64,000 nt of DNA from Curtobacterium sp. L6-1 (GTDB lineage: Bacteria > Actinomycetota > Actinomycetes > Actinomycetales > Microbacteriaceae), in assembly GCF_018885305.1 (NCBI RefSeq), contig NZ_CP076544.1, forward strand, positions 434,001-498,000. Direction: 5' to 3'. This document shows positions 1 through 64,000 of this stretch, piece by piece. The position numbers and the translations under genes are program-made. Under the pieces are notes generated by a model. The model saw only the letters and a program-made list of their open reading frames with translations. It searched no databases and was not told the DNA's origin. Positions within the stretch are counted from its first letter, which is position 1; every line of letters begins with the position of its first letter.

Positions 1-2214
1 CTCGCCGGCGTCGTCCTGCTGGTCGGGAGTGCCGAGCGGCTGATGGGGTCCGCGCGGACGGTGCTCGCCTTCGTCACCGCCGCGCTCGTCGGCGCCGCCG
101 TCGGCGCCGTGGTCGGCGTGCTCGATCCCGCCCGCCGGCACGCCGCGGCGCTGGTGCTCGGGGCGGCAGTCCTCGATCCCTGGACAGCGATCGTCGGCAC
201 GACCACCGCCGCGAGCGCGTTCGCCGGCCCGCTGTGGCGGCGGCGCATCCGGGTGAACGCACTCGCCGTGGTGCTCACCCTCCTCCTGTACGCGGGGCAC
301 GTGTCCGACCTCGCCGCGGTCGTCGCCGCCGTCGTCGGGTGGGGTCTCGGCGAGGTCCTCCGACGGACGCCGAAGCGCACCGGCTGGACCCGCAGCTCCC
401 ACCGCGAGACCCGGGTCCTGCTCGGCACGGTCGTCCTCGTCTCGGCGGTCGGCCCCGTGATCGCGCTCGTGTCCCGCGCGCGGGTCGGGCTGCTCGCGCC
501 GATCGCCGCCGTCGTCGGGCTCGGTCCCGCCGACCGGACGGCGGTCTGCCGGGCGGACGGCGTCGCGGGGGAGTGCCTGCACCGCCTGCTCACCTACCGG
601 GCGACCGACCCGTGGACACTGCTGCTCGCGGTCGCGCCGTTGCTCGTGCTGGTCGTCGGCGGGCTCGGGCTCTTCCGGGGCAGCCGGTTCGCGGTGTGGC
701 TCGTGGTGGTGGTCGACGTCGCCACGGGCATCGCGGCCGCGCTCACCTACACCCACGTCCCGGGGCGGGTGGAGCGGCTCCGCGCGACCGAGGACCACGT
801 GGTGGTGACGCTGTCGATCGCCGCCTCGGTGGCCGTGCCGCTGGTGACCGCCGTCGTGCTGGTGCTCCTGCGGCGCTCGTTCACGGTCGTGCTGCCGCGG
901 CGCCGGGTGCTCGCGTTCGGGGCGACGGTCCTCGGTGCCGCCGTGGTGCTCGCGACGGTGGTCTTCGTCGTGGCCGACGCCTCGCCGGTCCGCGTGCAGG
1001 ACCCGATGCGGTTGGCGATGGCGGTGCTCGGACCGCTCGTGCCCATGGTGCACCGCGCCGACCTGCCGGCGCTCGACCCGGTCCTCCGCCTGGTGGTCGC
1101 CCTGGTCGGACCGGTGCTGTGGACGGTCGTCGCGATCGCCGCCGTCCGCCCGTCCGGCGCCGCCCCGCGCGTCGCCGACGCGGACGTCTCCACGGCCGAC
1201 CGGGAGCGTGCCCGTGCACTGCTCGTCGCCGGCGGCGGCGACACGTTCGGCTGGATGGCGACCTGGCCCGGCACCGCGCACTGGTTCAGCGCCGACGGCC
1301 GCGCCGGCGTGGCGTACCGACGGAACGGGACGGTCGCCGTGGCCCTCGGTCCGTTCGGGTGGCCGGACGCCCGTGTCCCGGCGCTGACGGCGTTCGCGCG
1401 GTACTGCGACGACAACGGGTGGACGGCGGTCTTCCACGGCATCGACACCGTGGCTGCGGCGGCGCTGACCGACCTGGGCTGGCGGACCCTGCCGGTCGCC
1501 GAGGACGCCTCGTTCGACCCCCGCGACTGGACCACGAGCGGCAGCCGGAAGCAGGACGTCCGCACCGCGGTGAACAAGGCCAGCCGTGCCGGCACCACCG
1601 CGACCTGGTCGTCCTGGCAGGACCTGCCCGTCGGCACGACCCGGCAGATCGAGGCGATCTCTGAGGAGTGGGTCGCCGAGCGTGAACTCCCGGAGATGGG
1701 GTTCACCCTCGGCAGCACCGACGAGATGCGCGACCCGGCCGTCCGCACCCTCGTCGCGCAGGACGCCACGGGCACCGTGCTCGGGGTGACGAGCTGGCTC
1801 CCGTCCCACCGCGAGGGCCGCGTCGTCGGCTGGACCCTCGACGTGATGCGGCGGCGGGCGGACGCACCGAACGGGATCATGGAGTTCCTCATCGCGAGCG
1901 CCGCCGCCGAGATGCGCGAGCAGGGCGTCGAGCGGCTCGGCCTGTCGGCCGCTCCGCTCGCACGGACCCCGGGCACCGCGGCGGGCGACGGCGTCGAGTC
2001 GCTGCTCGAACTTGTCGGCGGGGTGCTCGAGCCGGTCTACGGGTTCCGCTCGCTGCTGCGCTTCAAGCGGAAGTTCGGCCCCGAGCTGGAGCCGCTCGTC
2101 ATGGCGTACCCGGACCCGGTGGCGCTGCCCGCCATCGGCGTCGCCGTGGTCCGTGCGTACCTGCCGGACCTGTCGCTCCGGCAGGCGCTCGCACTGGTGC
2201 GCGGCCGTGGGTGA
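1..2214 (+). CDS. DUF2156 / lysylphosphatidylglycerol synthase-like membrane protein (5' end outside window)
   Basis: The N-terminal half (to about residue 370 counted from the ATG at 43) is a series of hydrophobic membrane segments. The C-terminal half (about 385-700) resembles the DUF2156 acyltransferase-fold domain of MprF/LysX2-type proteins, which transfer lysine from Lys-tRNA to phosphatidylglycerol or serve related lipid chemistry. The reading frame is open from base 1 through the ATG at 43, and the upstream residues are also hydrophobic, so the true start probably lies before the window. No aminoacyl-tRNA synthetase domain follows. The acyl acceptor is unknown, so no symbol is given. 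It ends about 155 bp before the FMN riboswitch and belongs to a different transcription unit. Confidence 0.7.
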   Translation, partial: LAGVVLLVGSAERLMGSARTVLAFVTAALVGAAVGAVVGVLDPARRHAAALVLGAAVLDPWTAIVGTTTAASAFAGPLWRRRIRVNALAVVLTLLLYAGHVSDLAAVVAAVVGWGLGEVLRRTPKRTGWTRSSHRETRVLLGTVVLVSAVGPVIALVSRARVGLLAPIAAVVGLGPADRTAVCRADGVAGECLHRLLTYRATDPWTLLLAVAPLLVLVVGGLGLFRGSRFAVWLVVVVDVATGIAAALTYTHVPGRVERLRATEDHVVVTLSIAASVAVPLVTAVVLVLLRRSFTVVLPRRRVLAFGATVLGAAVVLATVVFVVADASPVRVQDPMRLAMAVLGPLVPMVHRADLPALDPVLRLVVALVGPVLWTVVAIAAVRPSGAAPRVADADVSTADRERARALLVAGGGDTFGWMATWPGTAHWFSADGRAGVAYRRNGTVAVALGPFGWPDARVPALTAFARYCDDNGWTAVFHGIDTVAAAALTDLGWRTLPVAEDASFDPRDWTTSGSRKQDVRTAVNKASRAGTTATWSSWQDLPVGTTRQIEAISEEWVAERELPEMGFTLGSTDEMRDPAVRTLVAQDATGTVLGVTSWLPSHREGRVVGWTLDVMRRRADAPNGIMEFLIASAAAEMREQGVERLGLSAAPLARTPGTAAGDGVESLLELVGGVLEPVYGFRSLLRFKRKFGPELEPLVMAYPDPVALPAIGVAVVRAYLPDLSLRQALALVRGRG

Positions 2215-2369
2215 CCGGCCGTGTGGCACGGGGACCTCGTGACGCGACCCACGGTCGCCGTCGCCGGGACCCGCCGGGAGGCCCGCCCCGCCTCCGCGAC
2301 GCCGCGTGACGTCCGGCGCGTGGCCGGGGCGCGACCATCGGGGGCCTGGGGTATCGTCGCGGGTACGCA

Positions 2370-2501
2370 AGCGCTCCGGGGTCGGTGCAAGTCCGAACCG
2401 GTGGTGACAGTCCACGAGCGCCGCGCCGGGTCCGCCCGGTGCGGGGTTGACCCGGTGGGATTCCGGGACCGACGGTGAGAGTCCGGACGGGAGGAAGCGC
2501 T
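2370..2501 (+). promoter_or_regulatory. FMN riboswitch (RFN element)
   Basis: The closing helix P1 pairs AGCGCT at 2370-2375 with AGCGCT at 2496-2501. Inside are the conserved RFN blocks: GTGCAAGTCCGAACCGGTGG, then GACAGTCC, a variable arm, GGTGGGATTCCGGGACCGA, and GGTGAGAGTCCGGACGGGAG. It lies about 90 nt before ribE. FMN binding normally shuts down expression of the downstream riboflavin genes. The stretch between the riboswitch and ribE probably contains the expression platform, but I did not resolve one clear terminator or anti-SD helix. Confidence 0.95.
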
Positions 2502-2589
2502 GACGGAAGGTGACGGTCGTTCCGCGACCCGTGCCTCCCGTCTGCCGACGACCGTCGCGCGCACCCGGAGTCCCGTTGAGAGGACACCA

Positions 2590-3291
2590 GTGTTCACCGG
2601 CATCATCGAGGAACTCGGCACCGTCACCGCCGTCGACGAACGAGGCGACTCCGTCGCGCTCACCGTGCGCGGCCCGCTCGTCGTCTCCGACGCGGGGCAC
2701 GGCGACTCCATCTCGGTCTCGGGCGTCTGCCTGACCGTCGTCGAGCAGACCCCGGAGACCTTCACGGCCTTCGTCATGAAGCAGACGCTCGACATGAGCG
2801 CGCACGGTGCACTGCGCTCCGGCGACCGGGTGAACCTCGAGCGTGCGGCCTCGGTGGGGGACCGGCTCGGCGGCCACATCGTGCAGGGCCACATCGACGG
2901 CACCGCGACCGTGCTCGAGACCGACGACGGCGACGGCTGGCGCCGGGTGCGGTTCGCGCTCGGTCCCGAACTCAGCCCGCTCGTGGTCGACAAGGGCTCC
3001 GTGGCGATCGACGGCGTCTCGCTGACGGTGAGCGCGGTCTCGCCGGAGACCACCGCTCCCGACGCGGCCTGGTTCGAGGTCAGCCTGATCCCCGAGACCC
3101 TCGCCGCGACCACGCTCGGCGCCCGTGTGCCGGGGGACCGGGTCAACATCGAGACCGACGTCCTGGCGCGGCACGTGCGGCGGATGCTCCGGCTCGACGC
3201 AGCCTCCGCCGGCGCCGGTGCGGGCGCGGCCGCCCACGCGGAGGACGCTGCCGGCACGGGTGTCGCCGCGCACCGGGCGGACGTCCGCTGA
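2590..3291 (+). CDS. ribE: riboflavin synthase, alpha-type
   Basis: Converts two molecules of 6,7-dimethyl-8-ribityllumazine to riboflavin. The N-terminus [10 protein letters not shown] is the family signature. The two internally duplicated lumazine-binding barrels occupy about 1-95 and 96-195, the second beginning near [10 protein letters not shown]. At 233 aa it is longer than usual because of an Ala/Gly/His-rich tail after about residue 200. The GTG start sits just after an AGAGGA ribosome-binding site. The stop overlaps the ribB ATG by one base (TGATG), so the two are translationally coupled. Controlled by the FMN riboswitch upstream. Confidence 0.95.
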
Positions 3292-4037
3292 TGACCGCCG
3301 ACACGACGCAGCCCGCCGGACCGGACCAGGCCGAGCGGACCACGAGCACGGGCGCGGCCGGCCTGCCGGGCGAGCGCGTGACCGAGGGCCTGTCGACGGT
3401 CGACGAGGCCGTCGCCGCCATCGCCGCCGGACGGCCCGTCATCGTCGCCGACGACGAACACCGCGAGAACGAGGGCGACGTCGTCCTCGCCGCGGAGCTC
3501 GCGTCGCCGGAGTGGATCGCCTGGACCGTCGCGCACTCGTCGGGGTTCATCTGCGCCCCGGTCAGTGCCGCGATCGCCGACGCCCTCGACCTGCCGCCGA
3601 TGGTCCAGCACAACGAGGACGTCCGCGGCACCGCGTACACCGTGACCGTCGACGCCGCGGTCGGCGTGACGACCGGCATCAGCGCCCACGACCGGGCCCG
3701 CACGCTCCGGGTGCTCGCCGACCCCGCCTCGGTCCGCGACGACCTGCACCGCCCGGGACACATCGTCCCGCTGCGGGCACGGGCCGGTGGCGTCCGCGAA
3801 CGCGCCGGTCACACCGAGGCCGCGATCGACCTCGTCACGGCCGCGGGGCTGCGGCCCGCAGCGGCGATCTGCGAGATCGTCGACGAGCGGGGCGACATGA
3901 TGCGCCTCCCGCAGCTCGTCGGACTCGGGGCACGCGAGGGCGTGCCCGTCATCACCATCGCCGCGCTGGCCACCTGGCTCGACGCGGCCGACCGGGCGGC
4001 CGACGACGCCGTCCGCACGGAAGGGACACACGCATGA
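3291..4037 (+). CDS. ribB: 3,4-dihydroxy-2-butanone-4-phosphate synthase (stand-alone)
   Basis: Makes 3,4-dihydroxy-2-butanone 4-phosphate from ribulose 5-phosphate for lumazine synthesis. The acidic metal-binding motif [10 protein letters not shown] is at about 52-61, and the conserved block [15 protein letters not shown] follows near residue 158. The 248-aa protein ends after the DHBP synthase domain. The GTP cyclohydrolase II half found in the common bifunctional RibBA of actinobacteria is absent, so another locus must supply that step. A hydrophilic extension of about 30 aa precedes the domain. It overlaps ribE by 1 nt and ribH by 4 nt. Confidence 0.93.
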
Positions 4038-4528
4038 GCGGAGCAGGAGCGGCCGAGCGCGAGCTCGTCGACGGCAGCGGGATCCGGGTCGCGGTCGTCG
4101 CCGGGCAGTGGCACGACGTCATCGCGACGGGACTGCTCGAGGGCGCGCAACGCGAGATCGAGCGGCTCGGTGCGACCGCGCAGGTCATCCCGGTCCCGGG
4201 CAGCTTCGAGCTCCCGGTCGTCGCGAAGGTCGCCCTCGAGTCGGGCTTCGACGCGGCGGTCGCCCTCGGGGTGATCATCCGCGGCGGGACGCCGCACTTC
4301 GAGTACGTCTCCGACGCGGCCACGAGCGGATTGACCCGGGTCGCGATCGACACCGGCAAGCCTGTCGGGTTCGGGGTGCTCACCCTCGACGACGAGCAGC
4401 AGGGCATCGACCGGGCCGGACTGCCCGGGTCGAAGGAGGACAAGGGTGCCGAGGCCGCACACGCCGCGGTCGCCACCGCGGTGACCCTCCGCGGGCTGCG
4501 CGACGGCGCCGGAGCATCCGCCGACTGA
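4034..4528 (+). CDS. ribH: 6,7-dimethyl-8-ribityllumazine synthase
   Basis: Condenses 5-amino-6-ribitylamino-uracil with dihydroxybutanone phosphate to give lumazine, the substrate of RibE. Visible motifs are the substrate-binding PGSFELP at about 55-61, [16 protein letters not shown] at about 79-94 with the catalytic His, and [10 protein letters not shown]. At 164 aa it has the usual size. The ATG overlaps the ribB stop (ATGA). It is the last gene of the ribE-ribB-ribH unit and is followed by a short tandem repeat and a strong hairpin. Confidence 0.95.
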
Positions 4529-4534
4529 CGACTC

Positions 4535-4604
4535 GGTGACGACGACCCGGTCACGACGACCCGGTCACGACGGCCCGGTCACGACGGCCCGGTCACGACG
4601 GCCC
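4535..4604. repeat. 14-bp tandem repeat, five units
   Basis: Five head-to-tail copies of GGTCACGACGGCCC, with minor substitutions in the first two, lie directly after the ribH stop and run into the terminator hairpin. Non-coding as far as I can see. Confidence 0.85.
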
Positions 4605-4611
4605 GGCGACG

Positions 4612-4648
4612 ACGACGGCCCCGCACCGATCAGGTGCGGGGCCGTCGT
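4612..4648. terminator. bidirectional intrinsic-type hairpin
   Basis: A perfect 16-bp stem (ACGACGGCCCCGCACC with its complement) closes a 5-nt GATCA loop. It separates ribH (+) from the convergent small membrane gene (-). There is no clear T-run, as is common in high-GC actinobacteria. Confidence 0.8.
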
Positions 4649-4661
4649 GGTCGTGCTGAGG

Positions 4662-4832
4662 TCAGCGCTTGCCGAAGACGTGGATCGGCAGGTAGAACGA
4701 GAGGCTCATCAGGAGCACACCGGCGATGAACACCAGCGCCTGGCCGGAGTCGACCTGGAACGCGAACCCGAACAGGTACATCGACACCAGCAGCAGCAGG
4801 ATCGAGAAAACAGCGGCGATGACGCGGCCCAC
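4662..4832 (-). CDS. small two-TM membrane protein, 56 aa
   Basis: A 56-codon reading frame with a GTG start preceded by GGAGG at a 7-nt spacing. Two hydrophobic segments are visible (about 4-25 and 32-50), with a short polar turn (QVDSGQ) between them and a basic end (FGKR). The coding strand and ribosome-binding site argue for a real gene. No family is recognised and no function is proposed. It runs convergently towards ribH and shares the terminator hairpin. Confidence 0.7.
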   Translation of the reverse strand: MGRVIAAVFSILLLLVSMYLFGFAFQVDSGQALVFIAGVLLMSLSFYLPIHVFGKR

Positions 4833-4898
4833 GGTGGTACCTCCGGGAATCAGCGGGTGGATCGCCCTCAGTCTATCCCCAGGAGCGGGTGCGCTGGT

Positions 4899-5447
4899 TC
4901 ACGCGGTGGGCTTGGTGGCGATCAGACGGTCGACGACCTCGAGCAGGGCCGACATGTCGACGCTCGCGCGGTCGGGGCGGACGTCGCTCGCGGCACCCAG
5001 GGACGCCGCGTGGTAGAGCCCGTCGCCGAGCAGCTTGACGGCCTGCGCGGTCGGGACGTCGCCGAGTGCCTCGACGAGCGTGGCGAGCCAGGCGTTCTCG
5101 GTGTCGTCGAGGGTCCGGCCGGCCTCCTCGTAGCCGGCCTGCTGCAGCCGCGAGGCCGCGAGCAGCGCGAGGTCGAGCTCACTGCCGACGAACTGGCAGT
5201 TCTCGACGAAGTAGCGCGCGGGACCGTCCTCGGCGGCGCGCATCCGTTCGATGTCGAGCGCGGACAGGTCGGCGAGTCGCTCGCAGAGCCCCTCGACCAG
5301 GGCTGCCTTCGATCCGAAGTGGTACAGCAGTCCGCCCTTCGACACCCCGGCGCGAGCGGCGACGGCATCGAGCGTCGCCGGCCGTTCACCTTCTTCGCAC
5401 ACGATGGCGACGAAGCTGTCGAGGACGCGGTCGCGAGCACTGGCCAT
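4899..5447 (-). CDS. TetR/AcrR family transcriptional regulator
   Basis: The 182-aa protein has an N-terminal TetR helix-turn-helix (about 8-55; core AVAARAGVSKGGLLYHFGSK) and a helical C-terminal ligand-binding domain. It is divergent from the sugar-oxidoreductase fusion gene. The 123-bp space between them holds two near-identical palindromes (CGTGAACGTTCACG and CGTGAAGGTTCACG). The natural reading is that this protein represses itself and the oxidoreductase through both sites. The ligand is unknown. Confidence 0.88.
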   Translation of the reverse strand: MASARDRVLDSFVAIVCEEGERPATLDAVAARAGVSKGGLLYHFGSKAALVEGLCERLADLSALDIERMRAAEDGPARYFVENCQFVGSELDLALLAASRLQQAGYEEAGRTLDDTENAWLATLVEALGDVPTAQAVKLLGDGLYHAASLGAASDVRPDRASVDMSALLEVVDRLIATKPTA

Positions 5448-5484
5448 GCGCTGATTCTACGGACACGCGACTCTCCATCGCGCC

Positions 5485-5498
5485 CGTGAACGTTCACG
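5485..5498. promoter_or_regulatory. palindromic operator 1 for the TetR regulator
   Basis: The perfect 14-bp palindrome CGTGAACGTTCACG lies between the divergent TetR and oxidoreductase genes, 37 bp upstream of the TetR start. Paired with the copy at 5542-5555. Confidence 0.65.
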
Positions 5499-5541
5499 AC
5501 CGCTTGCCCAGCAGCCGGTCTGCCGTTAGCCTCGCCGAGAC

Positions 5542-5555
5542 CGTGAAGGTTCACG
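5542..5555. promoter_or_regulatory. palindromic operator 2 for the TetR regulator
   Basis: CGTGAAGGTTCACG has the same arms as operator 1 with one changed central base. It lies 57 bp from operator 1 and 15 bp before the oxidoreductase ATG, where bound repressor would block transcription or initiation. Confidence 0.65.
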
Positions 5556-5570
5556 ACGAACAGGATCCGC

Positions 5571-7592
5571 ATGTCAGCGCAGACCGCGACCACCCCGACC
5601 ACCCCCACGTCCCCGCGGTGGGCCGTCCTCGGCCCGGGCAGCATCGCCCGCCGCTTCCTCTCGCAGCTGTCCGCGAGCGGAGGCGCCCTGGTCGCCGCCG
5701 GCAGCTCGTCGCCCGAGCGGGCGCAGGCCTTCGCGGACGAGGCCGCCGAGCGGGGCTTCACCGACGTCACCGCAGGCACGTACGACCAGGTGCTCGCGGA
5801 CCCGCGGGTCGAGGCCGTCTACATCGCTACCGTGCACACCGGCCACGCCGACCTCGTGCTCGACGCGCTCCGAGCGGGCAAGGCCGTGCTCTGCGAGAAG
5901 CCGCTCACGCCGAACCACGGCACCACGATGGCGCTCGTCGACGCCGCACGCCAGGCCGGGTTGCCGCTCGTCGAGGCGTTCATGTACCGCTTCCACCCGC
6001 AGACGGCCGCGCTCCTCGACCTCGTGCGGGACGGGGCCGTCGGGACCGTCAGCCACGTCGACGCCTCGTTCGCCTTCCGTGCGGGCGAGCGCACCGGCCG
6101 GCTCTTCGAGGTCGACACCGCCGGTGGCGGTATCCTCGACGTCGGCTGCTACCCCGTCACCATGACCGCGGCGGTCGTGCAGGCCGCCACCGGCCTCCCC
6201 GTCGTCGAACCCGTCGAGCTGACCGCGACCGGCACCCTCGGCCCGACCGGGGTCGACGAGTGGAGCGTCGCCCACGCGACCTACGCGTCGGGCGTGACCG
6301 CGAGCCTCCGCACCGGCGTCCGGGTGGAGGACACCAACGCCGTCGTCGTGCACGGCAGCCGCGGCACGATCACGCTGCGCGACCCGTGGACCATCGGCGG
6401 CGAGCCGGTCATCGAGGTCCGCACCGTCGACGCCGAACCGACGACGACGTCGTACGCCGACGCCGCGCCCTACGGACTCGAGGCAGACGCGACCATCGCC
6501 GCGCTCCGTGCCGGCCGCGTCGACGCCCCGCAGATGACGACCGACGAGACCCTCGCCACCGCCCGCACGCTCGACCGCTGGCGTGCCGCGATCGGCCTGC
6601 GCTACCCGTTCGAGGCCGAGACCGCCGACATCCCGACGGTCGGCGGACGACCACTCGCCGTCGCCGCGGACGCCCCGATGGCGTACGGCGAGCTGCCCGG
6701 GATCGACAAGCGGGTGTCGCGCCTGGTGATGGGTGTCGACAACCAGCCCGACCTCGCCCACGCCAGTGCGATCTTCGACCACTTCGTCGAGCAGGGCGGG
6801 ACGGTCTTCGACACCGGGTACGTGTACGGCGGCGGTGTGCTCGAGGGTCGACTCGGCGCCTGGATCCGGAACCGTGGCATCCGCGAGGACGTCGTCGTCA
6901 TCACGAAGGGCGCGCACACACCGTTCTGCGACCCCGAGTCCCTGACCCGCCAGCTGCTCGAGAGCCTCGACCGGCAGGGCACCGACTACGCGGACGTCTA
7001 CATGATGCACCGGGACAACCCGGACATCCCGGTGGGGGAGTTCGTCGACGTGCTCGACGAGCACCGCCGCGCCGGACGCATCCGCGTGTTCGGCGGCTCG
7101 AACTGGACACGCGACCGGTTCGACGAGGCGAACGCGTGGGCGGCGGCGAACGGCAAGTACGGTTTCGAGGTGCTCAGCAACCACTTCGGTCTCGCCGAGG
7201 CCCTCGACGTCCCGTGGGCCGGCTGCGAGCACGTCACCGACCCGGCGTCGAAGCGGTGGCTCGAGGAACGCCAGGTCCCGCTGCTGCCCTGGTCGTCGCA
7301 GGCACGCGGGTTCTTCACCGGCCGGGCACGTCCGGACGACACCAGCGACGCCGAGCTCGTCCGCTGCTACTACTCGGACGCCAACTTCGAGCGGCTGCGT
7401 CGTGCCGAGGAGCTCGGTTCGCGGTTCGGCGTCCCGGCGACGGCGATCGCCCTGGCCTACGTGCTGCACCAGCCGTTCCCGACCTTCCCGCTGTTCGGAC
7501 CCCGCACCATCGCCGAGGCCCGGTCGTCCATGCTCGGCCTGACGGTCGACCTCACGCCCGAGCAGGTGGCATGGCTCGACCTGCGCGACTGA
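5571..7592 (+). CDS. Gfo/Idh/MocA oxidoreductase fused to aldo/keto reductase
   Basis: A 673-aa two-domain protein. Residues about 15-345 form a Gfo/Idh/MocA NAD(P)-dependent sugar dehydrogenase: a Rossmann motif near VLGPGSIARR and the family EKP motif in LCEKPLTPNHG. Residues about 365-670 form an aldo/keto reductase: catalytic Asp and Tyr in FDTGYVYGG, Lys in ITKGAH, His in MMHRDN. The two domains would act in series on a sugar or polyol, but the substrate is not evident. There is no stop or frameshift between them. It lies downstream of the TetR operators, and the LacI-family gene overlaps its 3' end by 22 nt. Confidence 0.88.
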   Translation: MSAQTATTPTTPTSPRWAVLGPGSIARRFLSQLSASGGALVAAGSSSPERAQAFADEAAERGFTDVTAGTYDQVLADPRVEAVYIATVHTGHADLVLDALRAGKAVLCEKPLTPNHGTTMALVDAARQAGLPLVEAFMYRFHPQTAALLDLVRDGAVGTVSHVDASFAFRAGERTGRLFEVDTAGGGILDVGCYPVTMTAAVVQAATGLPVVEPVELTATGTLGPTGVDEWSVAHATYASGVTASLRTGVRVEDTNAVVVHGSRGTITLRDPWTIGGEPVIEVRTVDAEPTTTSYADAAPYGLEADATIAALRAGRVDAPQMTTDETLATARTLDRWRAAIGLRYPFEAETADIPTVGGRPLAVAADAPMAYGELPGIDKRVSRLVMGVDNQPDLAHASAIFDHFVEQGGTVFDTGYVYGGGVLEGRLGAWIRNRGIREDVVVITKGAHTPFCDPESLTRQLLESLDRQGTDYADVYMMHRDNPDIPVGEFVDVLDEHRRAGRIRVFGGSNWTRDRFDEANAWAAANGKYGFEVLSNHFGLAEALDVPWAGCEHVTDPASKRWLEERQVPLLPWSSQARGFFTGRARPDDTSDAELVRCYYSDANFERLRRAEELGSRFGVPATAIALAYVLHQPFPTFPLFGPRTIAEARSSMLGLTVDLTPEQVAWLDLRD

Positions 7593-8593
7593 GCGGCGCC
7601 GGCGGGCGGGCGACGATCCTCGACGTCGCCGCGGCCGCCGGGGTGTCCCGGCAGACCGTCACCCGCGCGGTGAACGACCTGCCGGGCATCAGCGTCGCGA
7701 CCCGGCAGCGGGTGCTCGCCGCGGCGGAGGCGCTCGACTACCGACCCTCGCGCTTCGGCCGGGGGCTCGTCTCCGGCGGCGCGCACCAGCTCGGACTGCT
7801 CGTCGACGACCTGCGGAACCCGTACTCGCCGGAGCTCGCCGCGTCGGTCCTCCGGCTCGCCGCGGCGCGGGGGTGGACGGTCGTGCTCGCCGACGTCGGG
7901 CTCACCGGTGACTCGGACCGGTCGGTGCAGGACCTCGGCGCCCAGAGCGACGTCGTGATCGGGTACCTCGGTGCCCGCGCGCCGGAGTGGTTGGAGCGGC
8001 TCGGCTCGGTACCCGTGGTCGAGCTCGACCCGGCCGGTCCGGCGCTGCGCGGCGCCGTGCGGCTCGACCCGTCCGAAGCCGTCGAGACCCTGGCGGACCA
8101 CCTCGTGACCGTCGGCGTGAAGCACCCCCTCGTGCTCGACGCACCGTCCGCCGCGGTCGGTGCGGGCCAGCCGAGCGCCCGCGGGCAGCTGCTGCTCGAC
8201 GCACTCCGGCGCCGCGGGTACCTGCCCCGGCACGTGCTCGCCGGGGCCGCGTCGGCGGATGCCGGTGCCGCGGGGACGAGCGCGGCCCTCGCGGCGCACC
8301 GCCGGGTGGACGCCGTGCTCGCCTTCAACGACGTGATGGCCCTCGGCGCGCTCGCGGCGTGCCGTCGGGCGGGCGTCGACGTCCCGGAGCGCGTCCGCGT
8401 GGTCGGCATCGACGGGCTCACCCTCGGCACGCTCGTGGCGCCGACGCTGACGACCCTCGCGGTGGACCTGGACGAGGTCGCCCGGCACGCGGTCGACCTG
8501 GCACTCGGCATGCTCGACGGCTCCCTGCCCCGTTCCGGCGACGCCGTGCAGCGGGTCGTCCGGCACCGGCTGTTGGTGCGCGAGTCGGCGTAG
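7571..8593 (+). CDS. LacI family transcriptional regulator
   Basis: The 340-aa protein has an N-terminal LacI helix-turn-helix (TILDVAAAAGVSRQTVTRAV, about 15-34) and hinge, then a periplasmic-binding-protein-like effector domain ending in VVRHRLLVRES. The ATG at 7571 lies inside the end of the oxidoreductase gene, preceded by GGTGG, so the pair is probably co-transcribed. LacI proteins of this type usually sense a sugar, which fits the oxidoreductase. A longer open frame upstream is only the shadow of the fusion gene. Confidence 0.88.
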   Translation: MARPARLSGAGGRATILDVAAAAGVSRQTVTRAVNDLPGISVATRQRVLAAAEALDYRPSRFGRGLVSGGAHQLGLLVDDLRNPYSPELAASVLRLAAARGWTVVLADVGLTGDSDRSVQDLGAQSDVVIGYLGARAPEWLERLGSVPVVELDPAGPALRGAVRLDPSEAVETLADHLVTVGVKHPLVLDAPSAAVGAGQPSARGQLLLDALRRRGYLPRHVLAGAASADAGAAGTSAALAAHRRVDAVLAFNDVMALGALAACRRAGVDVPERVRVVGIDGLTLGTLVAPTLTTLAVDLDEVARHAVDLALGMLDGSLPRSGDAVQRVVRHRLLVRESA

Positions 8594-8758
8594 CCGGGGG
8601 AGCGGGCGGGGCCGGGCGCCACGGCTGGCCGGTCCGCGCCGCCGTGGCCGGCGGCCGGAGGGCCGGGCGGTCCTGACGGTCTGCTCACCTCGTCGGGCGG
8701 TGGCCCCGCCGGTCGGGAGTCGCGTGGCGGCCGCGATCCGCGCCTCCCGGCCGCTTTT

Positions 8759-8774
8759 GGTTGCATTTGCAACC
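8759..8774. promoter_or_regulatory. inverted repeat in the MFS promoter
   Basis: GGTTGCA-TT-TGCAACC is a perfect dyad that contains the likely -35 box TTGCAA (8767-8772). It is a candidate repressor site for the downstream efflux gene. Confidence 0.55.
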
Positions 8775-8796
8775 GTAACCGTCCGGACGGTACACT
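8767..8796 (+). promoter_or_regulatory. promoter of the MFS transporter with overlapping palindrome
   Basis: A -35 TTGCAA at 8767-8772 and a -10 TACACT at 8791-8796 are separated by 18 bp. The spacer contains the perfect 14-bp palindrome ACCGTCCGGACGGT (8778-8791), so a bound repressor would cover the RNA polymerase site. The rest of 8594-8900 holds no gene that I can see. Confidence 0.55.
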
Positions 8797-8900
8797 AACG
8801 GGACCCTGACGGGACGCGTGACGACTTCCGCGTCCCGTCTCGTCTGCGTCCGGCCCCTGCGGCCGGGGACGCCGATACGCTCGAAGTCCTGGAGTCCGCC

Positions 8901-10424
8901 ATGTCCGCACTGCTCACCAGCCCCGTCGCCACCCGGATCACCGCGAGTCGCGGGTCCCGGTTCGCCGCGCTCGCGGTGCTCATGCTGCCGGTGCTGCTCA
9001 TCTCGGTCGACAACACCGTCCTGAGCTTCGCGCTTCCCTCGATCGCTCGCGCCCTGCACCCCGACGCCACCACGCAGCTCTGGATCGTCGACGCCTACCC
9101 GCTCGTGCTCGCCGGCCTCCTCGTCGTGATGGGCAGCATCGGTGACCGGATCGGCCGGCGTCGGATCCTGGTCATCGGGGCGACCGGGTTCGCCGTGCTC
9201 TCCGCCGCCGCAGCGTTCGCCACCGAGGCCTGGATGCTCGTCGCGGCCCGCCTCGCGATGGGCGTCTTCGGCGCGATGCTCATGCCGGCGACGCTCTCGA
9301 TCATCCGCAACGTCTTCCCCGACGCGGGGGAGCGACGTCTGGCGCTCGCCGTCTGGTCGACCATGTTCGCCGCGGGCAACGCCCTCGGCCCACTGGTCGG
9401 CGGCGTCCTCCTCGCGCACTTCCACTGGGGCAGCGTCTTCCTCGTCGCCGTGCCGATCCTCGTCGTGATGCTCGTCGCCGTGCCGTTCTGCGTGCCCGAG
9501 TCCCGCGACCCCGAGCCCGGACCGGTCGACGTGCCGAGCATGCTCCTCTCGCTCGGCGCCCTCGGACCGCTCGTCTGGGCGATCAAGTCGCTCGTGCACC
9601 CCGAGGAGCGCGGTCTCGCGATCGCGATGGTCGCCGTCGGCGTGCTGTGCGGCGTGGCGTTCGTCCGCCGGCAGCTGCGGACCCGGACCCCGATGCTCGA
9701 CATGCGTCTGTTCCGGAGCACAGCGTTCACCGGCAGCGTGCTCATGAATATGGCCGCGATGTTCTCGCTGACCGGCTTCCTGTTCTTCATCGCCCAGCAC
9801 CTGCAGCTCGTCGCCGGGCTCGACCCGTTCGCCAGCGGCCTGGTCCTGGTCCCCGGGGCCGTGCTCACCGTCATCGCCGGACTGGCCGTCGTGCCGGTCG
9901 TCGCCCGCGTCGCCCCGCGCTGGGTGGTGTCCGTGTCGCTGCTGTTCTCCGCCGCCGCGTACGCCCTGGTCGCCGTCCTCGGCCACCACGCGACGATCCC
10001 CGCGCTCGCGTTCGCCTTCGTGCTGCTCGGCATCGGCATCGGCGCGTCCGAGACCGTGACGAACGACCTGATCATCTCGACGGCCCCGGCGGACAAGGCC
10101 GGTGCGGCGTCGGCGATGTCCGAGACCGCGTACGAGATCGGTGCCGTCCTGGGCACCGCCGTCCTCGGCACGATCCTGGCGACGGCCTACCGCGCCAACG
10201 TCGTCGTGCCCGAGGGGCTGTCCTCGACCGCGCACACCGCCGCGGGGGAGACCCTCGGTGGTGCGGTGGACGCGGCCTCCGAACTCGGCGGGTCGGCGGG
10301 ACGGGTGCTCCTCGAGTCCGCACGCGCCGCGTTCGACTCCGGTGTGACGACGACGGCGGGCGTCGCCGCGGTGCTCATGGTGGTCGCGGCCGCCGGCGCG
10401 GTCGTGATGCTCCGCCGACGCTGA
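8901..10424 (+). CDS. MFS drug efflux transporter, DHA2 (14-TM) type
   Basis: A 507-aa membrane protein with about 14 hydrophobic segments and the DHA2-family features LLISVDNTVLSFALPSIA in TM1 and the inter-helix motif GSIGDRIGRRRILV at about 79-92. These proton antiporters export quaternary ammonium compounds, dyes or antibiotics. The start ATG follows GGAG by 7 nt. A long leader with two palindromes in the promoter suggests tight repression by a TetR-like protein, possibly one encoded elsewhere. A hairpin follows the stop. Confidence 0.88.
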   Translation: MSALLTSPVATRITASRGSRFAALAVLMLPVLLISVDNTVLSFALPSIARALHPDATTQLWIVDAYPLVLAGLLVVMGSIGDRIGRRRILVIGATGFAVLSAAAAFATEAWMLVAARLAMGVFGAMLMPATLSIIRNVFPDAGERRLALAVWSTMFAAGNALGPLVGGVLLAHFHWGSVFLVAVPILVVMLVAVPFCVPESRDPEPGPVDVPSMLLSLGALGPLVWAIKSLVHPEERGLAIAMVAVGVLCGVAFVRRQLRTRTPMLDMRLFRSTAFTGSVLMNMAAMFSLTGFLFFIAQHLQLVAGLDPFASGLVLVPGAVLTVIAGLAVVPVVARVAPRWVVSVSLLFSAAAYALVAVLGHHATIPALAFAFVLLGIGIGASETVTNDLIISTAPADKAGAASAMSETAYEIGAVLGTAVLGTILATAYRANVVVPEGLSSTAHTAAGETLGGAVDAASELGGSAGRVLLESARAAFDSGVTTTAGVAAVLMVVAAAGAVVMLRRR

Positions 10425-10431
10425 CCGGCAC

Positions 10432-10456
10432 GGCCCCTCGCTGAGCGGGAGGGGCC
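10432..10456 (+). terminator. hairpin after the MFS gene
   Basis: GGCCCCTCGCT pairs with AGCGGGAGGGGCC, with a 2-nt bulge, immediately after the transporter stop. No T-run. Confidence 0.5.
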
Positions 10457-10549
10457 TCCGCCGACCGGCAGGAGTCCTCGCCGGCCGGCGTCGTCGCGTG
10501 CCGCGGACGGGCCGCGCGGCACGCCCGGGATGCGCTGATCCTGTGAATC

Positions 10550-11227
10550 GTGGACCGCCACCATGGGTCAGGTCCTACGTTGGGAGGTGGCCGCGAGCAC
10601 CGCGGTCACACCCACGAACGAGGAACGACCACGACTGACACGACCGACGCCGCCGCTGCGCACCAGCAGCCCGACGTCCCCCGCACCGACCCGACGTCCG
10701 CCGCGGCCGCTCCCGCGGCAGCCGAGGCCACCCCGGCCGACATGACCGCCGCGTACAAGGCCGCCTTCCGTGGGCACCCCGCCGGTGTCGCCGTCATCAC
10801 CGCGGAGGGGCCCGACGGGCCCACCGGGCTCACGGCCTCGAGCGTCGCGTCCGTCGCGGTCGACCCGCCCGTCCTGGTCTTCTCGCTCTCCACCAACTCC
10901 GGGTCCGCCGGCGTCGTCCTCGGTGCGCCCGTGTTCGTCGTGCACCTCATGGACGCCCGCGGTGTGGCCCTCGCCAAGCGCTTCGCCTCCACCGGCAGCC
11001 CCGCGGCCGACGACCCGATCTGGGACCGGCTGCCCTCGGGCGACCGGTACCTGCCCGACGCCGCCAGTGCCCTGCGCTGCCGTCCGCTCTCGACCACACC
11101 GATCGGCAGCTCGACCGTCGTCGTCGCCGAGGTGCTCGACATCGTCGTCGGGTCCGACCGCGGCGAGCCGCTGGTCTACCACAACCGGGAATTCCACTCC
11201 CTGACCGATCGTTCCCGCCTCTCGTGA
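10550..11227 (+). CDS. flavin reductase-like domain protein
   Basis: Residues about 65-225 form the flavin reductase-like (split-barrel FMN-binding) domain: HPAGVAVITAEG, then SSVASVAVDPPVLVFSLS, and FHSLTDRSR at the C-terminus. Such proteins supply reduced flavin or act as FMN-dependent oxidoreductases. The first about 64 residues from this GTG are Ala/Thr/Pro-rich low complexity with no recognised domain. An internal ATG at 10742 begins exactly at the domain and would give a usual-length 161-aa protein, so the start is uncertain. It is followed 45 bp later by sodA and may share its oxidative-stress role. Confidence 0.75.
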   Translation: MDRHHGSGPTLGGGREHRGHTHERGTTTTDTTDAAAAHQQPDVPRTDPTSAAAAPAAAEATPADMTAAYKAAFRGHPAGVAVITAEGPDGPTGLTASSVASVAVDPPVLVFSLSTNSGSAGVVLGAPVFVVHLMDARGVALAKRFASTGSPAADDPIWDRLPSGDRYLPDAASALRCRPLSTTPIGSSTVVVAEVLDIVVGSDRGEPLVYHNREFHSLTDRSRLS

Positions 11228-11272
11228 GCCGCGGGACCACACGCCCCACATCACCGATCGAAAGGACCGCAC

Positions 11273-11887
11273 ATGGCTGAGTACACCCTGCCCGAGCTGC
11301 CGTACGACTACGCCGCCCTCGAGCCCCACATCAGCGGCAAGATCATGCAGCTGCACCACGACAAGCACCACCAGGCCTACGTGACCGGCGCCAACACCGC
11401 GCTGCAGCAGCTCGGCGAAGCCCGCGAGTCCGGTAACTTCGGTGCGATCAACAAGCTCGAGAAGGACCTCGCGTTCCACCTCGGTGGCCACGTGAACCAC
11501 TCGATCTTCTGGACCAACCTCGGCCCGGACACGAAGGTCCCCGAGGGTGAGCTCGCCGCCGCCATCGACGAGTTCTTCGGCTCGTTCGAGAAGTTCCAGG
11601 CCCAGTTCGCCGCGGTCGCCAACGGCATCCAGGGCTCCGGCTGGTCCGTCCTCGCCTGGGACGTCGTCGGCCAGAAGCTCGCCACGTTCCAGCTGTTCGA
11701 CCAGCAGGGCAACATCCCGTTCGGTCTCGTGCCGATCTTCATGCTCGACATGTGGGAGCACGCCTTCTACCTCGACTACCTCAACGTCAAGGCGGACTAC
11801 GTCAAGGCCGTGTGGAACATCGTCGACTGGGAGAACGTCGCTGCTCGTTTCGACAACGCCAAGGCACAGCGCTTCGTCACGCTCTGA
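11273..11887 (+). CDS. sodA: superoxide dismutase, Fe/Mn family
   Basis: Dismutates superoxide to H2O2 and O2. The 204-aa sequence has the usual length and all four metal ligands: His28 in LHHDKHH, His76 in GGHVNHSIFW, Asp159 and His163 in LDMWEHAFYLDY. The pattern suits the Mn/cambialistic group, but metal choice cannot be settled by eye. The ATG follows AAAGGA. A very long palindromic hairpin follows the gene. Confidence 0.96.
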   Translation: MAEYTLPELPYDYAALEPHISGKIMQLHHDKHHQAYVTGANTALQQLGEARESGNFGAINKLEKDLAFHLGGHVNHSIFWTNLGPDTKVPEGELAAAIDEFFGSFEKFQAQFAAVANGIQGSGWSVLAWDVVGQKLATFQLFDQQGNIPFGLVPIFMLDMWEHAFYLDYLNVKADYVKAVWNIVDWENVAARFDNAKAQRFVTL

Positions 11888-11915
11888 CCCGCACGGGTCG
11901 CTGACGCGACCGACG

Positions 11916-11963
11916 GACGGACGGGAGGCCCGGTACCAGCTGGTACCGGGCCTCCCGTCCGTC
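11916..11963. terminator. 48-nt perfect palindrome terminator (GACGGACGGGAGGC type)
   Basis: Two 24-nt arms, starting GACGGACGGGAGGC and meeting at CAG/CTG, are perfectly complementary with almost no loop. It follows sodA and precedes the end of the convergent TetR gene. The same outer-arm sequence recurs in hairpins after upp (18185) and ccsB (43045). Confidence 0.8.
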
Positions 11964-12023
11964 GGTGGTCCGCCGCGGCAGCGGCGACGGGCCTCGGTGT
12001 CCTGCCGCGGCAGCGGCAACGGA

Positions 12024-12599
12024 TCAGTGGACGGCGACGCTGACCTCGGACGCGATGCGCTGCGCGACGCCGCGGAGCACGACGTCCGTGTGCGCGACGT
12101 CGCCGTCGAGGACCGCACCCCACTGGGCGCCGCGGCAGGCGAGCACCGCCGCCCGGGCCACCCGCTGAGCCGACCGGTCGTCCGCCCCGTGCGCCCGGCA
12201 CCACGCGGCGAGGGTCTCGATGTGCGCCCGGTGGAGCCTGCGGTGCCGGTCGTGCTCCGTCAGGCACTCGACCGACCCGAGCTCGAACGTGAGCCGGGCG
12301 GCGAGGAAGCGGTCCCGCTCGCCGAGGTGACCGAACACCGCCTGGAGGTACTCGGCCAACCCGGTCTCGTCGGCGTCCGGGTCGAGCCGGACGGCGTGCA
12401 CGTGGCGGTTGAGGTGCTCGACGACGGCGTCGATGAGGCCGTCGCGGGAACCGAAGTGGTAGACGATCGGGTACGCGCTGGTGCCCAGGGCCCGACCGAG
12501 ACTCCGCACCGAGACGTCCTCGAGGCGGGTGGCGTGCAGGTGGTCGGTGACCTTGCAGACGATCGCGGGCTTGAGTGTCGGGTCCGGTTTGCGCGGCAT
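12024..12599 (-). CDS. TetR family transcriptional regulator
   Basis: A 191-aa protein with an N-terminal TetR DNA-binding domain (SVRSLGRALGTSAYPIVYHF, about 29-48) and a helical effector domain. I chose the ATG at 12599 because GGAAGAG lies 5 nt upstream. The frame extends to 12656 but that ATG has no ribosome-binding site. It runs convergently towards sodA. The target is unknown, though the MFS gene 2 kb away with palindromic operators is a candidate. Confidence 0.8.
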   Translation of the reverse strand: MPRKPDPTLKPAIVCKVTDHLHATRLEDVSVRSLGRALGTSAYPIVYHFGSRDGLIDAVVEHLNRHVHAVRLDPDADETGLAEYLQAVFGHLGERDRFLAARLTFELGSVECLTEHDRHRRLHRAHIETLAAWCRAHGADDRSAQRVARAAVLACRGAQWGAVLDGDVAHTDVVLRGVAQRIASEVSVAVH

Positions 12600-12723
12600 G
12601 GTCTCTTCCAGGACGAGGTGCGGAGGCAGCTGACCGCCACGAGGACGAGCGAGCATGTGAGATGTTACCGTACGCTCCTGGTCGGCCGGTGACGAGTGCT
12701 CGCACCCGAGGCGAACCGGTGCC

Positions 12724-13056
12724 TCAGGCGATCACCGGTCCGAACCAGAGCAGGACCGGACCGAGGGCGAGCAGGACCGCGCTCAGGGCGGCGACCATCC
12801 CGCTGTGCCTGCCGACACCCACCTTCCAGGCGCGACCTGCCAGCACCAGGGTCACCCACCCGCCGGCCCACGGACCCGTGGCCAGCAGGAACACGACCGG
12901 GTACAGGAGCGGGCTGCCCTGGCCACCGGTCAGCAGCACGGGCAGCCACAGGACCGCCCAGAGGACCGCGAAGCCTGCAGCGGAGCAGATCAGCAGGACC
13001 CGTGCTGCGGTGTACCACCCGGTGCCGGGCGGCTCGGACTGGACGCTCGAACCCAC
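12724..13056 (-). CDS. hypothetical membrane protein, about 110 aa
   Basis: Three hydrophobic segments are visible (about 16-42, 50-72 and 80-105). No family is recognised. The GTG at 13056 is preceded by AAGGAG at a 9-nt spacing. A GTG six codons earlier (13074) is in frame but would place the ribosome-binding site inside the gene. A perfect palindrome (GGGATCGCGATCCC, 13077-13090) lies just upstream. Confidence 0.6.
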   Translation of the reverse strand: MGSSVQSEPPGTGWYTAARVLLICSAAGFAVLWAVLWLPVLLTGGQGSPLLYPVVFLLATGPWAGGWVTLVLAGRAWKVGVGRHSGMVAALSAVLLALGPVLLWFGPVIA

Positions 13057-13076
13057 TGCTCGATGCTCCTTCACTC

Positions 13077-13090
13077 GGGATCGCGATCCC
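13077..13090. promoter_or_regulatory. 14-bp palindrome upstream of the small membrane gene
   Basis: GGGATCGCGATCCC is a perfect dyad about 20 bp before the likely start codon at 13056. Possible operator; no cognate regulator is identified. Confidence 0.35.
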
Positions 13091-13168
13091 TGTCGTCGTC
13101 GTGACGGTCGGCGGTTCCGTCGGGTCGACCCGGGGCCGGCGCACGGGCACCAGCCTCCTCCTGCCGTG

Positions 13169-14758
13169 TCAGGCGGAGGCCTGCTCCCACGGGGCTGGCT
13201 CGGCCCGCACGAGCAGGGTCTGGACCGAGCCCGCGGCCAACGGCGCCAGCCGGATCTCCACCCGCAGACGGCTACGCGCGCCCGGCAGCCACCAGCGCAG
13301 GTGGGTCGGGGACGCGGACTCCTCGGCGACGGGCTCGGCGGTCAGGTCGACGTCCACCGCCTCGACGGCCTGCGTGACGGCCGCCCGTCGCCGGTCCCAC
13401 GGCACGTCCATGGGCACGTTCGGGGTGCAGATCGACGCAGCCCGTTCGTCGGACCAGTCCGCCAGCAGACGGCGCACGGCTCCCTGGGCCGCACGGGTCT
13501 GGGGCAGCACGGCTGCGGTGCCGGGTGCTGCAGGGCGGGGTCCGGCCGCAGCCCGTGCGGGGGGAGCGGTGAACGCAGGGAAGGCATCGGCGAGGACGAG
13601 GTCGAGCGCCTGCCCGGCAGCGACCGACACCTTGGCCTGCGTGGCGTTCTCGAAGGCCACGACACCGAGGCCGGTCGACGTCGACCACCGCATGTGAGCC
13701 GAGAAGCCCGGGTAGCCCCCGGAGTGCGAGACGATCGGACCGACGAAGGGGTCGTGCTCGACGAACAGCCCGAAGCCGTACCCGGTCCCGCGAGCGGAGC
13801 CCGGGAGCGCCTCGGCCGGGATCGCCCGCATCGCCTGCTGCATCGCACGCCGGTCAGCGGTCCCGATCGGGTCGGTGCCGGGGCCACCTGCGGTCCCGGC
13901 CCCGGCCCCGGCCCCGGTCCCCGTCGAGGTCGCGGTCCGGGTCGGGGTCCCGATCACCGTCGGGTCCGGGCGATCGGCGCCGAACGGCGGTGCCGACCCG
14001 TCGAAGGCCGACGCCAGCCACGTGCCCCAGCGCGCGAGGTCCCGCACGGTCGAGAACAGGCCGCCGATCGGCGAGAACGCACCCGGCCCGGTCGTGGGCA
14101 GGGCCTCCCAGGCGTCACCGACACGACGGTGTCCGGTCACGACGTGCCCGCGGGCGTCGGCGGCGGCGAAGACGGTGTCGTCCAGTCCGAGCGGCCGCAG
14201 CACCCGCTCGGTGGCGAACCGGGTGAACGGCACGCCCGTCACCGCGGACACGACGCGGCCGAGCAGCGCGTACCCGAGGTTCGAGTACGCGAAGCGCGTG
14301 CCCGGGACCGAGTCGAAGAGCAACCCGGCGCGCAGGACCTCGTCGAGCTCGGCGTCGGAGATGGACTCCTGCCGGTCGCCCCACGGGTCGTCGGTGGGGA
14401 AGCCGGCGGACATGGTCAGGAGCATCCGCACGGTCGGGACGGGGGAGTCCGGCGTGGGGAGGCGGACGGCTGCGAAGGCGGGCACGAAGTCCGTGACGGG
14501 AGCGTCGAGGGACAGTACGCCCCCTGCGACGAGACCGAGCAGCGCGGTGGCGGTGACGCTCTTCGTGCAGGACGCGATCCGGTACACCGTGTCGGCGTCC
14601 GGCGTGGCGCCGTCACCGCGGTCGCCGTGACCGCCCGAGGCGATGAGCCCACTCCGGTCGAAGACGCCCCACACGCTGCTGGGGGCCACACTCGACTCGA
14701 CCCGCTGCCGGTGCAGCGCGTCGACGGCCTCGAGTGCCCGTGCGGTGACCGCCGTCAT
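13169..14758 (-). CDS. serine hydrolase, beta-lactamase class C / DD-peptidase family
   Basis: The 529-aa protein carries the penicillin-binding fold motifs: SxxK in IASCTKSVTATALLG (about 62-76), YxN in YSNLGYALLG, and HxG in HSGGYPGFSAHM. About 25 residues of Thr/Ala/Gly-rich low complexity split the catalytic domain, and the last about 130 residues form an extra C-terminal domain. No export signal is obvious, so it may be a cytoplasmic esterase or peptidase. The ATG overlaps the photolyase stop by 4 nt (ATGA), making it the third gene of the MarR-photolyase operon. Confidence 0.8.
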   Translation of the reverse strand: MTAVTARALEAVDALHRQRVESSVAPSSVWGVFDRSGLIASGGHGDRGDGATPDADTVYRIASCTKSVTATALLGLVAGGVLSLDAPVTDFVPAFAAVRLPTPDSPVPTVRMLLTMSAGFPTDDPWGDRQESISDAELDEVLRAGLLFDSVPGTRFAYSNLGYALLGRVVSAVTGVPFTRFATERVLRPLGLDDTVFAAADARGHVVTGHRRVGDAWEALPTTGPGAFSPIGGLFSTVRDLARWGTWLASAFDGSAPPFGADRPDPTVIGTPTRTATSTGTGAGAGAGTAGGPGTDPIGTADRRAMQQAMRAIPAEALPGSARGTGYGFGLFVEHDPFVGPIVSHSGGYPGFSAHMRWSTSTGLGVVAFENATQAKVSVAAGQALDLVLADAFPAFTAPPARAAAGPRPAAPGTAAVLPQTRAAQGAVRRLLADWSDERAASICTPNVPMDVPWDRRRAAVTQAVEAVDVDLTAEPVAEESASPTHLRWWLPGARSRLRVEIRLAPLAAGSVQTLLVRAEPAPWEQASA

Positions 14759-16104
14759 GCGCGTCGCATATCGGCGTAGGCGTCGAGCGCGCGCTGCCGG
14801 GTCGCCTTGAGGTCGAGCATCGGCTCCGGACGGTCCTCGTCGGCGGGCACCCAGCGACGGACGTACTCGCGGTGCGGGTCGAACCGCTCGAGCTGCCGGT
14901 CCGGGTTGAAGACACGGAAGTACGGAGCGGCGTCGAAGCCCGAGCCGGCGACCCACTGCCAGTTCGCCGCGTTGTTCGCCGCGTCGGCGTCGACCAGGGT
15001 GTCCCAGAACCACTGCTCCCCGATGCGCCAGTCGACGAGCATGTTCTTCACGAGGAAGCTCGCCGTCGCCAGGCGGACACGGTTGTGCATGGCCCCGGTG
15101 TGCCACAGCTCGCGCATGCCGGCGTCGACCAGGTCGAACCCGGTTGTTCCGGCACGCCACCGGTCGAGTTCGTCGTCCGAGGCGTCCCGCCACGGGAAGG
15201 CGTCGAACTCGCCGCGCACGTTGGTCCGTGCGATGTCGTCGCAGTGGAAGTACTCGTTCCAGTTGAACTCGCGCCAGGCGAGTTGACGCAGGAACGCCGG
15301 CGCCGCGCGACGCTGGTCGGGCTCGAGCGTCTCGTGCAGGCGGTGCCACACCTGGTACGGGCTGATCTCACCCCACCGCAGGTGCGGCGAGAGGCTGCTC
15401 GTCGCCGCCTGTGCCGGTTCGTCACGCTGGTCGTAGTCGGCCAGGGCCTCGTCGATGAACCGCTCCATGCGGTCCCACGCGCCGTGCTCGCCGGGCGTCC
15501 ACGCGTCACGCATGCCGCCGGCCCAGTCCGGGGTGGTCGGCAGCAGCGCCCAGTCGTCGAGCGCGTCGGAGTGGACGTCGGCCGGCGCGGCGATCGTCTC
15601 CGGTTCGGGGACGGGGTGCCGGGGCTCGGGCATCGCCTGGGCGGCCCGCCAGAACGGGGTGAAGACCTTGAACGGCTCGCCCTTGCCGGTGAGGACCGTC
15701 CACGGTTCCCAGAGCAGGGTCGCCGCGGCGCTGTGGGCGTCGATCCCGCTCTCGACCAGCCCGGACTTGATGCCCGTGTCGATCTCGCGTTCGACCTTGC
15801 CGTAGCGGCGGTTCCAGAACACCGCGTCGGCGCCGGACTCCTGCACGAGGGACGGGATGACCTCGGCCGCCGGGCCCCGTCGGAGCACGAGTGCCGAGCC
15901 GTGCGCGCGCAGGTCGGTGTCGAGCGCGGCGAGGGACTGGTGCAGCCACCAGCGGGCCGCGGCGCCGAAGGGCCGGATGCCGTCGCTCTGCTCGTCGAGC
16001 ACGTAGACGACGGTGACGGGGCCGCCGCGGTCGACGGCCGAGCGGAGTGCCGGGTTGTCGGCGATGCGCAGATCGTCGCGGAGCCAGACGACGGAGCCGC
16101 TCAT
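14755..16104 (-). CDS. phr: deoxyribodipyrimidine photolyase
   Basis: Repairs UV-induced cyclobutane pyrimidine dimers with light, using FADH-. The 449-aa protein has the N-terminal photolyase domain (VVWLRDDLRIADNPAL at 5-20) and the FAD-binding C-terminal domain with LRQLAWREFNWNEYF, the GMRELWHTGAMHNRVR block, and NWQWVAGSGFDAAPYFRVFN near the end. Size and motifs match class I CPD photolyases. The ATG overlaps the MarR stop by 4 nt and its own stop overlaps the hydrolase start, so all three are translated from one message. Confidence 0.93.
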   Translation of the reverse strand: MSGSVVWLRDDLRIADNPALRSAVDRGGPVTVVYVLDEQSDGIRPFGAAARWWLHQSLAALDTDLRAHGSALVLRRGPAAEVIPSLVQESGADAVFWNRRYGKVEREIDTGIKSGLVESGIDAHSAAATLLWEPWTVLTGKGEPFKVFTPFWRAAQAMPEPRHPVPEPETIAAPADVHSDALDDWALLPTTPDWAGGMRDAWTPGEHGAWDRMERFIDEALADYDQRDEPAQAATSSLSPHLRWGEISPYQVWHRLHETLEPDQRRAAPAFLRQLAWREFNWNEYFHCDDIARTNVRGEFDAFPWRDASDDELDRWRAGTTGFDLVDAGMRELWHTGAMHNRVRLATASFLVKNMLVDWRIGEQWFWDTLVDADAANNAANWQWVAGSGFDAAPYFRVFNPDRQLERFDPHREYVRRWVPADEDRPEPMLDLKATRQRALDAYADMRRA

Positions 16105-16616
16105 GCGCTGGCCCGGTCCGACACGGCGGTGGGGACGCCGACGACGGAGCGGCGGCTCGGCGTCGTGTTCGCGGCCGCGACCCGGAGCTTCGTGCAGAGT
16201 TCGGTGAGGGTCCGCAGTTCGGCGTCGTCGAGCCCGGCACCGACCTGCGCGGCGATCGTCGACGCGTGCTGGACGGCGACCGCCCGGTACACGTCGAAGC
16301 CGTGCGCGGTGAGGGCGACGATGACACCGCGGGCGTCGGTGGGGTCGGGCTGCTTCTCGACGATGCCCTTGGCCGCGAGACGGTCGACGAGCCGACTGAC
16401 GCTCGGCTGTGTCAGGAGCAGGTGGCCGGTGAGGTCCCGCATCCGGCAGCGACGGCCGGGCTGCGTGGACAGGTTGAAGCAGACGTCGTACTCGTTGAAC
16501 GAGATCTCGGCGGAGGGGAACTCCGTGTTGAGGTTCCGCATCACGGTGACCTGTGCGCGGAACAACGACTCCCACGCGGCGACCGCCGTGGCCTTCTCAC
16601 TGCGGTGATCGCTCAC
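16101..16616 (-). CDS. MarR family transcriptional regulator
   Basis: A 171-aa winged-helix protein. The recognition region TGHLLLTQPSVSRLVDRLAA is followed by the wing with DARGVIVALTAHG, as in MarR. The GTG start follows GGAGGGAG. It is the first gene of the MarR-photolyase-hydrolase operon, so it probably controls its own operon. A GGTGG-A-CCACC dyad (16635-16645) just upstream is a candidate autoregulatory site. The inducing signal is not evident. Confidence 0.87.
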   Translation of the reverse strand: MSDHRSEKATAVAAWESLFRAQVTVMRNLNTEFPSAEISFNEYDVCFNLSTQPGRRCRMRDLTGHLLLTQPSVSRLVDRLAAKGIVEKQPDPTDARGVIVALTAHGFDVYRAVAVQHASTIAAQVGAGLDDAELRTLTELCTKLRVAAANTTPSRRSVVGVPTAVSDRASA

Positions 16617-16676
16617 GGACCACTCCCTCCGACTGGTGGACCACCACCCTACCGACGGGGTCGGACAACAGAACGC

Positions 16677-16706
16677 GGGCCGGCCGTCCTGGTGGACGAC
16701 CGGCCC
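16677..16706. terminator. hairpin between the winged-helix and MarR genes
   Basis: GGGCCGGCCGTC pairs with GACGACCGGCCC (one G-T pair) around a 6-nt loop. The flanking 16707-16888 is visibly more A/T-rich than the surroundings and has no gene that I can see. Confidence 0.55.
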
Positions 16707-16888
16707 GCTCCCTTGCACCAAGAGATTCCTGCAATCACATTCCACAGCCGGTGCCACAGCAAACACCGACTGCACGACCGACTGTATAACGAAGCGGTAA
16801 CGCCAGGGAAGGCGGCCACGCCGTCTGTTCCTGCGAGTTCCCCGAACGCCGGGCGAGAGCGGGCTCAGGACCGACGGCGAGGACGGGC

Positions 16889-17722
16889 TCAGAACAGGTC
16901 GGGCGACGGGGTCGAGGCGTAGCGCACGGAGACGTCGGCGTGCCGGTCGAACCGGTAGCCCACCCCGCGCACGGTGCGGACGATCTCCTCGAAGGCGCCG
17001 AGCTTGGCCCGGAGGCGCCGCACGTGCACGTCGATCGTGCGCTCGTTCGGCGTCTCGTCCTCGCCGTCGGACCACAGGCCCTCGATGATGGCGGTGCGGT
17101 CTACCGTGCGGCCCTCGCGGAGGACGAGGAACTGCAGGAGCTCGAACTCCTTGAAGGTCAGCGGAGCGGCCTCGCCGTCCAGGACGACCCGCTTGCGGGA
17201 GATGTCGATGACGACGCCGGTCTCCTCGGGCTCGGGCTTCTCGGTCTGCTTGCGCGCCGCGACCGCGGATCGGTCCTGCAGGGCGAGCCGGACGACGTCG
17301 ACGTCCCGTCCGCCGGACCCCTCGGCGGCGACGGCGACGGCCGCGTAGGTCTGGGCCGAGGGCACGAGCTGGGCGGTGAGCGCCTTGAGCTGCTCGACCA
17401 CGGCCGCCAGCGTCGTGCCGGCAGCGGCGGCGGCGGCCTCGTCGAGACCGACGTACAGCGCGAAGCCGCGCGCTTCGGTGCCCTCGGGCAGGGCACGGTT
17501 CCGGACCGGCGCGACGACGGGGCTGGTCGGTACGGCGGCGTGGTCGGCGGTCGGACGGGCGGGCTGGGCCGGCGTGCGACGGGGGCGGATCGGCGTCACG
17601 CTGCCGAGGCTCGTCGGGGCGGACGCTGCGGTCCGGCGCGCCGGGGCGGTGCGGGGCTGCGTCGGCAGCGCGGTGTCGGCGGCGGCGGCGGCGGTGCGGG
17701 GCTGGGCGATGGTGAGGGACAT
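16889..17722 (-). CDS. winged-helix regulator without a receiver domain
   Basis: The C-terminal about 95 residues are an OmpR/PhoB-type DNA-binding domain: LTFKEFELLQFLVLREGRTV, TIDVHVRRLRAKLG, and VRTVRGVGYRFD. There is no phospho-acceptor receiver domain. The first about 80 residues are Ala/Pro/Arg-rich, and about 85-150 form a small unrecognised alpha/beta region (ARGFALYVGLDEAAAAA). It is therefore an atypical response-regulator-like factor. The ATG is preceded by GGAG at an 8-nt spacing. A strong promoter lies about 350 nt upstream (see 18075-18104), giving a long leader. Confidence 0.8.
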   Translation of the reverse strand: MSLTIAQPRTAAAAADTALPTQPRTAPARRTAASAPTSLGSVTPIRPRRTPAQPARPTADHAAVPTSPVVAPVRNRALPEGTEARGFALYVGLDEAAAAAAGTTLAAVVEQLKALTAQLVPSAQTYAAVAVAAEGSGGRDVDVVRLALQDRSAVAARKQTEKPEPEETGVVIDISRKRVVLDGEAAPLTFKEFELLQFLVLREGRTVDRTAIIEGLWSDGEDETPNERTIDVHVRRLRAKLGAFEEIVRTVRGVGYRFDRHADVSVRYASTPSPDLF

Positions 17723-17966
17723 GGTGCGGTCTCCGGGGGGGTACGGCCGAGCTGCGTGGTGGCGCGTCGGTCGGTGTCGAATGCGTCGGCCCGGACCGGC
17801 GGTACGCCGATGTGCCCTGCGGTCCGTGGGGGAACCGGGGCTGGTCCGGGGGAGCGGGGTCCGACCTCGTGACGGTGGTGCGCGTCGTCGACGGGGTCGT
17901 CACCGAGGGATCACGCGCGCGCGACGGGGGTGGTGTCGCGGCGGATCCGGCTGGAACGGGTACCGA

Positions 17967-18068
17967 TCAGGCACACATTCGACAACGCATGACCGCTGTG
18001 GCCGGCATCGAGATGCCGGCAGTCCCCTTGGCCTCGTGCAGGGCTCGGGTGGACACGGTTGCAGTCAT
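17967..18068 (-). CDS. 33-codon leaderless leader ORF, Cys-containing end
   Basis: An ATG at 18068 lies exactly 7 nt after a good -10 box. The frame runs 33 codons and ends MRCRMCA before TGA. It contains a perfect 9-bp-arm hairpin in the DNA (18001-18020, GCCGGCATC-GA-GATGCCGGC). It lies at the start of the long transcript that would reach the winged-helix gene at 17722. Its size, position and two late Cys codons suggest a leader peptide rather than an independent protein. This is inference; translation is unproven. Confidence 0.4.
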   Translation of the reverse strand: MTATVSTRALHEAKGTAGISMPATAVMRCRMCA

Positions 18069-18074
18069 GGCACG

Positions 18075-18104
18075 AGTATCCGCGGTATACCAACGCCGTG
18101 TCAA
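18075..18104 (-). promoter_or_regulatory. promoter for the winged-helix regulator leader
   Basis: On the minus strand, TTGACA (18099-18104) and GATACT (18075-18080) are 18 bp apart. The predicted start base is the A of the ATG at 18068. The dyad ACCGTCCGAGCGGACGGT (18104-18121) touches the -35 box and could be an operator. It shares its arms with the palindrome at 8778-8791 in the MFS promoter. Confidence 0.6.
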
Positions 18105-18184
18105 CCGTCCGAGCGGACGGTGACGGAAGCGGACAGTCGCCCCGCCGCGGCGGGGCGGGAGTCGTCGGTGCCGGTCGGACGACG

Positions 18185-18225
18185 GACGGGAGGCCCACCA
18201 CCGGACCGGTGGCGGGCCTCCCGTC
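18185..18225. terminator. hairpin after upp (GACGGGAGGC type)
   Basis: The outer arms GACGGGAGGCCC and GGGCCTCCCGTC enclose an inner CCACCGG/CCGGTGG stem. It terminates upp (minus strand). A separate 20-bp GC palindrome (18138-18157) lies between it and the winged-helix promoter. Confidence 0.75.
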
Positions 18226-18242
18226 AGGAGGTGGTGCGGACG

Positions 18243-18878
18243 CTAGTCGGCGAGCCCGTAGAGGCGGTCGCCCGCGTCGCCGAGTCCCGGCACGATGTAC
18301 CCGTTCTCGTCGAGGCGCTCGTCGAGTGCGCCGAGGACGATGGTGACGTCACGGTCGCCGACGGCCTTCTCGAGCGCGGCGAGGCCCTCGGGTGCACCGA
18401 GGATGCAGACGCAGGTCACGTCGACCGCGCCGCGGTCGAAGAGGAAGTCGATGGCGGCCGCGAGCGTGCCACCGGTGGCGAGCATCGGGTCGAGCACGAA
18501 GCACTGGCGGTTCGACAGGTCGTCGGGCAGGCGCTCGGCGTAGGTCTGCGGCTCGAACGTGACCTCGTTGCGGGCCATGCCGAGGAAGCCGACCTCGGCG
18601 GTCGGGACGAGCTTGACCATGCCCTCGAGCATGCCGAGCCCGGCGCGCAGGATCGGCACGACGAGCGGACGCGGCTTCGCGATGGCGACGCCCATGGTCT
18701 GGGCGACCGGGGTGCTGATCGGCGTGGCCGTCACCCGGACGTTCCGCGTGGCCTCGTACGCGAGGAGCGTGACGAGCTCCTCGGTCAGGGCCCGGAACGT
18801 GGGGGAGGGAGTGGTCCGGTCGCGGAGCACCGAGAGCTTGTGGGTGATGAGCGGGTGGTCGGCGACGTGGACTCGCAT
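18243..18878 (-). CDS. upp: uracil phosphoribosyltransferase
   Basis: Salvages uracil to UMP with PRPP. The 211-aa protein has the PRPP-binding loop [13 protein letters not shown] (about 131-143) and the uracil-binding C-terminus [20 protein letters not shown] at 18878. Divergent from tadA, 70 bp away, so the two start from a shared intergenic region. Confidence 0.96.
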
Positions 18879-18948
18879 AGGGTCGAGCGTACCGTGCCGC
18901 ACCCCGACCGGCGGTCGCGGCCCTCGTCGGTGTCGGGTCGGAGGACGT

Positions 18949-19416
18949 GTGGAGCACCCAGCCGGACGGCCCTTCGTCCCCGCCATGGAGCGCGCGCTCG
19001 TCGAGGCGCGGGCCTGCCTGGCGACGGGGGACGTGCCGGTCGGGGCCGTCGTGCTCGACGCGTCCGGCGCCGTCGTGGCCGTCGGCCGCAACGAACGGGA
19101 GGCGCGGCAGGACCCGACCGCGCACGCCGAGGTCCTGGCGCTGCGCGCCGCGGCTGCGGTCACGGGCGACTGGCACCTGGCCGAGCACACGCTCGTCGTC
19201 ACGCTCGAGCCGTGCCCGATGTGCGCGGGGGCGCTCCTCGCGGCCCGGGTGCCGCGCGTCGTGTTCGGTGCGTGGGACCCGAAGGCGGGTGCCAGCGGGA
19301 GCGTCTACGACATCACGCGGGACCGTCGACTGCCGCACCGGGCCGAGGTCGTGGCCGGGGTGCTCGAGGACGCGTGTGCCGCGGTGCTCGACGACTTCTT
19401 CGCCGAGCGGCGCTGA
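18949..19416 (+). CDS. tadA: tRNA-specific adenosine deaminase
   Basis: Converts the wobble adenosine of tRNA-Arg to inosine. The 155-aa cytidine-deaminase-fold protein has the catalytic HAE in [10 protein letters not shown] and the zinc ligands in [12 protein letters not shown]. The GTG at 18949 is preceded by GGAGG at a short 4-nt spacing. An ATG at 18985 (MERALVEAR) is the alternative and also leaves the whole domain intact. Confidence 0.9.
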
Positions 19417-19446
19417 CCCGGCGGCGGTTCGGCGGCCGGTCGGAGC

Positions 19447-19473
19447 GATCGAGTCGATCGAGTCGATCGAGTC
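19447..19473. repeat. 9-bp tandem repeat, three units
   Basis: Three copies of GATCGAGTC in the gap between tadA and the convergent CDF gene. Non-coding. Confidence 0.85.
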
Positions 19474-19498
19474 GGCCGCTTCGGTCGGGTCGGTCCGG

Positions 19499-20455
19499 TC
19501 AATCGGCGGCGCGGAGGACGATCGCCTCGGTCGACGGGTGCGGGCCGTCGTGCAGGACGTCCGGCTCGATGTAGATCACCCGAGCGATCGGCACCGCCGC
19601 ACGGACCCGCTGCTCGACCGTGTCGATGCCGGCCGCGACGTCCCCGAGGCGTCGGTCGCCGTCGACCGCGACCTTCACGCCGACCATCAGCTCGTCCGGG
19701 CCCAGGTAGAGGGTCTTCAGGTGGATGACGGAGTCGACCTCGGGGCCGTCGAGGACCGCCTGCCGGATGCGGGCGACGTCGCCGGGGTTGGCACCTTCAC
19801 CGACGAGGAGGCTCTTCGTCTCGACGCCGAGCACGAGCGCGACCGCGATGAGGAGCACCGCGATGAGGACCGTGCCGATCGCGTCGAAGACCCCGTTGCC
19901 GGTGATCGCGGTCAGGCCGACGCCGAACAGTGCGAAGACGAGGCCGGTCAGGGCCGCGGTGTCCTCGAGCATGACGACCGGGAGCTCCGGCGCCTTGGCC
20001 CGGCGGACGAACTGCACCCACGACTGACTGCCCTTGTCGGGTCGCGCCTCCTTCAGCGCGGTGCGGAGCGAGAAGCCCTCGAGCCCGATCGCGATGACGA
20101 GCACGGTCACCGGGAGCCACCAGTTGTCGAGCGGGTGCGGGTGCGCGAACTTCTCGATGCCCTCGTAGAGCGAGAACACGCCACCGACCGAGAACAGCAC
20201 GATCGACACGACGAACGCGTACACGTAGCGCTCCCGGCCGTGGCCGAACGGGTGCTCCTCGTCGGCGGCCTTCCTCGCCCGACGACCACCGAGCAGCAGG
20301 AGCAGCTGGTTCGCGGAGTCGGCGAGCGAGTGCACGCCCTCGGCGAGCATCGAGGCGGACCCGCTGATCGCCGCCGCGATGAACTTCACGATCGCGATCC
20401 CGATGTTCGCACCGAGTGCGGCGAAGATCGCCTTCGTCCCTCCGGAAGCGCTCAT
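19499..20455 (-). CDS. cation diffusion facilitator (CDF) family transporter
   Basis: Exports divalent metal ions in exchange for protons. The 318-aa protein has about six membrane segments, the TM2 metal motif HSLADSANQ, the cytoplasmic HPFGHGRERY block, and a C-terminal cytoplasmic domain. The TM5 motif reads EDTAALTG rather than the HxxxD of zinc-specific members, so the metal is uncertain. Convergent with tadA and divergent from proC. Confidence 0.88.
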   Translation of the reverse strand: MSASGGTKAIFAALGANIGIAIVKFIAAAISGSASMLAEGVHSLADSANQLLLLLGGRRARKAADEEHPFGHGRERYVYAFVVSIVLFSVGGVFSLYEGIEKFAHPHPLDNWWLPVTVLVIAIGLEGFSLRTALKEARPDKGSQSWVQFVRRAKAPELPVVMLEDTAALTGLVFALFGVGLTAITGNGVFDAIGTVLIAVLLIAVALVLGVETKSLLVGEGANPGDVARIRQAVLDGPEVDSVIHLKTLYLGPDELMVGVKVAVDGDRRLGDVAAGIDTVEQRVRAAVPIARVIYIEPDVLHDGPHPSTEAIVLRAAD

Positions 20456-20528
20456 GTGGCTGTCCGACCCCTTCTCGTACCGACCTGGACCACGATCCTA
20501 GGCCGACGGTGGTCGGTAGGGTCGGGCC

Positions 20529-21359
20529 ATGACCATCGACCTGCCCCGCGTCGCCATGCTCGGCGTCGGTTCCATGTCCGGCGCCGTCCTCCAGGGGCTC
20601 CTGGCCGCGGGCGTCACGCCCGGGACCGTCGCGGTGACCACCCGGTCGGAGGCCTCCGCCGCCGCACACCGGGCCTCCGGGCTGCTCGCCACCGCGTCCG
20701 AGACCGACCCGGACGCCAACCGCGCCGCGGTGCGCGGCGCCGGCGTCGTGGTGCTCGGGGTGAAGCCCTTCGGCATCGTCGACCTGCTCGACGAGGTCGC
20801 GGCCGACCTCGAGCCGGGGACCGTCGTCGTGAGCGTCGCGGTGGGCGTGACCTGCGCCTCCATGGAGGCCCACGTCCCGACCGGCGTGCGCGTCGTCCGC
20901 GCCCTGCCGAACACGCCGATCGGCGTCGGGCTCGGCGTGACCGGTGTGAGCGGTGGTGCGTCGGCCGACGCCGAGGCGGTGGCCCTCGCCGCGCACCTGT
21001 TCGCGGTGTCCGGCGAGGTCCTCGAGGTGCCGGAGTCGCAGCTCGACGCGCTGTCCGCGGTGTCCGGGTCCGGGCCCGCCTACGTCTTCCTGCTCGTCGA
21101 GCAGTGGCAGCAGGCCGCACAGGCGCTCGGCTTCACGCCCGAGCAGGCGGCCACCATGGTGCAGGGCACGGTCCGCGGGGCCGTCGAGCTCCTCGCACGC
21201 TCCGGCCGCGCCCCCGCCGACCTGCGCCGTGCGGTGACGAGCCCGAAGGGGACCACCGAGCGGGCCGTCGCCGTGCTGCAGGAGGCCGACCTCGCGACGA
21301 CGCTCGAGCAGGCCGCGCGCGCGGCGATCGCCCGGGCCGAGGAGTTGTCCCGCCTCTGA
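20529..21359 (+). CDS. proC: pyrroline-5-carboxylate reductase
   Basis: Last step of proline synthesis, using NADPH. The 276-aa protein has the N-terminal dinucleotide fold (VAMLGVGSMSGAVLQGLL) and the C-terminal SAVSGSGPAYVFLLVEQW and TSPKGTTERAV signatures. The -10 box TAGGGT (20517-20522) ends 6 nt before the ATG, so the message is probably leaderless. The order proC...HTH...bS22 nearby matches the mycobacterial Rv0500-Rv0500A-Rv0500B arrangement, here with potassium genes and an ArsR gene in between. Confidence 0.95.
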   Translation: MTIDLPRVAMLGVGSMSGAVLQGLLAAGVTPGTVAVTTRSEASAAAHRASGLLATASETDPDANRAAVRGAGVVVLGVKPFGIVDLLDEVAADLEPGTVVVSVAVGVTCASMEAHVPTGVRVVRALPNTPIGVGLGVTGVSGGASADAEAVALAAHLFAVSGEVLEVPESQLDALSAVSGSGPAYVFLLVEQWQQAAQALGFTPEQAATMVQGTVRGAVELLARSGRAPADLRRAVTSPKGTTERAVAVLQEADLATTLEQAARAAIARAEELSRL

Positions 21360-21392
21360 GGTCGAGCCCGCTGCCGCCGGCGGGCCCCGGCT

Positions 21393-22088
21393 TCACTCGA
21401 GCGCGGCGAACCGCTCGAGGTCGGTCTCGGTGCCCGAAACGATGATCACGTCGTCCTCGCCGATGACACTGTCCGGCGTCGCGGGGACGAAGGCCTGGCC
21501 GGGCGGCTTGATGCCGAGCACCGTCAGGCCGTAGCGGGTGCGGATGACCGTCGTGGCGAGGTCCCGTCCCCGCACGGCACGCGGCGGGAACATCTTCACC
21601 ACGGCGAAGTCGTCGTCGAACTCGATGAAGTCGAGCATCCGGCCGGACACCAGGTGCGCCGTGCGCTCGCCGGCCTCGCGCTCCGGGTACACGACGTGGT
21701 TCGCGCCGATGCGGCTGAGGATCGTGCCGTGCGAGCGGCTGATCGCCTTCGCCCAGATCTGCGGCACGCCGAGGTCGACCAGGTTGGCGGTGATGAGGAC
21801 GCTCGACTCGAGGTCCGAACCGGTGCCGACCACCGCGATGGCGAAGTCCTGCGCGCCGATCTGCCGCAGCGCGTCCATGTCGGTCGCGTCGGCCTGGACG
21901 GCGTGGGTCACGCGGTCCGACCACTTCTGCACGAGGGCGGCGTCGGTGTCGACCACCAGGACGTCCCGCCCCTGGCGTTCGAGCTGCCCCGCGGTCGCGG
22001 CGCCGAAGCGGCCGAGCCCGATCACCAGGACCGGGGCGTCGTGGCTGACGGGACCCTGCTGCGGGTGCGGACGGTGTCGGTCAGCCAA
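21393..22088 (-). CDS. potassium channel regulatory subunit, TrkA/KtrA type
   Basis: A 231-aa RCK protein. The N-terminal nucleotide-binding Rossmann fold (VLVIGLGRFGAATAGQL) and acidic strand end VVDTD are followed by a C-terminal RCK_C domain (about 145-230). It binds NAD(H) or ATP/ADP and gates the TrkH-like channel encoded just upstream. The TTG start overlaps the trkH stop by 8 nt, with GGAGAGG 7 nt before it. One domain pair matches KtrA rather than the doubled E. coli TrkA. Confidence 0.88.
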   Translation of the reverse strand: MADRHRPHPQQGPVSHDAPVLVIGLGRFGAATAGQLERQGRDVLVVDTDAALVQKWSDRVTHAVQADATDMDALRQIGAQDFAIAVVGTGSDLESSVLITANLVDLGVPQIWAKAISRSHGTILSRIGANHVVYPEREAGERTAHLVSGRMLDFIEFDDDFAVVKMFPPRAVRGRDLATTVIRTRYGLTVLGIKPPGQAFVPATPDSVIGEDDVIIVSGTETDLERFAALE

Positions 22089-23517
22089 CGATCGGCCTCT
22101 CCTCGGGACGGCGGAACAGCTGCCGGCTCTGACTGGCAGCGAGCGCGGCGGCGATCGTCACTGTACCGACACGGCCCAGGAACATGGTGGCCGCGAGCAC
22201 GTACTTGCCGGACTCCGGCAGGTCGGAGGACACCCCGGAGGACAGACCGCACGTCGCGAACGCCGAGATCACCTCGAAGAGCACGCGGTCGAGCGGCTCG
22301 TGCGTGATCTGCAGGAGCACGACCGTGGCGACGGCGACGATGGTCGACCCCCACAGGACGATCGCGACCGCCACGCGGAGGACGTCACTCGGGATCCGCC
22401 GGCCGAACGCCTCCATGCTCTGCCGGCCACGGGCCTCCGCAACGGCCGCCAGGAACAGGACGGCGAGCGTCGTCACCTTGATGCCGCCGGCGGTGGAGGC
22501 GGAGCCGCCACCGATGAACATGAGCATGTCCGTCACCAGGAGGCTCGACCCGTTCAGCTCGTCGAAGTCGACGAGCGAGAACCCACCCGAGCGGGTCATG
22601 GTGGAGAGGAAGAGCGCCTGGAAGGCGGTGCGGCCGGCACCCTCGCGGCCGAAGGTCTCGGGGTTCGACGCCTCGAGGGCGATGTAGGCGGCTGTCCCGC
22701 CGAGGAGGAGCACGGCACTCGTCGCGAGCGTCAGCTTCACGTGGATGGGCCAGCGGCGCGGAGCGCGGAGCTGCTTGGTCAGGGTCCGGATCACCGGGAA
22801 GCCGATCGAGCCGGCGACGACGCCGATCATGAGCAGGGTGAGGAACCAGTAGTCGTGCGCGAAGGGGTCGAGCCCCTCGGCGTTCGGCGCGAAGCCCGTG
22901 TTCGTGAACGCCATCGCCGCGTAGTAGAAGGAGTCGCCCACCGCGGTCCAGAACGGCACACCGGTCACCAGGACGCTCGGCAGGAGCAGCAGGCCGAGCA
23001 CGATCTCGATGGTCAGCGTGCTCACCGCGACGGTGAGCAGGAGCGTACCGACGTCGCCGAGCCGGACCGCCTGGCCCTCGGGCACGGCGCCGTGGTGGGT
23101 GCGCAGCGGGTTCGAGTCGCCCGCCGCGATGAGCTTCGCGCGGAGGCCGAGCCGACGCGTGACCACGAGGCCGAGGATCGACGCGAATGTCAGCACGCCG
23201 AGCGCCCCGATCTGCGTGCCGATCACGACGAGGACCTTGCCGAACACGGACCAGTGCGTCGCCATGTCCACCGTCGCGAGCCCGGTCACGCAGACGACGC
23301 TCGCGGCGGTGAACAGGGCGTCCGAGAAGTGCGTCGTCGTGCCGTCCGCGGTCGCCATCGGTGTCATGAACAGGAACGTGAACAGGAAGATGAGCACGAT
23401 GAAGACGAGGATCGCCAGGCGGGAGGGCGACGACCGGAGGGCCGTCAGGAGGCGGCTCGGCCGCGCACGACCTGCCGCGGCACCCACGGTGGGGACCGGC
23501 TCGGTGCGGTCGAGCAT
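22081..23517 (-). CDS. TrkH/KtrB-type potassium transporter
   Basis: A 478-aa membrane protein with the four pore repeats of the Trk/Ktr/HKT family, each with its selectivity glycine: CVTGLATVD, FTNTGFAPNA, TRSGGFSLVDF and TCGLSSGVS. The ATG at 23517 follows CGGAGG. It forms an operon with the RCK subunit, making a two-component potassium uptake system. The long open frame upstream of the ATG is antisense to the ArsR gene and is not coding. Confidence 0.92.
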   Translation of the reverse strand: MLDRTEPVPTVGAAAGRARPSRLLTALRSSPSRLAILVFIVLIFLFTFLFMTPMATADGTTTHFSDALFTAASVVCVTGLATVDMATHWSVFGKVLVVIGTQIGALGVLTFASILGLVVTRRLGLRAKLIAAGDSNPLRTHHGAVPEGQAVRLGDVGTLLLTVAVSTLTIEIVLGLLLLPSVLVTGVPFWTAVGDSFYYAAMAFTNTGFAPNAEGLDPFAHDYWFLTLLMIGVVAGSIGFPVIRTLTKQLRAPRRWPIHVKLTLATSAVLLLGGTAAYIALEASNPETFGREGAGRTAFQALFLSTMTRSGGFSLVDFDELNGSSLLVTDMLMFIGGGSASTAGGIKVTTLAVLFLAAVAEARGRQSMEAFGRRIPSDVLRVAVAIVLWGSTIVAVATVVLLQITHEPLDRVLFEVISAFATCGLSSGVSSDLPESGKYVLAATMFLGRVGTVTIAAALAASQSRQLFRRPEERPIVG

Positions 23518-23589
23518 CGTATGCCTCCGGGGACATGGGCGGGACGGTTCGTCATGGTACATCCGCACCGCGGCGGATAGCCTTGCCGC

Positions 23590-24105
23590 ATGGCCGACAT
23601 CTTCAGCGTCGTCGCGGACCCGACGCGGCGAGCACTGCTGGGCGAGCTCCTCACCGCGTACGGTGCGGACGCCACCGGCGGTGAACTCAGCGTCGGACAG
23701 CTCGTCCTCCGACTCGGTGTGAGCCAGCCCACGGTCTCGAAGCACCTCCGCGTCCTCCGGGACATCGGACTCGTCACGAGTCGTGAGGAGGGGCAGCACC
23801 GCTACTACCGCCTCGACCCGGAGCCGCTGCTCGGCATCGAGGAGTGGGTCCTGCCGTTCACCAACGCGGTGGACGCCGACGGCACGCCGGCGACCACGTC
23901 CTGGACGCTCGACGGGCAGCCGGTGTCGTTCCGGAGGAACGGTGCGGGCGGCAAGTCGTCGGTCGAGGTCGGCACCGAGCTGGGCCGGGTGATGGCCGAG
24001 GCGTCGCACCGCGCGACGGCCGCGTTCACGGGCGCACAGCAGGGGTGGGAGCGGGTGGTCGACCGCAGTCGGCGCCGGTTCACCAAGCGCCCCGAGGACG
24101 ACTGA
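23590..24105 (+). CDS. ArsR family transcriptional regulator
   Basis: A 171-aa protein with an N-terminal ArsR winged helix (ADPTRRALLGELL, then LRLGVSQPTVSKHLRVLRD) and a C-terminal region of about 85 aa without a known domain. No Cys metal site is visible, so it is not a classic arsenic or metal sensor. TAGCCT (23578-23583) lies 6 nt before the ATG, implying a leaderless message. Divergent from trkH; whether it controls the potassium genes is open. Confidence 0.85.
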   Translation: MADIFSVVADPTRRALLGELLTAYGADATGGELSVGQLVLRLGVSQPTVSKHLRVLRDIGLVTSREEGQHRYYRLDPEPLLGIEEWVLPFTNAVDADGTPATTSWTLDGQPVSFRRNGAGGKSSVEVGTELGRVMAEASHRATAAFTGAQQGWERVVDRSRRRFTKRPEDD

Positions 24106-24148
24106 CCGACTGCTGGACACCGAGCCGCACGCGCCTCTACAGTGTCCA

Positions 24149-24388
24149 GTGACCACACAGGTCACAACAAGCAAGCCAGCCCGAAGGCGGACCATGACCG
24201 GCAGTTTCGACGACGTGCGCTTCCTCACCGTCGCGGAGGTCGCCGAGATGATGCGCGTCTCCAAGATGACCGTCTACCGCATGGTGCACGCCGGAGAACT
24301 CCCCGCCATCCGCTTCGGTCGCTCGTTCCGGGTGCCGGAGTCGGCGGTCGCGGAGCTCCTCCGCGGTGGCATCGCCGACGTCGGCTGA
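24149..24388 (+). CDS. excisionase-family helix-turn-helix protein (Rv0500A type)
   Basis: A 79-aa MerR/excisionase-like DNA-binding protein: FLTVAEVAEMMRVSKMTVYR, then GELPAIRFGRSFRVPESAV. It closely resembles the conserved actinobacterial protein next to bS22. TGGACA (24114-24119) and TACAGT (24138-24143) form a promoter with an 18-bp spacer, placing the transcript start at the GTG itself. An ATG at 24194 is the alternative start. A GTGACC-N5-GGTCAC dyad (24149-24165) overlaps the start and could mediate autoregulation. Confidence 0.85.
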   Translation: MTTQVTTSKPARRRTMTGSFDDVRFLTVAEVAEMMRVSKMTVYRMVHAGELPAIRFGRSFRVPESAVAELLRGGIADVG

Positions 24389-24443
24389 ACCGACGCGGTC
24401 CGACCGCATCCGCCCCGGGCGTCCACCGTCCGTTCCGGCGCCG

Positions 24444-24473
24444 TTCGACATCGCAGCAGCCAGCCGGTAGACT
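24444..24473 (+). promoter_or_regulatory. promoter of the bS22 gene
   Basis: TTCGAC (24444-24449) and TAGACT (24468-24473) are spaced by 18 bp, giving a leader of about 65 nt before the ATG at 24546. Confidence 0.55.
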
Positions 24474-24545
24474 CGGGCAGGTTGATTTTCCGCGGCTTCA
24501 TCGGCCCGGTGTCCGTACATCAGCATCAGTCCGAGCGAGGTCCAC

Positions 24546-24644
24546 ATGGGTTCTGTCATCAAGAAGCGTCGCAAGCGCATGGCGAAGAAGAAGCACCGCA
24601 AGCTCCTTCGCAAGACGCGCCACCAGCGTCGCAACAAGAAGTAG
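24546..24644 (+). CDS. small ribosomal protein bS22 (AURKAIP1/COX24-domain, Rv0500B type)
   Basis: A 32-aa, extremely basic protein beginning [16 protein letters not shown] and rich in Lys/Arg throughout. It matches the short actinobacterial protein found on the small ribosomal subunit in mycobacteria. GAGG lies shortly before the ATG, a promoter is visible upstream, and a good terminator follows. Its position after the excisionase-like HTH gene is the conserved arrangement. Confidence 0.9.
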
Positions 24645-24663
24645 GTCGAGAGACCCGCAGCAG

Positions 24664-24694
24664 GAGCCCCGGTTCGCCGGGGCTTCTGCGTTTC
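24664..24694 (+). terminator. intrinsic terminator of bS22
   Basis: AGCCCCGG-TTCG-CCGGGGCT is a perfect 8-bp stem with a UUCG tetraloop, followed by TCTGCGTTTC. Confidence 0.85.
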
Positions 24695-24736
24695 CCGGGC
24701 AACTTCAGGCGCATCGGGCGGCGGTAGCCTGAGCCC

Positions 24737-24991
24737 ATGCCAGCCGTGACGCTCCTCACCAAGCCCGGATGCCACCTCTGCGACGACGCACGACCGATCG
24801 TCGAACGTGTCGTCGCCGCCCACCCCGGGACCACCCTCGACGAGCGGTCGATCCTCGACGACGACGACCTCCGCACCGAGCACGCCGAGGACATCCCCGT
24901 CGTGCTCGTTGACGGACGCGTGCACAGCAACTGGCACGTCGACGCCGACCGACTCGCCCGGGCGCTCGAGCAGGCGGAGGCCCGCGCATGA
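24737..24991 (+). CDS. glutaredoxin-family protein
   Basis: An 84-aa thioredoxin-fold protein with the redox motif GCHLCDDA (Cys12 and Cys15) and the cis-Pro in DIPVVLVDG. It corresponds to the DUF836/glutaredoxin-like group; its electron donor is unknown. TAGCCT (24725-24730) lies 6 nt before the ATG, so it is probably leaderless. It overlaps the next gene by 4 nt. Confidence 0.88.
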   Translation: MPAVTLLTKPGCHLCDDARPIVERVVAAHPGTTLDERSILDDDDLRTEHAEDIPVVLVDGRVHSNWHVDADRLARALEQAEARA

Positions 24992-25281
24992 TCCACCACG
25001 TCGTCTCCTGGACGCTCCGCGAGGACCTCGACCGTGACGCTGGCATCGCGCGCATCCGCCAGTTGCTCACCGACCTGATCGCGGTCGTCCCGTCCGTCCG
25101 GTCCCTGCAGGTGGTCCAGAACGTCGCCTACCCGGGGAAGAACCAGGACGTCGCCGTGGTCGCCACGTTCGACGACCTGGCCGGGCTCGACGAGTACCAG
25201 GTGCACCCGGAGCACCAGGCCGCCGCGGCGGAGATCCGCGGGCTCGTCACCTCACGGGCTGCGATCGACTGGCAGGACTGA
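24988..25281 (+). CDS. Dabb (stress-responsive A/B barrel) family protein
   Basis: The 97-aa protein starts MIHHVVSWTLRED, the characteristic first strand of Dabb proteins, and contains VATFDDLAGLDEYQVHPEHQ with the conserved YxxHPxH. These dimeric ferredoxin-like barrels have varied, mostly unknown roles. Translationally coupled to the glutaredoxin gene (ATGA). Confidence 0.85.
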   Translation: MIHHVVSWTLREDLDRDAGIARIRQLLTDLIAVVPSVRSLQVVQNVAYPGKNQDVAVVATFDDLAGLDEYQVHPEHQAAAAEIRGLVTSRAAIDWQD

Positions 25282-25370
25282 GCGCGGCCGCGCGGCGGTG
25301 CGCTGCGCGCGGCCGTGCGGCGGTGCGCTGCCGCTGTGCGCTGCCGCTGCCGCTGCGCGCTGCCGTCGCG
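25282..25370. repeat. GC-rich tandem and simple repeats
   Basis: Two copies of a 23-bp unit (GCGCGGCCGCGCGGCGGTGC...) 25 bp apart are followed by several GCGCTGCCGCTG-type triplet-rich copies, directly after the Dabb gene stop. Confidence 0.75.
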
Positions 25371-25383
25371 CTCCGTGCCGCAG

Positions 25384-25440
25384 CACGACAGAACCGGCTC
25401 GCTCCACGGGGATCCGTGGAGCGAGCCGGTTCGTGTCGTG
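25384..25440. terminator. very long bidirectional hairpin
   Basis: A stem of 26 bp with one bulge (outer CACGACA, inner GAACCGGCTCGCTCCACGG) and a 4-nt loop lies between the convergent Dabb and aspS genes. Confidence 0.8.
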
Positions 25441-25499
25441 CGGGTGCGTCCGGTGCCGGGTCCGCCGCCAGGAGGGTCCGGCTGCCGGGCCGCCGATGC

Positions 25500-26840
25500 C
25501 TACGGCGTGAGGCGCGTCGGGCCGCGGAAGAGGTACGTCACCTCGCGGATGGACGGTTCGCCCAGCATGAGCATGAGCACACGCGCCAGGCCCATGCCGA
25601 ACCCACCGTGCGGCGGGACGCCGTAGCGGAAGAAGTCCAGGTACCAGCCGAGCTCGGCCGGGTCGAGACCCTTCTCCTCCGCCTGTGCGGTGAGGACGTC
25701 GACGCGGTGCTCACGCTGGGCACCCGTGGAGATCTCGGCGCCGTTGAACAGCAGGTCGTAGCTGTTCGTGAGCGTCGGGTCGTCGGCGTGGCGCATGTGG
25801 TAGTACGGGCGGATCGAGGCGTCGTAGTCCGTGACGAAGACGAACTCGGAGCCGTGGTGCTCCTTGGCCCAGGCGGAGACACGACGCTCGCCCTCGGGGT
25901 CCAGGTCGCCGTCGGCCCGGACGACCTCGTAGCCGCTGTCGGCGACGATCTGGCGTGCCTCGGCCAGGGTCACGCGGGGGAACGGCGTCGTCGGGACCTG
26001 CAGTTCGAAGCCGAAGACGTCCTGGATGGCGTCGCCGTACTTCTCCTTGACGGCGGTGATGCCGGCGACGAGGACCTCCTCGTGCATGGCCATGACGTCC
26101 TCGTGCGACTCGATCCACGAGAACTCGGCGTCCACGCTCGTGAACTCGGTGGCGTGGCGGGAGGTGAACGACGGGTCGGCGCGGAAGGCGTCGGCGATCT
26201 CGAACACGGCACCGAAGCCCGCGGGCTGCGCCATCTGCTTGAAGTTCTGCGGGGACTGCGCCAGGTACGCGGTCGTCTCGAAGTACTCGAGCTGGAAGAG
26301 CTCGGCGCGGGACTCCGACGCCGACGCCATCAGCTTCGGCGTGTGGATCTCGATGTAGTCGCGCTCGACCCAGTACGTGCGGAACGCGTGCTCGAGCGTG
26401 GTCTGGATGCGGAAGATCAGGTTCTGCTTGCGGTTGCGCAGGTCGAGGAAGCGCCAGTCGAGCCGCTTGTCGAGCGAGGAGTCGTCCGCGATCGGGGTCT
26501 CGGGGATGGCCGCGCTGACGACGGTCAGTGCGCCGACCTTGACCTCGAGCCCGCCGAGCTTGACGCGCTCGTCGTGCTTGAGGGTGCCCTGCACGTGCAC
26601 GAAGGTGCCGTGCGCCAGACCGGAGATGCTCTCGGTCGTGGCGAGGGCGGCGGCGGAGGCGTCGTCACCCTCGACCGCTTCGCGCGTGGCGGGGTTGACC
26701 AGCTGGACGGCGCCGCTCTCGTCGCGGAGGACGACGAACTGCACCTTCTTCTGATCGCGGACGGTCTCGACCCATCCGGCCACGGAGACGGGGCCGTCGG
26801 GGAGGCTTGCGAGGTCGGCGATGCGGGTGCGTTCGATCAC
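25500..26840 (-). CDS. aspS: aspartate--tRNA ligase, archaeal/eukaryotic type (probably Asp/Asn-tRNA)
   Basis: Charges tRNA-Asp, and in the non-discriminating form also tRNA-Asn, with aspartate. The 446-aa length and domain order (OB-fold about 10-105, then class II core with FRADPSFTSRHATEFTSVD as motif 2 and GGFGMGLARVLMLML as motif 3) match the short archaeal type. The bacterial type of about 590 aa has a GAD insertion, which is absent here. The GTG start at 26840 sits 8 nt after a TAGACT -10 box. The frame extends upstream to 26909 but that part looks non-coding. Confidence 0.9.
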   Translation of the reverse strand: MIERTRIADLASLPDGPVSVAGWVETVRDQKKVQFVVLRDESGAVQLVNPATREAVEGDDASAAALATTESISGLAHGTFVHVQGTLKHDERVKLGGLEVKVGALTVVSAAIPETPIADDSSLDKRLDWRFLDLRNRKQNLIFRIQTTLEHAFRTYWVERDYIEIHTPKLMASASESRAELFQLEYFETTAYLAQSPQNFKQMAQPAGFGAVFEIADAFRADPSFTSRHATEFTSVDAEFSWIESHEDVMAMHEEVLVAGITAVKEKYGDAIQDVFGFELQVPTTPFPRVTLAEARQIVADSGYEVVRADGDLDPEGERRVSAWAKEHHGSEFVFVTDYDASIRPYYHMRHADDPTLTNSYDLLFNGAEISTGAQREHRVDVLTAQAEEKGLDPAELGWYLDFFRYGVPPHGGFGMGLARVLMLMLGEPSIREVTYLFRGPTRLTP

Positions 26841-27080
26841 GGTCGTCGAGTCTACCGGCCGGGCGCGCCCGTGGCGTCGCCCGGGGAGAACTCGCGCTCC
26901 CTCCTGCACAGGCAGCTCCTGTCCCGCGGTTCTCCACAGACCGGCCGGGAGGCCCGTGGCGACTCCGCCACCTCCGTAGCGTCGTCGTCGTGGCCAGGTC
27001 GCAGCGCAGGAGGGGCGGTACCCGTGACGGAGGGACCGAGGGCGCTCTGCGGCCTGGTCACACCCCTCGGGGACGTCCGC

Positions 27081-27503
27081 TCAGGCGGGGGAGGACGGGA
27101 GCGAGGAGCGCAGCGTGCCGAGCGTGCCGATGAACTCCTCCGCCATCGCCGCACGTTCCAGGAGCTTGGCGTGACGACCCCGGGCGTCCTCGAGGAAGGC
27201 GTCGAGCTGCGCGGCCAGCCCCGGCGACTCGTCCGGGTCCGCCGCGGCCAGGCTGTCGACGACGCGCAGCAGCCCGGCCATCTCCTCGAGCGTGAAGCCG
27301 AGCGGCTTCATCCGACGGATGACGAGCAGGCGGTCCAGGTCGCCGGCCGTGTAGACGCGGAAGCCGCCCGCCGTGCGACCGCTCGGGACGAGCAGGCCGA
27401 CCTCGTCGTAGTGCCGGATCGACCGCAGGGACATGCCGGTGCCCTCGGCGAGCTCGCCGATGTGCATGGTCGCGGGGACGTCCGGTGCGGTCATGTCCGC
27501 CAT
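27081..27503 (-). CDS. MerR family transcriptional regulator
   Basis: A 140-aa protein with the MerR DNA-binding domain (MHIGELAEGTGMSLRSIRHY, GLLVPSGRTAGGFRVY) and a C-terminal coiled coil. No metal-binding Cys pattern is visible. Divergent from the SulP transporter, with 88 bp between starts, so it may control that gene. ATGs at 27503 and 27494 are both plausible; neither has a strong ribosome-binding site. Confidence 0.83.
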   Translation of the reverse strand: MADMTAPDVPATMHIGELAEGTGMSLRSIRHYDEVGLLVPSGRTAGGFRVYTAGDLDRLLVIRRMKPLGFTLEEMAGLLRVVDSLAAADPDESPGLAAQLDAFLEDARGRHAKLLERAAMAEEFIGTLGTLRSSLPSSPA

Positions 27504-27591
27504 GGTGGCAGAACGCGACGTGGGCCCGCTGGACCGCCGCACGCCCCCGCCGGACCTCCGACACCCTCACGTGACGGTAGAGTCCACGGCG

Positions 27592-29082
27592 ATGTCGACC
27601 TCCACCACCACGCCCGTCGCACCGAGCGTCCTCTCCGCCCTGCGGTCCCCGCGCCTCCTCACCCGGGAGGTCCTGGCGGGCGTCGTCACGGCGCTCGCCC
27701 TCATCCCCGAGGCGATCTCGTTCTCGGTCGTGGCCGGCGTCGACCCCGCGGTCGGGCTCTTCTCGAGCGTCGTCATCGCGGTCGTGATCTCCGTCGTCGG
27801 CGGTCGCCCGGCGATGATCTCCGCGGCGGCCGGGTCCGTCGCGCTCGTGATCGCCCCGCTCGTGCACGATCACGGGGTCGCGTACCTCGTCCCGACGATC
27901 GTCCTCGGGGGCGTGTTCCAGCTCGTGCTCGGGTTCCTCGGTGTCGCCCGGCTGATGCGGTTCATCCCGCGCAGCGTGAACGTCGCCTTCGTGAACGCGC
28001 TGGCGATCCTGATCTTCACCGCGCAGCTGCCGAACCTGTTCGGCGACGACGTGCCGCTCGTGGTGTGGCCGCTGACCGCCCTCGGCATCGCGCTCATCGT
28101 CGGCGTGCCGTTCCTGACCAAGGCCGTCCCGGCACCGCTGGTGGCCGTGGTCGTGGTCACCGCGATCACCGTCCTGTTCCACGTCGCGGTCCCGACGGTC
28201 GGCGACGAGGGCGACCTGCCCACCGCGCTGCCGGGCTTCAGCGGGATCACCGTCCCGTTCACGCTCGAGACCCTCCGGCTCATCGCGCCCTACGCGTTCG
28301 GTGTCGCGATCGTCGGGCTCATCGAGACCCTCCTCACCGCGCAGCTCGTCGACGCCGTCACCGAGACCCGGTCGAGCGCGTGGCGGGAGTCGTGGGGTCA
28401 GGGTGTCGCGAACATCGCGTCCGCGTTCTTCGGTGGCACCGGCGGCTGCGCGATGATCGGTCAGACGGTCATCAACGTGAAGACCGCGGGCGCCCGCACC
28501 CGGGTGTCGACGTTCACGGCGGGTGTCGCGGTGCTCGTGCTGACGATCGTCCTGCACGACCTCGTGGCACAGATCCCGATGGCCGCGCTCACCGCGGTGA
28601 TGCTCATGGTCTGCGTGGCGACCTTCGACTGGCACAGCATCCGGCCCCGCACCCTGCGCCGCATGCCGCTCGGCGAGACGGCCGTCATGGTCATCACGGT
28701 GCTCGTCGTGGTCGCGACGGACAACCTCGCCACCGGGGTCCTCGCCGGCGTCGTCGTCGCCGCACTGGTGTTCGCCCGCCGGGTCGCGCACGTGGTCGAG
28801 GTCGTCCGCGAACCCGTCGACGAGCACACCGTCCGGTACCGGGTCCGGGGTGCGCTGTTCTTCGCCTCCTCGAACGACCTGGTCACGCGGTTCTCGTACG
28901 CCGAGGACCCGGCCCACGTGGTCATCGACATGTCCGACGCGCACGTGTTCGACGCAAGCACGGTGGCGGCCCTCGACGGCGTGGAACAGCGGTTCGCGAA
29001 GCACGGCTCCACGGTCGAGGTCGTCAACCTCAACACCGGGTCGGTCGCGCTGCACGGCAAGCTGTCGGGCCACCTCGGCTGA
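27592..29082 (+). CDS. SulP family anion transporter with STAS domain
   Basis: A 496-aa protein. Hydrophobic SulP core at about 20-400 with LTREVLAGVVTALALIPEAI and the GTGGCAMIGQTVINVK signature, then a C-terminal STAS domain (about 415-496; VVIDMSDAHVFDASTV). Such carriers move sulfate, bicarbonate or dicarboxylates; which one is not decidable. TAGAGT (27577-27582) lies 9 nt before the ATG. The open frame upstream of the ATG is antisense to the MerR gene. Confidence 0.9.
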   Translation: MSTSTTTPVAPSVLSALRSPRLLTREVLAGVVTALALIPEAISFSVVAGVDPAVGLFSSVVIAVVISVVGGRPAMISAAAGSVALVIAPLVHDHGVAYLVPTIVLGGVFQLVLGFLGVARLMRFIPRSVNVAFVNALAILIFTAQLPNLFGDDVPLVVWPLTALGIALIVGVPFLTKAVPAPLVAVVVVTAITVLFHVAVPTVGDEGDLPTALPGFSGITVPFTLETLRLIAPYAFGVAIVGLIETLLTAQLVDAVTETRSSAWRESWGQGVANIASAFFGGTGGCAMIGQTVINVKTAGARTRVSTFTAGVAVLVLTIVLHDLVAQIPMAALTAVMLMVCVATFDWHSIRPRTLRRMPLGETAVMVITVLVVVATDNLATGVLAGVVVAALVFARRVAHVVEVVREPVDEHTVRYRVRGALFFASSNDLVTRFSYAEDPAHVVIDMSDAHVFDASTVAALDGVEQRFAKHGSTVEVVNLNTGSVALHGKLSGHLG

Positions 29083-29150
29083 ACGGTCCCGAAGCCCGTG
29101 GATCTGCTGTGCGGGCGGTGGGCGAGCGGGACCGACCTACACTGGAACCC

Positions 29151-29807
29151 ATGCCCGCGACCAAGATCCACCTCGTGCGGCACGGCGAGGTCCACAACCC
29201 CGACCGTGTCCTCTACGGGCGGCTCCCGGGCTTCGGTCTGAGCGAGCTCGGCACCCGGATGGCCCTCGCCTCCGCCACCGCCTGGAAGGACGCCGGCACC
29301 GACGTCCGCGCGATCGTCGCCTCGCCGCTGCAGCGCACGCAGGAGTCCGCCGCCCCCTGGTCCGCCGCGTACGGGCTCGACGTCCGCCTCGACGAGCGCC
29401 TCATCGAGCCGACCAACCGGTACGAGGGGCAGCCCCCCGGGTTCACGAAGCGTTCCGTCCGGCGTCCGACCGAGTGGCCCTGGATCGCGAACCCCCTCCG
29501 ACCCAGCTGGGGCGAGGCCTACGAGTCGATCGCGAACCGGATGCTCGCCGCGGTCACGACCGCGTGGGAGAGCGTCGACGGCGGCGACGTCGTCCTGGTC
29601 AGCCACCAGCTGCCGATCTGGATGGTGCACCGTCGCCTGGCGGGGGAGCCGCTCTGGCACGACCCCCGGAAGCGTCGTTGCGACCTCTCGAGCATCACGA
29701 CCCTCGTGCGGACACCCGACTCCGTCGCCGGTCACTTCACCGAGGTCGGGTACGCGGACCCCGCGGCCGACCTCCGTGCGTCGGCCGTCGACGAAGGAGC
29801 AGTGTGA
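29151..29807 (+). CDS. histidine phosphatase (phosphoglycerate mutase-like)
   Basis: A 218-aa protein with the catalytic LVRHGEVHNP motif (phospho-His at about 11) and the second His in VVLVSHQLPIWM. Substrate unknown. TACACT lies 7 nt before the ATG. It overlaps the TlpA-like gene by 4 nt (GTGA), placing it at the head of the cytochrome c maturation operon, a position often seen in actinobacteria. Confidence 0.9.
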   Translation: MPATKIHLVRHGEVHNPDRVLYGRLPGFGLSELGTRMALASATAWKDAGTDVRAIVASPLQRTQESAAPWSAAYGLDVRLDERLIEPTNRYEGQPPGFTKRSVRRPTEWPWIANPLRPSWGEAYESIANRMLAAVTTAWESVDGGDVVLVSHQLPIWMVHRRLAGEPLWHDPRKRRCDLSSITTLVRTPDSVAGHFTEVGYADPAADLRASAVDEGAV

Positions 29808-30424
29808 GCACCACCACCCGGACCCGGACGACCGCGGTCCTCGCGATCGCGACCGCAGCAGCCCTGGCGCTCGTCGGCTGCACGTCGAGCAACGACGGCA
29901 TCGCGGCGCAGTACGGCAGCGGCAGCGGCCAGAACTACATCTCGGGCACCGGTGCGGTCACCGAGGTCGCCGCCGACGAGCGCACCGACCCGATCGACTT
30001 CACCGCCGAGTCGATGGAGGGGGACCGGCTCTCCGCGGCAGACCTCCGCGGCGACGTCGTGGTCATCAACTTCTGGTACGCCAGCTGCCCGCCCTGCCGG
30101 GCCGAGGCGAAGCACCTCAACGCGGTGCACGACGCCTTCGCCGACGACGACCACGTGCAGTTCATCGGCGTGAACGTCCGCGACGAGGCCGGGACGGCGA
30201 AGGCGTTCGAGCGGAAGTTCGGCGTGGACTACCCGACCGTGCTCGACGCCTCGAACGGCACGATGCAGCTGGCGCTCTCGGGGCAGATCGCCCCGAACGC
30301 CGTGCCGACGACGATCGTGCTCGACGAGAAGGGCCGCGTCGCCGCTCGCGTGCTGGGCGCCGTCGACGGCCCGGGCATCCTCAAGACCCTGGTGTCCGAC
30401 GAGCTGTCCGGCAAGGCGTCCTGA
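29804..30424 (+). CDS. TlpA/ResA-like thioredoxin lipoprotein
   Basis: The 206-aa protein has an N-terminal lipoprotein signal (hydrophobic stretch ending LALVGC, lipobox Cys at about 26) and an extracytoplasmic thioredoxin domain with the redox motif ASCPPCRAEA. It would keep apocytochrome c cysteines reduced before haem attachment. The GTG start follows AAGGAG and overlaps the previous stop. Followed by ccdA, resB and, beyond the inserted element, ccsB: a System II cytochrome c maturation operon. Confidence 0.92.
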   Translation: MSTTTRTRTTAVLAIATAAALALVGCTSSNDGIAAQYGSGSGQNYISGTGAVTEVAADERTDPIDFTAESMEGDRLSAADLRGDVVVINFWYASCPPCRAEAKHLNAVHDAFADDDHVQFIGVNVRDEAGTAKAFERKFGVDYPTVLDASNGTMQLALSGQIAPNAVPTTIVLDEKGRVAARVLGAVDGPGILKTLVSDELSGKAS

Positions 30425-30427
30425 CCG

Positions 30428-31174
30428 GTGTCCAGCGGCAACCCCTTCGCTGACGCGATCTTCAGCGGACAGCTGCTCGTCGGCCTCCCCGTCGCGGCCC
30501 TGGCCGGACTGGTGTCGTTCCTGTCGCCGTGCGTGCTGCCCCTCGTGCCGGGCTACCTCGGCTACGTGAGCGGCATCGCCGACGGCAGCCGGCACTCCCG
30601 CGGGCGTGTGCTCCTCGGCGTGCTGCTGTTCGTGCTCGGCTTCACGGTGGTCTTCGTCCTCGGCTCCGCGGCCGCGGGCGCCGTCGGCTTCTGGCTCGTG
30701 CGCTGGCGGGACCTCATCGTGCAGCTCATGGGCGTCGTGGTCATCGCGATGGGCCTCGTCTTCATCGGCCGGTTCACCTTCCTGCAGCGGACCGTGAAGT
30801 CGACGTTCACGCCGCGGACCGGGCTGCTCGGGGCACCGTTGCTCGGCATCGTGTTCGCCCTCGGCTGGACCCCGTGCATCGGCCCCACACTGGCGGCCAT
30901 CAACCTCATCAGCTTCCAGTCCGGCAGCGCCTGGCAGGGCGTCGTGCTCGGCATCGCGTACTGCCTCGGCCTCGGCGTGCCCTTCCTGCTCGTCGCCCTC
31001 GGCGCGGGGTGGGCCTCGAACGCGATCGGTGTCGTCAAGCGGCACATGCGCACCGTCAACATCATCGGAGGAGCGATCCTGATCGTCATCGGTCTGCTCA
31101 TGGTCACCGGTATCTGGTCGGCCGTCATGTCGAGCGTCGGGGCGGTGATCCAGAGCTATGTCCCCGCAGTCTGA
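30428..31174 (+). CDS. ccdA: cytochrome c biogenesis protein CcdA
   Basis: A 248-aa membrane protein with about six segments. It carries the two membrane cysteines that shuttle electrons from cytoplasmic thioredoxin, in FLSPCVLPLVPGYL and LGWTPCIGPTLAA. It would reduce the TlpA-like protein encoded 3 nt upstream. GTG start. The resB ATG lies inside its 3' end. Confidence 0.93.
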   Translation: MSSGNPFADAIFSGQLLVGLPVAALAGLVSFLSPCVLPLVPGYLGYVSGIADGSRHSRGRVLLGVLLFVLGFTVVFVLGSAAAGAVGFWLVRWRDLIVQLMGVVVIAMGLVFIGRFTFLQRTVKSTFTPRTGLLGAPLLGIVFALGWTPCIGPTLAAINLISFQSGSAWQGVVLGIAYCLGLGVPFLLVALGAGWASNAIGVVKRHMRTVNIIGGAILIVIGLLMVTGIWSAVMSSVGAVIQSYVPAV

Positions 31175-32927
31175 TCCCGACGAGGTCGACCGGACCGACG
31201 ACGCCGGCACCGGCGCGGACCGGACCTCGGACCCGCAGAGGCCGTCCGACCACGTCGACGGCACCCCGGTCGCCGCGTCCGACCGTGCCGACGGCATCAC
31301 GCAGCCGAAGCTCGGTGTCGTCGGGTGCCTCCGGTTCGCCTGGCGCCAGCTCACGAGCATGCGGACCGCGCTCTTCCTGCTCATGCTCCTCGCCCTCGCG
31401 GCGATCCCGGGGTCGCTCGTGCCGCAGCGGCAGGCGGACCCGAACGGCGTCGTCCAGTACAAGAACGACCACCCGGCGCTCTTCCCGGTCCTCGACAAGC
31501 TGCAGGTCTTCGACACGTACACCTCGGTGTGGTTCTCGGCGATCTACCTCCTGCTCTTCGTCTCGCTCATCGGCTGCATCGTGCCGCGGACCCGCCACCA
31601 CTGGCAGGCCCTCCGCACCCGTCCGCCGCGGACCCCGGCACGACTCGGCCGGCTCGCCGGCTTCCGCTCCGTCGCGGTGACACCGGAGACGGTGACCGGC
31701 GGCGCGACCGCGACCGGCGGGTCGGACGCGACCGCGGGCCTCCCGTCCGTCGACCACGCGGTCACGACCGCGATGACGCAGCTGAAGAAGGCCGGGTACC
31801 GCGTCGAGCGGTTCGGCGACTCCGTCAGCGCCGAGCGCGGGTACCTGCGCGAGACCGGCAACCTGGTGTTCCACGGGGCGCTCGTCGGTGTGCTGGTCGC
31901 CGTCGGCCTGGGCGGCGGGTTCAGCTACACCGGCCAGCGCCTGCTCGTCGAGGGCCAGACGTTCACCAACGTCATCGGCGCGTACGACTCCTTCAACCCC
32001 GGCCGCTGGTCCTCGCAGGCGGACCTGCAGGGCTACAACCTGACGCTCGACGACTTCACGACGAAGTACGAGGAGCGCAACCTCGACGCCCTCGGACAGG
32101 CCACCGACTACTCGGCGACCGTCACCGCCCGGACGCGTGACGGGGCCGAGAAGACGAGCCGCCTCGGCGTCAACGAGCCGCTCGCGATCGGCGGGACGAA
32201 CGTCTACCTGCTCGGCAACGGCTACGCGATGCAGGTCACCGTGCGCGACGGCGAGGGCGACGTGGCGTTCAAGGACGTCGTGCCCTTCCTGCCCGAGGAC
32301 GCCAACTACACGTCCACGGGCGTCATCAAGGTGCCGGACGCCGTCCCCGACCAGCTCGGGATGATCGGCTTCTTCTACCCGACCGCCGTCAAGCAGGCCT
32401 CCGGAGCGAACGCCGGTGCGTTCGCGTCGTCCTACCCGGACACCGAGAACCCGGTGCTGTCGCTGCAGGTCTACACGGGCGACCTCGGCCTCGACGACGG
32501 CGTCCCGCAGAGCGTCTACCAGCTGTCCACGAAGGGCATGCAGCAGATCGCCGGCCGCCAGTCGCCTGACCCGAGCATCACCATGAAGCCCGGGCAGACG
32601 AAGCAGCTGCCGGACGGCGCGGGCTCGATCACCTTCGACGGCGTGAAGCGGTACGTCTCGCTCGACGTGCACCACGACCCCTCGCAGGGCTGGGTCGCCG
32701 CGTTCGCGATCCTGTCCGTGCTCGGCCTGCTCACGTCCCTGTTCGTCCCGCGCCGCCGCGTCTGGGTGAAGGCCGTCCGCCGCAGCGGGGCCGAGCACGG
32801 GGAGTACGACCTCGAGTACGCGGGCCTCGCGCGCGGCGAGGACCCGAACCTGGAACGTGCGGTGGCGGACATCGCCCGACGGCACATGTCGGACCTCGGA
32901 GTTAGGATCGAAGTCCGAGGCGAGTAG
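31158..32927 (+). CDS. resB: cytochrome c biogenesis protein ResB, C-terminus rewritten by the element
   Basis: The 589-aa System II haem-lyase subunit has ResB membrane segments (about 67-85, 115-135, 235-255 and near 515-535) around a large extracytoplasmic domain with RRHPALFPVLDKL-like and SYTGQRLLVEGQTF blocks. It works with CcsB to move and attach haem. The last codons (GVRI|EVRGE) cross into the integrated element. Rejoining the flanks across the element gives GVRI-AQ-stop, with the TGA overlapping the ccsB GTG by 4 nt. The present C-terminus therefore differs from the ancestral one by a few residues, probably harmlessly. Confidence 0.92.
   Translation: MSPQSDPDEVDRTDDAGTGADRTSDPQRPSDHVDGTPVAASDRADGITQPKLGVVGCLRFAWRQLTSMRTALFLLMLLALAAIPGSLVPQRQADPNGVVQYKNDHPALFPVLDKLQVFDTYTSVWFSAIYLLLFVSLIGCIVPRTRHHWQALRTRPPRTPARLGRLAGFRSVAVTPETVTGGATATGGSDATAGLPSVDHAVTTAMTQLKKAGYRVERFGDSVSAERGYLRETGNLVFHGALVGVLVAVGLGGGFSYTGQRLLVEGQTFTNVIGAYDSFNPGRWSSQADLQGYNLTLDDFTTKYEERNLDALGQATDYSATVTARTRDGAEKTSRLGVNEPLAIGGTNVYLLGNGYAMQVTVRDGEGDVAFKDVVPFLPEDANYTSTGVIKVPDAVPDQLGMIGFFYPTAVKQASGANAGAFASSYPDTENPVLSLQVYTGDLGLDDGVPQSVYQLSTKGMQQIAGRQSPDPSITMKPGQTKQLPDGAGSITFDGVKRYVSLDVHHDPSQGWVAAFAILSVLGLLTSLFVPRRRVWVKAVRRSGAEHGEYDLEYAGLARGEDPNLERAVADIARRHMSDLGVRIEVRGE
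32899..32910. repeat. attL core, GAGTTAGGATCG
   Basis: Left copy of the 12-bp direct repeat. It is simultaneously resB coding sequence (codons for GVRI) and, on the other strand, the integrase TAA stop (32902-32904). Confidence 0.88.
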
Positions 32928-34038
32928 TGTCCGCGCGGAAATCAGCTGTTTCGGGCCTGCTGGTCCGCGAGGAGTCCGCAGCAACGCGGGAAGACCGCAT
33001 CAGGTCCGCAGCAGCGGTCCGGGTGCGGTCTTCTGCTGTTCCCCAGAGGTGGCTGTACGTGTTGAGCGTCGTCGTCGCCTTCGCGTGCCCGAGGGCACGT
33101 TGCACCGTGACCACGTCGGCTCCGTGCGCGATCAGGCCTGAGGCGAAGTAGTGACGCAGATCGTGGGGTGTGAATCCGCTGACACCGGCGCGCTCGAGCG
33201 TTCGCGTGAAGTGCCACCGCAGGGAGTCCGGGTTCGGCGGTCGCCCCGGCAGGAGCCAGCAGTCGTCGCCGTGGACGCCGATGTCCGCGACGTGCTTCGA
33301 CAGCAGGGCCACGAGGTCGTCAGGCAGGTATACCGGGCGCTCACTGCCGTGCTTCGGAGGGATGACGGACAAGGTGCCCGGCTCCTTCTGCACTTGCCGG
33401 GTGACGTGCAGCGTGCGCTTGAGGAACTCGACGTCGCTCACCTGCACGCCGGCGACCTCGCCGATACGGAGGCCGGCGAAGGCTGCGAGCGCGACGAAGG
33501 GCCTGAACCAGTCCTCGGCGGCATCCATGATCGCCCCGACCTGCTCAGGCGACGGGATCACCATTGCGACCTCGGCGCGACGTGTGCGGGGGAGACGGAC
33601 ACCCATCGAGGGGTCGACGGTCAGGATTCGGTCCGCCATCGCTGCACGGATCACCGTGCGGACGTTGCCCATGCGGGTCTTGATTGTCCCCGGCGCGAGG
33701 CGCGCCTGCATGTACTTCACCCACGACTCCACGTGGCTGCGCCGGAGCTTGCCCGTCTCGATCGCAGCGAACGTGCAGTCGTTCATGGTGATGTCGTACG
33801 AGTCACGCGTCGACGACGCCCAGATCTGCCTGGGAGCCCAGTCGTCGTAGAACGCGCGCAGAGTCGTGCGTGCAGTCCTCGGGTCCACATAGTTACCGGT
33901 GATGATGGCGCTCGCCGTGGTGTCGAGCCAGTCCTGCGCGTCCCGCTTCCGGTCGAAGTGCTTCGCGTGCTCCCTTCCGGCGTCGTCGCGGTACCGCGCC
34001 CGCCACTTGCCGTTCGGCCGCTGCTTGATGCTGGACAT
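32902..34038 (-). CDS. site-specific tyrosine recombinase (integrase)
   Basis: A 378-aa phage-type integrase: an N-terminal arm-binding domain (about 1-60), a SAM-like core-binding domain (about 65-150), and a catalytic domain with Arg in AFAGLRIGEVAG, Lys in PPKHGSERPVYL, HxxR in HDLRHYFASG, His in LGHAKA and Tyr in NTYSHL. All active-site residues are present, so it is probably functional. The TAA stop lies inside the attL core and the gene overlaps resB by 26 nt. I chose the ATG at 34038; the frame continues 7 codons further into the repressor gene. Confidence 0.93.
   Translation of the reverse strand: MSSIKQRPNGKWRARYRDDAGREHAKHFDRKRDAQDWLDTTASAIITGNYVDPRTARTTLRAFYDDWAPRQIWASSTRDSYDITMNDCTFAAIETGKLRRSHVESWVKYMQARLAPGTIKTRMGNVRTVIRAAMADRILTVDPSMGVRLPRTRRAEVAMVIPSPEQVGAIMDAAEDWFRPFVALAAFAGLRIGEVAGVQVSDVEFLKRTLHVTRQVQKEPGTLSVIPPKHGSERPVYLPDDLVALLSKHVADIGVHGDDCWLLPGRPPNPDSLRWHFTRTLERAGVSGFTPHDLRHYFASGLIAHGADVVTVQRALGHAKATTTLNTYSHLWGTAEDRTRTAAADLMRSSRVAADSSRTSRPETADFRADTTRLGLRS
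32973..33011. promoter_or_regulatory. candidate integrase arm sites, left end
   Basis: AGTCCGCAG (32973-32981) and GGTCCGCAG (33003-33011) lie 60-110 bp inside the left end, within the integrase gene. The same two 9-mers occur about 100-120 bp inside the right end. This is how arm-type integrase sites are usually laid out. Confidence 0.45.
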
Positions 34039-34040
34039 GG

Positions 34041-34583
34041 CTACTCGTCCACCGTCCACTTGATCTCTTCGAGGCCGTCGAGCATCGCCTGCGCGTAGGG
34101 GCCGCGGTGCTCCTGTGCCCTCAGTTTGAGCAGCACGTCGGTCTGTTCGTCGCGGATCAGTTCGACGGGCACGACGCCGAGTTCATAGCGGATGCGCTTC
34201 CCGAGTTCGCCGGCGTCGAGAGCTGTCGAATCCCTACGAACCAGCGCGTCTGCCTCAGTGGCCAGCCGCCGCTGCAATCGCAGCACCTCCGCGGCCTGCG
34301 CCTCCATCTGGGCCTGCGCAGCGGCGAGCTGCTTCATGACCTCGAATACCCGCTCCTGTACGTCTGTGACAGTGAAGGTGTGGATGCTCAGCACCTCAAG
34401 GATCTCGGCGAGCGAGTTCGCCTCGCTGAGGCGCAAGGGACGCTCTCCGCGCTCGACGTTCCACACGGTCGCCTGTGACCACCTGTGACCGCGTTCGCGC
34501 ATAGCAACGGCGAGCTCCTTCTGCGACCTCGAACCTCGCGCTCGAGCTACGTTCCGACCGATCTGGGCGTCATCAATCTCCAC
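34041..34583 (-). CDS. HTH (XRE-type) repressor of the element
   Basis: A 180-aa protein: an N-terminal XRE helix-turn-helix (IGRNVARARGSRSQKELAVA, RWSQATVWNVERGERPL), then a Glu/Ala-rich coiled coil (about 85-120) and a C-terminal region. I chose the GTG at 34583 because TTGACT and TATGGT on the minus strand put the transcript start about 8 nt away. The frame extends to 34661 but would run through that promoter. It probably represses the divergent AlpA-like operon and is transcribed with the integrase (stop 2 nt before its ATG). Confidence 0.82.
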   Translation of the reverse strand: MEIDDAQIGRNVARARGSRSQKELAVAMRERGHRWSQATVWNVERGERPLRLSEANSLAEILEVLSIHTFTVTDVQERVFEVMKQLAAAQAQMEAQAAEVLRLQRRLATEADALVRRDSTALDAGELGKRIRYELGVVPVELIRDEQTDVLLKLRAQEHRGPYAQAMLDGLEEIKWTVDE

Positions 34584-34606
34584 GGGACTTGACCATACTC
34601 CAAAGG

Positions 34607-34648
34607 TAGTCGGAGTCAACTCTCGTGTGTCGTAGTTGACCACGACTA
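34607..34648. promoter_or_regulatory. divergent control region with paired operators
   Basis: TAGTCGGAGTCAACT (34607-34621) and AGTTGACCACGACTA (34634-34648) form an inverted pair with two mismatches. Each contains a TTGAC -35 box: one facing the repressor, the other facing the AlpA-like gene. This is the layout of a phage-like repressor switch. Confidence 0.65.
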
Positions 34649-34702
34649 CGATCGCGTGCATGCTGTCGATACGAAGTCGTCCGTGACAACGAAAGGACCA
34701 CT

Positions 34703-34885
34703 ATGCAGAAGCTGCTGACCATCGTCGAGGCGGCACCGCTCGTGCGGAAGACCGAGGCTGCCATGCGGTGGTGGCTCGCGCAGAAGGACTGCCCGGTGAA
34801 GGCCGCGAAGATCGGCGGCCGAGTGTTCGTCCGAGAGACCGACATCGAGACGTACATCGAGGCGCAGTTCGCGGAGGCATCTTGA
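34703..34885 (+). CDS. AlpA/excisionase-like HTH protein
   Basis: A 60-aa DNA-binding protein: LLTIVEAAPLVRKTEAAMRW helix-turn-helix, then KIGGRVFVRETDIETYIEA, the Xis/AlpA wing. As first gene of the rightward operon it may direct excision or activate it. A ribosome-binding site (AAAGGA) precedes the ATG. Its stop overlaps the next ATG by one base. Confidence 0.8.
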   Translation: MQKLLTIVEAAPLVRKTEAAMRWWLAQKDCPVKAAKIGGRVFVRETDIETYIEAQFAEAS

Positions 34886-35334
34886 TGACCCGCACCGCAA
34901 CGAGAAACGCCCCCGAAGCCGGCCAGGGCTTCGAGGGCAACGACCAGAACACCTACAAGGGAGAACCGATCGCCATGAAGACTACTGCGCCCAGAGTCGC
35001 ACACGCCCCCGACAATGAGGAACTCGCCAGTTCAAGGGACAGCGCGCTCGTCCCTTGCGTCGACGAGTCGTGCGCCTACTTCCACCAGGGCCACTATGCG
35101 GACGCCTCGGAACCGCTGTTCGTCCACCGCTTCGTCTCCGTCCGCGAGGAGGGGTTCCGCGTCTCGGTCGAGCGCTTCTCCACGGACGACAACTGGGACC
35201 TCTCGATCAACGTCCTGGACGAGGACCTGACCCCACAGCGCGCACGGCTGCTTGCTCGAGCGCTCGTCCGATGCTCCGATATCACCGAGTCGCTCAACGC
35301 CGAACGTCACCACAACGCCGAGGTCGCCTGCTAG
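34885..35334 (+). CDS. hypothetical element protein, 149 aa
   Basis: No family recognised. The ATG at 34885 overlaps the preceding stop (TGATG) and follows GGAGG. The body (about 45-140) has CVDESCAYFHQGHY, which might bind metal (two Cys, two His), and an acidic FSTDDNWDLSINVLDEDL stretch. The stop abuts the next GTG. Part of the early rightward operon. Confidence 0.6.
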   Translation: MTRTATRNAPEAGQGFEGNDQNTYKGEPIAMKTTAPRVAHAPDNEELASSRDSALVPCVDESCAYFHQGHYADASEPLFVHRFVSVREEGFRVSVERFSTDDNWDLSINVLDEDLTPQRARLLARALVRCSDITESLNAERHHNAEVAC

Positions 35335-35633
35335 TGGACGAGTCCACGTACGAGCGGTGCCGGCAGCGCGGGTGCATCCGGTTCGGCCTCTGGCACACAA
35401 GTCGGGAGACGACGCACCGCTTCCGCACTGTTCACACGGCGCTCGCCGCGGTGTCAGTCGAGAAGCGCACCGAGGACGACCCCTGGGCGGTCTGGCTGGT
35501 TCGGGGCGACGACGAACCGGTGCAGCTGACTGCACCGCCCGACCCGACCCCTGACGTCGGTCATGAGGACCACATGGAGCTCCGTAGCGCCGTTCTGTAC
35601 GCCCTGCGCACCGCGGAGAGGTTCAACGGGTAG
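35334..35633 (+). CDS. hypothetical element protein, 99 aa
   Basis: No family recognised. The GTG overlaps the previous stop by one base. Contains ERCRQRGCIRFGLWH and ends with an amphipathic LYALRTAERF helix. The tight packing with its neighbours and the continuous frame support a real gene. Confidence 0.55.
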   Translation: MDESTYERCRQRGCIRFGLWHTSRETTHRFRTVHTALAAVSVEKRTEDDPWAVWLVRGDDEPVQLTAPPDPTPDVGHEDHMELRSAVLYALRTAERFNG

Positions 35634-35637
35634 GCGA

Positions 35638-35943
35638 GTGAGCTTCAAGGCGATCGAGTGGGCAGTGAAGCAGGAGACGTCACCGACGCAGAAGGCCGTA
35701 CTCATGATGATCGCGTTCCACTTCAACGACGCCGAGCACTGCTCCTGGCCCTCGCACAGCCTGGTGGCGACGGAGACCAACCTCGGCCGATCAACTGTGA
35801 TTCGAACTGTCGCCTCGTTGCAGGGCGATCTCGGTCTCATTGAGATCGAAGCGCGCGAGGACCCATCCGGCAGGAAGACCAGCAACCGCTACTACCTGCC
35901 TGACTACGACCCTCTGTCGCGCCCCACCTCGACGGCTGCCTGA
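35638..35943 (+). CDS. HTH replication-type protein, probably truncated
   Basis: A 101-aa protein with a Helix_turn_helix_36-like domain typical of phage and plasmid replication proteins: SFKAIEWAVKQETSPTQKAV, HCSWPSHSLVATETNLGRST, SNRYYLPDY. Members usually continue with a basic, repetitive tail. Here the frame stops at 35943, but the next bases in another frame (from 35962) read VPERVVP-like repeats and NRKKNRKTNRN, as such tails do. A frameshift or nonsense change is likely. The DNA behind it forms an iteron-like array. Confidence 0.7.
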   Translation: MSFKAIEWAVKQETSPTQKAVLMMIAFHFNDAEHCSWPSHSLVATETNLGRSTVIRTVASLQGDLGLIEIEAREDPSGRKTSNRYYLPDYDPLSRPTSTAA

Positions 35944-35944
35944 T

Positions 35945-36049
35945 GGTCCCGGAGCGAGTAGTACCCGGTCCCGGAGCGGGCAGTGATGGTCCCGGAGCGA
36001 GTAGTACCCCGTCCCGGAGCGGGCAGTACGACGGTCCCGCTCCGGGACC
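35945..36049. repeat. iteron-like array plus inverted copy
   Basis: GGTCCCGGAGCG occurs at 35945, 35967 and 35988 and, with one change, at 36010: spacing 22, 21 and 22 bp, about two helical turns. An inverted pair GGTCCCG-CTC-CGGGACC (36033-36049) follows. Either replication-initiator binding sites or the decayed repetitive tail of the HTH gene, or both. Confidence 0.7.
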
Positions 36050-36181
36050 TGAATAGAAAGAAGAACCGCAAGACGAACCGCAACTTAACCGCAAGTGAAG
36101 GCGAGGCGGTCAGTTCGAGCTCATCGGCCTCGCGCTGATCGCGTCCCTCAGCACCACCAACCCGACCAGGAAGGAAGCCAC

Positions 36182-36361
36182 ATGCCCAGTGAGATGAGCC
36201 ACGAACAGTGGGTTGCTCGCACCCGCCGCATCGAACGCATCAACCAGAAGCAACGCGATCTCCTCATGGACCTCCGCGCAGACCTCATGGCGCAGGTCCG
36301 TCGACTCGACCGGATCCTCAGCCACTCCACGAGTAAGACACCCGACCGGAAGGACACCTGA
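36182..36361 (+). CDS. hypothetical element protein, 59 aa
   Basis: A small, basic and highly helical protein (HEQWVARTRRIERINQKQRD). The ATG has a good AGGAAGGAAG ribosome-binding site 5 nt upstream. Lies directly before the scaffold-like gene (2-nt gap). No family recognised. 36050-36181 before it has no intact gene. Confidence 0.55.
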   Translation: MPSEMSHEQWVARTRRIERINQKQRDLLMDLRADLMAQVRRLDRILSHSTSKTPDRKDT

Positions 36362-36363
36362 CC

Positions 36364-36810
36364 ATGACCACCGACGACACCACGCCCAGCGTCGACCAGC
36401 AGGGCGCAGCATCACCGGCACCCGCACCGGTACCGGCCAACGAGACGCCGAAGAGCGGCAACGCGGAAGCCGCGAAGTACCGCAACCAGCTCCGCGACGT
36501 CACGACGGAACGCGACGCGCTCGCCGCATCCCTCACCGCCGCTAGAAAGACGATGGTCGAGGGCATCGCCGGGAAGAGCCTCGAAAAGCCCGAGTCGCTC
36601 TGGGCCTCCGACACCAAGCTCGAGGACCTCCTCGACGAGGACGGCAATGTCGACAGCGAGAAGGTCACCGCGGCCGCCACGAAGGCGGCCGACGAGCTCG
36701 GGCTGAGGAAGGCACCGACCGGCCCGATCGTTCGTCGTGCCGGCAATGAACCATCCGTCGGAGCAGGACTCACCGGCGGGGGCTTCGCCGGCGCGTTCGC
36801 TCCGCGGTAG
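36364..36810 (+). CDS. phage scaffold-like protein
   Basis: The 148-aa protein has a disordered Pro/Ala N-terminus, a central coiled coil (NAEAAKYRNQLRDVTTERDA, about 32-60), an acidic middle and a Gly-rich end. This architecture, immediately before a major capsid gene, is that of small phage scaffolding proteins that organise capsid assembly. Assigned by composition and position, not by clear homology. Confidence 0.6.
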   Translation: MTTDDTTPSVDQQGAASPAPAPVPANETPKSGNAEAAKYRNQLRDVTTERDALAASLTAARKTMVEGIAGKSLEKPESLWASDTKLEDLLDEDGNVDSEKVTAAATKAADELGLRKAPTGPIVRRAGNEPSVGAGLTGGGFAGAFAPR

Positions 36811-36863
36811 AGTGAGTTCGGTTTCGGGTAGACCCAGGCGGTCGCTCCGGAGCCAACGAGCTT

Positions 36864-36958
36864 GATCCCCAGGTGGGATCTTCGGATGAGGCCAGGTGCC
36901 CGCCGAACAGTCAACTGTTCGCGCGGCCCTGGCCTCATCTCGTTGAGGCGGGCCGCCT
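36864..36958 (+). other. structured leader before the capsid gene
   Basis: Three hairpins in a row. (1) GATCCC-CAGGT-GGGATC, 36864-36880. (2) Outer GATGAGGCCAGG / CCTGGCCTCATC enclosing CGAACAGT-CA-ACTGTTCG, 36885-36939. (3) AGGCG-GGC-CGCCT, 36946-36958. The capsid ATG follows at 36979. It may be a terminator/readthrough or translation-control element between scaffold and capsid, as relative dosage matters for assembly. Confidence 0.6.
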
Positions 36959-36978
36959 GAGTCGAAAGACCAACGATC

Positions 36979-37827
36979 ATGTCCCCGAACCCCATCACGA
37001 CCACCGACTCCGCCAAGGCGTGGTCCCCCGACCTGCAGACTTTCGCCGCCCAGGACGTCATCCCCGAGGCCCTCGTTCTGCAGACCTCTACCGTCGCCGG
37101 CAGCATCGAGGGCGACGAGCCCGCGGTCCGCGTCGCCTACGTCGACGACGCCGACGCCCAGTTCACCGCCGAGGGGGCCGACATCCCCGAAGCCGAGCCC
37201 ACTCTTTCCGAGGTGCTCGTCCACACAGGCAAGGTCACCCTGCTCGTTCGCGTCTCCCGCGAGCAGTACGTGCAGAACGGTACCGCCGACATCCTGTCGG
37301 ACAGTGCACGCCGGGCCGTCCTCAAGAAGGCCAATGAGGCCTACCTGTCCCAGGTGATCCCCACCCCGCCGGCAGTCACGCCCCCGGGGGGTGTGCTCAC
37401 CCACCCAGGTATCCAGGACGGCGGCCAGATCGCCACCAACCTCGACGCCCTCGCCGACGCGTTCACCCTCGTCGAAATCGCCGGCGGCAACGTCACGCAC
37501 CTGCTCGCAGCGCCCGACACGTGGGGTGCGCTCCGGAAGCTCAAGAAGGGCAGCAGCAGCAACGAGAGCCTGCTCGGCGCTGGTACCGACGACGCCGAGA
37601 AGCGCATCCTCAACACGCCCGTGTTCACCTCCAACGCTGTCCCGTCGGGCACCCTCGCGCTGCTCGACAAGTCCGCGATCGTCTCCGCAGCAGGCGCAGT
37701 GCAGGTCGCAACGTCTGAGCACGCGTACTTCGGAAGCGACAGCATCGCGCTCCGCGTCACGTTCCGGTTCGGGCAGAACCTCGTCCGCCCGAAGCGCATC
37801 GCGAAGCTGAGCCTCAAGCTCTCCTGA
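36979..37827 (+). CDS. phage major capsid protein, HK97 type
   Basis: A 282-aa protein with the order and composition of actinophage HK97-fold capsid proteins: VIPEALVLQTSTVAGSIEGD, AQFTAEGADIPEAEPTLSEV, LLVRVSREQYVQNG in the first half and VPSGTLALLDKSAIV, SIALRVTFRFGQNLVRPKRI in the second. No protease or delta domain is fused. Being the only clear morphogenesis gene besides the scaffold, it would let the element make its own (perhaps smaller) capsids while using a helper phage for portal, packaging and tails. Confidence 0.85.
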   Translation: MSPNPITTTDSAKAWSPDLQTFAAQDVIPEALVLQTSTVAGSIEGDEPAVRVAYVDDADAQFTAEGADIPEAEPTLSEVLVHTGKVTLLVRVSREQYVQNGTADILSDSARRAVLKKANEAYLSQVIPTPPAVTPPGGVLTHPGIQDGGQIATNLDALADAFTLVEIAGGNVTHLLAAPDTWGALRKLKKGSSSNESLLGAGTDDAEKRILNTPVFTSNAVPSGTLALLDKSAIVSAAGAVQVATSEHAYFGSDSIALRVTFRFGQNLVRPKRIAKLSLKLS

Positions 37828-37853
37828 GCTCCGCGCCAGCCGGCGAAGAGCCG

Positions 37854-37876
37854 CTCGCTACCCAGGAAGTAGCGAG
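37854..37876 (+). terminator. hairpin after the capsid gene
   Basis: CTCGCTAC-CCAGGAA-GTAGCGAG, a perfect 8-bp stem with a 7-nt loop, 26 nt after the capsid stop. Confidence 0.55.
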
Positions 37877-37884
37877 GCATGCTC

Positions 37885-38073
37885 GCGCCGGCCGGCGCGG
37901 CCTATCGGGCGATAGGGGGGTACCCCCTCCCGCCCCCGGTTTGGCCCTCCCAAGGTCATAGGGCCAATCTCTCCCCGCGATTTTTTCCAACCAAGCCCAG
38001 CGGGACGCCTGCGGTCCGCTGCCGACCGAACAGCTGCCGTTACGACCCTCACGTCGTCCCGCGAGGCTCAACC
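37885..38073. other. non-coding palindrome cluster, candidate packaging (cos-like) site
   Basis: No gene in about 250 bp. It holds GCGCCGGCCGGCGC (37885-37898), CTATCG-GG-CGATAG (37902-37915), GGGGGTACCCCC (37916-37927), a TTGGCCCT/AGGGCCAA inverted pair (37941-37967), then GCGA followed by six T. This G/C-run-then-T-run pattern with nested dyads resembles the neighbourhood of cohesive ends in actinophages. Inference only. Confidence 0.4.
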
Positions 38074-38177
38074 CCACTCATCACCGCTGACGGGAAAAAC
38101 CGTCACACACCCGACAGGAGCACCTGTGATCATCACCACTGGTAGCGGACAGGAGATCACGATCGACCGACCGCATG
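38074..38177. repeat. about 105-bp direct repeat, copy 1
   Basis: Starts CCACTCATCACCGCTGACGG and runs through the ribosome-binding site and first about 18 codons of the 214-aa gene. Copy 2 is at 38795-38899, differing by scattered substitutions and one indel. Confidence 0.85.
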
Positions 38178-38770
38178 GTCGCGAGATCAATCCCGACGTC
38201 TGGGCCATGCCCGACGGCGAGCTGAGGCGGGTGCAGAGGCTGGCGCTTGGCTGGCGCATGGACGTCGTCTACTACGACGACAGCGGCATTCGAGCAATCG
38301 GCCAGTACCGGCCAGAACACATCGACGGGTCGCCGTTCCCCACAGGGTGGAACTCCTGCACCCCGAGGGCCGAGTGCTACACGGGACCGTCAGGTCACAT
38401 GCGGGTCACGCGCTACGTCGCAGAACCGCACCCGAGTCCTCTCCCGCAATGCGGGTGCGGGCTCCGTCTGATGGAGCACATCGGCCAGGTGTCGGAACTG
38501 GTTCGGGAACGTGGTGACCAGTTCCTCAGCGAGTGGTCGCTGCCGAGCGAGCCCGTCCAGCACGCGTTGTGCATCTCGTCGGTCGTCGGACTCGGCCTCA
38601 CCTGCAACGGTGAAGAACTCGACCCCGAGGGCACCATCCGCACGCAGTGGCTCGCCTTGGACGACCATCTGCTGTTCGGTCAGCAGGATGCCCACGTTGC
38701 CGAGATGTTCCGGCAAACCTCCATGGACGTGCACGTCGTACCTGACCTGGGAGCGCTCCGCGACGTGTGA
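38126..38770 (+). CDS. hypothetical cargo protein, 214 aa
   Basis: No family recognised. The GTG start follows AGGAG at a 6-nt spacing. The first half contains WRMDVVYYDDSGIRAIGQYR, the middle a CGCGLRLMEHIGQV segment and scattered Cys, and the end an acidic helical stretch. It is flanked by two copies of a repeat of about 105 bp covering its own ribosome-binding site and start, a sign of a local duplication. Cargo position suggests an accessory (possibly defence or interference) role, but nothing in the sequence proves it. Confidence 0.6.
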   Translation: MIITTGSGQEITIDRPHGREINPDVWAMPDGELRRVQRLALGWRMDVVYYDDSGIRAIGQYRPEHIDGSPFPTGWNSCTPRAECYTGPSGHMRVTRYVAEPHPSPLPQCGCGLRLMEHIGQVSELVRERGDQFLSEWSLPSEPVQHALCISSVVGLGLTCNGEELDPEGTIRTQWLALDDHLLFGQQDAHVAEMFRQTSMDVHVVPDLGALRDV

Positions 38771-38794
38771 AGAGCGGCACAACACGGGCACATG

Positions 38795-38899
38795 CCACTC
38801 ATCACCGCTGACGGAGAGCACCGTCACACAGCTCGACAGAAGCACCTGTGATCATCATCACTGGTAGCGGACAGGGGATCACGACCGACCGACCGCAGG
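38795..38899. repeat. about 105-bp direct repeat, copy 2
   Basis: Second copy of the segment at 38074-38177, after the 214-aa gene. It keeps the ribosome-binding region (with AGAAG instead of AGGAG) and the start codon. Confidence 0.85.
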
Positions 38900-38979
38900 G
38901 CCAACTCATCAGGAGAGCGGCCGGTCGCTCCCCTCTGAGACTTTGCCTCGCTCCGCTACAGTCATCGGGTGCCTACTGA
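38848..38979 (+). pseudogene. truncated 5' copy of the 214-aa cargo gene
   Basis: Within repeat copy 2 the GTG start and about 17 codons match the 214-aa gene (MIIITGSGQGITTDRPQG), then the frame diverges and stops after 43 codons. It reads as the remnant of a second, deleted gene copy. Its tail overlaps the start of the next gene. Confidence 0.5.
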
Positions 38980-39385
38980 GCAGGATGGATCGGAGATCGT
39001 GATTCGGTTCTCCCCCTTCCTCGCTGACCGCCTCCGGGAGAACGCAGAGGACACCTTCGAGGAGGAGCGCGAGCGGGGCGACGCGTCGCCCCGCTATGGT
39101 GTCTCAGTCATCGCGGCCACCCCCGAAGACGGGGAGGACGTTTTGGACACTGTCCGTAGGATCGTCGGGAGCACCACGCTCCGAGGTAAGAAGATCGCCG
39201 TCCTGACGGGGAATGAACTACGTGCGGCTGGGTTCGAGGTGGTGGCGGATCCGAACGCGAAGGAACCGCTGCACCACCTCGTCGGAGACGACCCGTTTTC
39301 AGACCCGCCAAGGGTAGACGAACTAGCATCGCTGCTGGAGGATCGTCGCTTGACGAATCCTGCTTGGAAGGAAGGCTCGAGATGA
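38969..39385 (+). CDS. hypothetical cargo protein, 138 aa
   Basis: No family recognised. TACAGT (38957-38962) lies 6 nt before the GTG, so it is probably a leaderless message with its own promoter. Acidic N-terminal half (TFEEERERGDASPRYGVSV), then a VLDTVRRIVGSTTLRGKKIA block. Overlaps the next gene by 4 nt (ATGA), so it heads a small cargo operon. Confidence 0.6.
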   Translation: MPTEQDGSEIVIRFSPFLADRLRENAEDTFEEERERGDASPRYGVSVIAATPEDGEDVLDTVRRIVGSTTLRGKKIAVLTGNELRAAGFEVVADPNAKEPLHHLVGDDPFSDPPRVDELASLLEDRRLTNPAWKEGSR

Positions 39386-39732
39386 ACCAGGTACGAGTCG
39401 AAGTCGACCTGAACTCCGTGCGCACGGACGGAACCACCCGAGTGCGCCTCGCACGGGCGAGCGGTGAGCTTCACCAGGGGCAGATGGTTACGGCTTACGA
39501 GAGCGAAGACGGCATCGCCGGCGAGGCCTACGTCCTCCGAGTCGACGCGACCACGGGATACGCCTTCCTGACGATCAATCGTGCATCTCTCCGCGACGAC
39601 GATGGGTCGGTCGGTACCATCAACTTCTCGCAGAACGCCAATCGAGCCGTCGCGCGCGTGGCGAATCAGCACGCAACCAGCGCGTCGACCGGTGCCACTG
39701 TTCGTCGGTCGGCCCTGCGCCGCACCTACTAA
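39382..39732 (+). CDS. hypothetical cargo protein, 116 aa
   Basis: No family recognised. Mostly beta-strand pattern in the first 85 residues (QVRVEVDLNSVRTDGTTRVR, MVTAYESEDGIAGEAYVLRV), suggesting a small barrel, then a basic tail ending RRSALRRTY. AAGGAAGG precedes the ATG. Coupled to the 138-aa gene and followed 9 nt later by the DUF6941-like gene. Confidence 0.6.
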   Translation: MNQVRVEVDLNSVRTDGTTRVRLARASGELHQGQMVTAYESEDGIAGEAYVLRVDATTGYAFLTINRASLRDDDGSVGTINFSQNANRAVARVANQHATSASTGATVRRSALRRTY

Positions 39733-39741
39733 CCTGTAAGC

Positions 39742-40179
39742 GTGATCCATCTAGGAGCTGCCCTCCTCTGCGACGCCGCAACCGTCCGAGAGAACCTTCT
39801 CCATGTTCTCGGTGGCGGCGTCACCCGCTTGCCGCGACCGGGATTCCCGGCACCCTTAGGGGCAGATATCGCTCTGCTTCTCTATGTGGACGGCGATTCG
39901 GGCGTAGAGGTGGCGCACAAGGTGACAGGCGTTTGTCGCCTACAGGGCTCGGACGACGAGCCCGTCTTTGGCTTCGAGTACACCCTACGGACTGTGCTTG
40001 GCACCGAAGACGGTGCGCAGTCCGTTTCGGCCATCCTCCCGGCAGCCAACCTCGGTATCCCGAGCGCTGGGGCGTACCAGGTCGAGATTTCGGTGGATGA
40101 CAAGTCAATCGGTCGGATCCCGTTCACCGCCACGCTGGACGAGAACATGTTCGCTGACCTGGGGGACCTTTCGGGCTGA
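39742..40179 (+). CDS. DUF6941-like protein, 145 aa
   Basis: The start HLGAALLCDAATVRENLLHV followed by LGGGVTRLPRPGFPAPLGAD resembles the small DUF6941 family, whose function is unknown. The protein is beta-rich and ends in an acidic helix. GTG start, 9 nt after the previous gene. Third gene of the cargo operon; a strong hairpin follows at 40265-40317. Confidence 0.6.
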   Translation: MIHLGAALLCDAATVRENLLHVLGGGVTRLPRPGFPAPLGADIALLLYVDGDSGVEVAHKVTGVCRLQGSDDEPVFGFEYTLRTVLGTEDGAQSVSAILPAANLGIPSAGAYQVEISVDDKSIGRIPFTATLDENMFADLGDLSG

Positions 40180-40264
40180 TCCACCGATTGGTTGGGCACC
40201 ACTTGGCACTCGTGCAGTGACCTTCTCCTGATCCACGCAGAGTGCCGGCCCGGGTACAAGGCAA

Positions 40265-40317
40265 CGGCAAGACCCCCCCCCACAGGCTTCATTCCGAAGA
40301 ACGTGGGGGTCTTGCCG
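40265..40317. terminator. bidirectional hairpin with C-run
   Basis: CGGCAAGACCCCC pairs with GGGGGTCTTGCCG across a loop of about 27 nt. It separates the convergent DUF6941-like (+) and 113-aa (-) genes. Confidence 0.7.
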
Positions 40318-40325
40318 CTGCGCTG

Positions 40326-40667
40326 TCAGTCCTCGCGGACGACCTGGAAGTCTTGAGGACGCAAGCCGGCGTCAATGAGACCGTTGGCTGCCCCGTTCGA
40401 CCGCAGCCGGTAATGACCCGCTATGCCGCATGCCTTCGCAAACTCGTGAACGTCGAAATTCGGGTCTACGGATGCGAGCTGCTGAGCAACGACCCACATG
40501 ACGTTGAGTACGACGGTCTCGGTCTGCTCCTGCGAAAGCTGTTCGATCGACTTCTTCTTGCGATCCACGTCGCGCTGGTGGCCAGCGCGGTCAGCCCGGA
40601 AGGGCGCGTCGGACCAGTCGTGTCCAGCAATTTCGGCAGCGAAGTTCTGAGCTATCTGACTGAGCAT
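40326..40667 (-). CDS. hypothetical cargo protein, 113 aa
   Basis: No family recognised. ATG preceded by GAGGAGGACAAC. Contains RDVDRKKKSIEQLSQEQTET and a hydrophobic LNVMWVVAQQLASVDPNFDV segment, with a C-terminal helical region. The only cargo gene in the right half on the minus strand apart from the HTH remnant. Confidence 0.55.
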   Translation of the reverse strand: MLSQIAQNFAAEIAGHDWSDAPFRADRAGHQRDVDRKKKSIEQLSQEQTETVVLNVMWVVAQQLASVDPNFDVHEFAKACGIAGHYRLRSNGAANGLIDAGLRPQDFQVVRED

Positions 40668-40795
40668 GTTGTCCTCCTCAGGACGCTCTACGGGCCCTGC
40701 CGACCAGGTCCCATGGCGTGATGATACTGGAAGACACCGACGATCTCGGCGCGTGCATCCTTCCTCGCGTCTCCAGCCGGCGCTAGCCTGCGAGC

Positions 40796-40972
40796 ATGAC
40801 TTACCTACAAGCGGCTGACCACGCAGACAAAGCAGCAGACCTTGCCGACAAGGCCGGGATGATGCGGAACAACGACGAACCGGATCGTGCTTTCGAGTGT
40901 CTGTCGTTCGCTGTCCTGGAGCTGAGCAAGGCAGTCGCGGAGCTGTCGCGCGCTGCGCACCGCGCGAGCTGA
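40796..40972 (+). CDS. small leaderless cargo protein, 58 aa
   Basis: The -10 box TAGCCT (40784-40789) ends exactly 6 nt before the ATG, the leaderless layout used by many genes here. The 58-aa product is helical and Ala-rich (MTYLQAADHADKAADLADKA, then FECLSFAVLELSKAVAEL), like a short helical pair. It is followed after 3 nt by the 146-aa gene, making a two-gene unit. Confidence 0.6.
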   Translation: MTYLQAADHADKAADLADKAGMMRNNDEPDRAFECLSFAVLELSKAVAELSRAAHRAS

Positions 40973-40975
40973 CCG

Positions 40976-41416
40976 ATGACCTACGCACTCGAGCATGAGA
41001 ACACCCTCGAGGGCCAGGCCGACGGCCCGTACCGCACTGGCACGTACGCAACTGTCAACGAGGCGAAGCGCGCCGGCGAGCGTCTCGCAGTGAAGGGCGG
41101 GGTAGCGAACGTCCTGATCCGCGACCGAGGTGACGTCATCAGCATCCTGGAGGGGAACCTCGTGTCCGAGTTCATCAATGGGATCTGGCATGACGGCGGC
41201 ATCGTCGACGTCAAGAGCTGGTGGTCGAAGCTCGACGACAGCACTCGAGCATGGCTGCTCGAGCACACGGACGATCAGCTGCCTGACGAAGTTCTCCACG
41301 CCGTCATCGCTGCCGGCGGCACCGTACCCGGGACGAAATGGGAACACCAGAACCAGTACGACTTCCGCCTACCCGAGACCACGGTCGCCTGGATCAAGCA
41401 GCATCGGCAGCCGTAG
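40976..41416 (+). CDS. hypothetical cargo protein, 146 aa
   Basis: No family recognised. Starts MTYALEHENTLEGQADGPYR; contains GVANVLIRDRGDVISILEGN and the Trp-rich VKSWWSKLDDSTRAWLLEH. Transcribed with the 58-aa gene upstream. A small-plus-larger gene pair in cargo can be a toxin/antitoxin or anti-phage pair, but no motif shows it. Confidence 0.55.
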   Translation: MTYALEHENTLEGQADGPYRTGTYATVNEAKRAGERLAVKGGVANVLIRDRGDVISILEGNLVSEFINGIWHDGGIVDVKSWWSKLDDSTRAWLLEHTDDQLPDEVLHAVIAAGGTVPGTKWEHQNQYDFRLPETTVAWIKQHRQP

Positions 41417-41543
41417 CGCCGGGTTGCCGGGTGCGCTTCGGTTCTTCTCCGGCGAAGCCCCTGCGGCGCTTACCGCACCGCAAAACAGCCACCCGCCCCG
41501 CCCGTGAGTCGCATGACACTGCCGTTCCCGACAAGCGGGCGAG

Positions 41544-41744
41544 TCACGGTCTTCCGGCGGCGATCCACGCGACGTATCGGTCTGCCTCTTGATGCTCAAT
41601 CACGAACTTCGACCTGCCGTTACGGTGGCCCTCGAGCCTCCCCGCCTGGATGTCGTTTCGGACGTACTGTCTCGACATGCCGATCGCGTCTGCAAGGTCG
41701 GTGACGTCCCAGAGCATCCTCGTGGGTGCGCTTGATGCGATCAA
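41544..41744 (-). CDS. HTH protein, C-terminal part of a frameshifted gene
   Basis: The 66-codon frame encodes an excisionase-type helix-turn-helix: LWDVTDLADAIGMSRQYVRN, then GRLEGHRNGRSKFVIEHQEA. The first start candidate is a TTG at 41744. An ATG (at MLWDV) 9 codons later is also possible. It overlaps the frame at 41620-41844 and together they look like one protein of about 100 aa broken by a -1 shift near 41745. Confidence 0.5.
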   Translation of the reverse strand: MIASSAPTRMLWDVTDLADAIGMSRQYVRNDIQAGRLEGHRNGRSKFVIEHQEADRYVAWIAAGRP

Positions 41745-41844
41745 GGCGCTGGCCAGCAGGGGTGGCCTCCAGCTCCCGCCTCAACGCGCGCTCAAGTTCC
41801 TCGCGGATGACGCGCCGGATGATGCTCTCGATGTCCTCGGCCAT
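41620..41844 (-). CDS. N-terminal part of the frameshifted HTH gene
   Basis: Begins MAEDIESIIRRVIREELERA, a helical segment often fused before an HTH in actinobacterial element proteins. After about residue 38 the frame becomes Arg-rich nonsense (GRHRPCRRDRHVETVRPKRH), while the -1 frame continues as the HTH. Probably a pseudogene or a frameshift product. Confidence 0.45.
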   Translation of the reverse strand: MAEDIESIIRRVIREELERALRRELEATPAGQRLDRIKRTHEDALGRHRPCRRDRHVETVRPKRHPGGEARGPP

Positions 41845-41862
41845 GTCCCAAACCGTAGGTCA

Positions 41863-41882
41863 GGTCCGCAGCGAGTCCGCAG
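41863..41882. promoter_or_regulatory. candidate integrase arm sites, right end
   Basis: GGTCCGCAG (41863-41871) and AGTCCGCAG (41874-41882) are the same 9-mers as at the left end, in the same orientation. 41883-41984 between them and attR holds no gene that I can see. Confidence 0.45.
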
Positions 41883-41984
41883 AAGCCTCATCAGGGGGCC
41901 GCGTCCGACGTGCCGTCACACCATGTCGATGCGCGCAGGATCAATGATCGCATCACCCGCCAGCACCTGGCACTCACGATGAAA

Positions 41985-41996
41985 GAGTTAGGATCG
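41985..41996. repeat. attR core, GAGTTAGGATCG
   Basis: Right copy of the direct repeat, 4 nt before the ccsB GTG. It contains TAGGAT exactly 6 nt before the GTG, the -10 position for a leaderless start (identical hexamer and spacing to menG), and AGGA as a Shine-Dalgarno-like sequence. Confidence 0.88.
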
Positions 41997-42000
41997 CCCA

Positions 42001-42993
42001 GTGAACACGACGACTCTTGCGACCTACTCGGTCGTGCTGACGTACTCCGCGATGGCGGTCTACGTCATCGCGTTCATCTCCTTCGCGCTGGACCTGGCGA
42101 AGCGGGCCGGTGACGTCGGGTCCGCCGCGGCCGGCGCCGGTTCGTCCCGGAACGACGCGTCGGCGACCACGGTCGCCACGGTCCAGGGCGGCACGGTCGT
42201 CCTCGAACGCGTCGAGCAGCGGAAGGACGACGGCGGTCGGCGCGGCTCGCGGTTCGAGCGCGTCGGCATGGCGATGACGGTCCTCGCGCTCGTCGTCCAC
42301 ATCGGCGCGATCGTCCTCCGTGGCGTCGCGGCCGACCGGGTGCCGTGGGGCAACATGTTCGAGTTCTCGCTCACCGGGACCGGGCTGATCATCGCGGTGT
42401 TCCTGCTCGTGCAGTTCTGGCAGGACCTCAAGTTCCTCGGTGTGTTCATCACCGGGCTGACGATCATCCTGCTCGGCATCGCGACCGTGAACTACTACGT
42501 GCCGGTCGTCCCGCTGCAGCCCGCGCTCCAGTCGTACTGGCTCGTCATCCACGTGTTCGTCGCCATCGCCGGCACGGGGTTCTTCGCGCTCGGCGCCGGG
42601 CTCGCGGTGTCGCAGCTCGTGCAGACGTACCGCGCCGGCCGCCCAGTCTCGCGCCGCCTCCGCTTCATGGAGACGCTGCCCGACGCCGACCGGCTCGAGG
42701 TCCTCAGCTACCGCGTGATCCTGGTCGGCTTCGTGCTGTGGACCTTCACGCTCATCGCCGGTGCCGTCTGGGCCGAACGCGCCTGGGGCCGCTACTGGGG
42801 GTGGGACACCAAGGAGGTCTGGACCTTCATCATTTGGGTCCTCTACGCCGGGTACATCCACGCACGCGCGACCCGCGGGTGGCGCGGCGCACGGTCATCG
42901 TGGCTGGCCCTCATCGGTTTCGCGGCCGTCATGTTCAACTTCTCGGTCGTGAACGTCTTCTTCAAGGGGCTGCACAGCTACTCCGGGCTCTGA
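42001..42993 (+). CDS. ccsB: cytochrome c biogenesis protein CcsB (haem export/attachment)
   Basis: The 330-aa System II partner of ResB has about eight membrane segments, the tryptophan-rich haem-handling motif WGRYWGWDTKEVW (about 262-274), and His residues near VIHVFVAIAGTGFF and IWVLYAGYIHARA. Its GTG originally overlapped the resB stop by 4 nt; the inserted element now separates them by 9.1 kb. The att core keeps a -10/RBS-like sequence in place, so ccsB may be expressed independently. Confidence 0.93.
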   Translation: MNTTTLATYSVVLTYSAMAVYVIAFISFALDLAKRAGDVGSAAAGAGSSRNDASATTVATVQGGTVVLERVEQRKDDGGRRGSRFERVGMAMTVLALVVHIGAIVLRGVAADRVPWGNMFEFSLTGTGLIIAVFLLVQFWQDLKFLGVFITGLTIILLGIATVNYYVPVVPLQPALQSYWLVIHVFVAIAGTGFFALGAGLAVSQLVQTYRAGRPVSRRLRFMETLPDADRLEVLSYRVILVGFVLWTFTLIAGAVWAERAWGRYWGWDTKEVWTFIIWVLYAGYIHARATRGWRGARSSWLALIGFAAVMFNFSVVNVFFKGLHSYSGL

Positions 42994-43044
42994 ACCGACG
43001 TGGTCGCGTCCTCGCGGACGTGACCGTCGACGGGAGCACCACCG

Positions 43045-43092
43045 GACGGACGGGAGGCGCGGCACCGGCTGGTGCCGCGCCTCCCGTCCGTC
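43045..43092. terminator. hairpin after ccsB (GACGGACGGGAGGC type)
   Basis: A perfect 22-bp stem starting GACGGACGGGAGGC, with a GGCT loop, lies between ccsB and the convergent menC. Outer arms match the hairpins at 11916 and 18185. Confidence 0.82.
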
Positions 43093-43159
43093 GCCGGTCG
43101 TGCCGGCAGCAGGTGCCCAGCGCAGGCGCGCCGGCCCCGCCCCGTCCAGCCCGTGCGCG

Positions 43160-44191
43160 CTACCCGGCGGCGAGGAGCGCGTGCACCCGTTGCAGCCGGG
43201 CTCTCCACCACGCCGTGCGCTCCGGCGCGGCAGCCCATCGGTCGAGCAGTTCCCCGTCCGGCTCGACCCGGCGCACCGCGACCCGACCGTCCACCGGCAG
43301 CAGCGGGTCGGTCGTGACGTCCCCGGCGAACATCGCGGCGGTACCGAGCCCGGCTGCGTAGCCGGGAGCCATCGCCTCCGCGGCGAGGAACGCCCCCATC
43401 CCGAGCCCCACCGACGTGTCGAGCGCACTCGAGACGACGCAGGGCAGTCCTGCCTCGGCGACGATACCTCGCGCCGCGGTGACCCCGCCGAGCGGTTGGG
43501 CCTTGACGACCAGGACGTCCGCGGCCCCCGCCCGCGCGACGGCGAGCGGGTCCGAGGCCTTGCGGACGCTCTCGTCGGCCGCGATCGGGATGCCCAGTCC
43601 GGCCAGGCGGCTCCGCAGCTCGGCGAGGTCGGCGACCGAGGCCACCGGCTGCTCGGCGTACTGCAGGCGGAACGGTGCGAGCCGTCCGAGGGCCGCCTCG
43701 GCGTCGTCGAGCGACCAGAGCCCGTTCGCGTCGACGCGCACGGCGGCGTCCTCGCCCATCACCCGGCGGACGGCGGCGACCCGGGCCACGTCGTCGTCGA
43801 CGCTCGTGCCGGGCTCGGCGACCTTGACCTTGGCGGTGGTGCAGCCGGGGTAGCGGCGGAGCAGGTCGGGGACGTCCTCGGCGGCGATCGCGGGGACGGT
43901 GGCGTTGACGGGCACGGAGTCGGCGGCGGGCTCGTGCCGCGTCCACCCGAAGTCCACGGCGGCCCGGAGCCACGCGGCGGCCTCGGCGTCGTCGTACTCC
44001 ACGAAGGGCGAGAACTCCGTCCAGCCCTCGGGCCCGCGGAGCAGCACCGCCTCGCGCTCGGTGATGCCGCGGAACCGGACGCGCATCGGCAACGCGACGA
44101 CCCGCGCGGACGCGAGCAGGTCCGTCAGGTCGGGGAGACCGGCAGCGGGCACCGGTGCGGACGGTCGGGACGGCGGGGTCACATCGGGCAC
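43160..44191 (-). CDS. menC: o-succinylbenzoate synthase
   Basis: Dehydrates SHCHC to o-succinylbenzoate in menaquinone synthesis. The 343-aa enolase-superfamily protein has the catalytic Lys pair in TTAKVKVAEP, metal ligands Asp in VRVDANGLW, Glu in QYAEQPV, Asp in AADESVR, and Lys in VLVVKAQPLGG. The GTG at 44191 follows GAGGA at an 8-nt spacing; the frame runs on to 44362 without good support. First of seven men genes to 52.7 kb. Confidence 0.92.
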   Translation of the reverse strand: MPDVTPPSRPSAPVPAAGLPDLTDLLASARVVALPMRVRFRGITEREAVLLRGPEGWTEFSPFVEYDDAEAAAWLRAAVDFGWTRHEPAADSVPVNATVPAIAAEDVPDLLRRYPGCTTAKVKVAEPGTSVDDDVARVAAVRRVMGEDAAVRVDANGLWSLDDAEAALGRLAPFRLQYAEQPVASVADLAELRSRLAGLGIPIAADESVRKASDPLAVARAGAADVLVVKAQPLGGVTAARGIVAEAGLPCVVSSALDTSVGLGMGAFLAAEAMAPGYAAGLGTAAMFAGDVTTDPLLPVDGRVAVRRVEPDGELLDRWAAAPERTAWWRARLQRVHALLAAG

Positions 44192-44340
44192 CCGGCCATC
44201 CTCGCAGGAGCGCCCAGGCCTCCTCACGGTTCCTCCGAGGGGACCGCCAGGGCGGCGCACTAGCATCGCTGCGGTCGGCCGCCGGTCGACGGGTCGGACC
44301 GGTCCTCCCGGACCCCGACCGGGATCGACGAGGAGGCTCG

Positions 44341-44715
44341 GTGGCGACCGACGAGTTCGCACGGCTCATGCGTCAGGGCACCGTCGACGTCCGTCGTCAG
44401 CCCGCCGCACAGCGCCGACGGAACCCGGTCACCGGCAAGATCGCCCTCGGGCTCGCCGTGGTCGCCGCAGCGGTCGACGCGAGTGCCTTCGCGGTCTTCA
44501 TGGGCGGCGACACCACCTTCGCGTTCGGCATCTGCTTCGTGGTCGTGTTCCTGACCCTGGTCGCCGCGGTCCTCGGGTTCATCGCCGCGGTGGGGTCGTT
44601 CGGGCGCTGGTACGGCGTCGTCGGCGTGGTGCTCGCCTTCTTCGCGAACCCGGTGATCCTCATCGTGCTGGTCGTCGTCATCGCGCCGGAGCTCCTGTCC
44701 GGGATGGGGCAGTAG
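44341..44715 (+). CDS. hypothetical membrane protein, 124 aa
   Basis: After a basic N-terminus (about 1-35, Arg-rich) come about three hydrophobic segments, as in DUF4190-like proteins. GTG start preceded by GAGGAGG. Divergent from menC and followed 20 bp later by menB; no menaquinone role is implied. Confidence 0.65.
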   Translation: MATDEFARLMRQGTVDVRRQPAAQRRRNPVTGKIALGLAVVAAAVDASAFAVFMGGDTTFAFGICFVVVFLTLVAAVLGFIAAVGSFGRWYGVVGVVLAFFANPVILIVLVVVIAPELLSGMGQ

Positions 44716-44735
44716 CGCCGCGGTAGGTTCGGGGC

Positions 44736-45665
44736 ATGCCCTCTGCCGTCTCCGACCTGTTCGACCCCGACGTCTGGACCGCCGCCCCGATCGCCGAGCG
44801 GTTCACGGACATCACGTACCACAAGCACGTCTCCGGCGGCATCGTCCGCGTCGCGTTCGACCGTCCCGAGGTCCGCAACGCCTTCCGCCCCCGTACGGTC
44901 GACGAGCTGTACCGCGCACTCGACGACGCCCGGCAGGACCCCCGCGTCGGCGTCGTGCTCCTGACGGGCAACGGGCCGAGCCCGAAGGACGGCGGGTGGG
45001 CCTTCTGCTCCGGCGGCGACCAGCGCATCCGGGGCCGCAGCGGTTACCAGTACGTCGGTGACGAGGGCGCCCCGCCGGAGGGCGTCGACCCGGCGGCCGC
45101 GCAGGCGTCGATGGGTCGCCTGCACATCCTCGAGGTCCAGCGCCTCATCCGCATGATGCCGAAGGTCGTCGTCGCGGTCGTGCCGGGCTGGGCGGCCGGT
45201 GGCGGGCACTCGCTGCACGCCGTCTGCGACCTCACGATCGCGAGCGCCGAGCACGGGAAGTTCAAGCAGACCGACGCCGACGTCGGCTCGTTCGACGGCG
45301 GGTACGGCAGCGCCTACTACGCCAAGCAGATCGGCCAGAAGCTCGCGCGCGAGGTCTTCTTCCTCGCCGAGGAGTACTCGGCGCAGCGCGCGTACGAGAT
45401 GGGCGCAGTGAACAAGGTCGTGCCCCACGAGGACCTCGAGCGCGAGGCGATCCGCTGGGGCGAGACGATCCTCGGGAAGTCGCCGACCGCCATCCGGATG
45501 CTCAAGTACGCCTTCAACGCCGTCGACGACGGGATGGTCGGACAGCAGGTCTTCGCGGGCGAGGCCACGCGCCTGGCCTACGCGTCCGACGAGGCCGTCG
45601 AGGGCCGCGACGCGTTCCTCGAGAAGCGCGCGCCGGAGTGGACGTCCTTCCCCTGGCACTACTGA
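44736..45665 (+). CDS. menB: 1,4-dihydroxy-2-naphthoyl-CoA synthase
   Basis: Closes the second ring of menaquinone from o-succinylbenzoyl-CoA. The 309-aa crotonase-fold protein has the oxyanion-hole blocks CSGGDQRIRG and VVPGWAAGGGHSLH and the MenB-specific KQTDADVGSFDGGYGSAYY. TAGGTT (44724-44729) is 6 nt before the ATG (leaderless). Its stop overlaps the menE ATG (TGATG). Confidence 0.95.
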   Translation: MPSAVSDLFDPDVWTAAPIAERFTDITYHKHVSGGIVRVAFDRPEVRNAFRPRTVDELYRALDDARQDPRVGVVLLTGNGPSPKDGGWAFCSGGDQRIRGRSGYQYVGDEGAPPEGVDPAAAQASMGRLHILEVQRLIRMMPKVVVAVVPGWAAGGGHSLHAVCDLTIASAEHGKFKQTDADVGSFDGGYGSAYYAKQIGQKLAREVFFLAEEYSAQRAYEMGAVNKVVPHEDLEREAIRWGETILGKSPTAIRMLKYAFNAVDDGMVGQQVFAGEATRLAYASDEAVEGRDAFLEKRAPEWTSFPWHY

Positions 45666-46801
45666 TGTCCCGTCCGCTGGTCGCGACGGGCGCCGCCGAC
45701 CCGTCGGCGGTGCTGCGCGGCCTGGAGGCTGCCCTCACCGGCGGCCCCGCGCTGCTCCCCGTCGACGAGGACGCCCCGGCGCTCCCGACGGCGGCGCCGG
45801 CCCACGTCCCGGACGGGGTCGCGGTGGTCGTCGAGACCAGTGGCTCCACCGGCACCGGCAAGCGGGTCGCCCTGTCCGCGGCGGCGCTCCTGGCCGGCGC
45901 GGCCGCGGCCGACGCGGCGCTCGGTGGGCCCGGTGGGTGGGTGCTCGCGCTCCCGACGCACTACATCGCCGGGCTCAACGTGCTGACCCGGTCGATCGCC
46001 GCCGGGACGACACCGTCCGTGGTGGCCGCCGGTCACTTCACGGGGGCGGCCTTCGCGGACGCCGCCGACCGGCTCGTCGCCGGCCCGACCGTGCCGCGGC
46101 GCTACACGTCGCTCGTGCCGGTGCAGCTGGCGCGGGTGCTCGACGACCCACGCGCCACGGCGGCCCTCGCCGGGTTCGACGCGGTCCTCGTCGGGGGTCA
46201 GGCCACCCCCGCGGCCCTGGTCTCCCTGGCGCGGTCGGCGGGCGTCCGGGTCGTCACGACCTACGGCGCGAGCGAGACGAGCGGCGGCTGCGTGTACGAC
46301 GGCGTCCCGCTCGGCCCCGTGCACGCCGAGGTCGTCGACGGCGAACTGCTCCTGGCCGGTCCGGTGCTCGCCGAGGGGTACCTGGGCGACCCGGACCGCA
46401 CTGCGGCCACCTTCACCGAGCGTGACGGTCGACGCTGGTACCGGACGGGCGACGCGGCGACCGTCGAGGACGGCCGCGTGCGGGTCTCCGGTCGGCTCGA
46501 CGACGTGCTCATCTCCGGCGGCGAGAAGGTGCCGCTCGGAGCGGTCGAGCGGCTCGTCCGGGAGCTGCCCGGGCAGGACGGCGCGGTCGTGACCCGTCGC
46601 GCGTCGGGGGAGTGGGGCGAGGAGCCCGTCGTCGTCACCGAGGCGCCGATCGCCCTCGAGGTCGTCCGTGCGCACGTCGGCGCAGCACTCGGTCGTGCCG
46701 CGCGCCCGGCCGAGGTGCTCGTGGTCGAGCGCCTGCCGATGCTCGCGTCCGGCAAGCCCGACCGGCGCTCCATCCGGTCGCTGGCCGACCTCACGACCTG
46801 A
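45665..46801 (+). CDS. menE: o-succinylbenzoate--CoA ligase
   Basis: Activates o-succinylbenzoate to its CoA ester. The 378-aa adenylate-forming enzyme has the P-loop ETSGSTGTGKRVALS (about 59-73), TTYGASETSGG, the YRTGDAATV hinge and a C-terminal SGKPDRRSI Lys motif. It is shorter than the common MenE of about 450-490 aa, as in other actinobacteria. Coupled to menB. Confidence 0.9.
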   Translation: MSRPLVATGAADPSAVLRGLEAALTGGPALLPVDEDAPALPTAAPAHVPDGVAVVVETSGSTGTGKRVALSAAALLAGAAAADAALGGPGGWVLALPTHYIAGLNVLTRSIAAGTTPSVVAAGHFTGAAFADAADRLVAGPTVPRRYTSLVPVQLARVLDDPRATAALAGFDAVLVGGQATPAALVSLARSAGVRVVTTYGASETSGGCVYDGVPLGPVHAEVVDGELLLAGPVLAEGYLGDPDRTAATFTERDGRRWYRTGDAATVEDGRVRVSGRLDDVLISGGEKVPLGAVERLVRELPGQDGAVVTRRASGEWGEEPVVVTEAPIALEVVRAHVGAALGRAARPAEVLVVERLPMLASGKPDRRSIRSLADLTT

Positions 46802-46877
46802 CGCGCCCGACGACCTCGGGCACCCGCCCCACGACGACGTCGCCAGGGCCCGTCCGGCGCGGATACGATGGGCGGTC

Positions 46878-47906
46878 GTGGCAGGAGCGAAGAAGACGAC
46901 ACGTCCCGCGAGCAGGTCCGGCAAGCCGGCGCGGTCCGGCAACCCGGCACGGTCCGGCAACCCGGCGAAGGCGGCGCAGCGGCGTCCGGTGCGACGGGCG
47001 ACCGCGCGCGAGTGGATCGGCGGCGCACGCCTCCGGACCCTGACGCTCGGCATCGTCCCCGTCGTGCTCGGCACCGGGGTGGCCTACGTCGACAGCCGGC
47101 TCCAGGGCACCTTCGGGTCGTTCCTGGCAGCCGACGGGCACCTCGCGATCGCGCTGCTCGCCCTGGCCGTCGCGCTGTTCCTGCAGATCGGCGTGAACTA
47201 CAGCAACGACTACTCCGACGGGATCCGCGGCACGGACGAGTTCCGCGTCGGTCCGGCCCGTCTCACCGGTGCCGGCACGGCGAAGCCCCGGACCGTCCTC
47301 ACGGTCGCCCTGACGTTCTTCGGCCTCGCGGCGGTCGCCGGCCTCGTCATCGTGGTGCTCACCCAGCTCTGGTGGCTGCTCCTGGTCGGGGCCGCCGCGA
47401 TCGTCGCCGCGTGGTTCTACACCGGCGGCCGGAAGCCCTACGGCTACAACGCCCTCGGCGAGGTCTTCGTCTTCGTGTTCTTCGGGCTCGTCGCCGTGCT
47501 CGGCACCCAGTACGTCCTCATCCGTCAGGTCACCCTGAGCGGGTGGGCGGCGGCCGTCGCGGCCGGGCTCTTCGCGTGCGCCGTCCTCATGGTCAACAAC
47601 ATCCGCGACATCGACGAGGACACGGCCGCCGGCAAGCGCACCCTCGCCGTCGTCGTGGGACGTCCGGTCGCGCGGGTGCTGTTCGCGCTGTTCCTGCTGC
47701 TGCCCTACGTGGTGCTCGTGTGGTTCGTGCTGCTCTACTTCCGCAGCGGGTACACGTACTTCTCGCTGCTGCTCGCGCTGCCGGCGCTGGCGATCGGCGT
47801 CTCGTCGTCGAAGCCGCGCGAACTCATCACCGCGCTGCAGCTCTCGTCGTTCTCGGCGCTCGCGTTCGGCGTGGTGCTCACGGCCACGCTCGCCGTCCAG
47901 CCCTAG
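46878..47906 (+). CDS. menA: 1,4-dihydroxy-2-naphthoate polyprenyltransferase
   Basis: Attaches the isoprenoid tail to DHNA in the membrane. The 342-aa UbiA-family protein has about eight or nine membrane segments and the two Asp motifs NYSNDYSDGIRG and NNIRDIDEDTAAGK. The basic N-terminus has three RSG(K/N)PA repeats encoded by an 18-bp DNA repeat (46918-46971). TACGAT lies 8 nt before the GTG. Confidence 0.94.
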   Translation: MAGAKKTTRPASRSGKPARSGNPARSGNPAKAAQRRPVRRATAREWIGGARLRTLTLGIVPVVLGTGVAYVDSRLQGTFGSFLAADGHLAIALLALAVALFLQIGVNYSNDYSDGIRGTDEFRVGPARLTGAGTAKPRTVLTVALTFFGLAAVAGLVIVVLTQLWWLLLVGAAAIVAAWFYTGGRKPYGYNALGEVFVFVFFGLVAVLGTQYVLIRQVTLSGWAAAVAAGLFACAVLMVNNIRDIDEDTAAGKRTLAVVVGRPVARVLFALFLLLPYVVLVWFVLLYFRSGYTYFSLLLALPALAIGVSSSKPRELITALQLSSFSALAFGVVLTATLAVQP

Positions 47907-47940
47907 ACCCGCACCCCGGCCGCCGCCGGAGCGAGGACCC

Positions 47941-48228
47941 TCAGCCGAGGTCGGGACGCTTCGGCGCCGGTCCGTCGGAGTCGGCTGCGTCGATGAAGTC
48001 GTCCTCGAAGTCGCTGTCGCCGTCGCGGGCGGGACGCCCCCGGCGGTCGGCGATCGAGCTCGTCACGGCGCCACGGAGGCCCGGCAGAGCGATGTACGAC
48101 ACGAGCAGCCCGATCAGCGCCCCGCCGATCGCCGCCCAGTACCACTGCAGGCCGATCAGGAGCAGCACGAGGAGCGCCGCCGCGAAGATGCCGAGCCGGG
48201 CGAGGGTGTAGACGAGCCACGCTTTCAC
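47941..48228 (-). CDS. DUF4229 membrane protein
   Basis: A 95-aa protein with two N-terminal membrane segments (KAWLVYTLARLGIFAAALLV, then WYWAAIGGALIGLLVSYIAL) and an acidic, Asp-rich tail. Matches the actinobacterial DUF4229 family, commonly found next to menA and the PLDc_N gene. Function unknown. Confidence 0.82.
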   Translation of the reverse strand: MKAWLVYTLARLGIFAAALLVLLLIGLQWYWAAIGGALIGLLVSYIALPGLRGAVTSSIADRRGRPARDGDSDFEDDFIDAADSDGPAPKRPDLG

Positions 48229-48310
48229 CCTGGCAAGTGTACGGACCGCCTCCGGGTCGCAGAGCGCCGGGGCGGAGGGGGGTCCCAGCCTCCCGACCTA
48301 CACTGCGGAG

Positions 48311-48682
48311 ATGGTCAGGTTGTGGCTCGTCATCGTCGTCGCCGCCGTGGCGTTCACGGTCTACGCGATCATCGACTGCGCCACGATGCCCCGTTCGCGC
48401 GTCCGGTCGTTGCGCAAGGGCCTCTGGGTGCCGCTGATCGTCGTGCTCCCTGTCGTTGGCGGTGTGCTGTGGTTCCTGCTGGGCCGGACCCCGGCAGCCG
48501 GACCCCGCGGGGACGGGGGCGGTGGCGCCGGGTACCGTGGTCCCGAAGACGACCCGGACTTCCTCGGGGGCAGCACGCCGCCCGGGCGGAAGAGCGATGA
48601 CAAGGACCAGGACGACGCAACCCTCCGATCCCTCGAAGACCAGTTCCACGACGGCGACGACGACGGCCGCGTCGGACGCTGA
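48311..48682 (+). CDS. PLD nuclease N-terminal (PLDc_N) domain membrane protein
   Basis: Two membrane segments (about 2-20 and 38-58) around TVYAIIDCATMPRSRVRSLR and KGLWVPLIVVLPVVGGVLWF mark the PLDc_N domain. The tail is acidic (DDKDQDD, GDDDGR). TACACT lies 6 nt before the ATG (leaderless). Its last 86 nt overlap the start of menD in another frame. Confidence 0.82.
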   Translation: MVRLWLVIVVAAVAFTVYAIIDCATMPRSRVRSLRKGLWVPLIVVLPVVGGVLWFLLGRTPAAGPRGDGGGGAGYRGPEDDPDFLGGSTPPGRKSDDKDQDDATLRSLEDQFHDGDDDGRVGR

Positions 48683-50525
48683 CGCTCCCGCCGCCGACAC
48701 GGCTGCGGACCTCGCACCGATCGCCGGCGCAGCACCGACCGGGGCCGTCCCGGCCGGCGACGACGTGTCCCCCGTGGACGAGACCGCGACGGTACCCGGC
48801 GCCTCGGGCAGCCCGGCGACCGACTTCGCCCTCGCCGTCCTGCAGGAGCTCGCCCGCGCGGGCGTGACCGACGTGGTCGTCAGCCCGGGGTCCCGGTCGC
48901 AGGCCCTCGCCCTCGCCGCCGTCGCCCTCGAACGTGCCGGCGGCATCAGCGTGCACGTGCGGCTCGACGAACGGACCGCCGGGTTCTTCGCGCTCGGCCT
49001 CGCGGTCGAGACCGGACGTCCCGCCGCGGTCGTCACGACCTCGGGCACCGCGGTCGCGAACCTGCACCCCGCCGTGCTCGAGGCGCACCACTCCGGCGTG
49101 CCGATGGTCGTCGTCTCCGCCGACCGCCCCGTCGAACTGCGGGGCATCGGCAGCAACCAGACCACCGTGCAGCCCGGCATGTTCGGTGCCGCCGTGTCCT
49201 TCGTCCGCGACGTCCAGGCGCCCAGCACCGACGGGGTGGACGACGACGCCCGTTCCACCGTCCGGGCGCTCGTGCGGGAGGCCGTCGCCGCCGCCGCCGG
49301 ACACGCCGGGCAGCCCGGGCCGGTCCAGCTCGACCTCGCCTTCCGCGAACCCCTGTCCGCCGGCCTCGACCGGGTCGCCGGGGTCGCCGACGAGGACGTC
49401 GACCACGCCTTCGCCACCCGCCGCCGCACCGCCGCGCTGCCGGTCGCCGAGCTCGCGCCGGACGACGAGCCCGCGACCGTCGTCATCGCCGGACACGACG
49501 CCGGGCCGGACGCCGAGCGCGTCGCGTGGGAGCTCGGTGCGCCGCTGCTCGCCGAGGTGTCGAGCGGGGCGCGCTTCGGCCGCAACCTCGTCGCCGCCTA
49601 CCGCGACCTGCTCCGCGACGAGTCCTTCGGCGGTCGCGTCCGTCGTGCGGTCGTCCTGGGCCACCCCACCCTCAGCCGGGAGGTCCCGGCACTGCTCCAG
49701 CGTGCCGACGTCGAGACCGTCGTCGTCCGCGGACCCGGCGCCGACGCGTTCGACCCGGCCCGCGCCTCCCGTCCGTCGTCGGCCACGCAGATCGTGTCGG
49801 ACGTCCGCGTGACCGGTCGCACGAGCGCGGCCCACCGCGCCTGGGTCGGACGCTGGGTCGCGGCGAGCCGCGCGCTGCTCGGCGGGGGCGACGCCGGACC
49901 CGACCTCGACGCCAAGCGCTCGTCGGACCGGGCGGAACGCAACCGGTTCCTCAAGGACGAGGTCGCCCTGCGGCGTCGTCCGGTCGACCGTGCCATGCTC
50001 GCCGAGGCCGTCTGGGGCGTCACCTGGCCGCACGACCGCCTGGTCCTCGGCGCCTCGCAGATCATCCGCGTCGCCGACGCGACGGTCCCGGGCAAGAAGA
50101 TCCCGGTGCACGCCAACCGCGGGCTCGCCGGCATCGACGGCACGATCTCGACCGCCCTCGGGATCGCCACGGCGCTCGAGGCCGGGTCGGGGGCCGTCGG
50201 GACGACCCGCGTCGTGGTCGGGGACCTCACGTTCCTGCACGACCTCGGCGGTCTCGTCACCGGCACCGAGGAGCGCCGACCCCGCCTGCAGGTGGTCGTG
50301 GGCAACGACTCCGGCGGCGCGATCTTCCGCGGGCTCGAGGTCGCGGCGACCACCGCGCCCGAGGACATGCGCCGGATGATGACCACGCCGCAGCAGGTCG
50401 ACGTCGAGCGGGTGGTGACCGGTCTGGGCTGGGAGTACCGGCGGGCCGAGACGTGGGGCGACCTCGAGCGGGTCCTGACCGACCCGGCCGAGCGCGTGGT
50501 CATCGAGGTGCCGCTGGCGGACTGA
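48597..50525 (+). CDS. menD: SEPHCHC synthase, menaquinone ThDP enzyme
   Basis: Adds the succinyl group of 2-oxoglutarate to isochorismate using thiamine diphosphate. The 642-aa protein has FALAVLQELARAGVTDVVVS and PGSRSQALALAA at the domain start (about 82-115) and the ThDP-binding VVVGNDSGGAIFRGLE near residue 565. The first about 80 residues are Ala/Thr/Asp-rich low complexity, and the true start may be later. The ATG at 48597, with GGAAGAG before it, overlaps the PLDc_N gene by 86 nt. Confidence 0.9.
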   Translation: MTRTRTTQPSDPSKTSSTTATTTAASDADAPAADTAADLAPIAGAAPTGAVPAGDDVSPVDETATVPGASGSPATDFALAVLQELARAGVTDVVVSPGSRSQALALAAVALERAGGISVHVRLDERTAGFFALGLAVETGRPAAVVTTSGTAVANLHPAVLEAHHSGVPMVVVSADRPVELRGIGSNQTTVQPGMFGAAVSFVRDVQAPSTDGVDDDARSTVRALVREAVAAAAGHAGQPGPVQLDLAFREPLSAGLDRVAGVADEDVDHAFATRRRTAALPVAELAPDDEPATVVIAGHDAGPDAERVAWELGAPLLAEVSSGARFGRNLVAAYRDLLRDESFGGRVRRAVVLGHPTLSREVPALLQRADVETVVVRGPGADAFDPARASRPSSATQIVSDVRVTGRTSAAHRAWVGRWVAASRALLGGGDAGPDLDAKRSSDRAERNRFLKDEVALRRRPVDRAMLAEAVWGVTWPHDRLVLGASQIIRVADATVPGKKIPVHANRGLAGIDGTISTALGIATALEAGSGAVGTTRVVVGDLTFLHDLGGLVTGTEERRPRLQVVVGNDSGGAIFRGLEVAATTAPEDMRRMMTTPQQVDVERVVTGLGWEYRRAETWGDLERVLTDPAERVVIEVPLAD

Positions 50526-50588
50526 CCTGCCGGGCGGCCGGACCGCCCGTCCGGCGCGGCGGTACCGGGCGCACCACGCGCCTCCCGG

Positions 50589-51848
50589 TCAGGCCAGCGC
50601 GTCCGTCACCGGCCGGAACTTCAACCGGGTCTCGGCGACCTCGCGTGCCGGGTCCGACCCGGCGACGATCCCCGCTCCCGCCCAGGCGCGCACGGTCCCG
50701 TCGTCGGTGATCTGCGCGCTGCGGAGCGCGAGCATCCACTCGCCGTCCCCGGAGGCGCCGAGCCAGCCGACGGGACCGGCGTACCGCCCGCGGTCCACGC
50801 CCTCCAACTCGGCGACGAGCCGTACCGCGACGTCGGTCGGGGTGCCGGCGACGGCGGCGGTCGGGTGGAGCGCGTCGGCGACGTCGAGCGCGGTGACGCC
50901 GGCCGGCAGGACCGCCTCGACGTCGCTCGCGAGGTGCCAGAGGTTCGGCAGCTGCAGCCGGAACGGCTCGGGGTCGACCCGCAGGTCGGCGGCGATCGGC
51001 CGCAGCGACGCGACGAGGCTCGCGATCGCGAAGTCGTGCTCCTGCAGGTCCTTCGTGCTCGCGGCCAGGGTCTCCGCGGCGACGCGGTCGCTCTCCGGGT
51101 CGGCCCCGCGGGCGGCGCTGCCGGCGAGCACACGTGCGGTGAGGGTGCGGCCCTCCGTCCGGGCGAGCGTCTCGGGGGTGGCACCGACCAGGCCGTCGAC
51201 CGCGAAGGTGACGCACGAGGGGTAGGCGGCCGCGAGGTCGAGCAGCACGGCACGTCGGTCGGCGCCGGGCGGGAGGTTGCCGACGAGGTCCCGGGCGAGC
51301 ACGACCTTCTGCGCCCGTCCCGCCGTGATGGCCTGGACCGCGGCGGCGACGGAGGCCGCGTAGGCGTCCTCGTCGACGGCGCCGGGCCGCAGCGCGACGG
51401 AGACGTGCGGGCCGACCCGGGGGACCGGCACCGAGGTGCTCGTGAAGGGGAGCGCTGCCGGGGCGTCGGTGGTGTCGACGGCGGTGATCCACGCCCGACC
51501 GCGACGGCGCCCGACGACGACTCGCGGCACGATGAGGACGCTCGTCTCGGCGGAGTCGTCCGCGAACGTGAACGAACCGAACGCCACGAGACCGCTGCCC
51601 CGCAGACGGACCGGGTCGTCGACCGTCGCGGCGGCCACGACCTCGCGCCACACGGCGGAGGCCTCCCGCATCCGCTCGGGACCGGTGAACGTGAAGCGCA
51701 GGGCCTCGCCGATGCCGACGATCCCGTCGCCGTTCCGGACGAAGGCCAGGGGGTGTTCGGCGAGCGTGTGGCGGAGCACGGCTCCCGGGTCGTCGAGGAT
51801 CCGGGTCGAGACCGTGAGCGGGGGTGCCGCTGTGGCGGGTCGGGTCAC
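50589..51848 (-). CDS. menF: isochorismate synthase
   Basis: First committed step of menaquinone synthesis, chorismate to isochorismate. The 419-aa protein has the chorismate-binding fold: AGRAQKVVLARDLVGNLPPG, FAVDGLVGATPETLAR, LAGSAARGADPESDR, then ALHPTAAVAGTP and the final GAGIVAGSDPAREVAET. TAGCAT on the minus strand is 6 nt before the GTG (leaderless). Divergent from menG, 91 bp apart. Confidence 0.93.
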   Translation of the reverse strand: MTRPATAAPPLTVSTRILDDPGAVLRHTLAEHPLAFVRNGDGIVGIGEALRFTFTGPERMREASAVWREVVAAATVDDPVRLRGSGLVAFGSFTFADDSAETSVLIVPRVVVGRRRGRAWITAVDTTDAPAALPFTSTSVPVPRVGPHVSVALRPGAVDEDAYAASVAAAVQAITAGRAQKVVLARDLVGNLPPGADRRAVLLDLAAAYPSCVTFAVDGLVGATPETLARTEGRTLTARVLAGSAARGADPESDRVAAETLAASTKDLQEHDFAIASLVASLRPIAADLRVDPEPFRLQLPNLWHLASDVEAVLPAGVTALDVADALHPTAAVAGTPTDVAVRLVAELEGVDRGRYAGPVGWLGASGDGEWMLALRSAQITDDGTVRAWAGAGIVAGSDPAREVAETRLKFRPVTDALA

Positions 51849-51939
51849 GGACCGATGCTACGCGTCGGGGCGCGCCCGGGGTGCTGCGCTCCTGCACGCC
51901 TGCCGGGAAGCGCCGGGTCGTGGCCTCTAGGATGACTGG

Positions 51940-52734
51940 GTGAGCAGAGCGGACATGCAGAAGCGGCCGGACGAAGTGGCGGCCATGTTCGACGACGTCG
52001 CGGCGAAGTACGACCTGACCAACGACATCCTGTCGGCGGGCAACGCTCCGCTGTGGCGCGTCGCGACGGTCAAGGCCGTCGACCCCCAGCCTGGCGAGCG
52101 CGTGCTCGACCTCGCCGCGGGGACCGGGACGAGTTCCGCCGCGCTGGCGAAGAAGGGCGCGGAGGTCACCGCCCTCGACCTGTCGTCCGGCATGATCGCG
52201 GTCGGCCGTGAGCGTCACCCCGAGATCACGTTCGTCGAGGGCGACGCGGAGCACCTGCCGTTCGAGGACGAGTCCTTCGACGCGGTCACGATCTCGTTCG
52301 GGCTGCGCAACGTCAACGACCCGATGCAGGCCCTCACCGAGATGCTGCGCGTCCTGAAGCCCGGTGGCCGCCTGGTCATCTGCGAGTTCTCGACGCCGCC
52401 GTTCGCCGCGCTCCGGTTCGGCTACAACACCTACCTCAAGCGGGTCCTGCCGGGCATCGCGAAGCTCTCGAGCAGCAACCCGGCGGCGTACCGCTACCTG
52501 GCCGAGTCCATCGAGGCGTGGCCCGACCAGCAGGTGCTCAGCCAGTGGCTGCGCGGCGTGGGCTTCACGATGGTCGCCCACCGCAACCTGACGGCCGGTA
52601 TCGTCGCTCTGCACCGGGGCCGCAAGCCGGTCGCGGGCAGCGTGCGCGAGTCCGCCGCCCGCCGTGCCAAGGCGCGCCGCGAGCACCAGGCGACGGGGGA
52701 GCAGCCCCGCGTCGACCCCGAGACCCAGGCCTAG
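51940..52734 (+). CDS. menG: demethylmenaquinone methyltransferase
   Basis: Last step of menaquinone synthesis, SAM-dependent. The 264-aa protein has MFDDVAAKYDLTNDILSAG, the SAM loop VLDLAAGTGTSSAALAKKG and the UbiE/COQ5 signature ISFGLRNVNDPMQALTEMLR. Positive, low-complexity tail after about 235. TAGGAT (51928-51933) sits 6 nt before the GTG (leaderless). It is followed by the polyprenyl diphosphate synthase, which makes the tail for MenA. Confidence 0.95.
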   Translation: MSRADMQKRPDEVAAMFDDVAAKYDLTNDILSAGNAPLWRVATVKAVDPQPGERVLDLAAGTGTSSAALAKKGAEVTALDLSSGMIAVGRERHPEITFVEGDAEHLPFEDESFDAVTISFGLRNVNDPMQALTEMLRVLKPGGRLVICEFSTPPFAALRFGYNTYLKRVLPGIAKLSSSNPAAYRYLAESIEAWPDQQVLSQWLRGVGFTMVAHRNLTAGIVALHRGRKPVAGSVRESAARRAKARREHQATGEQPRVDPETQA

Positions 52735-52780
52735 GCGCCGCCGGCCCACCGCCACCGCCACACCGAGTACGGAGCAGCAG

Positions 52781-53857
52781 TTGAACCCGAGTGTCCCGGT
52801 CGCACGACGCGCACCGAGTCTCCGAGCCTCCCTCGGCATCGGCGAGCGGCTGTTCGCCACCCCCTCGGACCGGCGCTTCATCGCCGCGGTCGACGACGGC
52901 CTCGAGCTCGTCGAGCAGGGGCTCGAGGACGCGATGCGCTCCGCCGACACCCTGGCCGACACGACGAGCCGGTACCTGCTCGCGGCGGGCGGCAAGCGGA
53001 TCCGCCCGACCCTGACGCTGCTCATCGCCCAGCTCGGCGACGGTGTCACCGACCACGTGGTCAAGGCCGCGGTCAGCGTCGAGATGACCCACCTGGCGTC
53101 GCTGTACCACGACGACGTCATGGACGAGGCCCCGGTCCGCCGCGGTGTGCCCGCCGCCCACGTGACCTACGGCAACAACATCGCGATCCTCACCGGGGAC
53201 CTGCTCTTCGCCCGTGCGTCGCTCATCACGGCCGACCTCGGCCCCGAGGGCATCCGGATGCAGGCCGAGACGTTCCAGCGGCTCTGCATGGGGCAGCTGC
53301 ACGAGACCACCGGCCCGCAGCCCGAGGACGACCCCGTCGAGCACTACATCCAGGTGCTCAGCGACAAGACCGGTTCCCTCATCGCCACCGCCGCCCGCGC
53401 CGGTGTGATGTTCTCCGGGGCCGACCGCGCCCTGCTCGACGCCGTCGGCACCTTCGGCGAGAAGGTCGGCGTCGCGTTCCAGCTCGTCGACGACGTCATC
53501 GACCTGGCCCCGGCGAAGGACAAGACCGGCAAGATCGCCGGCAACGACCTCCGCGCCGGCGTCGACACGCTGCCGCTGCTCCAGCTCCGCCGCCGTGCCG
53601 CCACCGACGACGGTGCCGCGGCGCTGCTCGCCCGCATCGAGCGCGACGTCCGCGACGCCCCGGACGACGCCGTGCACTCGGCCGCGTACCAGAGCGCCGT
53701 GGCCGAACTCCACGACCACGAGGCGACCCTCGCCACCCGGGCCCTCGCCGCGAGCTGGGCCCACGAAGCGGTGGCCGCGCTGGCGCCCCTGCCGGACGGC
53801 ACCGTGAAACGAGCCCTCACCCGGTTCGCGGAGACGGTCGTCGACCGCAGCCGCTGA
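52781..53857 (+). CDS. polyprenyl (probably heptaprenyl/nonaprenyl-type) diphosphate synthase
   Basis: A 358-aa trans-prenyltransferase with both Asp-rich motifs, LYHDDVMDEA and QLVDDVIDLA, and GGKRIRPTLTLL for IPP binding. It would make the menaquinone side chain; the chain length is not read from sequence. I chose the TTG at 52781 (GGAG 6 nt upstream). The frame extends further upstream but overlaps menG. Confidence 0.9.
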   Translation: MNPSVPVARRAPSLRASLGIGERLFATPSDRRFIAAVDDGLELVEQGLEDAMRSADTLADTTSRYLLAAGGKRIRPTLTLLIAQLGDGVTDHVVKAAVSVEMTHLASLYHDDVMDEAPVRRGVPAAHVTYGNNIAILTGDLLFARASLITADLGPEGIRMQAETFQRLCMGQLHETTGPQPEDDPVEHYIQVLSDKTGSLIATAARAGVMFSGADRALLDAVGTFGEKVGVAFQLVDDVIDLAPAKDKTGKIAGNDLRAGVDTLPLLQLRRRAATDDGAAALLARIERDVRDAPDDAVHSAAYQSAVAELHDHEATLATRALAASWAHEAVAALAPLPDGTVKRALTRFAETVVDRSR

Positions 53858-53882
53858 CCTGAACGAAACTGGAGACCGATCA

Positions 53883-55259
53883 GTGCCCACCCTCCGACTC
53901 GCCATCGTCGGCGCCGGTCCGGCCGGCATCTACGCCGCGGACATCCTGCTGCGCGAAGCCCGGGGCTTCGACGTCTCGATCGACCTCTTCGAACAGCTCC
54001 CGGCGCCGTACGGCCTGGTCCGGTACGGCGTCGCGCCCGACCACCCGCGCATCAAGGGCATCGTCAACGCGCTCCGCGACGTGCTCGACCGGGGCGACAT
54101 CCGGATCTTCGGGAACGTCCGCTTCGGCGAGGACATCACGCTCGACGACCTCCGGAAGCACTACAACGCGGTCGTCTTCTCGACGGGTGCGATCAAGGAC
54201 GCCGACCTGGACATCCCGGGCATCGACCTCGACGGCTCGTACGGCGCGGCCGACTTCGTCAGCTGGTTCGACGGCCACCCGGACGTCCCGCGCACCTGGC
54301 CCCTCACGGCCGAGAGCGTCGCGGTCATCGGCAACGGCAACGTCGCCCTCGACGTGTCGCGCATCCTCGCCAAGCACGCCGAGGACCTGCTGCCCACCGA
54401 GATCCCGGCGAACGTGTACGAGGGTCTGCAGGCCTCGCCGGTCACCGACGTCCACGTCTTCGGCCGCCGCGGCCCGGCGCAGGTGAAGTTCACCCCGCTC
54501 GAGCTGCGCGAACTCGGCGAGCTCCGCGACGTCGACATGGTCGTGTACGACGAGGACTTCGACCACGACGAGGCCTCCAAGCTCGCGATCCAGACCAACA
54601 AGCAGGTCACCGTCATCGACCGGGTCCTGCAGCAGTGGCGCACGCGTGAGGTCGGCGCCGCGAGCCGTCGCCTGCACCTGCACTTCTACGCGAAGCCGCT
54701 CGAGCTGCTCGGCGACGAGGACGGCAAGGTCCGCGCCATCCGCTACGAGCGCACGCGACCCGACGGTCAGGGCGGCGTCGAGGGCACCGGCGAGGTCCGC
54801 GAGGTCCCGATCCAGGCGCTCTACCGCGCGGTGGGCTACGTCGGCTCGCCCCTGCCCGGTGTGCCGTTCGACGAGCGCTACGGCGTCATCCCGAACCACG
54901 AGGGCCAGGTCCTCGACGCCGACGCCACGCCGATCCCGGGCGTCTACGCCACCGGGTGGATCAAGCGCGGCCCGGTCGGGCTCATCGGGCACACGAAGTC
55001 CGACGCGATGGAGACCGTGCAGCACCTCGTCACCGACCAGGGCAGCTGGTGGACGCCGGAGGACCCTTCGGAAGCCGCTATCCCGGCACTGCTGCGCGAG
55101 CGCGGGGTGGAGTACACCGACCTCGCCGGCTGGCACGCGCTCGACGAGCACGAGATGGCCCTCGGCGCGACCGAGGGGCGAGCCCGCATCAAGGTCGTCC
55201 CGCGCGACGAGATGATCGACGTGTCCCTCCGCCGCAGCCCCGCCGGCTCGCAGGCCTGA
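53883..55259 (+). CDS. ferredoxin/adrenodoxin--NADP reductase (FprA type)
   Basis: The 458-aa FAD enzyme has the FAD-binding VGAGPAGIYAADIL (about 8-21), the family's LPAPYGLVRYGVAPDHP, the NADP site VIGNGNVALDVSR, and VYATGWIKRGPVGLIG near the C-terminus. It passes electrons from NADPH to ferredoxins or other one-electron carriers. GTG start. A 2-nt gap to the DUF418-like gene suggests co-transcription. Confidence 0.92.
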   Translation: MPTLRLAIVGAGPAGIYAADILLREARGFDVSIDLFEQLPAPYGLVRYGVAPDHPRIKGIVNALRDVLDRGDIRIFGNVRFGEDITLDDLRKHYNAVVFSTGAIKDADLDIPGIDLDGSYGAADFVSWFDGHPDVPRTWPLTAESVAVIGNGNVALDVSRILAKHAEDLLPTEIPANVYEGLQASPVTDVHVFGRRGPAQVKFTPLELRELGELRDVDMVVYDEDFDHDEASKLAIQTNKQVTVIDRVLQQWRTREVGAASRRLHLHFYAKPLELLGDEDGKVRAIRYERTRPDGQGGVEGTGEVREVPIQALYRAVGYVGSPLPGVPFDERYGVIPNHEGQVLDADATPIPGVYATGWIKRGPVGLIGHTKSDAMETVQHLVTDQGSWWTPEDPSEAAIPALLRERGVEYTDLAGWHALDEHEMALGATEGRARIKVVPRDEMIDVSLRRSPAGSQA

Positions 55260-55261
55260 GC

Positions 55262-56416
55262 ATGACCGTGACGCGCCCGGTGTCCCTCCGCGGGGCACCG
55301 GGCGCGCCGTCGTCCGACCGCTTGGTCGGGGTCGACGTCGCCCGGGCACTCGCCCTCCTCGGCATGATGGCCGCGCACGTCGGCGACGTCGCCGAGACCG
55401 TCGACTGGTCCGACCCGGCCAGCTGGGGTGCGGTGGTGAACGGCCGGTCGGCAGCGCTCTTCGCGGTCCTGGCCGGTGTCTCGATCGGCCTGGTCAGCGG
55501 TCGCGCCGATCCGCCGGGACCACCGCGGATCGGACGCATCCGGGCCCGGCTCGCCCTGCGTGCCGTCGTGGTGGTGGTGGTCGGCATGCTGCTGATGGCC
55601 CTCGGCACGCCCGTCTACGTGGTCCTGCCGACGTACGGCGCGCTGTTCCTGCTCGCCCTGCCCGTCCTCCGCTGGCGCCCGTGGGCGCTGCTGCTGCTGG
55701 CCGCCGGCTGCGCGGTCGCCTCGGCACCGGTGGCGATCGCGATCCTGCCGGTGTACGCCGACGCCGACATGTTCGGCGTGCAGCTCGGGCTGGTCTACCC
55801 CGTGGTCACCTTCGCGACGTACGTGCTGGTGGGCCTGGCGGTGGCCCGGATGCGGCCGGGAGGCGCGGTGCAACAGGTCGTGCTGCTCGCGTCCGGCGTC
55901 GTGGTCGCCACCGTCGCCTACATGGTCGGCACGGTCGCCGCGCCGGTCCCGGCGGACACGACCGCGGCGTTCCCCGGCGTGCCGTTCGTGCCGCGCGGCT
56001 CGGACGCCGGTCAGGCGTTCGCCCAGGTGTTCCTCTCGCCCCGCGACCACTCGTCGTCCGTCGTCGACGTCGTCGGGACCGCAGCCGTGGCGGTGGCCGT
56101 GATCGCCCTCTGCCGCCTGCTCGTCGACGGGCGCGGCCCGGTGGTGGCCCGCGTCGTGTTCCCCCTGGCGGCCGTCGGGTCGATGCCCCTGACCGTCTAC
56201 GCGCTGCACCTCGTCGTCATCGCAGCGTGGCCGGAGCTGCCGCACGGCGCCACCACCTGGTGGGCCTTCACGGTGGGGGCGGTGGTCGTCGCGATGGCCT
56301 GGCGGCGGTTCCTCGGCCGGGGGCCGCTCGAGCGGGTGACCGCCCTGGTGGCCGGGGCCGTCCCGACGGAGCCGGGGCGGGCCTCCCGGCCGGACGCTAC
56401 TGCAGCGCCGCGGTGA
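55262..56416 (+). CDS. DUF418/DUF1624-like multi-pass membrane protein
   Basis: A 384-aa protein with about ten membrane segments. The start, DRLVGVDVARALALLGMMAA (about 20-39), is the signature of the heparan-alpha-glucosaminide acyltransferase-like / DUF418 families, and YALHLVVIAAW near the end fits as well. These proteins may O-acylate sugars or lipids; the substrate is unknown. Its last 20 nt overlap the convergent cls gene. Confidence 0.78.
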   Translation: MTVTRPVSLRGAPGAPSSDRLVGVDVARALALLGMMAAHVGDVAETVDWSDPASWGAVVNGRSAALFAVLAGVSIGLVSGRADPPGPPRIGRIRARLALRAVVVVVVGMLLMALGTPVYVVLPTYGALFLLALPVLRWRPWALLLLAAGCAVASAPVAIAILPVYADADMFGVQLGLVYPVVTFATYVLVGLAVARMRPGGAVQQVVLLASGVVVATVAYMVGTVAAPVPADTTAAFPGVPFVPRGSDAGQAFAQVFLSPRDHSSSVVDVVGTAAVAVAVIALCRLLVDGRGPVVARVVFPLAAVGSMPLTVYALHLVVIAAWPELPHGATTWWAFTVGAVVVAMAWRRFLGRGPLERVTALVAGAVPTEPGRASRPDATAAPR

Positions 56417-57857
56417 GGCGCGCGACGTTGTCGAACACCCGCGACCCGCGCGGACGGGCGAGCCACTCGTCGAGCGTCAGCTCGCGACTCGCGGCCCGGT
56501 AGTCGTCCTGCACCTCGCGGAGGGCGTCGACGAACGGCTTGCCGCGGACCATCACCGAGATCTCGAGGTTCAGCGTGAACGACCGCATGTCCATGTTGCT
56601 CGAGCCGATGACCGCGACGTCGTCGTCGATCGTGAAGTGCTTCGCGTGGAGCACGGTCGGCGACCGGTAGAGCCAGATTCGCACACCGGCGCGCAGCAGG
56701 CCCTCGTAGTAGGAGCGCTGGGCGTGCCAGGTCATCGCGTGGTCGCCGATCTCGCCGACGAACAGCTCGACCTCGACCCCGCGCTGGGCCGTCGTCGTGA
56801 TCGCGTAGAGCATCGAGTCGTCCGGGACGAAGTACGGCGAGGTGATGACGACCCGCTCCTGCGCCGCGTAGAGCAGCGCGTTGAACAGACGGAGGTTGTT
56901 CTCGCCGTCGAAGCCCGGGCCGGACGGCACGACCTGGCAGTCCAGCGCGTCGGCTCGGTCCGCCCGCTGGACTGGGTCGCTCTCACGCAGCAGGAGCTCG
57001 TCGGTCTCGCTGTACCAGTCGGTCACGAACAGCGCGTTGATGCCCGCGACGACCGGACCCTCGAACCGGGCGAACAGGTCACGCCAGCGCAGGCCGCGCT
57101 CGATGTTCGACCTCAGGTCGTAGGAACGGTCGATGAGGTTCTGCGAGCCGGTGAAGGCCACCGAGCCGTCGATGACCAGGATCTTGCGGTGGTTGCGGAG
57201 GTCCGGACGCTGGAACTTCCCCTGCAGCGGGAGCAGCGGCAGCATGAGGTGCCACTCGATGCCCGCGGCGTCGAGGAACGCCAGGGTCTGCTTGAAGTAC
57301 GGGTAGCTCTTGCTCGCCCAGTGGTCCATGAGGAAGCGGACGGTGACCCCACGGGCCTGGGCGCGGGCGAGGGACTCGAAGAACGGCCGCGTGGTGTCGT
57401 CGAGGGACGCGATGTAGAACTCGACGTGCACGAACCGGCGGGCCTCGTCGACCGCGGCCGTCATCTCGGCGAAGGCGTCGTCGTAGTGCGGGTACAGCTC
57501 CGCCTGGTTCCCGCCGACCAGGGGCATCGCGCCGAGGTGCCGGTTCAGGTGCGTGATGCTCTCGAGCCACGGCGGCCACGGGTGGTCCCGGCGCACACGC
57601 TCGATGCCCTCGGTCTGCTCGAGGATGTACCGGTTGATCTCGGTCTGCTTCTCACGACGCGCCCTGGGCAACTTGCTCGACCCGAGCAGGAGGAACAGGA
57701 AGAACCCGATGTAGGGGATGAGGAAGATCGCGAGCAGCCACCCGGTCGCGGTCTGCGGCTTCCGGTTGATCGGCACGACGACGAGTGAGAAGGCGCGGAT
57801 CGCCAGGTCCAGCAGGACCAGCACGACGATCAGCGTGACGACGAGCCAGTGCTCCAC
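56397..57857 (-). CDS. cls: cardiolipin synthase, PLD superfamily
   Basis: A 486-aa enzyme joining two phosphatidylglycerols. Two N-terminal membrane segments, then HKD motifs in NHRKILVIDGSVAFTGSQNL (about 221-240) and LHAKHFTIDDDVAVIGSSNM (about 401-420), with the second half repeating the GSSNMDMRSF pattern. GTG start. The preceding yajQ gene lies 28 nt upstream on the same strand. Confidence 0.92.
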   Translation of the reverse strand: MEHWLVVTLIVVLVLLDLAIRAFSLVVVPINRKPQTATGWLLAIFLIPYIGFFLFLLLGSSKLPRARREKQTEINRYILEQTEGIERVRRDHPWPPWLESITHLNRHLGAMPLVGGNQAELYPHYDDAFAEMTAAVDEARRFVHVEFYIASLDDTTRPFFESLARAQARGVTVRFLMDHWASKSYPYFKQTLAFLDAAGIEWHLMLPLLPLQGKFQRPDLRNHRKILVIDGSVAFTGSQNLIDRSYDLRSNIERGLRWRDLFARFEGPVVAGINALFVTDWYSETDELLLRESDPVQRADRADALDCQVVPSGPGFDGENNLRLFNALLYAAQERVVITSPYFVPDDSMLYAITTTAQRGVEVELFVGEIGDHAMTWHAQRSYYEGLLRAGVRIWLYRSPTVLHAKHFTIDDDVAVIGSSNMDMRSFTLNLEISVMVRGKPFVDALREVQDDYRAASRELTLDEWLARPRGSRVFDNVARLTAALQ

Positions 57858-57885
57858 GGTGTCGGGTGTTCGCGGGGGCGGGCGG

Positions 57886-58374
57886 TCAGCGGAAGTTGAT
57901 GAACTGCAGCGGCACGTCGAACTCTTCGCCCTTGAGCAGCTGGATCGTCTGCTGCAGGTCGTCGCGGCTCTTCGAGGACACGCGGAGCTCGTCGCCCTGC
58001 ACCTGGCTCTTGACGCTCTTCGGCGCCTCGGCCCGGATGAACGCGCCGATCTTCTTCGCGATGTCCTGCTCGATGCCGTTCTTGAACGTCACCTCGATGC
58101 GGAACTCCTTGCCCGAGGGGTAGGGGTCACCGGCGTCGAGGCTCTTCAGGCTGATGCCGCGCTTGATCGCCTTCGTCTGCAGCACGTCGAGGACGGCCAC
58201 CGCGCGCTCCTCGGTCGAGGCCTTGATGAGGACGTCCTCGCCGCTGAACGCGACGGACGCACCGACGCCCTTGAAGTCGTAGCGCTGCTCGATCTCCTTC
58301 GCCGCCTGGTTGAGGGCGTTCTCCGCCTCCATCTTGTCGACCTTGCTGACCACGTCGAAGGAGCTGTCTGCCAT
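57886..58374 (-). CDS. YajQ family nucleotide-binding protein (DUF520)
   Basis: The 162-aa protein starts [20 protein letters not shown], with QRYDFKG and the [18 protein letters not shown] block, the full YajQ signature. Some homologues bind cyclic di-GMP. ATG at 58374; TAGGCT lies 7 nt upstream. Confidence 0.93.
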
Positions 58375-58534
58375 GCCGGACAGCCTATCCGGCGGCGCGC
58401 CGCCCCGTTCCGGAGGCCCGGAGCACGTCCGGCGGACCGGTCGCGGTCCGCCGGTGGTCACGAGCACCTCCGGACATCGGCTATGCTCTTCACCGCGCCT
58501 TCGGTTGGTGATCACACGAGCCGGGTGCGCGAAC

Positions 58535-58617
58535 GGCGAGTTACCCAAGCGGCCAAAGGGATCTGACTGTAAATCAGCCGGCGTATGCCTCCGGGGGTTC
58601 GAATCCCTCACTCGCCA
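58535..58617 (+). tRNA. tRNA-Tyr (GTA)
   Basis: Type II tRNA of 83 nt, acceptor GGCGAGT/ACTCGCC with A73, anticodon GTA at 58569-58571 in a CTGACTGTAAATCAG stem-loop, long variable arm, T-loop GGTTCGAAT. CCA is not encoded. Confidence 0.96.
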
Positions 58618-58648
58618 CGCACCTGGTCGACCATCGTGTCGGCCCGAC

Positions 58649-58680
58649 AGAACGGCCCCGTCCTCGGACGGGGCCGTTCT
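58649..58680 (+). terminator. intrinsic terminator after tRNA-Tyr
   Basis: AGAACGGCCCCGTC-CTCG-GACGGGGCCGTTCT, a perfect 14-bp stem, then GCGTTCCC. Confidence 0.85.
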
Positions 58681-58729
58681 GCGTTCCCGTGCCGGGTCCG
58701 CCGCCGTCGTGCGGTGCCCTCGTACCGCG

Positions 58730-58777
58730 GGCTGCTGTGATCCGGCGTCGCGGACTGCTGTGACGCGGCGTCGCGGC
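58730..58777. repeat. about 24-bp imperfect direct repeat, two units
   Basis: Two copies of CTGCTGTGA(T/C)(C/G)CGGCGTCGCGG in tandem just upstream of the phosphatase-family gene, touching its promoter region. Confidence 0.65.
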
Positions 58778-58796
58778 CGTGGGGCAGGATCAGGGC

Positions 58797-59630
58797 ATGA
58801 CGAACGCCGCCGCAGTCCCCGACGCTCCCGACGCCCTCGCCGACCTGGCCGAGTCGATCGCCCGGGAGGCCGCGGCCCTCGCGGTCCGGCGCCGTGCCGA
58901 GGGTGTCGAGGTCGCCGACCGCAAGTCGAGCATCGCCGACGTGGTCACCGCCGCCGACCGCGAGGTCGAGGAGCTCATCCGGCGTCGCCTGCGCGAAGCC
59001 CGTCCGGACGACGCCTTCCTCGGCGAGGAGTCCGGCACAGCCGACGGCACCTCCGGCTTCACGTGGGTGGTCGACCCCATCGACGGCACCGTCAACTACC
59101 TCTACGGCAGCCCGGTCTACGCGGTGAGCATCGCCGTGGTCCGCGGTGTGCCCGACCCGTCGATGTGGGAGCCGGTGGCCGGGGTGGTCGTCGCGCCCGC
59201 CACCGGCCAGGTCCACCGTGCGGTGGCCGGCGGGGCGGCGACGCTCGACGGGCGTCCGCTCGCCGTCTCCGCCCCGACCTCCCTCGCCGAGACCCTCGTG
59301 GCGACGGGCTTCGGCTACACGGCGGACCGACGGTGGGAGCAGGCGGCGGTCCTCGCCGGGCTCGTCACCGAGGTGCGGGACGTCCGCCGTGGGGGAGCGG
59401 CGGCGCTCGACTGCTGCGCCGTCGGTGCGGGGACGGTCGACGCCTACTACGAGCGCGGGATCAACCCGTGGGACATGGCGGCGGGGTCGATCGTCGCGGC
59501 GGCGGCCGGGGCGGAGGTCCGCACGTGGGAGGCCGGCGACACGCGGTCGTTCCTCTTCGCCGCGCCGAGCATCGTCGAGGACCTCGTCACGCTCGTCCGT
59601 GCCCTCGAGGACGACGTCCTCGCGTCCTGA
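58797..59630 (+). CDS. inositol monophosphatase family protein
   Basis: A 277-aa Mg-dependent phosphatase with all motifs: GEESG (metal Glu), [14 protein letters not shown], and [11 protein letters not shown]. Substrates in this family include inositol phosphate, histidinol phosphate and 3'-phosphoadenosine compounds. The ATG at 58797 is 6 nt after a weak -10 CAGGAT; an ATG six codons earlier is in frame. Confidence 0.9.
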
Positions 59631-59776
59631 GTCGTCGCCACCCGCTCTGGGGGTCCTGCACAGACGTCCACACGACTGGCGGGGGCTGCGGTCCTTTGCT
59701 ACCGTTCTCGAGTCCCGTTACCTGCTCGTTACAGAACGAGCGCCCGTGCCTCGAACTCAGGATCGCCACCGAACGC

Positions 59777-61060
59777 ATGCTCGACACCTCGCAGAAGCCC
59801 ACGACCATCGACCGCGACGCCTCCTCGGCGACGCCGTCCGTGCACCTGACGAGACGAGCTCGGATCGAAGCCGAGCGGGCCGCCGCCAAGCCGAACCGGC
59901 GTCGCGGTGACGCGGCCCGCCCCGCTGCTGCATCCCGCGGTGCCGGCCCCGCGACGCCCCCGGCGCCATCGTCCCCGGTCCTCCCGGCCTCCAGCGCCGC
60001 ACCGCTGACGCCCCCGGCGCCCGCCTCCCCGGTCGTCGCCCCGCAGGCCGACAGCCTGCCGGCGGCCCGTCGTGCGGACGGCGCGACCCGTGGCGCCGCG
60101 CCCACCGCCGAGCGGAGCGGTGTCGTGGCGCCGGCCGCCGGTCGAACGACCCCGAGTGCGAAGCGTGTGCCGAGCACGAAGCGTGCGGCGAGCACGAAAC
60201 GTGCCGCTGCCGGTGTACGTCGGACCGCCGCCGTCCCGACCATCGCCGACGGCCCCCGCGTCGACCGCGCGACTCGGCACATCGCCCGCACCGCCGTCGG
60301 CACCACCCGTCCCACCGGCCACGGCGCCTCCTTCCGCAAGACCGCCTCGGGTGTGACCGTCGTCGGTGCACTCCTGTTCACCGCGGGTCTCGTCGTCTCC
60401 ACGTCGCTGCCCGCGCAGGCGCTCTACGTGCCGCAGCCCGGCGCGGCGACCGTGCGCGCATCCGTGCAGGATGTGCAGTCGCTGTCCGTCGGCGACGCCG
60501 TCGAGGGCTCGGTCGACCGCGACGCCTACACGGTGTCCGAGGCGCAGCGCGTCGTCACCCCTGCGGCCGGTGCGGTCGCGGCCGGGGCGAGCGCGTCCGG
60601 CTCGGCGGTCCCCTCGACCTCCAGCACGTCGACCGGCGGCGCCATCCAGTGGCCGTTCCCGACCGCCGTCCCGATCTCGTCGGGCTTCGGCGGACGCCAG
60701 GTCGCCGGCTGCTCGTTCTGCTCGACCTTCCACCAGGGCGTCGACTTCGCCCCGGGTGCGGGCACCCCGATCGGGGTCGTCGCGGACGGCACCGTCATCA
60801 AGGTCCAGGCCAACGACGGTGCGTTCGGCAACGACGTCTGGGTCGAGCACGACGTCGCGGGCAAGAAGTTCGTCAGCGTCTACGGGCACATGCTCGACAA
60901 CTCGTTCCAGGTCGTCCAGGGCCAGCAGGTCAAGGTCGGCGACGTCATCGGACTGGTCGGCAGCACGGGCAACTCCACGGGCCCGCACCTGCACCTCGAG
61001 ATCCGCATCGACGGTGTCCCGGTCGACCCGCTGGCGTGGCTGCAGGCCAACGCGACGTAG
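59777..61060 (+). CDS. M23-family peptidoglycan endopeptidase
   Basis: A 427-aa membrane-anchored protein. A long cytoplasmic Ala/Pro/Arg-rich N-terminus (about 1-180, with KRVPSTKRAASTKRAAAG repeats) is followed by a membrane segment (VVGALLFTAGLVVSTSLPA) and an extracellular M23 domain with Zn ligands in HQGVDFAPG and HLHLE. It would cleave peptide cross-bridges during cell-wall growth. The ATG at 59777 is the first good start; no strong ribosome-binding site is seen. Confidence 0.85.
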   Translation: MLDTSQKPTTIDRDASSATPSVHLTRRARIEAERAAAKPNRRRGDAARPAAASRGAGPATPPAPSSPVLPASSAAPLTPPAPASPVVAPQADSLPAARRADGATRGAAPTAERSGVVAPAAGRTTPSAKRVPSTKRAASTKRAAAGVRRTAAVPTIADGPRVDRATRHIARTAVGTTRPTGHGASFRKTASGVTVVGALLFTAGLVVSTSLPAQALYVPQPGAATVRASVQDVQSLSVGDAVEGSVDRDAYTVSEAQRVVTPAAGAVAAGASASGSAVPSTSSTSTGGAIQWPFPTAVPISSGFGGRQVAGCSFCSTFHQGVDFAPGAGTPIGVVADGTVIKVQANDGAFGNDVWVEHDVAGKKFVSVYGHMLDNSFQVVQGQQVKVGDVIGLVGSTGNSTGPHLHLEIRIDGVPVDPLAWLQANAT

Positions 61061-61151
61061 GTCAGCGCGGACGGCACGCCCGGGCGTCACGGTGGGTTCG
61101 GGACCACCGTTCCGGGTCTGCTATCCTCGTGTGGTGCCGTTCGCGGTACTC

Positions 61152-61223
<72 letters not shown>

Positions 61224-61272
61224 CCGACTCGCAGTGTGATCACTCTCGCAGTGCTGATCACGGCGGATCCTT

Positions 61273-61349
61273 GGCGGGGTAGCTCAGTTGGTTAGAGCAC
61301 ACGGCTCATAATCGTGGTGTCGCGGGTTCAAGTCCCGCCCTCGCTACCA
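61273..61349 (+). tRNA. tRNA-Met (CAT), elongator
   Basis: 77 nt with encoded CCA. Acceptor GGCGGGG pairs with CCTCGCT through two G-U pairs. D-loop AGTTGGTTA, anticodon CAT in the CTCATAA loop, T-arm GGGTTCAAGTCCC. A terminator follows. Elongator rather than initiator is inferred because the acceptor closes with G-U pairing. Confidence 0.9.
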
Positions 61350-61373
61350 CTCCGTACCAGGACGAACGGTACG

Positions 61374-61413
61374 ACGACGAAGGCCCGGCGCAGCAGCGCC
61401 GGGCCTTCGTCGT
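61374..61413 (+). terminator. intrinsic terminator after the tRNAs
   Basis: A perfect 18-bp stem, ACGACGAAGGCCCGGCGC, with an AGCA loop. Confidence 0.85.
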
Positions 61414-61423
61414 TCGCGGACCG

Positions 61424-61510
61424 GCTCGCGCGGGCCCTCCACGCGCGGGCCCTCCACGCGCGGGACCGGCACGCGCGGGACCGGAACTTGCACCCGCACC
61501 CGCACCCGCA
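61424..61510. repeat. GC-rich tandem repeats
   Basis: Two copies of CACGCGCGGGCCCTC, two of CACGCGCGGGACCGG and three of CACCCG. No gene in 61414-61560 that I can see. Confidence 0.7.
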
Positions 61511-61560
61511 CCGACGGCCGCGCATCGGCGGACGTCAGCGACACGCAGGGTGCGCGGTCG

Positions 61561-61974
61561 TCAGCGGTCGTACAGCGTGATGCCCGAGGTGTCGATGCGG
61601 TCCGTGCGGTGCAGCAGGACGCCACCCTCGTGCAGCGTGGTCTCGAGCAGCGTCGTCGTCCGCTGCCAGGCCGCCCGACGCCGGTTCGCACCGATGATCC
61701 CCCCGGCGACCGCCGCACCGTGGTCGGCAGGCCGCAGGGTCAGCACCGCCTGGCCGGGCGCCTCGGACAGCTCGAGGTCGTAGCGCTGGTACTGGCGCGT
61801 CGGTGGGACGAGGGCGCCGAGCAGCGCCGTCAGCACACGAGCACCGCCGGTGACGACGAGCCGCCCGTCCACGGCCTCGACGCGGTGCCCCTCGGCGCGC
61901 AGCGCAGCGCCCGCCAGTTCCACCGCCGTGCAGCGATCACCGTCGCGCACCGTGTACTCGGTCGTCGTCTCCAT
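61561..61974 (-). CDS. hypothetical protein, 137 aa
   Basis: Starts METTTEYTVRDGDRCTAVEL; a central VLTALLGALVPPTRQYQRYD and a Gly-rich AAVAGGIIGANRRRAAWQRT. Possible hydrophobic segment about 85-100, no recognised family. ATG preceded by GGGGAG. Divergent from the dehydratase operon. Confidence 0.6.
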   Translation of the reverse strand: METTTEYTVRDGDRCTAVELAGAALRAEGHRVEAVDGRLVVTGGARVLTALLGALVPPTRQYQRYDLELSEAPGQAVLTLRPADHGAAVAGGIIGANRRRAAWQRTTTLLETTLHEGGVLLHRTDRIDTSGITLYDR

Positions 61975-62084
61975 GGCCACTCCCCGCCGGACGTGCGCGG
62001 CCGCCCCCGGCCTGCGCACCGTCAGCGTAACCGATGCGCACGCATCTCCGCCCTCCTGTCCGGGCGCCTCGGTAGACTGCCGTG

Positions 62085-62534
62085 GTGTCTGTGAACCCCG
62101 AGCTCGTCGGCAGGGCCTTCCCGCCGGCCCAGCCCTACCTGGTCGGTCGTGAGAAGGTGCGCGAGTTCGCCCGCGCCGTCTTCGCGACGAACCCGATCCA
62201 CTCCGACCCCGACGCCGCCCGCGCCGCCGGGTACGCCGACGTCGTCGCACCCGCGACGTTCGCCGTCGTCGTGCAGGAGGCGACGCTCGCCCAGCTCCTG
62301 GCCGAGCCGGACGCCGGCATCGACTTCTCGCGGGTCGTGCACGGCGCGCAGGACTTCGCGTACGAGCGACCGATCGTGGCCGGCGACGAGCTCACCGCGA
62401 CCCTCAGCGTCACGAGCGTGAAGACCCTCGGCGGCAACGCGATGGTCACGGCCGCGTCCACCGTCGTCGACGCCGACGGCCAGCACGTCGTCACCGCCAC
62501 GTCCACCCTGGTCGTCCGAGGAGATGACGCATGA
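62085..62534 (+). CDS. MaoC-like dehydratase subunit A (FAS1/HadA-like)
   Basis: The 149-aa hot-dog-fold protein resembles the N-terminal MaoC dehydratase subunit (HadA) of fatty-acid elongation. PLVGREKVREFARAV-like start, VVAPATFAVVVQEATL, and HGAQDFAYERPIVAGD. It lacks the full catalytic pair and pairs with the next gene. TAGACT (62073-62078) puts the leaderless start at GTG 62085. It overlaps the next ATG by 4 nt. Confidence 0.85.
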   Translation: MSVNPELVGRAFPPAQPYLVGREKVREFARAVFATNPIHSDPDAARAAGYADVVAPATFAVVVQEATLAQLLAEPDAGIDFSRVVHGAQDFAYERPIVAGDELTATLSVTSVKTLGGNAMVTAASTVVDADGQHVVTATSTLVVRGDDA

Positions 62535-62971
62535 CCGACACCACGTCCGGCACCGACGCCCCGACCGGCCTCGAGGTCGGTGCCGTCGTCGCCGAGCGCC
62601 AGGTCCACCTGACGCGTGACTCGCTCGTCCGGTACGCCGGCGGGTCCGGCGACTTCAACCCCATCCACTACCGCGACGACGTCGCCGCCGAGGTCGGGCT
62701 GCCCGGCGTCCTCGCCCACGGCATGCTGACGATGGGCCTCGCGGTCCAGCCGGTCGCCGAGTGGCTCGGGGACCGCGGGTGGGTCGCCTCGTACGGCGTC
62801 CGCTTCACCCGACCCGTCGTCGTCGACCCCCGCGACGGAGCCGACGTCGGCGTCGTCGCCAAGGTCGGCACCCTCGACGAGCACGGCCGTCCGCTGCGCA
62901 TCGACCTCACCGTGACCGCCGCCGGGCAGACCGTGCTCGGCAAGGCGCAGGTCACCGTGGCCTTCCGCTGA
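62531..62971 (+). CDS. MaoC-like dehydratase subunit B (HadB-like)
   Basis: The 146-aa subunit carries the catalytic hydratase motif YAGGSGDFNPIHYRDDVA (Asp and His) and LPGVLAHGMLTMGLAV. With subunit A it forms the 3-hydroxyacyl-ACP dehydratase heterodimer. ATG overlaps the previous stop. The murB gene follows after 2 nt. Confidence 0.9.
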   Translation: MTDTTSGTDAPTGLEVGAVVAERQVHLTRDSLVRYAGGSGDFNPIHYRDDVAAEVGLPGVLAHGMLTMGLAVQPVAEWLGDRGWVASYGVRFTRPVVVDPRDGADVGVVAKVGTLDEHGRPLRIDLTVTAAGQTVLGKAQVTVAFR

Positions 62972-62973
62972 CC

Positions 62974-64000
62974 GTGGCGGACACCACCCTCGCCGACCTG
63001 ACCACGCTCCGCGTCGGCGGGCCCGCCGGTCGTCTCCTGGTCGCCGAGACCACCGACGAGCTCGTGGCGCACGTCGTCGACGCCTGGGCGGACGAGGACG
63101 ACTGGCTTGTCGTCGGCGGCGGGAGCAACCTGCTGGTCGCCGACAGCGGGTTCCCCGGCACCGTCGTCGTCGCACGGACGCGCGGGGTGACGCACGAGAC
63201 CGACGCCGACGGCGTCACGGTCCGCGTCGCCGCGGGGGAGCCGTGGGACGCGTTCATCGCGACGACCGTCGAGCGCGGTTGGACCGGACTGGAGGCGCTC
63301 AGCGGCATCCCGGGCACGGTCGGCGCCGCCCCCGTGCAGAACATCGGCGCCTACGGGGTCGAGCTGTCCGACGTGCTCACCGCCGTCGACCTCCTCGACG
63401 CGGAGACCGGCGAGCGGTCCTGGGTGCCCGCCGCCGAGCTGGCGCTCGGCTACCGGACGAGCACGCTCAAGCACGGCCGTCGCGGCGTCGTCCTGACCGT
63501 CGAGTTCCGCCTCGGCACGGCGACCGAGGCGGGGGTGCCGGTCCGGTACGCCCAGCTCGCCGGTTCGCTCGGGGTCGACCTGGGCACGCGCGTGGCACCG
63601 ACCGACATCCGGTCCGAAGTGCTCCGGCTGCGCGCCTCGAAGGGCATGGTCCTCGACGACGCCGACCCCGACACGTGGAGCGCCGGGTCCTTCTTCACGA
63701 ACCCGATCGTCTCGTCGGGCTTCGCCGACACGATGCCCGCCGACGCGCCGCGGTGGCCGGCCGGCGACGACGTCAAGCTCAGCGCTGCGTGGCTCATCGA
63801 GCACGCCGGCGTGCACCGTGGGTACGGCGTGCCCGGGTCTCGCGCGGCGATCTCCTCGAAGCACACCCTCGCGCTGACGAACCGCGGGGGAGCGACCGCC
63901 GCCCAGGTGGCCGAGCTCGCGCGCTACGTGCAGTTGACCGTCGCGAACCGGTTCGGGGTCACCCTCGTGCCGGAGCCCGTCGTGGTCGGCGACCTGCTCG
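62974..64000 (+). CDS. murB: UDP-N-acetylmuramate dehydrogenase (3' end outside window)
   Basis: Reduces UDP-GlcNAc-enolpyruvate to UDP-MurNAc in cell-wall synthesis, with FAD and NADPH. The window holds the first about 342 codons without a stop: TLRVGGPAGRLL, VVGGGSNLLVADSG, SGIPGTVGAAPVQNIGAYG, the catalytic Ser in WSAGSFFTNPIV, and LVPEPVVVG near the end. GTG start. It directly follows the dehydratase pair. Confidence 0.93.
   Translation, partial: MADTTLADLTTLRVGGPAGRLLVAETTDELVAHVVDAWADEDDWLVVGGGSNLLVADSGFPGTVVVARTRGVTHETDADGVTVRVAAGEPWDAFIATTVERGWTGLEALSGIPGTVGAAPVQNIGAYGVELSDVLTAVDLLDAETGERSWVPAAELALGYRTSTLKHGRRGVVLTVEFRLGTATEAGVPVRYAQLAGSLGVDLGTRVAPTDIRSEVLRLRASKGMVLDDADPDTWSAGSFFTNPIVSSGFADTMPADAPRWPAGDDVKLSAAWLIEHAGVHRGYGVPGSRAAISSKHTLALTNRGGATAAQVAELARYVQLTVANRFGVTLVPEPVVVGDLL

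Follow-up and report, generated by a model that had tools for sequence, protein, structure and literature searches.

Described satellites that carry capsid genes

Candidate PICIs of Mycobacterium, including phiRv1 and phiRv2, are small elements that have been defined by the presence of an integrase gene together with a major capsid gene; a scaffold is encoded in some and terminase genes in some, PEST toxin systems occur in 22%, and their attB lies in tRNA genes or elsewhere (PMC10654092). A larger set of structural genes is found in capsid-forming PICIs (cf-PICIs), which encode capsid, protease, portal, connectors and terminase (PMC10690885). The Mulch/Flayer satellites of Streptomyces encode terminase, portal and adaptor beside capsid and scaffold and are described as being without primases, with MiniFlayer also being without an integrase (PMC10690885). 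In SaPIbov5, the satellite-encoded HK97-fold capsid homologue Ccm re-sizes helper heads; it sits in pentamers while the rest of the shell is made of helper protein, and it was the sole SaPIbov5 protein detected in the capsids (PMC8569155).

The element analysed here lies between resB and ccsB and holds an integrase gene and a major capsid gene within one pair of boundaries, the combination by which the Mycobacterium candidates were defined (PMC10654092). However, the resB/ccsB site is not among the attB given for those candidates in the available part of PMC10654092, a comparison made by description. Like a cf-PICI, the element, a probable satellite, carries a capsid gene and an integrase gene of its own, but only capsid and scaffold-like genes were recognised instead of a whole head and packaging set (PMC10690885), and it shares with Mulch/Flayer an actinobacterial host and capsid plus scaffold genes (PMC10690885). 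Likened by fold and description, Ccm provides a precedent for a possible role of the capsid protein in this element, although Ccm joins a shell of helper protein (PMC8569155) and the capsid gene here has an adjoining scaffold-like gene. We consider it probable that the locus holds a PICI-like phage satellite with its own tyrosine integrase, inserted in a 12-bp core formed by the last codons of resB.

A mobile element between resB and ccsB

Two copies of GAGTTAGGATCG are present at 32899-32910 (attL, + strand) and 41985-41996 (attR, + strand) of the window, the whole 64-kb stretch of DNA that was analysed, with no third copy in it. This confirmed the 12-bp repeat around a 9.1-kb element reported in the preliminary description, the element length being 9,086 bp including one core copy. 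In shuffled windows 0.01 copies of GAGTTAGGATCG were expected, and two copies were reached in 0/100 shuffles. On the outside the repeats are flanked by resB (31158..32927, +; PF05140, 5e-135) and the cytochrome c assembly gene ccsB (42001..42993, +; PF01578, 1e-44). An unbiased longest-repeat search of the window missed the 12-mer core, its top four consisting of a pair of 15-mers, one 14-mer and the arm repeat of the element, a 13-mer. It is the empty sites of relatives that prove insertion.

We examined 66 genomes of the genus, 61 of which could be classified by a resB-side core, while five (G004, G009, G053, G071 and G072) showed no core match at up to 2 mismatches and may possess a different junction. 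The site was empty in 58/61. The join predicted earlier across the element reads GGA GTT AGG ATC GCC CAG TGA, where the ccsB GTG shares the GTGA overlap with TGA; G065, G070 and G073 have this junction, and wider stretches of the empty junction were examined in G065 and G070. The comparison with relatives lacking the element, proposed in the preliminary description, thus revealed empty, overlapping junctions, and no classified genome showed a spaced junction without an integrase gene, since each of the three spaced ones carries one. Two of these contain other elements between resB and ccsB, namely a 14.9-kb element in G046 and a 16.8-kb prophage in G078, with integrases 76% identical to that of the window; the three integrases form a supported clade in the tree (96/91). 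The G078 prophage has terminase, portal and capsid genes, with a capsid protein of another type (547 aa, phrog_2263), and its 588-aa tail-region protein had no PHROGs match at 1e-5. Outside the genus, 0/5 family-level loci of the resB-site integrase adjoin resB or ccsB.

A repeat of only 12 bp, ranked below chance 14-15-mers in the unbiased search, could be thought accidental, or the insertion an assembly artefact. Both ideas are refuted, and their probability is practically nil, because the empty sites of relatives fit the predicted join and two further genomes carry different elements at the same core. Combined with an integrase gene beside att, core repeats at both ends and an empty attB in relatives, these sequence comparisons support a site-specific mobile element residing in the resB-ccsB pair.

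The proposal that the element cuts the operon exactly at the resB/ccsB boundary held for an insertion between the two genes but not for its exact position, as the core is located inside the last codons of resB. The genes are separated by the element but neither reading frame is broken: resB receives an element-supplied end, ..DLGVRI-EVRGE instead of the ..DLGVRI-AQ of empty junctions, and ccsB keeps an intact start codon together with AGGA, its probable ribosome-binding site, contained in the attR core 7 nt before GTG. The attL core also contains the integrase stop codon (TAA, - strand).

Genes of the element

The integrase gene (32902..34038, -; 378 aa from the called start; PF00589 9e-23, phrog_1 9e-62, GLRIGE and HDLRH motifs) has an open reading frame and is convergent with resB, the 3' ends overlapping by 26 nt. 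It is followed by genes for an XRE-type repressor-like protein with an uncertain start (34041..34661, -; HTH_31 1e-4, below the curated cut-off), an excisionase/AlpA-like HTH_17 protein (34703..34885, +; PF12728 5e-7, phrog_66 0.002) that is 74% identical in L045, and two small proteins of 149 and 99 aa without assigned function (34885..35633, +). A replication initiation O-like protein of 101 aa (35638..35943, +; phrog_391 1e-12, HTH_36 3e-6) precedes iteron-like repeats of GTCCCGGAGCG (35941..36049), where two 43-bp copies 98% identical and a palindrome read in the sequence mark a possible replication origin. These may form a replication module of the element; no primase was recognised among its proteins.

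Downstream of a 59-aa protein without assigned function (36182..36361, +), a head scaffolding-like protein of 148 aa (36364..36810, +) matches phrog_233 weakly (0.005), and tblastn showed that in five relatives the protein encoded directly 5' of the capsid is 34-41% identical to it. The HK97-type major capsid protein of 282 aa (36979..37827, +; PF05065 5e-17, phrog_10 4e-19) has four relatives 50-56% identical to it. The cargo region encodes a 214-aa protein with no match in Pfam, PHROGs or PADLOC (38126..38770, +), two proteins of 128 and 116 aa with no match (38999..39732, +), a DUF6941 protein (39742..40179, +; PF22091 8e-12), a 113-aa protein with no match (40326..40667, -) and two proteins of 58 and 146 aa (40796..41416, +), the first with a sub-threshold Pfam match only; a 67-bp stretch of this region is duplicated. 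A second excisionase-like HTH protein (41544..41717, -) matches phrog_1840 at 0.0025 and phrog_66 at 0.014. Its match to the terminase small subunit family phrog_57 (0.028) is outranked by these excisionase families, and no clear packaging gene was found. PADLOC returned no match for ten element proteins. Searches against Pfam and PHROGs recognised no large terminase, portal, tail or lysis genes, so that neither the gene set of a complete prophage nor the portal, large terminase and tail genes of a complete virion were recognised in the element.

A lineage of small elements with capsid genes

Similar elements exist in other actinobacteria, 18 of which could be bounded, each with integrase, scaffold and capsid genes in 7.0-10.1 kb. 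The resulting 19 elements come from Microbacteriaceae, Mycobacterium-type genera, Bifidobacterium and others and have a median length of 8.8 kb. The window and some of L064-L068 served to build the profiles for capsid, scaffold and integrase (for integrase also L045 and L046), and as many as five of these 18 therefore match partly by construction, though tblastn finds those five separately. Among 22 capsid loci, eight are titled Mycobacterium, Mycolicibacterium or Mycolicibacter, and six did not enter the boundary count: no integrase was called in L137, L140, L148 and L156 (two of them short contigs), the capsid of L155 is split in two frames, and L146 has no clear repeat. Each of L065, L066 and L067 is a duplicate of L141, L143 and L147, respectively, and contributes a single count, while L064 and L068 complete the 18. 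L152 is bounded by a repeat of just 15 bp, which nevertheless terminates at the tRNA gene of that locus; in L138, where the repeat resembles a tRNA, no tRNA was called.

Portal (phrog_12) and large terminase (phrog_2, phrog_9) had no match inside the window element, the 18 relatives or five tape-measure elements when positions were compared, whereas the search did detect its positive controls, the prophages of G078 and G072. These three families also made up the genome-wide search; phrog_2 is unspecific, matching 11/14 control genomes, and missed the terminase of the G078 element that phrog_9 caught. A PHROGs tally covering 90/160 listed element proteins and showing 25 of 181 families included five members matching small-terminase phrog_57 (best 8e-6) among the tallied families. 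Twenty large element proteins scanned singly were replication proteins or unassigned, and none was a terminase or portal.

A search of 50,697 phage records at E 1e-5 yielded nothing for the window capsid protein, and its Leucobacter relative (L065) had one weak phage match (26%, E 1e-3). IMG/VR pattern scans for capsid relatives gave no confirmed match, and profile searching of PDB yielded a single weak match to a capsid (9osb, E 4e-4), with 2fs3 at 0.08. Among the papers listed by our literature search, none reported a tape-measure satellite.

A helper-dependent satellite or a remnant

Judged by its gene content, the element is most likely a helper-dependent PICI-like satellite. Once a helper phage infects the cell, the integrase and the excisionase-like protein would excise the element, the O-like protein would start replication with the iteron-like repeats, and the scaffold and capsid proteins would build or re-size a small head fitting a genome of about 9 kb, for which the helper would supply terminase, portal, tail and lysis proteins. 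The window genome had no portal or phrog_9 match and two weak phrog_2 matches far from the element, and thus no helper prophage is evident in it.

The element might instead descend from a full phage at this site that lost its packaging and tail genes and by chance retained those for integration, repressor and capsid. The G078 prophage, whose related integrase targets the same attB, would fit such an origin, as would the short O-like protein and the duplicated cargo-region segment, and some decay is indeed possible given these last two features. However, integrase, scaffold and capsid genes occur together at similar length in 19 elements across genera, the capsid in G078 belongs to a different type, and the window capsid is without a match in the phage records searched. 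We therefore regard a decayed prophage as unlikely. Considerably less likely is a strict cf-PICI that makes a complete head itself: both a major capsid and a scaffold-like protein are encoded, but portal, large terminase, protease and connector, all of which cf-PICIs encode (PMC10690885), were not recognised. Gene content contradicts this alternative unless unrecognised genes serve.

Arm sites and a possible promoter at attR

The element has arm-type repeats on both sides. In the left arm, three GTCCGC repeats (32962, 32973 and 33003, within 32962..33011, +) are probable integrase arm-type sites; three occur at the same mutual spacing in L045 and two are matched in L046. The right arm has two copies of GTCCGCAG (41863..41882, +) in the orientation of the left arm, followed by CACCTGGCAC (41965..41974, +), which lies at the same core distance in 3/3 resB-site elements. 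CACCTGGCAC may be an arm or excision site, or else a -35-like box of a hybrid promoter using TAGGAT of the core as -10. On a further reading, integration and excision would toggle ccsB between co-transcription with resB and a separate promoter spanning attR, thereby controlling cytochrome c maturation. In each of the three resB-site elements CTGGCA lies 16 nt ahead of TAGGAT, and TAGGAT-N6-GTG is kept in 19/19 loci fetched by ccsB similarity and in 63/63 pattern-fetched loci, some genomes being counted twice. However, the promoter match is weak (8/12) and no 9/12 match was called at the right end, a -35-like hexamer at any of three spacings is found at 6% of window positions, and the conservation of the core is already accounted for by coding and the probable ribosome-binding site. 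Because related GGGCACCC and GGCACTC blocks lie near attR of L047 and L057, elements at other genes, the shared block may rather be an integrase/excisionase site. A hybrid promoter that rewires the operon by producing a leaderless ccsB RNA from or near GTG is accordingly a doubtful proposition on the motifs present, and a regulatory switch operating through it is more improbable still.

Choice of the attachment site

The core encodes V-R-I/M of ResB and is conserved at the DNA level, with AGGA 7 nt ahead of the ccsB start, a position from which we infer that it is the ccsB ribosome-binding site. Two of its codons are rare, GTT amounting to 0.2% of Val and AGG to 0.7% of Arg codons in 43 called genes, and both are invariant in 19/19 loci, which comprise 17 distinct tails and were retrieved through ccsB similarity without using the core. 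This search independently repeats the count of 37 junctions with an invariant core, which is partly by construction as the pattern used to retrieve them contained GTTAGGAT. By analogy with the tRNA 3' ends chosen by others, the integrase lineage appears to have chosen a DNA-conserved target that is unharmed by insertion.

A non-tRNA attB had been called unusual, which applies to the capsid-satellite family, where 16/18 bounded relatives overlap tRNA genes, but not to the integrase clade. Its genus relatives adjoin 3' ends of protein genes, such as ychF, a permease, a gene beside aldehyde dehydrogenase and others (names assigned by eye), indicating that such an attB is usual for this clade; repeats were identified for four of its elements at other sites. 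Our literature search found no report of this site or of an attB in cytochrome c biogenesis genes.

Implications

The relatives expose a lineage of actinobacterial satellites, 7-10 kb long, that have scaffold and capsid genes and no recognised large terminase or portal; the capsid protein of its member in the window was not found in the phage records searched. The site suggests a concrete non-tRNA rule for attB choice, that of a stretch conserved as DNA through serving two genes at once. Three kinds of element, a capsid satellite, one with a tape measure and a prophage, share one attB and have closely related integrases, a natural setting for helper-satellite competition. If the hybrid promoter were real, this operon junction would be a dock shared by three kinds of phage elements that capture control of ccsB while keeping cytochrome c maturation alive.

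An integrated element at the resB-ccsB junction

The 12-mer GAGTTAGGATCG occurs at 32899 and 41985 with no third copy in the 64-kb window (expected number 0.01), confirming that a 12-bp repeat flanks the element. The left copy lies inside the last codons of resB and the right copy ends 4 nt upstream of the ccsB start, indicating that the insertion sits between the two genes, as the preliminary description had it, but not exactly at their boundary. Joining the outer sequences across the element gives GGA GTT AGG ATC GCC CAG TGA, with the stop overlapped by the ccsB GTG, and G065, G070 and G073, all of the genus, do carry this predicted empty junction. The element side of attL provides resB with a new tail, EVRGE replacing AQ, and resB therefore remains open.

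The resB-side core was located with ≤2 mismatches in 61 of the 66 genus genomes. The strict empty-site pattern was matched by 47 genomes, a further eight show an empty site in a GTGAG or GTGGA variant, and G076, G080 and G010 are also empty as judged from fetched stretches. The empty relatives that the preliminary description proposed to look for thus number 58, while three sites are occupied and five genomes are left unclassified in this tally. The occupied sites hold 9,086 bp in the window genome, 14,897 bp in G046 and, from one core to the other, 16,831 bp in G078.

Conservation of the core and choice of target

Nineteen relatives were retrieved through their ccsB similarity, with no use of the core in the search; in all 19 resB ends in ..TCG GAC CTC GGA/C GTT AGG AT.., and TAGGAT-N6-GTG is kept in the same 19. 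GTT represents 3 of 1,584 Val codons and AGG 7 of 1,061 Arg codons in the 43 called window genes, and the codons immediately upstream of the conserved stretch vary in these relatives at third and other positions. A pattern-fetched set of 37 distinct junctions, itself partly circular, agrees with this conservation. An AGGA within the conserved stretch lies 7 nt upstream of the ccsB GTG and is most simply read as a ribosome-binding site inside coding sequence. We infer that conservation at the DNA level offers the integrase a dependable target comparable to tRNA genes.

In a tree of 16 integrases, grouping follows target (support 96/91 for the resB-site group, 85/85 for a ychF trio and 100/100 for a permease pair), with the non-resB targets named by eye from translations among those listed and repeats at other sites found for elements L047, L050, L055 and L057 only. 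Integration at protein-gene 3' ends thus looks ordinary for this clade. None of five integrase relatives from other genera lies beside resB or ccsB, and a literature search, with most subscription journals outside its coverage, found no paper that joins attB, prophage and integrase with cytochrome c biogenesis.

Signals at the element ends and ccsB expression

GTCCGC repeats stand in the same orientation in the left arm (32962, 32973 and 33003) and the right arm (41863 and 41874), and four of the seven copies of GTCCGCAG in the window (both strands) fall in the element arms. Another resB-site element, L045, has three left-arm repeats with mutual spacing identical to the window's and a right-arm pair likewise 11 nt apart; the third, L046 in G078, retains two of the three left-arm repeats. 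In each of the three elements AAGTCCGAG comes after the core as a mirror image of TCGGACCTC ahead of it, the arrangement expected of core-type sites by likeness to lambda-type systems.

The insertion parts ccsB from its operon while keeping its start, and CACCTGGCAC keeps the same spacing to the core in all three resB-site elements. That CTGGCA-N16-TAGGAT would form a hybrid promoter for ccsB is nevertheless unlikely: the match is 8/12, a promoter scan at 9/12 found none at the element's right end, and such a −35 is expected by chance at 6% of positions. In addition, GGGCACCC or GGCACTC occurs near attR of L047 and L057, which occupy other sites, favoring an integrase or excisionase site over a promoter; L050 and L055, which make up the rest of the four elements with repeats at other sites, are without the block. 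The related proposal of a regulatory insertion that switches ccsB control appears very improbable.

Probable capsid satellites related to the element

The element encodes an integrase, XRE-like and excisionase-like proteins, an O-like replication protein with iteron-like repeats, a scaffold-like protein and an HK97 capsid protein, followed downstream by cargo proteins of unknown function. Two stretches of this window (38074-38178 and 38795-38900) contain repeats of 36 and 67 bp, 89-93% identical and separated by 721-722 bp, as would result from duplication of a cargo gene followed by loss of the second copy.

At E 1e-20, capsid relatives were found in 6 of 398 family genomes, the window's own among them, and at 22 genome-contig loci (Mycobacterium, Leucobacter, Bifidobacterium, Xylanimicrobium, Microbacterium and others). 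A direct repeat sets both ends in 18 non-duplicate loci, which together with the window element (n=19) measure 7,044-10,060 bp (median 8,767). In every one of the 18, an integrase and a scaffold gene precede the capsid gene; five of these loci contributed to the profiles, and those five are shown by tblastn as well. The end repeat and a tRNA gene's 3' end overlap in 16 of 18; in L141 the repeat was placed by eye at a protein gene's start, and L138 was left unassigned. The earlier view that a non-tRNA attB is unusual therefore holds within the capsid-satellite family but not within the integrase clade. L141 also contains a tRNA-Arg gene (L141:11118-11193) away from its repeat, and L149 carries a second scaffold-capsid pair (L149:1306-2740) ~8 kb away from the other pair, possibly marking a tandem of two capsid satellites.

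No match to portal (phrog_12) or large terminase (phrog_2, phrog_9) lies inside the window element or its 18 relatives when positions are compared in 25 genomes; for this comparison the contig numbers of named records were deduced from lengths and open frames. One possible overlap in L136 was ruled out by reading frames, and the same searches detected the G078 and G072 prophages. The narrow size range, the capsid and scaffold genes and the lack of recognised packaging or tail genes are consistent with a satellite, which would make or re-size a small head and borrow the remaining functions. Neither a portal nor a phrog_9 match was found in the window genome, and its two weak phrog_2 matches both lie away from the element, so that any helper would probably have to enter from elsewhere.

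The element fits the definition given for mycobacterial candidate PICIs, phage-like regions that carry a capsid gene and integration machinery (PMC10654092). The gene set required of cf-PICIs (PMC10690885) was not recognised in full in the element. SaPIbov5 Ccm provides a precedent for a satellite-encoded capsid homologue (PMC8569155), and small actinobacterial elements were earlier suspected as satellites (PMC10023795).

A resB-site prophage and elements encoding a tape measure

L046 with L132 (G078:C154:17263-34094) is a 16.8-kb resB-site prophage with terminase, portal and capsid genes. Among the best matches listed, its capsid resembles capsid-protease fusions or capsids at 31-37%, from 15-17-kb Microbacterium, Gordonia and Arthrobacter phages.

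Tape-measure-like proteins occur in three capsid satellites, strongly in L064:6977-9007, moderately in L150:11169-14060 and weakly in L142:7127-8251; the best-scoring family of the L064 and L150 proteins is endolysin-named. Five genus elements with related integrases encode a tape measure protein of 917-1279 aa (L045:9447-12293, L047:8809-12276, L050:7582-10335, L054:9866-12781 and L057:5167-9006), with no phrog_12 portal or phrog_2/phrog_9 terminase match inside; L045 further carries scaffold-like and small-terminase-like genes. A satellite that brings its own tape measure might exemplify a new hijacking route.
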